From positions 1 through 35,448 of the forward strand of contig JAQYAV010000074.1 of the NCBI GenBank assembly GCA_029338675.1: a DNA stretch of 35,448 nt. Direction: 5' to 3'. The notes under the pieces are model-generated. The model had not been told where the DNA came from. It searched no databases and was given only the letters and a program-made list of their open reading frames with translations. The position numbers and the translations under genes were made by a program. Shown here piece by piece: positions 1 through 35,448 of the stretch (the stretch's first letter is position 1; every line of letters starts with the position of its first letter). This DNA is from Lachnospiraceae bacterium (GTDB lineage Bacteria; Bacillota; Clostridia; Lachnospirales; Lachnospiraceae).

Positions 1-2
1 GT

Positions 3-101
3 AAGGGCTATGAATATCCGGTAAAAGGTAGCCTGCTTTACCTATACGAATCAGTTGAAGGAAAAGCACATCAGGCGTGGGGAAACTATGCTGGGATATA
101 A
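3..101 (+). CDS. 3' end of an unidentified protein gene (5' part outside window)
   Basis: An open frame enters from the left edge and ends at TAA 99-101, giving the last 32 residues of a protein (ending WGNYAGI). The composition looks coding, with aromatic-rich sequence and normal codons for this DNA. No start lies inside the window and the fragment is too short to assign to a family. The next features are a long palindrome and a new promoter, so this gene is probably the end of a separate transcription unit. It could instead be a chance open frame. Confidence 0.35.
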   Translation, partial: KGYEYPVKGSLLYLYESVEGKAHQAWGNYAGI

Positions 102-114
102 AGCAAAGCATATA

Positions 115-247
115 TATTCATTAGCTGCTTAACTGTAATGACTCATGCACTGTATGCCCTGTCAAGGGCTACAGTCGCTATGCGATGCTTCGCACCCTTG
201 ACAGGTTATACAGGCATGATAAAAGGTGATTAAGCAGCTAATGAATA
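115..247. repeat. long imperfect inverted repeat (about 133 bp), candidate palindromic repeat element or structured terminator
   Basis: The outer arms 115-132 and 230-247 are perfect 18-bp reverse complements (core ATTAGCTGCTTAA). Inside them, 143-168 pairs with 195-219 with a few mismatches (core CCTGTCAAGGG / CCCTTGACAGG). The central loop holds a further small stem (TGCGA-TGCT-TCGCA, 181-194). The element has no reading frame. It is more GC-rich than its surroundings and has no clean U-tract, so it resembles a dispersed palindromic element or MITE more than a simple terminator. This cannot be settled from one copy. Confidence 0.6.
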
Positions 248-339
248 AAATTGTCCTACAGGAGATTTAATAAAAAGATTTTTTATGTGGTAAGAATCGT
301 GCCAACGATTACTTGACAGAAACAAAAATATAAAAACTC

Positions 340-368
340 TTGAAACTGCTACATTATTACATTAAAAT
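340..368 (+). promoter_or_regulatory. sigma-A-type promoter for the 422-2183 operon
   Basis: TTGAAA (340-345), a 17-nt spacer and TAAAAT (363-368). The predicted start site near 375 lies about 47 nt before the first start codon at 422. No other good promoter was seen between here and 2183, so the three following genes probably share it. Confidence 0.6.
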
Positions 369-421
369 ATTATGAGTATGTTGATGCAAAAGAATTACAA
401 AGATATATTAGGGAGCAGATT

Positions 422-610
422 ATGGAAAGAATTATAAATAACATGCTATACTTAATGGCTGTTACAGGAGATGAAAGTAAACCTTTATTTGTAGCAATTT
501 GTTTAATTGTTTCGGTTATATTAATGGTTGTTTTGATTGTTACTGGTACAGTAATGTCAAAGCGTAATAAGGATGAAGATACAGATGAAGACCAAGGTGA
601 AGTGGAGTAA
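422..610 (+). CDS. tiny single-pass membrane protein resembling an isolated sortase-type sorting signal
   Basis: A 62-residue protein. A short N-terminal stretch contains VTGDES (residues 14-19), followed by one hydrophobic segment (about 21-44), a basic patch (SKRNK, 46-50) and an acidic tail (DEDTDEDQGEVE). The order TGD, hydrophobic helix, positive charges is that of a cell-wall sorting signal, but a proper LPxTG and any exported domain before it are missing. The protein is therefore more likely a small membrane protein than a sortase substrate. The start ATG 422 has a GGGAG-type ribosome site 6-10 nt upstream. The gene ends 13 nt before the transglutaminase-like gene and probably couples its translation. 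The function is unknown. Confidence 0.65.
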   Translation: MERIINNMLYLMAVTGDESKPLFVAICLIVSVILMVVLIVTGTVMSKRNKDEDTDEDQGEVE

Positions 611-623
611 AATATAAAAGACA

Positions 624-1703
624 ATGAATCGATTTTTGAAGATTATAAGGTTTGTTTTACCAATGCTGGTTATAGGAACGCTTGTAATTCATATATTGTA
701 TGGTTGGGAGATTGGCTCATATTTTAATCCAGAGAATACGACTGATAACATTGTTGAATTATCTCAGTTAGTGAGTGAACAAATTGATATTGGTCTTATG
801 GAAGGAACATTTTATACATCTAATATAACTCTTGATGATATTAGTAAGATTAACGAATATATGTGTAGTTTGAACGGTGTAGTTCATCAGTACTCAGTAT
901 TATCAAAGAAGAATAACAAAATGTGTATTAAATTAAAATATGAATTGTCAGACAATTATTATGTATATCAACAATATGTGTATGGAGTACCTATACCAGA
1001 TTATTATCCGAATGCCCAAAAGCTATATGAAGAAGTAGTGAAGGTTCTTGACGAGATTATTGTAGGTCATATGACTGATTATGAAAAAGAATTAGCAATA
1101 CATGATTATATTGTCAAGAATTGCTCGTATGGATATACAGAATATGATACAGATAATGCATACAGAGCATATGGTGCATTGGTTCAGCATAAAGCAGTTT
1201 GTAATGGATATGCAGAAGCGTTTTCTTTATTGCTTACTTGTGTTGGTATTGATAATCATATTATGACAGGATATGCAGATGGTGACCTTCATGCTTGGAA
1301 CAGAGTAAAGCTTGATGATGTATGGTATCAGGTTGATGTAACCTGGGATGATCCAGTTCCGGATAGAGGTATATTTGTTGGACATATGTATTTTAATGTG
1401 AATGATGAAATTATGTCTGAAAGACATACTTGGAATAAACGTAATCTAGAACCATGTTATTCATTAAATGAGAACTATTTTGTTAAGAATAAATATGTTT
1501 GTGATTACCATGGCTTTAAGATTATAGTTGAAAGAGAAGCCCTAGATAAGATAATAGGAATAACTGAAGTTGTTGTTACAGATTATAACGAAGGATACGA
1601 CTTTAGATTTATTAATAACATTAAGGGTATTGGCCGTTTTAGGTTAGGAGTACCAGAAAAATACGGAGATAATTATTTTCTTACAATATATTTGAATCAG
1701 TAA
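624..1703 (+). CDS. membrane-anchored transglutaminase-like domain protein
   Basis: A 359-residue protein with an N-terminal uncleaved-type membrane segment (about residues 8-27), then an extracellular region with a transglutaminase-like fold. The Cys-His-Asp triad can be read: Cys193 in AVCNGYAEAF, His223 in LHAWNRV, and Asp238 in VDVTWDD. These motifs are characteristic of bacterial transglutaminase-like proteins (PF01841), which act as cysteine proteases or wall-modifying enzymes. The substrate cannot be inferred. The C-terminal ~100 residues match nothing I recognise. The ribosome site before ATG 624 is weak (GGAG about 17 nt upstream), so coupling to the small upstream gene is likely. 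Confidence 0.75.
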   Translation: MNRFLKIIRFVLPMLVIGTLVIHILYGWEIGSYFNPENTTDNIVELSQLVSEQIDIGLMEGTFYTSNITLDDISKINEYMCSLNGVVHQYSVLSKKNNKMCIKLKYELSDNYYVYQQYVYGVPIPDYYPNAQKLYEEVVKVLDEIIVGHMTDYEKELAIHDYIVKNCSYGYTEYDTDNAYRAYGALVQHKAVCNGYAEAFSLLLTCVGIDNHIMTGYADGDLHAWNRVKLDDVWYQVDVTWDDPVPDRGIFVGHMYFNVNDEIMSERHTWNKRNLEPCYSLNENYFVKNKYVCDYHGFKIIVEREALDKIIGITEVVVTDYNEGYDFRFINNIKGIGRFRLGVPEKYGDNYFLTIYLNQ

Positions 1704-1718
1704 AGGAAAGGAAATATT

Positions 1719-2183
1719 GTGAAAAGTTTCAGTATTGAAGATATAAAAACATTTATGAATGATTTGCTTGTAAATGAAAGATATGATAGCTTTTATTTAT
1801 TTGAAGCAAGGATAAAGACTGGTCTTGATTATTATATTAGAGGAAAAATCAATAAAGAATTTTTTGATTACGATATTAAAGATAGCCTAGAGGAGTATGA
1901 GCTTTGGGGAAATGTTAAGGAGACTGTTTTTTCGTTGATGAAAGGAAAAAGGCTTCCTGTTAGCTTCAAAATTATTCTAATGTTTAATAATGAAAATGTT
2001 GGACGACTTATTGAGATGAATAATTTACCAGTGGCACCAACAGATATTACTGGTTTGTTTTATAATATAAATTATGAAGATGAAAAGTTGTCTGTAACTA
2101 CTGGGACGTCATTAAAGGTTTTTACACTTGATAAAACATTAGATAATTTATGGGATGACACAGTAGGAAAATATTATATATAA
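1719..2183 (+). CDS. DUF5721-like protein of unknown function
   Basis: A 154-residue, apparently cytosolic protein with no signal peptide or membrane segment. The start is GTG 1719, preceded by AAGGAAAGG (1703-1711). The sequence features FSLMKGKRLPVSFKI and VTTGTSLKVFTLDKTLD resemble my recollection of DUF5721, found mainly in Lachnospiraceae. The assignment is from memory and tentative. It lies 15 nt after the transglutaminase-like gene and is followed at once by a strong terminator, so it is the last gene of the operon. No catalytic motif is evident. Confidence 0.7.
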   Translation: MKSFSIEDIKTFMNDLLVNERYDSFYLFEARIKTGLDYYIRGKINKEFFDYDIKDSLEEYELWGNVKETVFSLMKGKRLPVSFKIILMFNNENVGRLIEMNNLPVAPTDITGLFYNINYEDEKLSVTTGTSLKVFTLDKTLDNLWDDTVGKYYI

Positions 2184-2184
2184 T

Positions 2185-2232
2185 AAAAAATATATTTACT
2201 CGATTTTATTTTGAGTAAATATATTTTTTTTT
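2185..2232 (+). terminator. rho-independent terminator after the DUF5721-like gene
   Basis: An AT-rich stem is formed by 2187-2201 (AAAATATATTTACTC) and its reverse complement at 2213-2227, with a loop of about 11 nt. A run of T extends to 2232. The upstream A-run makes it potentially bidirectional. Confidence 0.75.
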
Positions 2233-2262
2233 AAGGATACAATAATTATACAAGTTTAATAT

Positions 2263-2342
2263 ATATTATGATTAACAGATATATTAGACTTTAAAATATT
2301 ATGATTAATATATATATCAGAGTTGAGAATATTATGATTAAC
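2263..2342. repeat. three direct repeats with an exact 33-bp period
   Basis: The 14-bp core ATATTATGATTAAY occurs at 2263-2276, 2296-2309 and 2329-2342, each 33 bp from the next. The 19 bp following the first two cores also match at about 13 positions, so the unit is really 33 bp long and partly degenerate. The last copy ends 18 bp upstream of the candidate -35 box of the lipoprotein gene. Thirty-three bp is close to three helical turns, which suits protein binding on one DNA face. Confidence 0.7.
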
Positions 2343-2360
2343 ATAATAGGGGTAAAAAGG

Positions 2361-2390
2361 TTTACGTATATTTGCTTGGTTCATTAGAAT
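2361..2390 (+). promoter_or_regulatory. candidate promoter of the lipoprotein gene
   Basis: TTTACG (2361-2366), an 18-nt spacer and TAGAAT (2385-2390), just downstream of the 33-bp repeat array. Both boxes are imperfect. Confidence 0.4.
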
Positions 2391-2468
2391 GTTGCTTTTA
2401 GTACAAAATAATGTCAATAAGCTGATTATTGACTATTTGAAGTAAGGAAACTGTGGAGGAAAAATATT

Positions 2469-3989
2469 ATGAAAAAATATTTTGTTAGTGCAGCATTATT
2501 ATGCTCTTTGGTAATTGCTGGATGTGGTGGTAAGGATAAAATTGATTATAAGTCAGATTTAGCTGAAATTAATATCGAATCAGGCGAAACTAAAGACACA
2601 GTTACCACAAAAGATAATGGAGAGAAAAGTGATACTGAGGCAGAGAATGCAGATGAAGAAAGCTTTGTTTCCGAGGAGAAAGTTAAGTATTGGCTTGAGA
2701 TGAAATATGGTAGTGTTTGTGTAGAGGGAGATGTTGTGAGACAGGGACAGGAGGGATATCCAGAAGTATCTGTAAAAAGAAAAGAATATACTCCAGAAGA
2801 GATTAAGCAAATGGCAGATTCATTTTTTGATAATGGGGAGTACTATCAATATTTAGATCAGGCAGAAGGTAAGATAAATTATTTACAAAACAGAATTACT
2901 AAGCTTGAGGAATATAATATAGCATACTATGCAGAAGATACTGGATATAGCTATTGGACACAACGTGAGATAGACAGGAATAATGCAGCAATTGACTACA
3001 AGAAACAGAATCAGGAGTTTGGAGCTGATCTTCCAAGTAGTATAGATTTTGTTCAGGAATATTCTGAAAAAGGTCAGGAAGTTAGAAATCATAAATATAT
3101 ATATCTGGAAGGTCTTCATAATGGAAAAGTGTGTAGCATGAAATATATGATTGCGGATGATGTTACATTTTTGGAAATATATCAAAATAATAACCAAAAT
3201 TACGGTTATATTTTACAGGCTCTTAATGAAGAAAAAATGGATAGTATAAATAAAGATTTAGAACACTGGGAGATAGAGGTTGACAAAAAAGAGATACCTA
3301 ATGAAGACAAGAGCGTTGAGGTTGCTGTAGAAACCTTAAATAAACTTGGATTAAAAGGATATATTCCAATTGAAACATTTTTATCAATTAATGAGCTTAA
3401 GACAAATGTAAATACTGAGAAAGTATGCTGCGAATTTGTCTATAATGTAGTTTTCTCACGAGAATTTAATGCAAAAACAAAGATTTCAAATACCGATACA
3501 TGGGGGATTTTTGATGCGTCATATATGATTTTTGATATAGCTAGAACGCCTTATGATAATTTGGCTGCAAGAGAGGATTATAGCAAGCAGGGGGAGTACT
3601 TAGTTGTATCTGTAGATGATAATGGATTTGTAAGATTGGCATTAATGAATGCCCTTGATGAAAATGGCACAATAAATGAAAATACATCACTTATGCCATT
3701 TGAAAAAATAAATGATATAGCAAAGACAGAGATGGAAACAAATGGCGTATTTGACGGAAAAGAAGGAATAGTTGTAGATACTATAGTGCTTGGTATTGGT
3801 GAAACAAATAAGGATGGAGATAGGAAAATTGTTCCTGTTTGGTATTACTGTTACACTGACGATAAAGAATATAAATATAGTAATAATCGTAATGGTAGTA
3901 AGCCTATTTTATTTGCAGGCGAAAGTGTAAAAAAGAACAAAAAAATTGGGTGTAAAATTAATGCAATTGATGGTTCTGTAATTAAGTAA
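2469..3989 (+). CDS. lipoprotein of unknown function (possibly DUF6034-like)
   Basis: A 506-residue protein. Residues 1-18 form a lipoprotein signal peptide, with lipobox VIAGC and lipidated Cys19, so it should be anchored on the outer face of the membrane. A Thr/Glu/Asp-rich linker (about 25-65) follows, then a large soluble region. Charged helices around 130-175 have mild coiled-coil character. No enzyme motif was found. Length and general look recall Lachnospiraceae lipoproteins labelled DUF6034, but this is a weak recollection. The start ATG 2469 has GGAGG at 2456-2460. The gene appears monocistronic between the 33-bp repeat array and the htpG CIRCE. Confidence 0.75.
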   Translation: MKKYFVSAALLCSLVIAGCGGKDKIDYKSDLAEINIESGETKDTVTTKDNGEKSDTEAENADEESFVSEEKVKYWLEMKYGSVCVEGDVVRQGQEGYPEVSVKRKEYTPEEIKQMADSFFDNGEYYQYLDQAEGKINYLQNRITKLEEYNIAYYAEDTGYSYWTQREIDRNNAAIDYKKQNQEFGADLPSSIDFVQEYSEKGQEVRNHKYIYLEGLHNGKVCSMKYMIADDVTFLEIYQNNNQNYGYILQALNEEKMDSINKDLEHWEIEVDKKEIPNEDKSVEVAVETLNKLGLKGYIPIETFLSINELKTNVNTEKVCCEFVYNVVFSREFNAKTKISNTDTWGIFDASYMIFDIARTPYDNLAAREDYSKQGEYLVVSVDDNGFVRLALMNALDENGTINENTSLMPFEKINDIAKTEMETNGVFDGKEGIVVDTIVLGIGETNKDGDRKIVPVWYYCYTDDKEYKYSNNRNGSKPILFAGESVKKNKKIGCKINAIDGSVIK

Positions 3990-4043
3990 TTTTATATTAA
4001 TATTGTTATAAATTAGTCCTCTTTGTAATTTATATACTTTGTG

Positions 4044-4070
4044 TTAGCACTCACTTAAAGTGAGTGCTAA
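4044..4070. promoter_or_regulatory. CIRCE operator (HrcA site) of htpG
   Basis: A perfect CIRCE inverted repeat: TTAGCACTC (4044-4052), a 9-nt spacer, GAGTGCTAA (4062-4070). It ends 7 bp before the -35 box of the htpG promoter, so it sits upstream of the promoter rather than in the transcript. HrcA, the heat-labile repressor that binds CIRCE, is not encoded in this window. Confidence 0.95.
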
Positions 4071-4077
4071 ATTTTTC

Positions 4078-4106
4078 TTGACATTGCTAAAAATGAGTAT
4101 TATTAT
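4078..4106 (+). promoter_or_regulatory. sigma-A promoter of htpG
   Basis: Consensus TTGACA (4078-4083), a 17-nt spacer and TATTAT (4101-4106). The predicted start near 4113 leaves a leader of about 35 nt containing AGGAGG. Confidence 0.85.
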
Positions 4107-4147
4107 ATTTTAAGAAAAGAAAAAGAAATTAATCCAGGAGGCGTATT

Positions 4148-6097
4148 ATGGAGAAACAAGGTAATTTATCAATTAACAGCGAAAACATATTTCCGATAAT
4201 CAAGAAATGGCTTTATTCAGATCAGGACATTTTCATTAGAGAGCTTATTTCTAATGGATGTGATGCTATAACAAAGCTTAAGAAGCTTGCGCTTATGGGT
4301 GATTTTAACGAGCCAGAGAACGAGAAGTATAAGATAGAGGTTTATGCTTCAGCAAAGGACAAGACACTTACATTCGTAGATAATGGTATAGGTATGACTG
4401 CTGAAGAAGTTGAGAAGTACATTAGCCAGATTGCATTTTCTGGTGCAACTGATTTTATTAATACTTATAAGGATAAGACTAACGATGATCAGATAATTGG
4501 ACACTTTGGTCTCGGCTTTTATTCAGCATTTATGGTAGCTGATAAGGTTACTATTGAGACTTGCTCATACAAAGAAGGGGCAACTCCAGTATTCTGGGAG
4601 TGTGATGGTGGTACTACATACAGTATATCAGAAAGTGATGACTATACAAGAGGTACTGCAATTACTCTTTATCTTAATGAAGATTGTTTTGAGTATGCTA
4701 ATGAGTACAGAGTGAAGGAAGTAATTCAAAAATATTGTGCATTTATGCCATATGAAATTTTCTTTATTAATGAAGATACTATGGATGATGATGATGATGA
4801 TGATGATGACGAAGAAGTAGTAGTTAACGAGGAAGATGATTTAGTAGGTGATACTAAAGAGAGCAAAGCGGAGGCAGAAAATAAGGAGAATAAAGAAAAG
4901 AAAGAACCAACTCCTCTTAATGATACTAATCCACTTTGGATGAAGGCACCAAATGAATGTACTGATGAAGAATACGTTGAATTCTACCAGAAGGTATTTT
5001 TAGATTTTAAGAAACCATTATTTTGGATACATCTTAATATGGATTATCCATTTAATCTTAAAGGTATATTATATTTCCCTAAAATTAATACTCAGTATGA
5101 TCAGCTTGAGGGTAAGATTAAATTATATAACAATCAGGTATTTATCGCTGATAACATTAAAGAGGTTATCCCAGAATTCCTCTTATTATTAAAGGGTGTT
5201 ATTGATTGTCCAGACTTACCACTTAATGTTTCAAGAAGTGCTTTGCAAAATGATGGCTTTGTTAAGAAGATATCTGATTACATTACTAAGAAGGTTGCTG
5301 ATAAGCTTACTGGTATGTGTAAGACAGATAAGGAAAATTATGAGAAGTATTGGGATGATATTAGTCCATTTATTAAGTTTGGCTGTCTTAAGGATGAAAA
5401 GTTCTGTGATAAGATGAAAGATTACATGTTATTTAAGAATTTAGAAGGCAAGTATCTTACTTTGCCAGAATATTTAGAAGCTGGTAAAGAAAAATATGAG
5501 AATAAGGTGTTTTATGTATCTGATGAGCAGGCACAGTCACAATACATTAATATGTTTAAGGAGGAGGGAATGGATGCAGTATTCCTTACTCATAACATTG
5601 ATAGTCCTTATATTACTCATCTTGAATCTAGAAATGAAAATGTTAAATTCCTTAGAATTGATGCAGACCTTGCAGAGAACTTTGTAGGTGAATCATTAAG
5701 TGAGGAAACTATCAAGGAATATACTGATAAGCTTACTGAGTTGTTTAAGAAGGCAACTGGTAAAGAAAAGATTAATGTAAAGGTAGAGAACTTAAAGAAT
5801 GAAGCCGTTTCTTCTATGTTAACTTTATCTGAAGAGGCAAGAAGAATGGCTGATATGATGAAGGCTTATAGCATGGGAATGGATCCTGGTATGTTTGGTG
5901 ACGAGGGTGAGACTTTAGTTCTTAATGCCAATAATAAGCTTGTAAAATATCTTCTTGATAATCCAGAAGGAGATAACAGTGAGATTATCTGCTGCCAGTT
6001 ATATGACTTAGCTGTACTTGCTAATAAGCCACTTGATGCTGAGGCAATGACTAAGTTTGTTTCAAGAAGTAATGAAATACTTGGAATGTTAATTTAA
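4148..6097 (+). CDS. htpG: Hsp90-family chaperone HtpG with acidic linker
   Basis: A 649-residue bacterial Hsp90. The N-terminal GHKL ATPase domain shows FIRELISNGCDAITK (residues 29-43), the nucleotide-binding DNGIGM (78-83) and the GHFGLGFYSAF lid motif (118-128). The middle domain carries the catalytic-loop Arg in NVSRSALQND, and a C-terminal dimerisation domain follows. Unusually, the link between N-terminal and middle domains (about 211-256) is a long charged segment beginning with nine consecutive Asp (213-221, encoded by eight GAT and one GAC), then Glu/Lys-rich sequence. This recalls the charged linker of eukaryotic Hsp90, which classical HtpG lacks. ATG 4148 follows AGGAGG. CIRCE control and a dedicated terminator make it a single-gene heat-shock unit. 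Confidence 0.95.
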   Translation: MEKQGNLSINSENIFPIIKKWLYSDQDIFIRELISNGCDAITKLKKLALMGDFNEPENEKYKIEVYASAKDKTLTFVDNGIGMTAEEVEKYISQIAFSGATDFINTYKDKTNDDQIIGHFGLGFYSAFMVADKVTIETCSYKEGATPVFWECDGGTTYSISESDDYTRGTAITLYLNEDCFEYANEYRVKEVIQKYCAFMPYEIFFINEDTMDDDDDDDDDEEVVVNEEDDLVGDTKESKAEAENKENKEKKEPTPLNDTNPLWMKAPNECTDEEYVEFYQKVFLDFKKPLFWIHLNMDYPFNLKGILYFPKINTQYDQLEGKIKLYNNQVFIADNIKEVIPEFLLLLKGVIDCPDLPLNVSRSALQNDGFVKKISDYITKKVADKLTGMCKTDKENYEKYWDDISPFIKFGCLKDEKFCDKMKDYMLFKNLEGKYLTLPEYLEAGKEKYENKVFYVSDEQAQSQYINMFKEEGMDAVFLTHNIDSPYITHLESRNENVKFLRIDADLAENFVGESLSEETIKEYTDKLTELFKKATGKEKINVKVENLKNEAVSSMLTLSEEARRMADMMKAYSMGMDPGMFGDEGETLVLNANNKLVKYLLDNPEGDNSEIICCQLYDLAVLANKPLDAEAMTKFVSRSNEILGMLI

Positions 6098-6133
6098 TAT
6101 AATCTATTTAACTATAGAAGTGCATAGTAATAG

Positions 6134-6169
6134 AAGCAACCTTCATCAATTTTGAAGGTTGCTTTTTTC
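6134..6169 (+). terminator. terminator after htpG
   Basis: A perfect 12-bp stem, AAGCAACCTTCA (6134-6145) with TGAAGGTTGCTT (6153-6164), a 7-nt loop and a T-run. Confidence 0.9.
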
Positions 6170-6204
6170 TGATATATTATACAAAAAAGATAAAATGTTG
6201 CTTG

Positions 6205-6233
6205 TTGACAAAGCGCAGTTTATGGAATATCTT
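6205..6233 (+). promoter_or_regulatory. candidate promoter of the cysS operon
   Basis: TTGACA (6205-6210), a 17-nt spacer and TATCTT (6228-6233). The leader to the cysS start is about 50 nt, too short for a T-box. Confidence 0.5.
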
Positions 6234-6291
6234 ATAGTAAGGTAATTTTGCGTATTTTATGAAAGGAATGCGAAAGCATAGGATAGTAATT

Positions 6292-7710
6292 ATGAAAATT
6301 TTTAATACAATGACTAAGAAAAAGGACGAATTTATTCCTATTAATGAAGGCAAGGTGGGAATATATGTTTGTGGACCTACTGTATATGATTATATTCATA
6401 TCGGTAATGCTAGACCAATGATAGTTTTTGATACATTGAGAAGATATTTACAATATAAGGGATACGAGGTTAATTATGTATCAAATTTTACAGATGTAGA
6501 TGATAAGATAATAAAAAGAGCTAATGAAGAAGGTGTTGAGTCAATAGTTATCTCTGAAAGATATATTGAGGAATGTAAAAAGGATATGGCAGCCCTTAAT
6601 GTTATGGAAGCTACTACACACCCTAAGGCAACTGAAGAGATTCCTGATATGATTTCAATGGTTGAGACCTTGATTGAAAAGGGTCATGCATATGAGGTTA
6701 ATGGAACAGTTTATTTTAGAACAAGAAGCTTTGCTGACTATGGAAAATTATCTAAGAAGAATATTGATGATTTAGAGGCTGGACATAGAGATGAGAAGCA
6801 TAAGCTTAAGGTTTCAGGTGAGGATGAGAAGGAAGATCCACTTGATTTCGTATTATGGAAGCCTAAGAAGGAAGGGGAGCCATCATGGCAATCACCATGG
6901 GGGGAAGGACGTCCGGGCTGGCATTTAGAGTGTTCTGTAATGTCAAAAAAATATATAGGTGATGTTATTGATATTCATGCAGGAGGAGAAGATCTTATTT
7001 TCCCACATCATGAGAATGAGATTGCTCAAAGTGAGGCTGCAAATGGAACAGAATTTGCTAGATATTGGATGCATAATGGTTTCCTTAAAATCAACAATGA
7101 GAAGATGTCAAAGTCACTTGGTAACTTCTTTACTGTTAGAGAGATTGGGGAGAAGTATGACTTAGAGATTATCAGATTCTTTATGTTGTCAGCTCATTAT
7201 AGAACTCCACTTAATTTCTCACAGGAATTAGTTGAGGTTTCTAAGACAGGCTTAGAGAGAATTAAGAATACAGTTTCAAGAATGAAGGAAATACTAGAAA
7301 CTGCTACAGTTGATTCTTTATTAGATTCAGAAAAGGATTATGTAACTAAGGTTAATGATTTCGTTGCTAAGTTTGAAAATGCAATGGATGACGATCTTAA
7401 TACAGCTGACGCTATTTCGGTTGTATTTGAATTATGTAAGTTCGCTAATTCAACTGCAACAAGTGAAAGTAGTAAGGAATTAATCAATCTCTTAATTGAA
7501 AAGCTTGACATGCTTTGTGGTGTACTTGGTATTTCAACTAAGAAAAAAGAAGTTTTACTTGATGAGGAAATTGATAACCTTATTAAAGAGCGTCAGGAAG
7601 CTAGAAAAGCAAAGAACTTTGCTCGCGCAGATGAAATTAGAGATTTACTTACTCAAAAGGGTATTATTCTTGAAGATACAAGAGAAGGCGTAAGATGGAA
7701 GAGAGCTTAA
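6292..7710 (+). CDS. cysS: cysteinyl-tRNA synthetase
   Basis: A 472-residue class I aminoacyl-tRNA synthetase that charges tRNA-Cys. It shows the family start YVCGPTVYDYIHIGNARP, with zinc-ligand Cys27 and the HIGH-type motif HIGN (36-39). Further features are the GWHLECSVMS zinc/cysteine site, PHHENEIAQSEA, and KMSKS at residues 271-275, followed by the DALR anticodon region. I use ATG 6292 because an AGGA site lies 9 nt upstream. An in-frame ATG at 6259 would add 11 non-conserved residues and has no ribosome site. The 3' end overlaps mrnC by 16 nt, indicating a coupled operon. Confidence 0.95.
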   Translation: MKIFNTMTKKKDEFIPINEGKVGIYVCGPTVYDYIHIGNARPMIVFDTLRRYLQYKGYEVNYVSNFTDVDDKIIKRANEEGVESIVISERYIEECKKDMAALNVMEATTHPKATEEIPDMISMVETLIEKGHAYEVNGTVYFRTRSFADYGKLSKKNIDDLEAGHRDEKHKLKVSGEDEKEDPLDFVLWKPKKEGEPSWQSPWGEGRPGWHLECSVMSKKYIGDVIDIHAGGEDLIFPHHENEIAQSEAANGTEFARYWMHNGFLKINNEKMSKSLGNFFTVREIGEKYDLEIIRFFMLSAHYRTPLNFSQELVEVSKTGLERIKNTVSRMKEILETATVDSLLDSEKDYVTKVNDFVAKFENAMDDDLNTADAISVVFELCKFANSTATSESSKELINLLIEKLDMLCGVLGISTKKKEVLLDEEIDNLIKERQEARKAKNFARADEIRDLLTQKGIILEDTREGVRWKRA

Positions 7711-8186
7711 ATAAAGAGTTAAACAATATAAATTCAAATATAGAATTTGATATTAATGAAGAAATAATCGGAGATTTATCTGCTGATAAGGAACAATGCT
7801 TGAACCCTTATCAGTATTCTCCTTTGGCATTAGCATATATTGGCGATAGTGCCCTTGATTTGATAGTTAAGACTTATTTTGTAAAACATTCCAATAGGCA
7901 AACTAACAAATACCATAAGGATGTAAGCAATATTGTGAAGGCTGTTAATCAGTCTAAATTTGTTGATAGCATTTTAGATGAATTACTAGAAGATGAAATG
8001 GATGTTTATAAGCGAGGACGTAATGCCTCAACACATTCTAAGGCTAAAAATGCAACTATGGGTGAATATAGGAAGGCTACTGGGTTAGAGGCTTTATTTG
8101 GATATCTTTATCTTAAGGCAGATACAAAAAGACTAAAATATTTTGCAGAAAAGATGATTGAAGGATATATAAATCAGGAAAAATAA
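7695..8186 (+). CDS. mrnC: Mini-ribonuclease III
   Basis: A 163-residue protein with only the RNase III catalytic domain and no double-stranded-RNA-binding domain, as in Mini-III, which matures 23S rRNA in Bacillus. Family motifs are SPLALAYIGDSALDL with catalytic Asp51, NRQTNKYHKDVSNIVKA, RGRNASTHSKAKNAT, and GLEALFGYLYL with acidic Glu132. An N-terminal extension of about 38 polar residues precedes the domain and is longer than in the Bacillus enzyme. The start ATG 7695 lies inside the cysS 3' end. Its neighbours cysS and rlmB are the usual ones. Confidence 0.93.
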   Translation: MEESLNKELNNINSNIEFDINEEIIGDLSADKEQCLNPYQYSPLALAYIGDSALDLIVKTYFVKHSNRQTNKYHKDVSNIVKAVNQSKFVDSILDELLEDEMDVYKRGRNASTHSKAKNATMGEYRKATGLEALFGYLYLKADTKRLKYFAEKMIEGYINQEK

Positions 8187-8225
8187 ACTTTGTTGATTTG
8201 TTTGTGTTAACAGAAAGGTATAAAC

Positions 8226-8990
8226 ATGAATAACGAAAAAGATTTTTTAGTAGATGACCATCAGATAGAAGGAAGAAATGCAGTATTAGAGGCATTTCGT
8301 TCGGGAAAAACTGTTGATAAGCTTTATCTTCAGGAGGGTTTAAGAGATGGTGTTATTAGCTCCATATTACGTGATGCTAAGAAAAGAGATGTTATTGTAA
8401 ATTTTGTAAGCAAGGAAAAGCTTGATCAGATGTCAAAGACAAAGAAACATCAGGGTGTAATGGCAATTTGCTCTGCTTATGAATATTCTACAGTTGAAGA
8501 TATATTTGCTATTGCAGAAGAAAAGGGCGAGGCTCCTTTTATATTCATATTAGATGAGATTGAAGATCCACATAATTTGGGTGCAATAATTAGAACTGCC
8601 AATTTATGTGGCGCTCATGGAGTTATTATTCCTAAACGAAGAGCAGTTGGATTAACTGCTACTGTTGTTAAAGCTTCAGCAGGAGCAATTAATTATACAC
8701 CAGTTGCAAAGGTAACTAATATTGCTAAGACAATAGAAGAACTAAAGGATAAGGGTATGTGGTTTGCCTGTGCTGATATGGGCGGAGAAACAATGTATAA
8801 CTGTAATTTAACTGGTTCGCTTGGACTTGTAATTGGCAATGAGGGTTCAGGGGTAAGTCGTTTGGTTAAGGAAAAGTGTGATTACATTGTATCAATTCCT
8901 ATGAAGGGGGATATTGATTCACTTAATGCTTCAGTTGCTGCAGGTGTATTGGCATACGAAGTTGTAAGACAAAGAATCATGTCTAAATAG
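8226..8990 (+). CDS. rlmB: 23S rRNA 2'-O-ribose methyltransferase, TrmH/SpoU family (RlmB)
   Basis: A 254-residue SPOUT methyltransferase. The N-terminal substrate-binding part contains EGRNAVLEAF (15-24). The knotted catalytic domain has motif 1 DPHNLGAIIRTA (114-125, catalytic Arg123), motif 2 IGNEGSGVS (203-211) and motif 3 SLNASVAAGV (232-241). The family modifies G2251 in the peptidyl-transferase P-loop of 23S rRNA. The start ATG 8226 has GAAAGG upstream. It lies 39 nt after mrnC and 35 nt before sigH. The Bacillus gene yacP, usually between rlmB and sigH, is absent. Confidence 0.93.
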   Translation: MNNEKDFLVDDHQIEGRNAVLEAFRSGKTVDKLYLQEGLRDGVISSILRDAKKRDVIVNFVSKEKLDQMSKTKKHQGVMAICSAYEYSTVEDIFAIAEEKGEAPFIFILDEIEDPHNLGAIIRTANLCGAHGVIIPKRRAVGLTATVVKASAGAINYTPVAKVTNIAKTIEELKDKGMWFACADMGGETMYNCNLTGSLGLVIGNEGSGVSRLVKEKCDYIVSIPMKGDIDSLNASVAAGVLAYEVVRQRIMSK

Positions 8991-9025
8991 GTATACTTGG
9001 TTGCATATTTTAGAAAGGTAAAGTA

Positions 9026-9652
9026 GTGCATAGTATGATAGATTACGGTAATATGTCAGATAACGAATTAGTTCAAATGGTTGCTAGTAGAAATGACGAC
9101 TGTGCAATGGAATGTCTTCTTAAAAGGTATGGTAACCTAGTTAGAAAAGAAACAAGAACTGTTTTTATTCTTGGAGCAGAGCAGGATGATCTTATTCAAG
9201 AGGGCATGATAGGCTTATATAAGGCGATAAAATCCTATAATGCATCTAAAGAGGCATCATTTAAAACCTTTGCTACGCTATGTGTTAGAAGCCAGATACA
9301 ATCAGCAATAACAGCTTTTAATAGAAAAAAACATAGTCCGTTAAATGATTATTTATCAATATATGCTGACAGTGATGAAACTGGAACAGGTGTAATTAGT
9401 GAGATTGTATCTAAGGATACCATGGCTAATCCGGAAAAGGTTGTTTTAGCTAGAGAAAACAAAAAAGATGTAGATGTTAAGTTGTTTTCGGTTTTAAGTA
9501 AGTTTGAAAGACAAGTGCTAGATTTGTTTTTAGATGGTTTATCTTATGCTGAAATGTCAGAGATAACTGGTAAATCAGAAAAGGCGATTGATAATGGGTT
9601 ACAGAGAATACGTGCGAAATTAAGAAAGTTTTTTTACCCTGAAACACATTAA
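9026..9652 (+). CDS. sigH: RNA polymerase sigma factor, SigH (sigma-30) family
   Basis: A 208-residue sigma-70-family protein. Region 2 contains the core-binding and -10-recognition sequence EQDDLIQEGMIGLYKAIKSY, followed by FKTFATLCVRSQIQSAI. Region 4 is a helix-turn-helix (FERQVLDLFLDGLSYAEMSEITG ... GLQRIRAKLRKFF). The gene position after cysS-mrnC-rlmB is that of sigH, which drives transition-state and early sporulation genes in Bacillus and Clostridium. Whether this organism sporulates is not shown here. GTG 9026 is preferred because AGAAAGG (9012-9018) is 7 nt away. ATG 9035 is the alternative, 16 nt from that site. Confidence 0.9.
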   Translation: MHSMIDYGNMSDNELVQMVASRNDDCAMECLLKRYGNLVRKETRTVFILGAEQDDLIQEGMIGLYKAIKSYNASKEASFKTFATLCVRSQIQSAITAFNRKKHSPLNDYLSIYADSDETGTGVISEIVSKDTMANPEKVVLARENKKDVDVKLFSVLSKFERQVLDLFLDGLSYAEMSEITGKSEKAIDNGLQRIRAKLRKFFYPETH

Positions 9653-9686
9653 TTTGTAGAAAATTAGTGCATAATACAATATGTCG

Positions 9687-9695
9687 TGTTATAAT
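9687..9695 (+). promoter_or_regulatory. extended -10 promoter of the dockerin/cohesin operon
   Basis: TGTTATAAT: TG at 9687-9688, one base, then consensus TATAAT 9690-9695. No good -35 is present, as expected for an extended -10 promoter. The leader to ATG 9745 is about 43 nt and carries GAGGAAG. Confidence 0.6.
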
Positions 9696-9744
9696 TATTG
9701 TGTACATTTGTGTTTTGGTTTACATAAGATTGTGAGGAAGATAT

Positions 9745-11589
9745 ATGAATTATAAGAGTATAAAGCGCTGTTTTATTACTTTGCTTGTTATGGTTTGCTT
9801 ATTGCTTCCTATAACATATAGTTTTGATGTGTTAGCTGCATCGACTGGAGAGATTTCTGCGGGGGTAACAAGTGTTTATTTTAGAGAGTCTCCTGGAGGT
9901 ACTCCTATTAAAGATAGTAAAGGTGGTACAATTTATCTTAGTGCAGGACATAAGCTTACTATTTTAGACACGACAAATAGTAGTTGGTATAAGGTTTCGT
10001 TAGAATATTCAGGTAAGAAATATACAGGATATGTTTCCGCTCAGTTTATTACAATAACTGGTGAAGGCGGTAGTGAAAATAGCACTCCTCCATCAAATCC
10101 ATCATCGGATTCGGATTTTGAAACTAAACTTAGCAATGAAGGATTTCCAGAAAGTTATAAAGTTTTATTAAGAGAGATACATAATAGATATCCTAACTGG
10201 GAGTTTAAAGCTGTTCAGACTGGAATTGAATGGAGTACATTAGTGGAGAATGAGGTGAATAGACCAGGACAAATTAAAAACCTTATTCAAGGAACATCTT
10301 CTTATCCACATTATAATTGGCGATCTACAGGTGTAGGATATAACATTCGAAATAACTCTTGGAGCGCATTTGATGGTAGCACATGGTTTGCTGCATCAGA
10401 TAGAATTGTTGAATACTATTTGGATCCTCGAACATATTTATATGAGAATTACATATTTGTTTTCGAATGCTTATCGTATATAGAAGGTTATCAGAATCAA
10501 AAAGGTGTAGAGGCAATTTTAAGTGGTTCATTTATGGCTAATAGTACTCCTAATGATAATAATAATCTTTATTCTTCTATAATACTAGAAGCTGCTAATC
10601 AAAGTGGAGTAAGTCCATATCATATTGCTTCAAGAATTAAGCTTGAGATGGGTAATTCTGGTGGAGTTTGTTCATCAGGCAATAGCCAGTCATTCCCAGG
10701 AATATATAATTTCTATAATATTGGAGCGTATGATTCAAGTGATGGCTCAGCTGTTTACAATGGTCTTGCTTGGGCAGCATCTTCAGGAAGCTACGGAAGA
10801 CCTTGGAATTCATCATCAAAGTCAATTGTTGGTGGAGCACAGTTTCTCGGAAAATCATACATTGGAGTTGGACAGGATACACTTTATACTCAGAAGTTCA
10901 ATGTAACTAATTCAGGAAACCTATTTAGCCATCAATATATGACAAATGTTCAGGCTCCTGCAGTAGAATGTTTAACAAATTATAGAGCTTATGCAGACAA
11001 TAATTTGCTTAACTCTACTATGTATTTTAAGATTCCTGTTTACAGAAATATGCCAGAGCATGCAGTTTCTAAACCAGCTGATTCAGGTAATCCAAACAAC
11101 TGGTTAGAGTCACTTAGTATTAGTGGATATACTTTAACTCCTTCATTTGGTATTAACAATGTTACAGATTATTCACTTATTGTTAATGAAAATGTAGAGA
11201 GTATTGATATAAGTGCAAAACCAGTGTGCTCAACAACAAGTGTTTCAGGCACAGGAAGAATTAATCTTAGTTTAGGTACTAATATAATTAAGGTTGTTGC
11301 AACCTCTCAAAGTGGAAATACAAGAACATATACATTATCCGTAGTAAGAGGAAAAGCCTCAACACCTGGTACAGAAAATAACGTACAGAGTGGTTCAAGG
11401 GGAGATTTGAATGGAGATGGAAAAATCTCAGCAAAGGACATTGTATGCGTTCAAAGATTAATTGTTGGTTTAGATGAGCTAAATGATTCGTCTTTAGCTA
11501 AGGCTGACTTAAATGGAGATGGAAAAGTATCAGCAAAGGATATTGTTGTTCTTCAAAGACATATTGTTGGTTTGGAATATATACAATAG
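9745..11589 (+). CDS. secreted SH3/glucosaminidase/cadherin-like/dockerin protein (putative peptidoglycan hydrolase)
   Basis: A 614-residue exported protein. Residues 1-32 are a signal peptide (cleavage near LAAS). An SH3-like domain (about 36-106) and a Ser/Pro linker follow. The catalytic region (about 130-440) resembles LytD-type endo-beta-N-acetylglucosaminidases, with SPYHIASRIKLEMG and likely catalytic Glu301, and YNFYNIGAYDSS. Then come a cadherin-like beta-sandwich domain (about 452-536, start WLESLSISGYTLTPSF) and a type I dockerin (about 553-612). The dockerin has two calcium loops DLNGDGK(I/V)SAKD (554-565, 588-599), with ligand positions D, N, D and D all present. Dockerins bind cohesins, and a cohesin-like protein is encoded 42 nt downstream. 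No SLH, sortase or membrane anchor is present, so the dockerin may be its surface attachment. A dockerin on an autolysin-like enzyme rather than a carbohydrase is unusual. Confidence 0.88.
   Translation: MNYKSIKRCFITLLVMVCLLLPITYSFDVLAASTGEISAGVTSVYFRESPGGTPIKDSKGGTIYLSAGHKLTILDTTNSSWYKVSLEYSGKKYTGYVSAQFITITGEGGSENSTPPSNPSSDSDFETKLSNEGFPESYKVLLREIHNRYPNWEFKAVQTGIEWSTLVENEVNRPGQIKNLIQGTSSYPHYNWRSTGVGYNIRNNSWSAFDGSTWFAASDRIVEYYLDPRTYLYENYIFVFECLSYIEGYQNQKGVEAILSGSFMANSTPNDNNNLYSSIILEAANQSGVSPYHIASRIKLEMGNSGGVCSSGNSQSFPGIYNFYNIGAYDSSDGSAVYNGLAWAASSGSYGRPWNSSSKSIVGGAQFLGKSYIGVGQDTLYTQKFNVTNSGNLFSHQYMTNVQAPAVECLTNYRAYADNNLLNSTMYFKIPVYRNMPEHAVSKPADSGNPNNWLESLSISGYTLTPSFGINNVTDYSLIVNENVESIDISAKPVCSTTSVSGTGRINLSLGTNIIKVVATSQSGNTRTYTLSVVRGKASTPGTENNVQSGSRGDLNGDGKISAKDIVCVQRLIVGLDELNDSSLAKADLNGDGKVSAKDIVVLQRHIVGLEYIQ
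11404..11571 (+). repeat. dockerin duplicated 22-residue segments
   Basis: DNA segments 11404-11469 and 11506-11571, 102 bp apart, encode two near-identical 22-residue calcium-binding helices. Both carry Ala-Lys at loop positions 10-11, the positions that govern cohesin specificity in type I dockerins. The symmetry would permit a dual binding mode. Confidence 0.85.
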
Positions 11590-11631
11590 TTTGTTTTAAT
11601 TATATTGGTTAATATATTGAGGAGAAATACT

Positions 11632-13623
11632 ATGAAGAAATTTTATAAAAAGATAATTACATTTGTGATGGCAGTGTTAATAGGAATTAATATGTACACA
11701 TTTAATTCCTATGCGGAGGCGTACGTTTCAATGGCAGTGTCTTCATCAAAGGTTAGTGTAGGAGAAAGCATTTCTGTTACAGTTTCAATAAGCGGAAGCT
11801 TGTCTGCATATACATTGTATGTTTCGTATGATAGTGGAGTGCTCGAGTATGCAGGTTGTAGCGGTTCTGCTATAGGTAATGGTGGCGGAGGAAGTGTTAG
11901 TTTAAGTGGAACAGGAGAAGGCTCTACAACAATTTCTTTCACTGCAATTGGAAATGGCGACTCTTATATTGGTACAAGTGGAGAGGCATTTGATATAAAT
12001 GGTGATGATGTGTCTATTTCTCATGCTGGAGTGTCTGTTACTGTTGGAGCAGGTAATTCTGATTCAACAACTGAAGAGAAAAAAAATGATGAGAATGATG
12101 ACAATAAGGACGACAATAAGGACGATAAGACATCAGAGTCAACTGAAACAACAGAAAAAGAAGAGTCTTCTGATTGTAATTTATCGTCACTTTCTATAAC
12201 ACCAGGTACTCTTGAACCAGCTTTCTCGCCAGATATAACAGAATATTATGTTCACGTTGAGGAAGATGTAACAAGTATGGTTGTAAGTGCAGTTGCAGCT
12301 AATGATAAAGCAACTACTGCTGTATATGGTGCAGGATTAATTGAACCAGGTGAGAATTCAGTTAGAATTAATGTTACAGCAGCAAATGGTTCGGTTAAGG
12401 TATATTCTCTTAGAGTTGTGGCAGGTAAAGAGCTTGGTGAAGCTAGTGCAACAATAAACAACACAGTATATAGATTTATTAATGATGCGAGTAAGCTAGA
12501 AAAACCAGAAGGATATTCTGAAACAACAGCAAAATATAAGGATTGGGAAGTATTAGCTTTTGAATCACCTAATAAGAAGCTTAAAATTGTTGCTCTTATG
12601 AAGGAAAAAGAATTAGATAATCCAGAGGCATCATATGAATGGTATATTATTAATGAGAAGGATGAAAGTCTTGTACCATACTTTGAATTATCTGCTCATA
12701 TGAATAAATATGTTATTATTAATAAACCAGCTAATATTGATGTTCCAGAGGGATTCAAGGAAGATAAGATTTCAATTGGTAAAAATGTTTTCACTGCATA
12801 TAAGAATGATGCAATAACAGACAAAAATATGTCATTGGTTTATGCAATGAATGTTGAAGGGGAAGAGGGATTTTATTTATTTGATTCAAAGGAAGTTACT
12901 TTCATGAGATTCTTCCCAGTAATAATTAAAGAAGAGGTTATATTAACAGCAACTGATGATGCAACACCTCTTACACCTACAACAGTTAACAAACCAAATA
13001 ATAATCCAGATAATTCAAAAACTATTTTATTATACAGCTCAATTTGTCTTGGAGTGTTATTGGTGCTTATGACTGGTTGGCTGATTTTGACTAAGATTAG
13101 TAAGTCGAAGATGAAAGAAGAACTACGAAAAGCTGATGATATGGTAACTCAGCTTGCTGCAGTAAATAATACAGTAAATAAAGACGTTCTTGCAAGTGTG
13201 GAGACTATTGAAGAAGAATCAAAGAAAGATAAGAAGAATAAAAAGAATTCTGATTCTTCCCAAAAAGATAAGAAGGATTTAGATAAAGTAGCAGTAGAAG
13301 TGGCTGCTTCGAAGGAAGCTGATCAAGCTACTGCTTCAAAGAAAGCTGACAATTCTTCAGAAGCTAATAATTCAATAAAAGCTCTTAATGCTGATGTTGC
13401 CTCTGTAAAAGAGGATGTTAAGGCTGATGCTGCCTCTGGAAAAGAAGATAAAAAAAGTACTTCTTATGAGAATATGTTAGATGATGACAAGGAATTAAAG
13501 GATATCATGGATATGGTTATATCTGAAGTAAAGCATGCTGGAATTAAGGACGATGAAGAAAAGAAAGATGAAGGATATAACGCAGAATTAGATAGTGCAT
13601 TTATTGATACAGATAATAAATAG
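11632..13623 (+). CDS. single-pass membrane protein with cohesin-like and cadherin-like ectodomains
   Basis: A 663-residue protein. A signal peptide (1-29, YAEA) is followed by a cohesin-like domain (about 31-140): VSVGESISVTVSISG, LYVSYDSGVLEYAG, then Gly-rich strands and SHAGVSVTV. It is about 110 residues, shorter than typical cohesins of about 140. A charged Asp/Asn/Lys linker (141-180) leads to a cadherin-like beta-sandwich (182-265, LSSLSITPGTLEPAFSP), of the same family as in the dockerin protein. A less recognisable extracellular region (266-462) and one membrane helix (464-487) follow. The long cytoplasmic tail (488-663) has very high Lys/Glu/Asp/Ala content and low complexity. The start is ATG 11632 with GAGGAG at 11619-11624; the in-frame TTG 11605 is less likely. 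The cohesin call rests on motif pattern and on the dockerin neighbour. Confidence 0.8.
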   Translation: MKKFYKKIITFVMAVLIGINMYTFNSYAEAYVSMAVSSSKVSVGESISVTVSISGSLSAYTLYVSYDSGVLEYAGCSGSAIGNGGGGSVSLSGTGEGSTTISFTAIGNGDSYIGTSGEAFDINGDDVSISHAGVSVTVGAGNSDSTTEEKKNDENDDNKDDNKDDKTSESTETTEKEESSDCNLSSLSITPGTLEPAFSPDITEYYVHVEEDVTSMVVSAVAANDKATTAVYGAGLIEPGENSVRINVTAANGSVKVYSLRVVAGKELGEASATINNTVYRFINDASKLEKPEGYSETTAKYKDWEVLAFESPNKKLKIVALMKEKELDNPEASYEWYIINEKDESLVPYFELSAHMNKYVIINKPANIDVPEGFKEDKISIGKNVFTAYKNDAITDKNMSLVYAMNVEGEEGFYLFDSKEVTFMRFFPVIIKEEVILTATDDATPLTPTTVNKPNNNPDNSKTILLYSSICLGVLLVLMTGWLILTKISKSKMKEELRKADDMVTQLAAVNNTVNKDVLASVETIEEESKKDKKNKKNSDSSQKDKKDLDKVAVEVAASKEADQATASKKADNSSEANNSIKALNADVASVKEDVKADAASGKEDKKSTSYENMLDDDKELKDIMDMVISEVKHAGIKDDEEKKDEGYNAELDSAFIDTDNK

Positions 13624-13643
13624 TAATATAAAGGGGTAATGTC

Positions 13644-14492
13644 ATGGGTATTTTTTCTGGAATGGAAAAATATGGATTATCGAAATATGAAAATGCCAAA
13701 GTGATAGAAAAGAAAGATAAAACTTCTGGCATTACAGGTGTGCAGAAGTCTGAATATGAGGTAGAGCTTACAGAAGAAGCAATTTTATTTGATAAAAAGT
13801 ATAAATGTCCTATATGCGATTTTGAATTTGTTTCTAAATGTGTTCGTACAGGTAAGCTTAAGATAATCGGAAAGGATTCAGACTTACGCCCATTATATGA
13901 TAAATTTGATCCACTAAAATATGATGCAATTACTTGTGAAAAATGCGGTTATTCTGCAATAAGCAAGTATTATGGAAAGGTTTCTACGAGACAGATAAAA
14001 TCAATTGCGGAATATATAGGAAAAGAATTTAAAGGAATAAATAATCATCTTACTAAGTTTACATATGAGGATGCCATTGCAAGACATAAGCTTGCGCTTG
14101 TTACCTCTGTTGTAAAGGATGCGAAGGACAGCGAGAAAGCATATACATGTCTTAAGCTTGCGTGGGTATTAAGAGGAAAAAGATTGTGCCTTGATAAAAA
14201 CGATGCTGAAGCAAAGAGATTACTTCAAGACGAAATGGAATGTATAAGCAATGTATATGAGGGCTTTACTGCTGCAATATCTTCGGAAGTATTCCCGATT
14301 GCAGGTATGGATGAATTTACATTGAAATATATCATGGCTGATTGTGCTAGAAAGCTTAAAAAATTTGAGGAAGCAGAAAGATTAGTAGGAACAATTCTTG
14401 TTTCAAGAAATGCTTCACAAAGAGTAAAAAATGAAGCCTTAAACTTAAAGGATGCCATAAGAAATGATTACAAAGCTAGTCGTGTTGAATAG
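13644..14492 (+). CDS. DUF2225 family protein
   Basis: A 282-residue soluble protein. Two Cys pairs, CPIC (Cys55, Cys58) and CEKC (Cys98, Cys101), form a likely zinc ribbon around a ~40-residue insertion ending DPLKYDAITCEKCGYSA. An all-helical C-terminal half (about 115-282) resembles TPR-type helical repeats. This layout fits DUF2225, a Firmicute family of unknown function. The start ATG 13644 has AAGGGG upstream. It lies 20 nt after the cohesin-like gene and 39 nt before the papain-like gene, so co-transcription is likely. With no export signal it should be cytoplasmic, on the same side as the tail of the cohesin-like protein. Confidence 0.85.
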   Translation: MGIFSGMEKYGLSKYENAKVIEKKDKTSGITGVQKSEYEVELTEEAILFDKKYKCPICDFEFVSKCVRTGKLKIIGKDSDLRPLYDKFDPLKYDAITCEKCGYSAISKYYGKVSTRQIKSIAEYIGKEFKGINNHLTKFTYEDAIARHKLALVTSVVKDAKDSEKAYTCLKLAWVLRGKRLCLDKNDAEAKRLLQDEMECISNVYEGFTAAISSEVFPIAGMDEFTLKYIMADCARKLKKFEEAERLVGTILVSRNASQRVKNEALNLKDAIRNDYKASRVE

Positions 14493-14531
14493 TATGGTAT
14501 TATCAACGATAATATAGGAGTGTTGATTTAC

Positions 14532-15203
14532 ATGGATAATGTGAATTCCTTTGAAAATTTGAATAAAGTAAACATGAGCAGTAGCTTTTATGAGGCAAAG
14601 GATAAATGTGTATATATATTGCTTTCAAAGACTTCGACTTTACCTTCTGATGTTATACAAATGTGGACAAAAGAGCCATATGCCCATACTTCGTTAGCGT
14701 TTGATATTGAATTAAACGAGATGTATAGTTTTGCGAGAAAGAAGCTGCACAATCCTTTTAGATGTGGTTTCATTGAAGAGGACATTACAAGTGGTGTTTT
14801 TGGTAGAGATGTTGATACCGTTTGTAGAGTTTGTAGATTATGTGTTACAGAAACTCAGTATAATAAGATTCGCAACATTATAGAGGATTTTAAGAAGGAA
14901 AGCTCATATTACAAATATAACTATCTTGGAATAGTTGGAATTATGTGTAATAAAGCAGTGGAACGAAAATATAATTATTTTTGCTCACAGTTTGTATACT
15001 ATGTTTTAGAAAATGCTGGTGTGGAAATGTTTGGTAAAGAACCAGGATTAACGAGACCAGAGGACTTTAGACAGTGGGATAAGCTTGAACTAATATATGA
15101 GGGTAAGCTTATTGATTATAGAAAATTTTTACATAATGAATATATGAAAAATAAATCCCATGATGAGGGCTACATAGAATATAAGAAAACTGTTGGTGAA
15201 TAA
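14532..15203 (+). CDS. permuted papain-like (YiiX / NlpC-P60-type) cysteine hydrolase
   Basis: A 223-residue protein. The order of catalytic motifs, His first (His52 in YAHTSLAFD) and Cys later (Cys151 in NYFCSQFVYYVLENAGV), is that of circularly permuted NlpC/P60 or YiiX-like proteins, which cleave amide or ester bonds in peptidoglycan or lipid substrates. No signal peptide is evident, so it is probably cytosolic. I choose ATG 14532, 11 nt after GGAG 14517-14520. The in-frame GTG 14520 overlaps that site. It is the last gene of the operon, ending 9 nt before a strong hairpin. The actual substrate is unknown. Confidence 0.8.
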   Translation: MDNVNSFENLNKVNMSSSFYEAKDKCVYILLSKTSTLPSDVIQMWTKEPYAHTSLAFDIELNEMYSFARKKLHNPFRCGFIEEDITSGVFGRDVDTVCRVCRLCVTETQYNKIRNIIEDFKKESSYYKYNYLGIVGIMCNKAVERKYNYFCSQFVYYVLENAGVEMFGKEPGLTRPEDFRQWDKLELIYEGKLIDYRKFLHNEYMKNKSHDEGYIEYKKTVGE

Positions 15204-15212
15204 AATATGATA

Positions 15213-15276
15213 AAAACGTCTGGTATAAATAATTAGTGTTATGTGTATGACATAGGTTATTTATACCAGACGTTTT
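15213..15276. terminator. bidirectional terminator hairpin between convergent genes
   Basis: A perfect 20-bp stem, 15213-15232 and 15257-15276 (core ACGTCTGGTATAAAT), with a 24-nt loop that can itself form a 5-bp stem. A/T runs on both sides allow termination of the rightward operon and of the leftward gene at 15376-16098. Confidence 0.8.
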
Positions 15277-15330
15277 GTTATTAGATTATATACCAAACGT
15301 TTAGTTTTTTGTTATATATACCGAACGTTT
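15262..15330. repeat. three direct repeats TATACCRRACGTTT at 27-28 bp period
   Basis: TATACCAGACGTTT (15262-15275), TATACCAAACGTTT (15289-15302) and TATACCGAACGTTT (15317-15330) follow each other. A fourth, inverted copy is the left arm of the terminator stem (15214-15227). The spacers are T-rich, and no reading frame is involved. Confidence 0.75.
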
Positions 15331-15375
15331 CATTTTATAGAATAAATTATGATAGGATAATTTATAAGCTTTTCG

Positions 15376-16098
15376 CTACTGAGGATCAACAAAGGTATGA
15401 TTTGTTTTTATTATTCCACGGGGAAGAGCATCCTTTGAGTTTTTCCATGGTTCGTCTTTGAATCTATAATCAAACTTATCAATAAACCAACCTATGTCCC
15501 CGTTGACACGTTCCATATTTTCAAAATAAACCTTGTTAAGAACATCGAGAAAATCACTGTATTGTTCCTTAGAAAGTTTTGTAGCACCTGCGTCATAGAG
15601 TATTCCGTAGTGGTAAGTGCAGAAGCCCTTGCTATTAATTAGCTTATCCTTAAAAGAAGGATCTTTTTTCCAAAGATGAAGAATTGTATCTATGTATCTA
15701 TCGAAGGTTTTCTCGATTCTTTCGCATATAAAACATGAATTCTCAAGAGTTCTAACATAGTCGCCAACGGAGGATATTACCTGCTTTTTGAATAAACCAC
15801 CTTGAGTAACTGGCTTATTTTCTGATAATGCTTTTAAGTCCTTGATTGTTTTGTCAGTGTGGGTTTTTAACATAAGAGCTAAACCTAAACGATTCTTTTC
15901 CCCGTATAGGATCCTTGCATGATGTTTACAAAAGCCTAATTTATCTGTCATTGCTCGATTATCATCTTCCATGTAGCTAGGTCCCATTGTGTATTCAATT
16001 GCATTTTTTTCAAGCTCGTCATACATACTACATAGAACACATTCGCAATCTGAATTAAATGCATCATTTACAGGAATTGTATATAATTGTTCTGCCAT
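15376..16098 (-). CDS. Cys-rich protein with duplicated CxxC/CxxH modules (DUF6062-like)
   Basis: A 240-residue soluble protein on the minus strand. It has two similar halves, each with a CxxC pair followed about 35 residues later by a C-x-x-H pair: ECVLC (Cys20, Cys23) with GFCKHH (Cys57, His60), and SCFIC (Cys122, Cys125) with GFCTYHY (Cys160, His163). The spacing suggests two zinc sites. The opening (YTIPVNDAF) and SYMEDDNRA resemble my recollection of DUF6062, a family of unknown function. The start ATG at 16098 is preceded on its strand by AAGGAGAT. It is transcribed alone and converges on the papain-like gene. Confidence 0.8.
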   Translation of the reverse strand: MAEQLYTIPVNDAFNSDCECVLCSMYDELEKNAIEYTMGPSYMEDDNRAMTDKLGFCKHHARILYGEKNRLGLALMLKTHTDKTIKDLKALSENKPVTQGGLFKKQVISSVGDYVRTLENSCFICERIEKTFDRYIDTILHLWKKDPSFKDKLINSKGFCTYHYGILYDAGATKLSKEQYSDFLDVLNKVYFENMERVNGDIGWFIDKFDYRFKDEPWKNSKDALPRGIIKTNHTFVDPQ

Positions 16099-16233
16099 TT
16101 TTATCTCCTTATGAAATTAATTTATTAATTTAATTAGATTAATCATTTTATAGTCTAGAAAGAATCCAACAAAGCTATTTTAACATAAGAATGCTATTAT
16201 GTCATTTACAATACATATAATATATTTGATTTA

Positions 16234-16262
16234 TTGTGCTTAAGTTTAGGATGTGATATGCT
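16234..16262 (+). promoter_or_regulatory. weak candidate promoter for the DNA glycosylase gene
   Basis: TTGTGC (16234-16239), 17 nt, TATGCT (16257-16262). Both boxes are poor matches. The 226-nt divergent region also must hold the promoter of the leftward gene, for which only TATAAA (minus strand, 16147-16152) stands out. Confidence 0.3.
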
Positions 16263-16324
16263 AACCGTATGTTTAGATTTAGGATAAGAAGTAGAAAAAG
16301 TAATAAATTTAATGAGGGATGAAT

Positions 16325-17200
16325 ATGAATATATATAGCGAGGATAATAATTTAATATATGAGAATGTGTCAGATTTTGATATTGATGATATTCTTTTAT
16401 GTGGTCAATGCTTTCATTTTGATAAGCTTGGTGATAAAGAATATGAGCTTATTGCATATGGTAAATATTTACATATTAAACAGTTTGATAATAAAGTAAT
16501 TTTATATGATACATCTATGGAGGAGCATAATATTATTTGGTCAAAATATTTTGATTTAGATAATGATTATGGAAAAATAAAACAAGCTATAATCAAAGCA
16601 GATGAAAGATTAAAGACTGCAATTGATGCAAAGAAAGGTATTAGAATTCTTAATCAGGAGTTTTTCGAGATGTTAATATCTTTTATTATATCTCAGAACA
16701 AACAGATTCCCCACATAAAACAGATAGTGCGTACTATATCTGATAAGTATGGTGATGTTATAAAATGTGTTGATGGTAGAACAATTCATGCTTTTCCAAC
16801 AGTAGATGCGCTTAATAGGGTATCTGTAGAGGAGCTTAGAGAATGCAAGGTTGGATTTCGTGCACCATATATTAGGGATGCAGTTGACAAGGTGTATTCA
16901 GGAGAAATTTCCTACGAAGTATTAGTAGGACTTTCGGCAGATGAAGCAAGAGCTAAGCTAATGTCAATAAAAGGAGTAGGTGAGAAAGTAGCTAATTGTG
17001 TTATGCTGTTTTCACTTGGGTTTAGGGATGCTTTTCCAGTGGATGTTTGGATGAAGAGGATAATGGAATATATGTATTTTGGAGAGGATACAGACAAGAA
17101 AATAATCGAGAAATTTGCATACGAAAAATTTGGAACTATGTCTGGATATGCCCAACAATATTTATTTCATTATGGACGAGAAAATGGATTAGGAAAGTAG
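16325..17200 (+). CDS. OGG1-type 8-oxoguanine DNA glycosylase / AP lyase (HhH-GPD family)
   Basis: A 291-residue protein. The N-terminal OGG-like domain contains DILLCGQCFHF, followed by the HhH-GPD fold with FEMLISFIISQNKQIP (114-129). The helix-hairpin-helix is IKGVGEKVANCVMLFSL, with Lys221 at the Schiff-base position of OGG1, and FPVDVW supplies the catalytic Asp240. Lys plus Asp predicts a bifunctional enzyme that excises 8-oxoguanine and cleaves the abasic site. ATG 16325 is chosen over ATG 16319 because GAGGG (16314-16318) touches the latter. The gene stands alone between the Cys-rich gene and groES. Confidence 0.9.
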   Translation: MNIYSEDNNLIYENVSDFDIDDILLCGQCFHFDKLGDKEYELIAYGKYLHIKQFDNKVILYDTSMEEHNIIWSKYFDLDNDYGKIKQAIIKADERLKTAIDAKKGIRILNQEFFEMLISFIISQNKQIPHIKQIVRTISDKYGDVIKCVDGRTIHAFPTVDALNRVSVEELRECKVGFRAPYIRDAVDKVYSGEISYEVLVGLSADEARAKLMSIKGVGEKVANCVMLFSLGFRDAFPVDVWMKRIMEYMYFGEDTDKKIIEKFAYEKFGTMSGYAQQYLFHYGRENGLGK

Positions 17201-17243
17201 AATTATTAATTGTGTTTATTTTGTTAAAAATTAATTTTAGGGG

Positions 17244-17271
17244 TTGATTTTTTACATAATATGTATATAAT
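17244..17271 (+). promoter_or_regulatory. sigma-A promoter of groES-groEL
   Basis: TTGATT (17244-17249), a 16-nt spacer and consensus TATAAT (17266-17271). The predicted start site near 17278 is just before CIRCE. Confidence 0.8.
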
Positions 17272-17281
17272 AAAATGTATG

Positions 17282-17308
17282 TTAGCACTCGGTCATAATG
17301 AGTGCTAA
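17282..17308. promoter_or_regulatory. CIRCE operator of the groE operon
   Basis: Perfect TTAGCACTC (17282-17290), a 9-nt spacer, GAGTGCTAA (17300-17308). It lies at the transcription start, so it should be part of the leader RNA as well as an HrcA site. This is the classical groE arrangement. Confidence 0.95.
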
Positions 17309-17397
17309 CAGATGGATGGTTTTTAATAAGACATCATAGTATGGTTATATATTTGATATGAGCTATATGAAGATGATGAGAAATGGAGGATATGTAT

Positions 17398-17682
17398 ATG
17401 AAATTATTACCATTAGGAGACAGAGTAGTATTAAAGGAGACAGTTGCTGAGGAAACAACTAAGTCAGGGATTGTTTTACCAGGTCAGGCTAAAGAAAAGC
17501 CACAGTATGCAGAGGTTATCGCGGTAGGTCCTGGAATATATGTAGATGGAACTAAGGTTCCTATGGAAGTTAAGGTAGGCGATAAAGTTATTTACTCTAA
17601 GTATGCAGGCAACGAAGTTAAGCTTGGTGAGGATGAGTACATCATTGTTAAGCAAAATGATATTCTTGCAGTAATTGAGTAG
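17398..17682 (+). CDS. groES: co-chaperonin GroES
   Basis: A 94-residue protein of standard length, beginning MKLLPLGDRVVLKE. The mobile loop region (AEETTKSGIVLPGQA) docks on GroEL, and the C-terminus is DEYIIVKQNDILAVIE. ATG 17398 is 8 nt after GGAGG (17385-17389). In-frame ATGs at 17383 and 17392 overlap or crowd that site. It forms the heptameric lid of the GroEL folding chamber. Confidence 0.97.
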   Translation: MKLLPLGDRVVLKETVAEETTKSGIVLPGQAKEKPQYAEVIAVGPGIYVDGTKVPMEVKVGDKVIYSKYAGNEVKLGEDEYIIVKQNDILAVIE

Positions 17683-17737
17683 TAGATGGCTTGTACATTA
17701 GATTGTTGTAACAATATAGTTGTTGAACATAGAGTAA

Positions 17738-19408
<1,671 letters not shown>

Positions 19409-19475
19409 TTTCCGTAATTCATGTTCTTATATATACAAAATATAAAGTTAGAATAATATTAGTGTTGATTATTTT

Positions 19476-19519
19476 AAGAATGAATATCTTTTTGATTATA
19501 AGATATTCATTCTTTTTTT
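19476..19519 (+). terminator. terminator of groES-groEL
   Basis: A perfect 15-bp stem, AAGAATGAATATCTT (19476-19490) with 19500-19514, a 9-nt loop and a T-run. Confidence 0.9.
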
Positions 19520-19521
19520 AA

Positions 19522-19550
19522 TTGACATATAGGGGGGGCTATAATACTAT
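19522..19550 (+). promoter_or_regulatory. candidate promoter of birA
   Basis: TTGACA (19522-19527), a 17-nt spacer with a run of seven G (19532-19538), and TACTAT (19545-19550). The boxes begin 2 bp after the groEL terminator. A consensus TATAAT at 19540-19545 is only 12 nt from the -35 and is probably not the -10. Confidence 0.5.
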
Positions 19551-19611
19551 CATTAAGAGGTATTTATAGTTATTAGTGCTTATAGTTATTAATACAATAT
19601 TTGGAGGACCT

Positions 19612-20451
19612 ATGGCAATTAAAAATAGTTTAATCGAATTGTTGGAGAATAATCGAGGAAGGTATTTATCTGGCGAACAAATTGCTATGAAGCTTGGCGT
19701 GACAAGAGCTGCAGTTTGGAAAAATATAAAAGTTCTTAAGGAAGAAGGATATAAGATAGATGCCATTACAAATAAAGGATATATGCTAAGCAATATGGAT
19801 GATAGCATAAGTGATACAGCTATATATAACTATCTCGTTAATTCTGATATGAGAATTGAGGTTTATGATGAGATTGACTCGACAAATAAACAAATTAAGA
19901 TTAGATCAGATGAGGAGGAAGGATTAGTTATTGTGGCAAAGTCGCAGACTAAGGGAAGAGCCAGACAAGGAAAACAATTTTTTTCACCTAAGGATACAGG
20001 AATATATTTTAGTGTGCTGCTTAAACCAAAATGCAAAGAAAAAGAAGCTTTTATTATTGCACTTATGGCTGGCGTAGCTGTATGCGAGGCAATTCATAAT
20101 GTTTGTAAGATTATGCCAACAATTAAAAAAATAAATGATATCTGTATAGGTGGCAAGAAAATATGTGGAATACTTACACAGGCGTCCTTTGATTTAGAGG
20201 ATGAGAGTACAGAATATATTGCTCTTGGAATTGGTATAAATATGTATCCTCCTGATAATGGTTTCCCAAGTGATATTATGACTGCAGTGGGAGCTTTATA
20301 TGATGAACGAAAGGGTAATATAAAGAATAAATTATTAGCAAGTATATTGGACAATATTTGGGAAATGTACAAAAATCCAGATAAAGATAAAATACTTTCA
20401 AAATATATGGAATATAATGAAAACAAAGAGATAACAATTAGTATTTCTTAA
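19612..20451 (+). CDS. birA: biotin protein ligase / repressor BirA, C-terminally shortened
   Basis: A 279-residue protein. An N-terminal winged helix-turn-helix (about 1-60, YLSGEQIAMKLGVTRAAVWKNI) gives it the two-domain repressor-ligase layout. The catalytic domain has the biotinyl-AMP loop GRARQG (115-120; usual GRGRxG) and KKIND (172-176; usual KWPND, with the conserved ND kept), followed by KKICGIL. It would attach biotin to acetyl-CoA carboxylase or similar carriers. The protein stops at about residue 279, where the C-terminal SH3-like domain (about 45 residues) should begin, so that domain is missing. ATG 19612 is used, with GGAGG at 19603-19607; GTG 19576 has no site. The gene may be functional but altered. 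Confidence 0.85.
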   Translation: MAIKNSLIELLENNRGRYLSGEQIAMKLGVTRAAVWKNIKVLKEEGYKIDAITNKGYMLSNMDDSISDTAIYNYLVNSDMRIEVYDEIDSTNKQIKIRSDEEEGLVIVAKSQTKGRARQGKQFFSPKDTGIYFSVLLKPKCKEKEAFIIALMAGVAVCEAIHNVCKIMPTIKKINDICIGGKKICGILTQASFDLEDESTEYIALGIGINMYPPDNGFPSDIMTAVGALYDERKGNIKNKLLASILDNIWEMYKNPDKDKILSKYMEYNENKEITISIS

Positions 20452-20513
20452 TTACTAAAATATAACTGGAAAAGGTATTAGTTAATATATCTTAGTACAC
20501 AGAAATAATAAAC

Positions 20514-20556
20514 GAATGATAAAAGAATGATAAAAGAATAATAAAAAATGATAAAA
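20514..20556. repeat. 11-bp tandem repeat, about four copies
   Basis: GAATGATAAAA at 20514-20524 and 20525-20535, GAATAATAAAA at 20536-20546, AATGATAAAA at 20547-20556. Confidence 0.75.
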
Positions 20557-20673
20557 GATAGCAATAATAGTAGTATATGCTATGCTATTTACATAAATTG
20601 TTGTTTTTAAAAAAGAATAAATTGTGTAAAAAATTGAATAAAATAATAAACTATTTTATAGGTTCTTTTATTT

Positions 20674-20727
20674 AAATAAATCCATGTGTTAAACTACGTA
20701 TGTAGCAAAATATATGGATTTATTTTT
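20674..20727 (+). terminator. terminator-like hairpin in the leader of the alcohol dehydrogenase gene
   Basis: AAATAAATCCAT (20674-20685) pairs perfectly with 20714-20725. An inner CTAC-GTAT-GTAG stem sits in the loop and a T-run follows. It ends about 40 nt before the start codon. It may terminate birA transcription or act as an attenuator, because the only promoter-like boxes I see for the dehydrogenase lie upstream of it. Confidence 0.55.
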
Positions 20728-20765
20728 ATATGTATTATAAATATTTTTTTTGAAGGGAGATTATC

Positions 20766-21944
20766 ATGGAAGGTTTTACTTTTTATGCACCAACTTATTT
20801 TGCGTTCGGTAAGGAAACAGAGAACAAGGCTGGAGAGCTTGTTAAGAGATTTGGTGGCTCTAAGGTATTGATTCACTATGGCGGAGGTTCTGTTATTAAG
20901 TCTGGTTTACTTGACAGAGTTAAGGCTTCTCTCACTAAGGAAAATATTAGCTTCGAGGAGTTAGGCGGGGTAATGCCTAATCCAAGATCAGGACTTGTGT
21001 ATAAGGGAATTGATATATGTAGAGAAAAGGGGATAGATTTTATTTTAGCAGTTGGTGGCGGAAGTACAATAGACTCTGCTAAGGCTATTGCGGCAGGTGC
21101 TTTATATGATGGAGATTTCTGGGATTTCTATGAAGGAAAGACAGTTGATAAGGCTCTTCCAATAGGAACAGTATTAACAATCGCAGCAGCAGGTAGTGAG
21201 GGTTCTCCTGACTCAGTTATTACTAAAGAAGAGGGAATGTTAAAAAGAGGTGCTTCTGGAGAAGCCTATAGACCTAAATTCTCAATTCTTAATCCAGAGC
21301 TTACAAAGACATTACCACCATATCAGACAGCAGCTGGAATTACAGATATTATGGCTCATTTGTATGAAAGATATCTTACAAATACAGATGAGGTTGAAGT
21401 GACAGACAGAATGATTGAAGCATTGCTTATTACTATGATAAAAGAAGGACCACGTGTAATAGAAGATCCAAACAATTATCAGGCAAGAGCAAACATTATG
21501 TGGGCAGGAATGATGGCACATAACAATAGTTGTGGCGTAGGACGTACACAGGACTGGTCAAGTCATACAATAGAGCATGAGCTTTCAGCAGTCTATGACT
21601 GTGCACATGGTGCAGGTTTAGCAGTAACTATGCCAGCAGTATTTACCTATACTATGAATCACGATGTAAATAGATTTGCACAGATTGCTTGTAGAGTATG
21701 GGATTGTAAAATGGATTTCTATCATCCAGAAAAAACTGCTAAAGAAGGTATTGAGTGTCTTAGAAACTTCCTTAAATCAATAGGAATGCCTGTTACATTT
21801 GAAGAGTTAGGTGCTAAAGAAGAAGACATTGAGAAGATGGCTTATACAGCATGCTATGGCGATGGAAATGGAAGCGGATATATTAAGGGATTTACTAAGC
21901 TTGACCAAAAGGACGTAGAAAATATTTACAGATTAATGATGTAA
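20766..21944 (+). CDS. iron-containing alcohol dehydrogenase, BdhA/YqhD type
   Basis: A 392-residue group III alcohol dehydrogenase. The nucleotide-binding part has AVGGGSTIDSAKAIA (95-109). The metal site residues match the BdhA/YqhD subfamily exactly in position: Asp194 and His198 (GITDIMAHLYERY), His267 (SSHTIEHELSA) and His281 (DCAHGAGLAVTMPA). Such enzymes reduce aldehydes, typically butyraldehyde to butanol, with NADPH. This fits a fermenting butyrate/butanol-type anaerobe, but the true substrate is unknown. ATG 20766 follows GAAGGGAG. It is flanked by a leader hairpin and its own terminator and so is monocistronic. Confidence 0.93.
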   Translation: MEGFTFYAPTYFAFGKETENKAGELVKRFGGSKVLIHYGGGSVIKSGLLDRVKASLTKENISFEELGGVMPNPRSGLVYKGIDICREKGIDFILAVGGGSTIDSAKAIAAGALYDGDFWDFYEGKTVDKALPIGTVLTIAAAGSEGSPDSVITKEEGMLKRGASGEAYRPKFSILNPELTKTLPPYQTAAGITDIMAHLYERYLTNTDEVEVTDRMIEALLITMIKEGPRVIEDPNNYQARANIMWAGMMAHNNSCGVGRTQDWSSHTIEHELSAVYDCAHGAGLAVTMPAVFTYTMNHDVNRFAQIACRVWDCKMDFYHPEKTAKEGIECLRNFLKSIGMPVTFEELGAKEEDIEKMAYTACYGDGNGSGYIKGFTKLDQKDVENIYRLMM

Positions 21945-21971
21945 GCTAATATATTATATATATTTAATAAG

Positions 21972-22014
21972 AGTACTAAGGGTATGTTAGTAATGTGCCT
22001 TTAGTACTTTTTTT
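21972..22014 (+). terminator. terminator of the alcohol dehydrogenase gene
   Basis: AGTACTAAGG (21972-21981) pairs with CCTTTAGTACT (21998-22008) with one bulged T, followed by a T-run. Confidence 0.8.
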
Positions 22015-22028
22015 GCCTTAATATTTTA

Positions 22029-22057
22029 TTCAAATAAAGAAGTTGATATGATATAAT
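22029..22057 (+). promoter_or_regulatory. candidate promoter of the nuclease/ATPase/cdd operon
   Basis: TTCAAA (22029-22034), a 17-nt spacer and consensus TATAAT (22052-22057). The leader is about 30 nt. Confidence 0.6.
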
Positions 22058-22092
22058 TTACTAAGAAAGTATGTTTGGTTTATGGAGGTAAT

Positions 22093-23202
22093 ATGAGAAT
22101 AATACATTGTGGTGATATACACCTAGATTCAAAATTAAAAAGTAAATTAGACTCCAATAAGGCGATGATAAGAAATCACGAGATACTAGATACATTTATT
22201 GAAATGGTTGATTATGCGAAGACAAATATGGTTTCAGCTATAATAATATCAGGAGATTTATTTGATAACACAAGGATATCTGTTTTTGCCAGAAAAGCAG
22301 TATTTAACAAAATAGAGAACTCACCTTCTGTAAACTTTTACTACTTGTGTGGCAATCATGATAAAAAGAATTTTACAGACAATATAGAATACATACCTGA
22401 TAATTTATATTTGTTCAGTGACAAATGGCAATATTACAGGATAGGAGACAATGAAGATATAGTCATTTCTGGTGTAGAGATTTATGAGATGACTGACAGT
22501 CTTGCTTTGTCAAGACAGCTTAAGCTTATGAGTGAAGATATTAATATTGTAGTTATGCATGGAACAATAATTATGACTAATGCAAACAAAAAGGATGAAA
22601 TCAATATAAGAAACTATGCTAACAAAAATATTGATTACATGGCATTAGGACATTATCATAGCTATACTACTGGAAATATTGATGCAAGAGGTATTTATTG
22701 TTATTCTGGATGTCTTGAGGGCAGAGGCTTTGATGAATGTGGAGAACATGGTTTTGTTTTGCTTGATATAGACGAAGAACATAAGAGAATTAATCATGAA
22801 TTTATTCCATTTGCAAAGAGATTGATAGAGGAGATAAAAATAGATTTATCGGGAATTGATGCATATGATGAGATAATTGGTACTATTGAGAATACCATTG
22901 ATACTATTAATTGTGACAACATGGTTAGAATAAGATTAGTTGGTCAGATTGATATGTACAATGAGATTAATATAAATAGCATTATGTCAAAATATGCAAG
23001 TAGATATTTCTATTTTGAGATTATTAATGATACTACTTATAGAATAGACTATAACAGATATCTTAATGAGGATAGCTTAAAAGGAGAATTTGTCCGACTT
23101 GTTGTAAATTCACCTTTATCTGAAGAGGAGATAAGTGATGTGCTTAGATGTGGGATTATGACTTTATCAGGTGAGGAGGTACAAATTAATGAAGATTATT
23201 GA
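22093..23202 (+). CDS. Mre11/SbcD-like (YhaO-type) metallophosphoesterase
   Basis: A 369-residue two-metal phosphoesterase of the SbcD/Mre11 family. All five core motifs are present: CGDIHLDS (Asp8, His10), GDLFDN (Asp55), GNHD (Asn88, His89), VVMHGT (His156) and LGHYHS (His187, His189). In the family, such proteins are the nuclease partner of a Rad50/SbcC-like ATPase in processing DNA ends and hairpins, and the ATPase gene follows, overlapping by 14 nt. ATG 22093 with GGAGG at 22084-22088 is preferred over the in-frame TTG 22075. The paired layout resembles B. subtilis yhaO-yhaN at least as much as sbcD-sbcC. Confidence 0.88.
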   Translation: MRIIHCGDIHLDSKLKSKLDSNKAMIRNHEILDTFIEMVDYAKTNMVSAIIISGDLFDNTRISVFARKAVFNKIENSPSVNFYYLCGNHDKKNFTDNIEYIPDNLYLFSDKWQYYRIGDNEDIVISGVEIYEMTDSLALSRQLKLMSEDINIVVMHGTIIMTNANKKDEINIRNYANKNIDYMALGHYHSYTTGNIDARGIYCYSGCLEGRGFDECGEHGFVLLDIDEEHKRINHEFIPFAKRLIEEIKIDLSGIDAYDEIIGTIENTIDTINCDNMVRIRLVGQIDMYNEININSIMSKYASRYFYFEIINDTTYRIDYNRYLNEDSLKGEFVRLVVNSPLSEEEISDVLRCGIMTLSGEEVQINEDY

Positions 23203-25129
23203 GTGCCAGATTGATAATTTTGGAAAGCTATCGGATATAAAGTTTAAATTTAATGAAGGATTAAATATTATATGTCAGGATAATGGTTTTGGAAAAAGCA
23301 CATTAGCAGCTTTCATCAGGGTAATGTTTTATGGATTTCACAATGAAACTAAGAGAAATGATATAGATAACGAGCGTCTTAGATATGCTCCTTGGAATGG
23401 AGGTGTATATGGAGGAAGTATTAGCTTTACTGTAGGAGAAAAAGCATATAAGGCAGTAAGAAGATTTGGAACAAAGGATAAGAAAAAGGATGAATTTTAT
23501 TTATATGACTGGGACTCACTAAGAGAATCCCATGATTATTCAGCTAATTTAGGAGAAGAGCTGCTATCCATAGATGATGAAGCTTTTATGAAGACAATAT
23601 TTATATCCCAACAGGATTGTTCAACTAATGCAACTAGTAACATAAGTGCTAAGATTGGTGATTTGTCCATGGAAGCAGATGACATAAGCAATTATGATCA
23701 GGCCTATGATGTCCTTACCAAAAAGATAAATAACATGTCTCCTGATAAAAAAACAGGAAATATATATAAGGTTAAGCAGGAATTATCATTTTGTGAAGAG
23801 GAGATAAGACATTTTGCTGGTATATATGATGAGATATATAAAACAGAAAATGCAATAGAAAGCAAAAGTGAAAATCTTGCAAGGCTTAGGGAAGAACAGG
23901 AATTAATCATTAAAGGCATTGGCAATAACATAATTAGTAATCCGGTAGATGTAATGGGAAGATATGGCTACATATGCCAGCAGGTGGAGGATTTAGATAG
24001 ACGATTCAGGCTAGAGGCAAGCTTTTTTAAGCAAGGACTTATTAAGGATAAAGATATAAGGTTTTCTATTAGTGATATTGTAGATGAACAAGACATAAAT
24101 AAAGCTTCAATGCTTATCAGCAAGAGCCATAGAAACGAAATTGACAAAAATGTACTTAAAGCTGGAAGACCACTTCTTTATATTGCCATAATTCTAATTT
24201 TGACAGGAATAGGATTGTTGTTTATTGCAAAGACAATTGGAATAGGCCTTGTTGCTGTTGGTTTGGTAGGCCTTGCTTTATATACTAGTAAGTCAACTAA
24301 GATAAAGAGAAATATACAAGATATGTTGGCTAAAAAAGAAGAGGAAGATAGGTATTTAGACAAATTATTTGAACAATTTTCTTTTGAACAAGGCATTTCC
24401 TATGAAGACAAATTAATCATGGTTAAGGAACGATTTAAAAGCTGCCAGCAAATTGAAAAGGAATTCAAGCTTTCCTTAGAAAATAAAAAGGATTTTGAAA
24501 GACAATATAATATATTAGATTATAACAATACAAATGATACAATAAAGGATGTCGCATTAAAGGATATAACTAGAAAGATAGAGATGGCAAACAATGAGCT
24601 TAGCAGGTTAAAGGATGACTTGGCAAGGCTAAATATTGAGGTTGCTGACTACGAAAAGACGGTACAATTAAGAGACAACTTAAAGGATAAGCTTGATAGG
24701 CTTACATATAGCTATAATATATATCTTAATACTAGAGAATATTTATATAAGGCAAGAGACAACTTTTATGCCAATTTTAGAAAACCTGTAAAGAAGGCCT
24801 TTGATAAATATTATAGTATGTTATCTGGAAATGATAACTCATTATATGTAATGGATGCTGATATGAAAATTATGTTGGTGAATGGTAGCAAAGCTGAAAG
24901 CATTAAGAAGCTTAGTGAAGGCTATAAGGATTTAATTGGGATATGTATGAGAATGGCATTTAGTGAAGCAATGTTTAAGGATGAAAGTCCATTTTATATA
25001 TTTGATGATTCTTTTGTTAATCTGGATGATAAAAAGTTAGGTTGTGCTATGGAATTTCTTGAAAGAGTATCAAGAGAAAATCAGGTTATATATTTTACAT
25101 GTCACAGTAATGTGTTGCCTATTTGTTAA
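23189..25129 (+). CDS. short Rad50/SbcC-like (YhaN-type) AAA ATPase with central membrane hairpin
   Basis: A 646-residue protein. It has an N-terminal ABC/SMC-type half with Walker A DNGFGKST (31-38) and ISQQDC at the Q-loop (139-144). A first helical arm (about 170-240) leads to two adjacent hydrophobic segments (about 328-347 and 350-366), followed by a second coiled-coil arm (about 375-505). The C-terminal half has signature KLSEGYKDL (574-582), Walker B FYIFDDSFVNLDD (602-614) and a terminal His (TCHSN). SbcC is over 1000 residues with a CxxC zinc hook. Here the arms are short and the hook is replaced by a likely membrane hairpin. ATG 23189 follows GAGGAGG. It probably acts with the nuclease encoded just upstream, possibly at the membrane. 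Confidence 0.85.
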   Translation: MKIIECQIDNFGKLSDIKFKFNEGLNIICQDNGFGKSTLAAFIRVMFYGFHNETKRNDIDNERLRYAPWNGGVYGGSISFTVGEKAYKAVRRFGTKDKKKDEFYLYDWDSLRESHDYSANLGEELLSIDDEAFMKTIFISQQDCSTNATSNISAKIGDLSMEADDISNYDQAYDVLTKKINNMSPDKKTGNIYKVKQELSFCEEEIRHFAGIYDEIYKTENAIESKSENLARLREEQELIIKGIGNNIISNPVDVMGRYGYICQQVEDLDRRFRLEASFFKQGLIKDKDIRFSISDIVDEQDINKASMLISKSHRNEIDKNVLKAGRPLLYIAIILILTGIGLLFIAKTIGIGLVAVGLVGLALYTSKSTKIKRNIQDMLAKKEEEDRYLDKLFEQFSFEQGISYEDKLIMVKERFKSCQQIEKEFKLSLENKKDFERQYNILDYNNTNDTIKDVALKDITRKIEMANNELSRLKDDLARLNIEVADYEKTVQLRDNLKDKLDRLTYSYNIYLNTREYLYKARDNFYANFRKPVKKAFDKYYSMLSGNDNSLYVMDADMKIMLVNGSKAESIKKLSEGYKDLIGICMRMAFSEAMFKDESPFYIFDDSFVNLDDKKLGCAMEFLERVSRENQVIYFTCHSNVLPIC

Positions 25130-25152
25130 GATGTAGAGGGGAGATAAGTATT

Positions 25153-25593
25153 ATGAATAATATTGATTTACCTAAGGATATAATAAATATAATGATTAAT
25201 AAGGCAAAGGAAGCTAGGAAGAATTCCTATTCGCCATATTCAAACTTTAAGGTTGGGGCAGCTTTGCTGGTGGATGAAGAAAAACAAATAATATATTCAG
25301 GTTGTAATATTGAAAATGCAGCATATTCACCAGGAAACTGTGCTGAAAGAACGGCTGTATTTAAGGCGGTTAGCGAAGGCTATAGAAGCTTTAAGGCTAT
25401 AGCTCTTGTTGCAGGCAAGGATGAAGAAACAGATGAATATGTATCACCTTGTGGAATGTGTAGACAAGTATTAAGAGAATTTGTTAATCCAAAAGAATTT
25501 TTGGTTATTATGGCAAAGAGTGAAGAGGATTATATTGTATACACATTAGAGGAGCTTTTACCTCTAAGCTTTGGCCCAGACAATTTGAAGTAA
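25153..25593 (+). CDS. cdd: cytidine deaminase
   Basis: A 146-residue homotetrameric-type deaminase that converts cytidine or deoxycytidine to uridine in pyrimidine salvage. Zinc-site motifs are NCAERTA, with Cys63 and catalytic Glu65, and PCGMCRQVL, with Cys100 and Cys103. Substrate residues are in YSPYSNFKVGAALL and CNIENAAYSP. The start is ATG 25153, 11 nt after GGGGAG; the in-frame TTG 25123 lies inside the previous gene. It follows the ATPase gene by 23 nt and is probably co-transcribed. cdd near era is a common Firmicute arrangement. Confidence 0.96.
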   Translation: MNNIDLPKDIINIMINKAKEARKNSYSPYSNFKVGAALLVDEEKQIIYSGCNIENAAYSPGNCAERTAVFKAVSEGYRSFKAIALVAGKDEETDEYVSPCGMCRQVLREFVNPKEFLVIMAKSEEDYIVYTLEELLPLSFGPDNLK

Positions 25594-25619
25594 AATAAAA
25601 ATATTAGACATAAATGGTG

Positions 25620-25648
25620 TTAACATACTTTGTAAATAGTGTTATTAT
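25620..25648 (+). promoter_or_regulatory. candidate promoter of the M16C-era-recO operon
   Basis: TTAACA (25620-25625), a 17-nt spacer and TATTAT (25643-25648), with the GGAGG of the next gene 22 nt further on. Confidence 0.55.
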
Positions 25649-25682
25649 ATATAAGTTAATTTATTAAACGGAGGTCTTAATT

Positions 25683-28613
25683 TTGAGTAAAACAGTACAG
25701 AGAATAGAAGATTTATCTGCATATACATTAATTAAGAAAGAGAATTTAGAAGAATATAAGTCAATTGGTTATTTATTAAGCCATAACAAAACAAAAGCAA
25801 GAGTTATGGTTCTAACTAATGATGATAATAACAAAGTTTTTAATATAGGATTTAGAACACCACCAGCTGATGATTCGGGTATTCCACATATTATGGAACA
25901 TTCAGTGTTGTGTGGCTCTAAAAACTTCCCTGCTAAGGATCCATTTGTTGAACTTTGTAAGGGTTCGCTTAATACATTTCTTAATGCGATGACATATTCA
26001 GACAAGACTGTTTATCCAGTTGCAAGCTTGAATAAAAAGGATTTTCACAACCTTATGCATGTATATTTAGATGCTGTATTTTATCCAAACATTTACGATA
26101 GAGAAGAGATAATGATGCAAGAGGGTTGGCATTATGAAATAGATGACAATGGAGATTTATTTGTAAATGGTGTTGTTTTCAATGAGATGAAGGGAGTTTA
26201 TTCATCAGCAGAGGATCAGCTTTATAGAATAATTGAAAAATCATTATTACCTAACACACCATATGGATTTGAGTCAGGTGGTGATCCTGACTATATTCCT
26301 AAGCTTACTCGTGAGACATTCTTGGATTTCCACAAAAAATATTATCATCCAAGCAATAGCTATATCTATTTATATGGCGATATGGATGCATGTGCAGAGC
26401 TTGAATTTATCGACAAGGAGTATCTTGATAAATATGATTATCTTGAGATTGATTCAAGTATATGTGATGAGAAAGCTTTTGATGAACCTAAGCTTTGGGA
26501 ACAGTACTATTCATTAGCTGATGCGGAAGAGGAGAAAAATAATACTTATCTAGCATATAATGTAGTTGTTGGAAAAAGTACTGACAAGAAGCTATGTATG
26601 GCATTTGATGTTATTGAGTATGCTCTTATTAGTGCTCCAGGTGCTCCAATTAAGAAGGCTCTTATTGATGCTAATATTGGTAAAGACGTATTTTCCTCAT
26701 ATGATGATGGAATAAATCAGCCAACATTTTCTATTATTAGCAAGAATGCAAATAACGAAGATTTAGATAAATTTATCAAGGTTATAAATGATTGCTTGAA
26801 TAAGATTATAGATGAAGGAATAGATAAAAAAGCTTTTCTTGCTGCAATTAATAATTTTGAGTTTAAACATAAAGAAAGTAATTTTGGCAGATATCCTAAG
26901 GGACTTATGATAGGGCTTAATGCTTTTGATACATGGTTATATAATGATGACGAGGCACTTTCTACATTTACCCTTAATTACGTTTTTGATGAATTAAAGA
27001 AGGATATTGAGACTAATACTCATTATTTTGAGAACCTTATCAAAGATTTAATTGTTAATAATAATCACAAAACATACGTTAGATTTATGCCTAAGAAGGG
27101 ACTTAATACTGAAAAAACTAACGAAGAAAAGCAAAGACTTGCGAATATAAAGGCTTCGCTTAGTGCATTGGAATTAGAAAATATTAAGAAGGCAGCAGAA
27201 CACTTAAAGAACTATCAGTCTGAACCAAGCACTAAGGAAGAACTTGAGACTATTCCGATGATAGAGATTTCGGATATTGATAAGAATGCCAGAAAGTTAA
27301 ATAATCATTTGTCAGAAATTGAAATGGTTAAGGTGGTGAATCATAAGATATTTACTAATGGCATTAGTTATGTAAGACTTAACTTTGATATTTCTGATGT
27401 AGAGGCTGAAAAATATTCTGCAGTAGCACTTCTTACTGAAATACTTAAGTATGTAGATACTAAGGACTACTCATATAATGAGCTTGCTAGCGAAATTAAT
27501 CTGCATACAGGTGGAATCAGCTTTACAACTTCGGTATGTCAGCATGTAAAGGAGGGAACAAAGGTATTATTTGTGGCAAACCTTAAAATGCTTGATGAGA
27601 AGATTGACAAAGCGATGAATTTGCTAGAGGAGATTTTGTTTACTTCAAGGATTGATGATAAGAAGAGACTTAAGGAAATTATTGCTGAAACTCGAAGTGA
27701 TACTAAAAATGATTTAGTATCGTCAGGGCATATTACTGCAGCAGGACGTGCATCATCTTATATGTCATATCTTTATTCTGTAAAAGAAAAGTTTGAAGGA
27801 TTAGATTACTATAATTTCTTGGCTGATTTAGATGATAATTTTGAAGAAAGATATGATAGCTTAGTTGCTTTACTAAGAACAGTGCTTGGAGAAATATTAA
27901 CAAGAAATGGATTGCTTGTTTCGTATACATCAGATAAGGATCCAAAGGAAATGCTTCATAATAGCATTACAAGTTTATCTAAAAAATTATCTTCAAGACT
28001 TAGATACGATGATACAAACAAAAAAGAACTAGTTGTAAAGAATGAAGGCTTTAAGACATCAAGTCAGGTGCAGTATGTGGCAACAGCAGGTAACTTTAAG
28101 GAGGCTGGCTTAGAATTTACAGGCTCACTTAATGTTTTACAGACGATATTTTCATATGATTATTTGTGGATAAATGTAAGAGTTAAGGGTGGAGCTTATG
28201 GATGTATGTGTTCATTTAACCGCTCAGGAGATTCATTTTTTACTTCGTACAGAGATCCTAATCTTATGGAAACTTATGAAATATATAAGAATGCTCCTAA
28301 ATATGTTGAGAATTTTGATGCTTCAGATAGAGATATGACTAAATATATTATTGGTGCCATAAGCAAGCTAGATGCACCACTCACACCTTCAACAGAGGGA
28401 AATTATTGTTTAGCTGCATATTTAACTGGAATAACAGAAGAAGATATTCAAAAGTCTCGTGATGAGGTTCTTTCTACAGATGTATCTAAGATTAGAGCAT
28501 TGGCACCATACATTAGTGCAGTTGTTAATAGTGGAATAATATGTGCAATTGGTGATGAGAACAAGATAGAAGCTAATAAAGAAAACTTCAAGGAAGTATT
28601 AAGTACACTTTAA
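25683..28613 (+). CDS. M16C-family zinc metallopeptidase (presequence-protease / insulinase type)
   Basis: A 976-residue protein, the size of single-chain M16C proteases (PreP-like), which enclose and degrade short peptides. The inverted zinc motif HxxEH is HIMEH (His69, Glu72, His73), with the distal ligand Glu168 in FNEMKGVYSS. The C-terminal half contains the companion VKGGAYGCMCSF, typical of the non-catalytic domain that closes the chamber. No signal peptide is visible, so it is probably cytosolic. The start is TTG 25683, placed 8 nt after GGAGG (25670-25674); no ATG is near, and the N-terminus aligns with the family length. It precedes era by 13 nt. Confidence 0.93.
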   Translation: MSKTVQRIEDLSAYTLIKKENLEEYKSIGYLLSHNKTKARVMVLTNDDNNKVFNIGFRTPPADDSGIPHIMEHSVLCGSKNFPAKDPFVELCKGSLNTFLNAMTYSDKTVYPVASLNKKDFHNLMHVYLDAVFYPNIYDREEIMMQEGWHYEIDDNGDLFVNGVVFNEMKGVYSSAEDQLYRIIEKSLLPNTPYGFESGGDPDYIPKLTRETFLDFHKKYYHPSNSYIYLYGDMDACAELEFIDKEYLDKYDYLEIDSSICDEKAFDEPKLWEQYYSLADAEEEKNNTYLAYNVVVGKSTDKKLCMAFDVIEYALISAPGAPIKKALIDANIGKDVFSSYDDGINQPTFSIISKNANNEDLDKFIKVINDCLNKIIDEGIDKKAFLAAINNFEFKHKESNFGRYPKGLMIGLNAFDTWLYNDDEALSTFTLNYVFDELKKDIETNTHYFENLIKDLIVNNNHKTYVRFMPKKGLNTEKTNEEKQRLANIKASLSALELENIKKAAEHLKNYQSEPSTKEELETIPMIEISDIDKNARKLNNHLSEIEMVKVVNHKIFTNGISYVRLNFDISDVEAEKYSAVALLTEILKYVDTKDYSYNELASEINLHTGGISFTTSVCQHVKEGTKVLFVANLKMLDEKIDKAMNLLEEILFTSRIDDKKRLKEIIAETRSDTKNDLVSSGHITAAGRASSYMSYLYSVKEKFEGLDYYNFLADLDDNFEERYDSLVALLRTVLGEILTRNGLLVSYTSDKDPKEMLHNSITSLSKKLSSRLRYDDTNKKELVVKNEGFKTSSQVQYVATAGNFKEAGLEFTGSLNVLQTIFSYDYLWINVRVKGGAYGCMCSFNRSGDSFFTSYRDPNLMETYEIYKNAPKYVENFDASDRDMTKYIIGAISKLDAPLTPSTEGNYCLAAYLTGITEEDIQKSRDEVLSTDVSKIRALAPYISAVVNSGIICAIGDENKIEANKENFKEVLSTL

Positions 28614-28626
28614 TAAAGGAGAGCAA

Positions 28627-29535
28627 ATGGTAAATAACTTCAAATCAGGATTTGTTGCATTAGTTGGAAGACCTAATGTTGGAAAATCTACATTGATGAA
28701 TAGATTAATTGGTCAAAAGATTGCGATTACAAGTAACAAGGCGCAAACGACAAGAAATAGAATACAGACTGTCTATACAGATGATGAGGCGCAGATAATA
28801 TTTTTGGATACTCCAGGTATAAATAGAGCTAAAAACAAGCTTGGAGAATATATGATGAATGTGGCACATGGCACACTTGCAGAGGTTGATGTGGTTATGT
28901 GGGTTGTAGAGCCTACTACATTTATTGGTGCTGGAGAAAGACATATTATTGATGTACTTGCCAAGGTAAAGACACCTGTTATTCTAGTCATAAATAAAGT
29001 TGATACTGTAGATGAGGCTACTCTTGTGGATGCGATAAATACCTATAAGGAAGTTCATGATTTTGATGCTATTGTACCTGTATCTGCTTTGCGTGGAAAG
29101 AATTCTGACGAACTAACAAAGACAATTAAGTCGTTGCTTCCATATGGACCACAGTTTTATGATGAGGATACAATTACAGATCAACCAGAGAGACAAATTG
29201 TTGCTGAGCTAATTCGCGAGCAGGCGTTACGTCAATTAGATAAGGAGATTCCTCATGGAATAGCAGTTGTTATTGACAGAATGAAAGAAAGAAATAATAA
29301 TTCAGGTAGCTTATTTGATATTGATGCAACAATTATTTGTGAGAGAGATTCTCATAAAGGTATTATTATTGGTAAGCAGGGTGCGATGCTTAAGAGTATT
29401 GGGACAAAGGCAAGAATAAGCATTGAAAATCTTCTTGATTCTAAGGTTAATCTTAAGCTATGGGTTAAGGTTAAGAAGGATTGGAGAGACAGTGATACGC
29501 TACTTAGAAATTACGGTTATCGAGATACAGAGTAA
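28627..29535 (+). CDS. era: GTPase Era
   Basis: A 302-residue ribosome-assembly GTPase acting on 16S rRNA and the 30S subunit. G motifs are G1 GRPNVGKST (14-22), G2 KAQTTRNRI, G3 DTPG (61-64) and G4 NKVD (123-126). The C-terminal KH domain has IIIGKQGAMLKSIG. It is full length. The start ATG 28627 follows AGGAG 6-10 nt upstream and lies 13 nt after the peptidase gene. recO follows after a repeat-filled 106-bp gap, giving the widely conserved era-recO order. Confidence 0.98.
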   Translation: MVNNFKSGFVALVGRPNVGKSTLMNRLIGQKIAITSNKAQTTRNRIQTVYTDDEAQIIFLDTPGINRAKNKLGEYMMNVAHGTLAEVDVVMWVVEPTTFIGAGERHIIDVLAKVKTPVILVINKVDTVDEATLVDAINTYKEVHDFDAIVPVSALRGKNSDELTKTIKSLLPYGPQFYDEDTITDQPERQIVAELIREQALRQLDKEIPHGIAVVIDRMKERNNNSGSLFDIDATIICERDSHKGIIIGKQGAMLKSIGTKARISIENLLDSKVNLKLWVKVKKDWRDSDTLLRNYGYRDTE

Positions 29536-29543
29536 GTAACATT

Positions 29544-29627
29544 GATTTCGTAAGATAGAAAAAATAGCGATTTCGTAAGAAAGAACATGAAATAGCGATT
29601 TCGTAAAATAGAAAAAATAGCGATTTA
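29544..29627. repeat. tandem repeats between era and recO
   Basis: Copies of GATTTCGTAARAWAGAA...ATAGC begin at 29544, 29569 and 29597, with a partial copy (GATTTA) at 29622. The periods are 25, 28 and 25 bp. They fill nearly the entire intergenic gap and end just before the ribosome site of recO. Confidence 0.8.
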
Positions 29628-29641
29628 TATGAGGTACAAAT

Positions 29642-30391
29642 ATGTCAGATGAATTAGTTGTCACTGGTATTGTACTGTATACAGATTTACATAATGACTA
29701 TGACAAGCGTCTTGTAGTTCTTACTGTAGAACGAGGTAAGATTACTATATTTGCTAATGGTGCAAGAAGGCAAAATAGTATATATAGGGCTGCTTGTCAA
29801 AGTTTTGTTATGGGAAAGTTTACAGTTAGACCTGGAAGAAATTCGTACAATTTAATAAAGGCAGAGGTGAGTGACTATTTTACTGAAATATCACAGGATA
29901 TGGACAAGCTTTGTTATGCTTCGTATTTTGGAGAATTAATGTCATATTATACAAGAGAAGGAGATTTTTGCAAAAATAACCTTAATCTTTTGTATTTTAC
30001 GTTAAAGGCATTGGTTAATAAAACGGTGCCAGAGAGACTAATTAGATGTATATATGAAGTTAAACTTATGGATATTGAAGGTCAGGCAATACATGCATTT
30101 AATTGTGTAAAATGTGGAACAAAAGATGATTTAATGTTCTTTGATGCTGCACATGGTGGTGTACTTTGTATGCGCTGTGCGATGAAATATAAGATTACAA
30201 AACAGATAAGCAATACGTTATTATATACGTTGCAATTTATATTATCATCACCACTTAATTCCTTATATACCTTTAATTTAGAAAACAGATATCTTAAGGA
30301 AATAGAAGATATTACGGATAGATTTAGAAGGCAATACGTGGACAGAGAATTCAAATCTTTGGATATTCTTGAAAGCTTAAAAATAAATTAG
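29642..30391 (+). CDS. recO: DNA repair protein RecO
   Basis: A 249-residue recombination mediator that helps RecR load RecA. It has an N-terminal OB fold (VTGIVLYTDLHNDYDKRLVV, KITIFANGARR), a helical domain, and a zinc finger with Cys155, Cys158, Cys176 and Cys179 (CVKC / CMRC). The length is normal. The start ATG 29642 has GAGGT 8-12 nt upstream. It is in the conserved position between era and glyS. Confidence 0.95.
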   Translation: MSDELVVTGIVLYTDLHNDYDKRLVVLTVERGKITIFANGARRQNSIYRAACQSFVMGKFTVRPGRNSYNLIKAEVSDYFTEISQDMDKLCYASYFGELMSYYTREGDFCKNNLNLLYFTLKALVNKTVPERLIRCIYEVKLMDIEGQAIHAFNCVKCGTKDDLMFFDAAHGGVLCMRCAMKYKITKQISNTLLYTLQFILSSPLNSLYTFNLENRYLKEIEDITDRFRRQYVDREFKSLDILESLKIN

Positions 30392-30500
30392 CTTGAAAAA
30401 AATACATTTTATATGTAAAATGAATTATTATGTTTAACATACGAGATAAAATACAAGCTTGTGGATGAATTTTAGGAGATTTTTCACAGATTGTGTTTCG

Positions 30501-30506
30501 TATAAT
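30501..30506 (+). promoter_or_regulatory. possible -10 box of glyS
   Basis: A consensus TATAAT lies 19 nt before the glyS start codon. No convincing -35 is seen, and the implied leader would be only about 12 nt, overlapping the ribosome site. Read-through from recO is an alternative. Confidence 0.3.
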
Positions 30507-30525
30507 AGAGAGGAGAACTTAGTAT

Positions 30526-31914
30526 ATGGAAAAGACAATGGAGAAAGTTGTAGCTCTAGCTAAATCAAGAGGTTTTATTTATCCAGGTTCAGAAATTTAT
30601 GGAGGTCTTGCAAACACATGGGATTATGGTAATCTTGGTGTTGAATTTAAGAACAATGTAAAGAAGGCTTGGTGGAAGAAATTCATTCAGGAGAACCCAT
30701 ACAATGTAGGCGTTGACTGTGCGATTCTCATGAACCCACAAACATGGGTTGCGTCAGGTCATGTTGGCGGATTCTCAGATCCTCTTATGGATTGTAAGGA
30801 ATGCCATGAGCGTTTTAGAGCAGATAAATTAATAGAAGATTATATGCAGGATAATGGCATTACTATTGAAGGTAGTGTTGATGCTTGGACTAAGAATGAG
30901 ATGGCTGATTATATTGATAAAAATAATATTTGCTGTCCAACCTGCGGCAAGCATAATTTTACAGATATTAGAGAATTTAACCTTATGTTCAAGACTTTCC
31001 AGGGTGTTACAGAGGATTCATCTGCAACATTATACTTAAGACCAGAAACTGCACAGGGTATTTTCGTTAACTTCAAGAATGTTCAGAGAACATCAAGAAA
31101 GAAAATTCCATTTGGTATAGGTCAGATTGGTAAGTCCTTCAGAAATGAAATTACTCCAGGTAACTTTACATTCAGAACAAGAGAGTTTGAACAGATGGAA
31201 TTAGAGTTCTTCTGTGAGCCAGGAACTGATTTAGAGTGGTTTGATTATTGGAGAAGCTTCTGTATAAACTGGCTTAAGGAACTTGGAATTAAGGAAGACG
31301 AGATGAGAGCAAGAGACCATTCTCCAGAGGAGCTTTGCTTCTACAGCAAGGGAACAACTGATATTGAGTTCTTATTCCCATTTGGATGGGGAGAGCTTTG
31401 GGGTATCGCTGATAGAACTGATTATGATTTAACACAGCATCAGAATACTTCAGGAGAGCCTATGGAATACTTTGATGATGAAAAGAAGGAAAAGTATATT
31501 CCATATGTTATCGAGCCATCACTTGGTGCAGACAGAGTAGCACTTGCATTCCTTTGCTCAGCTTATGACGAAGAGGAACTTGAAGGAGGAGATGTTAGAA
31601 CGGTATTACGTTTCCATCCTGCACTTGCACCGGTTAAGGTTGGTGTGCTTCCACTTTCTAAGAAGCTTAATGAAGGCGCTGAAAAGGTATTTGCTGAATT
31701 ATCTAAGTACTATAACTGTGAATTTGATGATAGAGGTAATATCGGCAAGAGATATAGAAGACAGGACGAGATTGGTACTCCTTTCTGTGTAACTTATGAT
31801 TTCGATTCTGAGACAGATGGTGCTGTTACAGTTCGTGATAGAGATTCTATGGAGCAGGAGAGAGTTAAGATTGAAGATCTTAAGGCGTACTTCGAAAAGA
31901 AATTTGAATATTAG
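30526..31914 (+). CDS. glyS: glycyl-tRNA synthetase (single-chain, alpha2 type)
   Basis: A 462-residue class II synthetase that charges tRNA-Gly. The N-terminus reads [18 protein letters not shown]. Zinc-type Cys pairs are DCKEC (Cys90, Cys93) and CCPTC (Cys137, Cys140). Motif 2 is [19 protein letters not shown] and the class II motif 3 region is [14 protein letters not shown]. The length fits the single-chain form rather than the alpha/beta GlyQ-GlyS form. ATG 30526 follows GAGGAG. No T-box leader is seen. A strong terminator closes the unit. Confidence 0.96.
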
Positions 31915-31918
31915 TCAA

Positions 31919-31947
31919 TAGGGAGGATTATTCCTCCCTACTTTTTT
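31919..31947 (+). terminator. terminator of glyS
   Basis: A perfect 9-bp GC-rich stem, TAGGGAGGA (31919-31927) with TCCTCCCTA (31932-31940), then C and a run of six T. Confidence 0.93.
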
Positions 31948-32062
31948 GAAATTCCAAGATATGATTGATAAAGTTCGAAAATACAAGGGTTTGCACGTGA
32001 TGTTTGACAAATTGTAAAGTGTAATTGCTAGTGAGCAACCGCATAAATTGTTATAAAAATAG

Positions 32063-32072
32063 TGTTCGAACA
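32063..32072. promoter_or_regulatory. 10-bp palindrome upstream of the XRE gene, possible operator
   Basis: TGTTCGAACA is a perfect palindrome 76 bp before the XRE start codon. A second TTCGAA-centred site occurs at 31974-31979. It could be an autoregulatory operator, but this is a guess from position and symmetry. Confidence 0.3.
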
Positions 32073-32147
32073 AGAAAAATCAATAGAATTTGATTCATCA
32101 TTTTGCTTGTGCAAGATGACAAACAAGAATACCAGGAGGATAAGAGT

Positions 32148-33140
32148 ATGATTTTAGCAGACAAAATTATTAATGAAAGAAAAAAGAATGGATGGTCACA
32201 AGAGGAGTTAGCTGAACAACTTTCTGTATCAAGACAATCAGTTTCAAAATGGGAGGGTGCTCAGGCAATTCCTGATTTGCAAAAGATTATAAAGATGTCG
32301 AAGATATTTAATGTATCAACTGAGTATTTACTTAAAGATGAACTTGAACCAGAAGACAATTATGGTCAAATAATCGAAGAACAGCCTGATGAAAAAATTA
32401 TAAGAGTTTCTATGGAGGATGCGAATAATTTTCTTAGTGAAGTTAAGAAAAATATGAAAATACTTACAACAGCTATTGTGCTTTGTATTATGTCCCCTGT
32501 ATTACTTATCTTTTTGGCAGGATTATCTACAACAAAGGAGCCGGTTGTTAGTGAAAATATTGCATGCTTAATTGGATTAGTTGCATTGTTTGGGATGATA
32601 GCAGTTGCAGTTTATTTATTCATTATATATGGAATGAAAATGAAAGATTATGAGTTCCTGAATACTGAAATAATAGAAACTGAATATGGTGTATCCGGTA
32701 TGGTTAAGGAAAAAAAGAAGGAATATACAACTAAATTCACGAGTAATATCGCACTTGGAGTTGTTTTATGTATAGTTAGTGTTATTCCACTTATATCTGT
32801 AGTTCTTTTAGAAATGTCTGAAGTAATAATTATTTCTATGGTTTGTGTATTGCTTGCAATTGTATCTTGCGGAGTAACTTTACTTGTTACAGCAGGAGTA
32901 ATAAACTCAAGCTTTGATAAGATTCTTCAGGAAAATGAATATTCAAAACCTTCAAAAAAATCAAACAAATTATACGAAGCTTTTAGTGCGTCATACTGGC
33001 TTGTCGCAACAGCAATTTATCTTGGATGGAGCTTCCTTAGCGGGGACTGGGGAAGAACTTGGATAGTATGGGTTATTGCCGGAGTTTTATATGGAGTATT
33101 TGAATCAATTTTAAGGCTTACTATGAATAAAGAAAAATAA
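32148..33140 (+). CDS. XRE-family regulator with C-terminal membrane domain
   Basis: A 330-residue protein. The N-terminal Cro/CI-type helix-turn-helix (about 3-60) shows WSQEELAEQLSVSRQSVSKWE, the common form in Firmicute XRE regulators. After a linker come about six hydrophobic segments (104-126, 138-162, 201-222, 226-250, 283-298, 303-320), so the DNA-binding domain is tethered to the membrane. Such proteins are thought to sense membrane or extracellular signals, but no ligand can be named. ATG 32148 has AGGAGG at 32134-32139; the in-frame TTG 32103 is unlikely. It sits between glyS and ppdK, where many clostridia carry the PPDK regulatory kinase or CcpN. Confidence 0.88.
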   Translation: MILADKIINERKKNGWSQEELAEQLSVSRQSVSKWEGAQAIPDLQKIIKMSKIFNVSTEYLLKDELEPEDNYGQIIEEQPDEKIIRVSMEDANNFLSEVKKNMKILTTAIVLCIMSPVLLIFLAGLSTTKEPVVSENIACLIGLVALFGMIAVAVYLFIIYGMKMKDYEFLNTEIIETEYGVSGMVKEKKKEYTTKFTSNIALGVVLCIVSVIPLISVVLLEMSEVIIISMVCVLLAIVSCGVTLLVTAGVINSSFDKILQENEYSKPSKKSNKLYEAFSASYWLVATAIYLGWSFLSGDWGRTWIVWVIAGVLYGVFESILRLTMNKEK

Positions 33141-33190
33141 GAGCTTTTAGTAAAAAGTTTGAAAAATAGCTTTTATATTGGCAAAATATA

Positions 33191-33199
33191 TGCTATAAT
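33191..33199 (+). promoter_or_regulatory. extended -10 promoter of ppdK
   Basis: TGCTATAAT, with TG at 33191-33192 and TATAAT at 33194-33199, and no strong -35. The leader is about 70 nt and contains AGGAGG (33261-33266). Confidence 0.6.
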
Positions 33200-33275
33200 C
33201 CAGTTTAGTGTGGTGGGTTTTGTCATATCCAACCATGAAGAAATATTTATAAGAATACTTAGGAGGTAAATTACA

Positions 33276-35448
33276 ATGGCAAATAAGTGGGTTTATACCT
33301 TCAAAGAAGGTAACATGAGCATGCGTAACTTACTTGGTGGTAAGGGCGCTAATCTTGCTGAGATGACTGAAATTGGTCTTCCAGTACCACAGGGATTTAC
33401 TATTACAACAGAGGCTTGTACTCAGTACTATGAGGATGGCCGTAAGATTAATGATGAGATTATGGCACAGGCTATGGAAGGTGTAGCTTGGATGGAAGAA
33501 GTAAATGGTAAGAAGTTCGGAGATCTTAAGAATCCGCTTCTTGTTTCGGTTCGTTCAGGTGCTAGAGCATCTATGCCAGGTATGATGGATACAATTCTTA
33601 ACCTTGGTCTTAATGACGAAGTAGTTGAAGCAATGATCGCTGGTAACGACGATCCTAACTTCGCTCGTTTCGTATATGATTCATACAGAAGATTTATTCA
33701 GATGTTCTCTGACGTAGTTATGGAAGTTGGTAAGAAGTATTTCGAGCAGCTTATCGATGAAATGAAAGAGAAGAAGGGTGTTAAGTTCGACGTTGAACTT
33801 ACAGCTGATGATCTTAAAGAGCTTGCACAGCAGTTTAAGGCTGAGTACAAGAAACAGTTAGGTCAGGATTTCCCTTCAGATCCAGTTGAGCAGTTAAAGC
33901 TCGCTATCGAGGCTGTATTTAAGTCATGGGATAACCCAAGAGCTAACGTATACAGAAGAGATAATGATATCCCTTATTCATGGGGTACTGCAGTTAACGT
34001 AATGCCTATGGTATTCGGTAACTTAAATAATGAGTCAGGTACTGGTGTTGCATTTACTCGTGATCCTGCTACTGGTGAGAACAAGCTTATGGGTGAGTTC
34101 CTTATCAATGCACAGGGTGAGGACGTAGTTGCCGGTGTTCGTACACCAATGCCAATCGCTCAGATGGAAAAAGAATTCCCAGAAGCATATGCTGAGTTCA
34201 TCAAGGTTTGTGATATTCTTGAGAATCACTACCATGATATGCAGGATATGGAGTTCACTGTTGAGAATAAGAAGCTTTACATGCTTCAGTGTCGTAATGG
34301 TAAGAGAACAGCTCCAGCTGCTCTTAAGATTGCTTGTGACCTTGTTGCTGAAGGACATAAGACAGAGGCAGAGGCTGTTGCTATGATCGATCCTCGTAAT
34401 CTTGATACACTTCTTCATCCACAGTTTGATGCTAAGGCACTTAAGGCTGCAACTCCACTTGGAAAGGGTCTTGGAGCATCTCCAGGTGCTGCTTGTGGTA
34501 AGGTTGTATTTACAGCTGATGACGCTGTAGAATGGGCTGCTAAGGGTGAGAAGGTTGTTCTTGTAAGACTTGAGACTTCACCAGAAGATATCACTGGTAT
34601 GAAGGCTGCTCAGGGTATCCTTACAGTTCGTGGTGGTATGACATCACATGCTGCCGTTGTTGCTCGTGGTATGGGTACTTGCTGTGTATCTGGTTGTGGC
34701 GACATCAACATGGATGAGGAGAACAAGAAGTTCACACTTGCTGGACAGACATTTACAGAGGGATCAGAGATTTCTATCGATGGTTCAACTGGTAACATCT
34801 ATGCTGGTCTTATCCCAACAAAGGATGCAGAGATCGCTGGTGAGTTCGGTCAGATTATGGCTTGGGCTGACAAGTATAGAAAACTTAAAGTTAGAACTAA
34901 TGCAGATACTCCAGCTGATGCTAAGAAGGCTAGAGAGCTCGGTGCTGAAGGTATCGGTCTTTGCCGTACAGAGCATATGTTCTTCGAGGAAGACAGAATT
35001 GCAGCATTTAGAGAGATGATCTGTGCAGATACAGTTGAAGAAAGAGAAGCTGCATTAGATAAGATTCTTCCATATCAACAGGGAGATTTCAAGGCTCTTT
35101 ATGAGGCTCTTGAAGGTAACCCAGTTACAATTAGATTCCTTGATCCACCTCTTCATGAGTTCGTTCCTACTGAAGAAGATGACATCAAGAAGCTTGCTGA
35201 TGCTCAGGGCAAGAGCGTAGAGGATATCAAGGCTATTATCGCATCACTTCATGAGTTCAACCCAATGATGGGTCACAGAGGATGCCGTCTTGCTGTAACA
35301 TATCCTGAGATTGCGAAGATGCAGACAAAGGCTGTTATCCGTGCAGCTATCGAAGTTAAGCAGGCTCATCCGGATTGGAATGTTAAGCATGAAATCATGA
35401 TTCCTCTTGTATGTGAGATCAAAGAGCTTAAGTACGTTAAGAAGGTAG
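33276..35448 (+). CDS. ppdK: pyruvate, phosphate dikinase (3' end outside window)
   Basis: The first 724 codons of a protein usually about 875 residues long. PPDK interconverts pyruvate + ATP + Pi and PEP + AMP + PPi, and in anaerobes often runs glycolytically. The ATP-grasp N-terminal domain shows YTFKEGNMSMRNLLGGKGAN and VRSGARASMPGMMDTILNLG. The phospho-histidine domain has GGMTSHAAVVARGMGT with catalytic His458. The PEP/pyruvate TIM-barrel domain (EGIGLCRTEHMFF, TIRFLDPPLHEF, MMGHRGCRLA) is incomplete. ATG 33276 follows AGGAGG. The last three bases of the window read TAG but are out of frame (GTA then G), so the gene continues. Confidence 0.97.
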   Translation, partial: MANKWVYTFKEGNMSMRNLLGGKGANLAEMTEIGLPVPQGFTITTEACTQYYEDGRKINDEIMAQAMEGVAWMEEVNGKKFGDLKNPLLVSVRSGARASMPGMMDTILNLGLNDEVVEAMIAGNDDPNFARFVYDSYRRFIQMFSDVVMEVGKKYFEQLIDEMKEKKGVKFDVELTADDLKELAQQFKAEYKKQLGQDFPSDPVEQLKLAIEAVFKSWDNPRANVYRRDNDIPYSWGTAVNVMPMVFGNLNNESGTGVAFTRDPATGENKLMGEFLINAQGEDVVAGVRTPMPIAQMEKEFPEAYAEFIKVCDILENHYHDMQDMEFTVENKKLYMLQCRNGKRTAPAALKIACDLVAEGHKTEAEAVAMIDPRNLDTLLHPQFDAKALKAATPLGKGLGASPGAACGKVVFTADDAVEWAAKGEKVVLVRLETSPEDITGMKAAQGILTVRGGMTSHAAVVARGMGTCCVSGCGDINMDEENKKFTLAGQTFTEGSEISIDGSTGNIYAGLIPTKDAEIAGEFGQIMAWADKYRKLKVRTNADTPADAKKARELGAEGIGLCRTEHMFFEEDRIAAFREMICADTVEEREAALDKILPYQQGDFKALYEALEGNPVTIRFLDPPLHEFVPTEEDDIKKLADAQGKSVEDIKAIIASLHEFNPMMGHRGCRLAVTYPEIAKMQTKAVIRAAIEVKQAHPDWNVKHEIMIPLVCEIKELKYVKKV

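Follow-up and report, generated by a model that had tools for sequence, protein, structure and literature searches.

Do two neighbouring genes in a Lachnospiraceae genome encode the two halves of a cohesin–dockerin attachment, one half on a secreted wall enzyme and the other on a membrane protein, and do the two products serve each other? We addressed this for a pair (referred to as gene A and gene B) within a contig of 35,448 nucleotides (JAQYAV010000074.1), the whole of which is called the window below. The ORFs in the window place both genes on one strand with 42 nt between them, B downstream of A, which confirms the adjacency and the coordinates given by a sequence-only reading of this DNA.

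9745..11589, + strand: gene A, an exported SagB-like glucosaminidase with a C-terminal dockerin, 614 aa (ORF; Pfam, NCBIfam and PDB profile matches)
11619..11624, + strand: GAGGAG, resembling a ribosome-binding site, 5' of gene B (sequence)
11632..13623, + strand: gene B, a membrane protein with an N-terminal cohesin, 663 aa (ORF, Pfam)

Protein A is made up of the following parts.

9745..9840, + strand: signal peptide, about residues 1-32 (sequence, hydrophobic run; cleavage site placed by eye)
9937..10050, + strand: bacterial SH3 domain, Pfam-matched part, residues 65-102 (Pfam SH3_3)
10108..11064, + strand: SagB-like catalytic glucosaminidase domain, about residues 122-440 (NCBIfam, PDB, alignment)
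11110..11349, + strand: Cadherin-like domain PF12733, residues 456-535 (Pfam)
11401..11565, + strand: type I dockerin with two calcium loops and identical SAKD stretches (Pfam, sequence)

Residues 553-607 of A match Dockerin_1 (PF00404) at 2.1e-12, with 47.5 bits against a curated cut-off of 22.9. Both calcium loops, DLNGDGKISAKD and DLNGDGKVSAKD, read DLNGDGK[IV]SAKD, with the ligand positions 1, 3, 5 and 12 occupied by D, N, D and D. Pfam gives no match for residues 126-442 up to an E-value of 10. Protein A matches the NCBIfam SagB model at 3.7e-12, but its 46 bits are far below the 425-bit cut-off of that model; the A1 profile finds in the PDB 6fxp (2.4e-16) and 6u0o_B (3.3e-16), the latter of which we take to be SagB, and also autolysin glucosaminidases. 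The sole hydrophobic run of A is its signal peptide. The earlier description of A therefore holds: an exported wall hydrolase with SH3, cadherin-like and type I dockerin domains, intact calcium ligands, and no surface anchor other than the dockerin.

Protein B has a longer list of parts.

11632..11718, + strand: signal peptide, about residues 1-29 (sequence, by eye)
11719..12054, + strand: cohesin domain (Pfam, PDB profile match, genus search)
12181..12417, + strand: Cadherin-like domain PF12733, residues 184-262 (Pfam)
12445..12921, + strand: bct, a conserved domain with no assigned function, about residues 272-430 (alignment, profile)
13042..13098, + strand: transmembrane helix, residues 471-489 (hydropathy)
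13099..13620, + strand: charged tail, presumably cytoplasmic, 174 aa with 43 D/E and 32 K/R (composition)
13576..13620, + strand: C-terminal peptide YNAELDSAFIDTDNK, with a DS[AV]F motif common to many relatives (sequence comparison)

The isolated N-terminal domain of B matches Pfam Cohesin (PF00963) weakly, with 27.4 bits against a curated cut-off of 24.1; a cohesin was not reported by the whole-protein Pfam scan of B, and a single-sequence PDB search with the domain gave nothing significant. With a cohesin profile built from 60 relatives (A3), the best PDB matches are all cohesins, with 3l8q on top (4.4e-9), and 55 of its 60 rows, tested singly, match Pfam Cohesin at an E-value of 0.01. By its Pfam match and its profile similarity to cohesins of solved structure, the N-terminal domain of B is a cohesin, as had been suspected from its strand pattern. 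The cohesin fold is a nine-strand jelly-roll. Besides the signal peptide, B contains one strong hydrophobic helix, which agrees with the earlier claim that a single helix fixes it in the membrane, and Pfam finds no CAAX-protease-family match in B.

To our knowledge, complexes that degrade plant polymers and starch are the main setting in which cohesin–dockerin pairs have been described. Proteins A and B resemble cellulosomal type I pairs (e.g., that of the xylanase Y dockerin, 1ohz/2ccl) in the dockerin family, the calcium loops, the duplicated recognition surface, and the cohesin Pfam family. Unlike those pairs, they combine a single cohesin, a peptidoglycan glycosidase as cargo, and a receptor held by one membrane helix, and they stand without a scaffoldin or a plant-polymer enzyme. 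Searches of the own genome with PF00963 and with the A3 profile each returned a single cohesin match, and no multi-cohesin scaffoldin was seen by either. The hallmark of a cellulosome, a scaffoldin with several cohesins together with several dockerin enzymes acting on polysaccharides, was not found in this genome.

Within the genus, gene A is present in 35 of 37 genomes, as is gene B, and the two genomes missing the genes are 71% and 64% complete. All 32 A loci examined have A and B adjacent on the same strand. While PF00963 matches in 18 of the 37 genomes (the match being gene B in 15 of these 18), the A3 profile matches in 35. Exactly one dockerin is present in 30 genomes, and 26 of the 37 have one dockerin and one cohesin match that are always neighbours, as established by comparing their coordinates by hand. 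The own genome falls outside this set of 26 because of a second dockerin protein and a dockerin relic. The expected co-occurrence of A and B is thus seen in the genus, where most relatives carry both genes and not one without the other. The pair is not supported as a general rule for the wider family, in which many B homologues occur without a Pfam-detected dockerin and some lie beside other wall enzymes.

A further indication that the dockerin and the cohesin belong together comes from trees of the separate domains, which were built from 51 hand-picked rows with groups named after the distances had been seen. In genomes G022, G035 and G036 (L139, L140 and L136 in the trees), the dockerin falls with L142/L146 (97), as does the cohesin (100/100; both values starred), and a grouping with L124/L112 is rejected for both (p-AU 0.0014 and 6.7e-14). 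The catalytic domain and the B core of the same genomes group with L124/L112 (98 and 99, likewise starred), and the L142/L146 grouping is rejected (p-AU 1.5e-46 and 0.00044). These trees firmly support a joint replacement of dockerin and cohesin in one lineage whose enzyme domain and B core retained their ancestry. In this lineage the dockerin sits between the SH3 and catalytic domains, away from the gene junction. L157, considered as a second matched replacement, was dropped for want of tree support. The dockerin and cohesin trees show an identical 20/31 split, which we did not count as separate evidence, since it is rejected neither by the catalytic tree (p-AU 0.121) nor by the core tree (0.115).

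We then consider a sample of 150 family genomes from 150 genera, in which a dockerin was found in 53 genomes and exactly one in 38, with the dockerin-rich G091 (9), G162 (27) and G204 (22) left out of the parse. In 22 of the 38 single-dockerin genomes, the dockerin ends 116-247 nt upstream of a same-strand cohesin (median 147.5 nt), usually at the gene junction. A B-type cohesin is present in 88 genomes, 45 of which have no Pfam-detected dockerin; we therefore reject the idea that dockerin and cohesin are strictly coupled family-wide. Among the A matches listed (to about 1e-11), from which family loci were picked by hand, 27 of 54 A loci with an adjoining cohesin lack a Pfam dockerin, and in one of the 27 a more sensitive profile found one. 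In the named set, A has no dockerin in 8 of 82 cases; six of these eight still adjoin a cohesin-like B, and in three of the six the whole genome is free of Pfam dockerins.

These counts bear on a reading in which B's cohesin-like domain serves as an older receptor that mainly binds something other than a dockerin (for example a peptide tail, part of a wall polymer, or part of a ligase), the dockerin of A being a lineage-specific addition. Besides the 45 of 88 genomes, it draws on the gene upstream of the cohesin. Among the matches listed, 40 cohesin places have no A in the vicinity; the upstream gene was read for 16 of them and encodes LytR-CpsA-Psr in 11. The reading also draws on a PGGSNVTIVP-like tail common to 7 of the 31 A proteins encoded in the family loci. 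It sits less well with the one-to-one arrangement in 26 of 37 genus genomes and the joint replacement of dockerin and cohesin in one lineage, and we hold it to be a serious possibility, somewhat short of an even chance. It can apply to the family while a tether applies to the window: the B family is probably an older envelope receptor, for which dockerin docking is one of several modes.

The own genome encodes two full dockerins, on glucosaminidase A and on a CHAP-like protein, plus a 27-residue half-dockerin relic, and G020, G021, G022 and G032 have 2 to 4 dockerins each, so B might be a mini-scaffold shared among several dockerin proteins and not the private partner of A. We consider this unlikely given the single dockerin in 30 of 37 genus genomes, the SAAD and DLRD of the CHAP-protein dockerin where that of A reads SAKD twice, and the presence of only one cohesin on B. 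The sequence-only reading had called the pair self-contained; conservation, the one-to-one counts in most relatives and the matched replacement favour this, but with the second dockerin protein in the own genome the pair is perhaps not exclusive.

Co-variation was measured from distances for six domain pairs, with the catalytic-domain distance removed. The dockerin–cohesin pair is the highest of the six (0.354 over 57 rows, and 0.673 in a 32-row QR subset), but five of the six reach p 0.001 over the 57 rows, including dockerin–B core (0.331) and cohesin–cadherin-like domain of A (0.293). With the NYK clade removed (27 rows), dockerin–cohesin falls to 0.309, as compared with 0.629 for cohesin–cadherin, 0.458 for cadherin–core and 0.442 for cohesin–core. 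The dockerin–cohesin signal thus points the same way as a tether, but is unspecific once this clade is removed. Over all rows, the dockerin shows no co-variation with the cadherin-like domain of A beyond enzyme divergence, and three genomes keep the cohesin with the cadherin-like domain of B lost; for these two reasons the earlier argument that a shared cadherin-like fold signals joint evolution is weak. The two dockerin repeats are symmetric far above shuffles, which ignore relatedness, at positions 10, 11, 14, 17, 18 and 21, and show no such symmetry at positions 4, 8, 16 and 19. That A and B are just co-expressed envelope genes without mutual binding, their shared changes stemming from local recombination, would suit the co-variation of further A/B domain pairs and the closeness of both modules to the junction in the 22 family pairs, where one tract could carry both, but it is quite improbable given that both modules changed in G022/G035/G036 with the dockerin off the junction, that the only Pfam-detected dockerin of G177 is on a different glucosaminidase (PF01832) just before B, and that the repeat symmetry, within the limit of its shuffles, fits selection for binding.

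We therefore favour as likely the reading that a dedicated cohesin–dockerin tether, made up of A and B, keeps a wall glycosidase on the outer side of the membrane; this reading is supported by the domain identities, the adjacency, the one-to-one counts in most genus genomes, and one matched replacement. We infer binding, calcium dependence, catalysis and strand trimming as follows. A, a SagB-like N-acetylglucosaminidase, would be secreted, and its C-terminal, calcium-loaded dockerin would bind the cohesin at B's tip, with B itself held in the membrane through its single helix. The glycan-cutting enzyme would thereby stay on the outside of the membrane and could trim new peptidoglycan strands there, and the pair may serve wall growth or separation. 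Cellulosomal type I dockerins bind in two orientations, and the dockerin of A may likewise bind in either of two, because both of its repeats have the same recognition residues.

The proposed arrangement would work like that of Staphylococcus aureus SagB, held and tuned by a membrane protein, SpdC; the two are described as a peptidoglycan-release complex (PMC12272431). Both systems involve a SagB-like glucosaminidase for which a membrane partner is proposed, but SpdC is described there as belonging to the CAAX protease family and as integral to the membrane, whereas B has a cohesin and a single helix, and A remains below the cut-off of the SagB model. In a study of Ruminococcus albus (PMC6118326), a lone cohesin is thought to attach isolated dockerin enzymes to the cell surface and not to build complexes, which resembles the role proposed for B; R. 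albus is said there to have many dockerins, whereas A and B are neighbours, mostly one-to-one in the genus. Like A, some wall hydrolases of R. champanellensis carry dockerins, and a "lyticome" has been proposed there; they are described together with the scaffoldin of a cellulosomal species (PMC6403190), in contrast to the present genome, in which a scaffoldin was not found. We found no description of a pair of the A–B type in the portion of the cohesin–dockerin and SagB literature covered.

If the tether is real, the cohesin–dockerin module would have a second role, a cellular one, among bacteria of gut and rumen, in which a pair that is often the sole one per genome would position a housekeeping peptidoglycan hydrolase. 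It also suggests how a secreted glycosidase may stay at the membrane without a known SpdC-like partner, and the diverged and co-replaced pairs form a natural series from which cohesin–dockerin specificity may be read. More tentatively, and with clearly less credence, B may represent a transmembrane hub, widespread and as yet undescribed, through which Lachnospiraceae and some Bacilli remodel their envelope. Its outer cohesin would recruit exchangeable wall enzymes (SagB-like glucosaminidase, PF01832 glucosaminidase, or LytR-CpsA-Psr ligase) by a dockerin or by other devices, e.g., the PGGSNVTIVP-like tail, and a conserved acidic peptide at its cytoplasmic end would link this to the cell interior. 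In the named set, four of the six dockerin-less pairs are without the membrane helix of B; the idea that dockerin loss is tied to loss of this helix was dropped, as such a helix is present in 40 of the 43 cohesin ORFs from family loci.

The genes around A and B lie in the order cysteinyl-tRNA synthetase, RNase III-like protein, SpoU methylase, sigma factor, A, B, DUF2225 protein and a protein without a Pfam match, on one of the 171 contigs of this 2.85 Mb genome. The features concerned are the following.

9745-11589 (+), gene A: signal peptide, SH3, SagB-like glucosaminidase, cadherin-like domain and type I dockerin
GAGGAG (+), 7 bases 5' of the B ATG, read from the sequence; the gap between A and B is 42 nt
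11632-13623 (+), gene B: signal peptide, cohesin, cadherin-like domain, an unnamed conserved domain (referred to as bct), a single membrane helix and a long tail rich in charged residues
13576-13620 (+), acidic C-terminal peptide of B, YNAELDSAFIDTDNK, presumed to lie on the cytoplasmic side

The catalytic region of A matched no Pfam family, and its profile (A1) matched 6u0o_B (SagB) and 6fxp in the PDB, as well as autolysin glucosaminidases, with its dockerin part matching the xylanase Y dockerin of 1ohz/2ccl. Glu301 is nearly invariant in the alignment and, judging from the family, is probably the catalytic residue. Taken singly, the cohesin of B is weak, but the family as a whole is firm: Pfam Cohesin matched 55 of 60 relatives one by one, and solved cohesins were the first PDB matches of their profile, which bears out the cohesin-like assignment made in the sequence-only reading. 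The remark in that reading that no scaffoldin or glycoside hydrolase for plant polymers is nearby also agrees with the Pfam scan (18 of the 40 window ORFs of at least 80 aa), in which 10 further ORFs yielded neither of these and included a chaperonin, a tRNA synthetase and an M16 peptidase.

Of the 37 genomes of the genus, 35 have A and 35 have B, and the two are adjacent in all 32 A loci examined. Exactly one dockerin was found in 30 genomes, at least two in five (G000 3, G020 2, G021 4, G022 2, G032 4) and none in two, which are the incomplete ones. The cohesin profile matched in 35 of 37 genomes, more than once in six (G008, G021, G022, G035, G036, and G006, where a contig end splits B). 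When dockerin and cohesin coordinates were compared by hand, 26 of 37 genomes had exactly one of each, adjoining in every case. The window's own genome, with three dockerin matches, falls outside these 26; its second dockerin protein (L005:5305-6231, -) combines a CHAP-like domain, below the Pfam cut-off, with a dockerin of unlike repeats, and a 27-residue half-dockerin relic between two genes (L006:4693-4773, -) is apparently a decayed gene. In G021 and G020, large repeat-rich secreted proteins (L087, L088) carry near-identical dockerins, and near them is a membrane protein with a weak, below-cut-off cohesin match and a PKTG-like ending, possibly forming a separate cohesin–dockerin set.

Beyond the genus, the best 80 of 98 relatives were taken, from genomes that partly overlap with the genus set and with record titles from Eubacterium ruminantium to Erysipelotrichaceae and other Bacilli; with the window and G019 they make 82 A proteins, of which 74 have a dockerin. 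A cohesin-like B follows A in 77 of the 80 loci (exceptions are L109, at a contig edge, L151 and L169; in L144 the match is short). Among 28 genomes hand-picked from these relatives, 13 have one Pfam dockerin, five none and 10 more than one.

Three genomes (G022, G035, G036) have a dockerin of another type, placed between SH3 and the catalytic domain, and a B from which the cadherin-like domain has been lost. In trees of 51 hand-picked rows (58 columns for the dockerin), their dockerin (97*) and cohesin (100/100*) group with L142/L146, and their catalytic domain (98*) and bct (99*) with L124/L112. Crossed placements were rejected by AU tests, in which the groups had been defined after the distances were seen, so that the p-values do not come from a blind test. 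Dockerin and cohesin have thus been exchanged jointly, with the ancestry of the enzyme and the membrane protein retained; it is a single event.

Co-variation was assessed in the 72 of 82 rows with all five domains, thinned to 57, after removing the catalytic-domain distance. The dockerin-cohesin correlation was 0.354; among the other five pairs, dockerin-bct (0.331) and three more (0.293, 0.261, 0.243) reached p 0.001, and dockerin with the A cadherin-like domain (-0.048) did not. In the 32 rows with QR-type dockerins the value was 0.673, vs 0.068 and 0.087 for the other dockerin pairs, a figure driven by a single clade combining NYKD dockerins with very divergent cohesins. In the 27 rows remaining without that clade, dockerin-cohesin was 0.309, dockerin-cadherin 0.206, dockerin-bct 0.041, cohesin-cadherin 0.629, cadherin-bct 0.458 and cohesin-bct 0.442; in the 25 non-QR rows dockerin-cohesin was top among pairs (0.455). 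Because of the dependence on one clade and the co-variation of other pairs, this signal is suggestive and not proof.

Of the 74 dockerins, 72 had readable repeats. Within a dockerin, the recognition triplets of repeats 1 and 2 are identical at 73% of positions vs 24% when shuffled (33 distinct pairs; the shuffles ignore relatedness). Across 71 dockerins the excess peaks at positions 9-11, 13-15, 17, 18 and 21 and is smaller at 2, 3, 7 and 20; positions 4, 8, 16 and 19 and the ligand positions 1, 5 and 12 show none. The symmetric positions are presumably the recognition positions of cellulosomal dockerins; such symmetry accompanies dual binding. In seven loci (L125, L126, L128, L133, L134, L153, L157) the second repeat lacks most calcium ligands (AANVKKSGS-like).

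Other results speak against a universal pair, because the cohesin-like domain also occurs without a Pfam-detected dockerin partner. A dockerin is missing from eight of the 82 A proteins, yet a cohesin-like B is present beside six of the eight, without a membrane helix in four; the source genomes of L150, L152 and L162 had no Pfam dockerin anywhere. At 40 cohesin places no A lies nearby; the upstream gene, read for 16 of them, was LytR-CpsA-Psr in 11 (six by Pfam scan, the remainder by similarity), a PF01832 glucosaminidase in two and other or unclear in three; 10 of the 11 genomes with LytR-CpsA-Psr-linked B had no Pfam dockerin. The B homologues of these 11 genomes (L211-L215, L217, L218, L252, L255-L257) lie directly 3' of the ligase genes. 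It is therefore likely that the cohesin-like domain predates the A dockerin or is independent of it. Seven of 31 A proteins examined, all dockerin-less (L236-L239, L241-L243), share a PGGSNVTIVP-like C-terminal tail after a low-complexity linker. In G177 (L251) the gene before B is a PF01832 glucosaminidase with that genome's only Pfam-detected dockerin, 37-54% identical to A dockerins (eight best matches); by BLAST its catalytic part had no significant similarity to A proteins (weak overlap with eight of 96, best E 0.063).

In a family sample of 150 genomes, one per genus, hand-picking among the catalytic matches listed (down to about 1e-11) gave at least 79 A loci, spread over 73 genomes. 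Of these loci, 27 have both a dockerin and an adjoining cohesin, 27 a cohesin only (including L220, where a more sensitive profile found a dockerin), three a dockerin only and 22 neither. No Pfam dockerin was found in 45 of the 88 genomes with the cohesin. A single dockerin occurs in 38 genomes, and in 22 of them it lies 116-247 nt upstream of the cohesin, whose match is also single.

Most likely, B would hold A at the outer membrane face through a calcium-dependent cohesin–dockerin bond, and A, so held, would cut glycan strands. The analogy is SagB–SpdC of S. aureus, described in a review as cleaving nascent peptidoglycan off its membrane lipid anchor (PMC12272431). Published work already includes dockerin-bearing wall hydrolases (PMC6403190) and the use of a lone cohesin for anchoring (PMC6118326). 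Among the literature matches listed, none described a housekeeping glucosaminidase with its own dedicated partner encoded next door.

The acidic C-terminal peptide of B suggests an intracellular partner, and a DS[AV]F motif near the end of 27 of 43 QR-type B proteins hints at a cytoplasmic one. Such acidic peptides are frequent in B proteins, among them those of L211-L258, with endings such as DDDFEFIDL outside the window.
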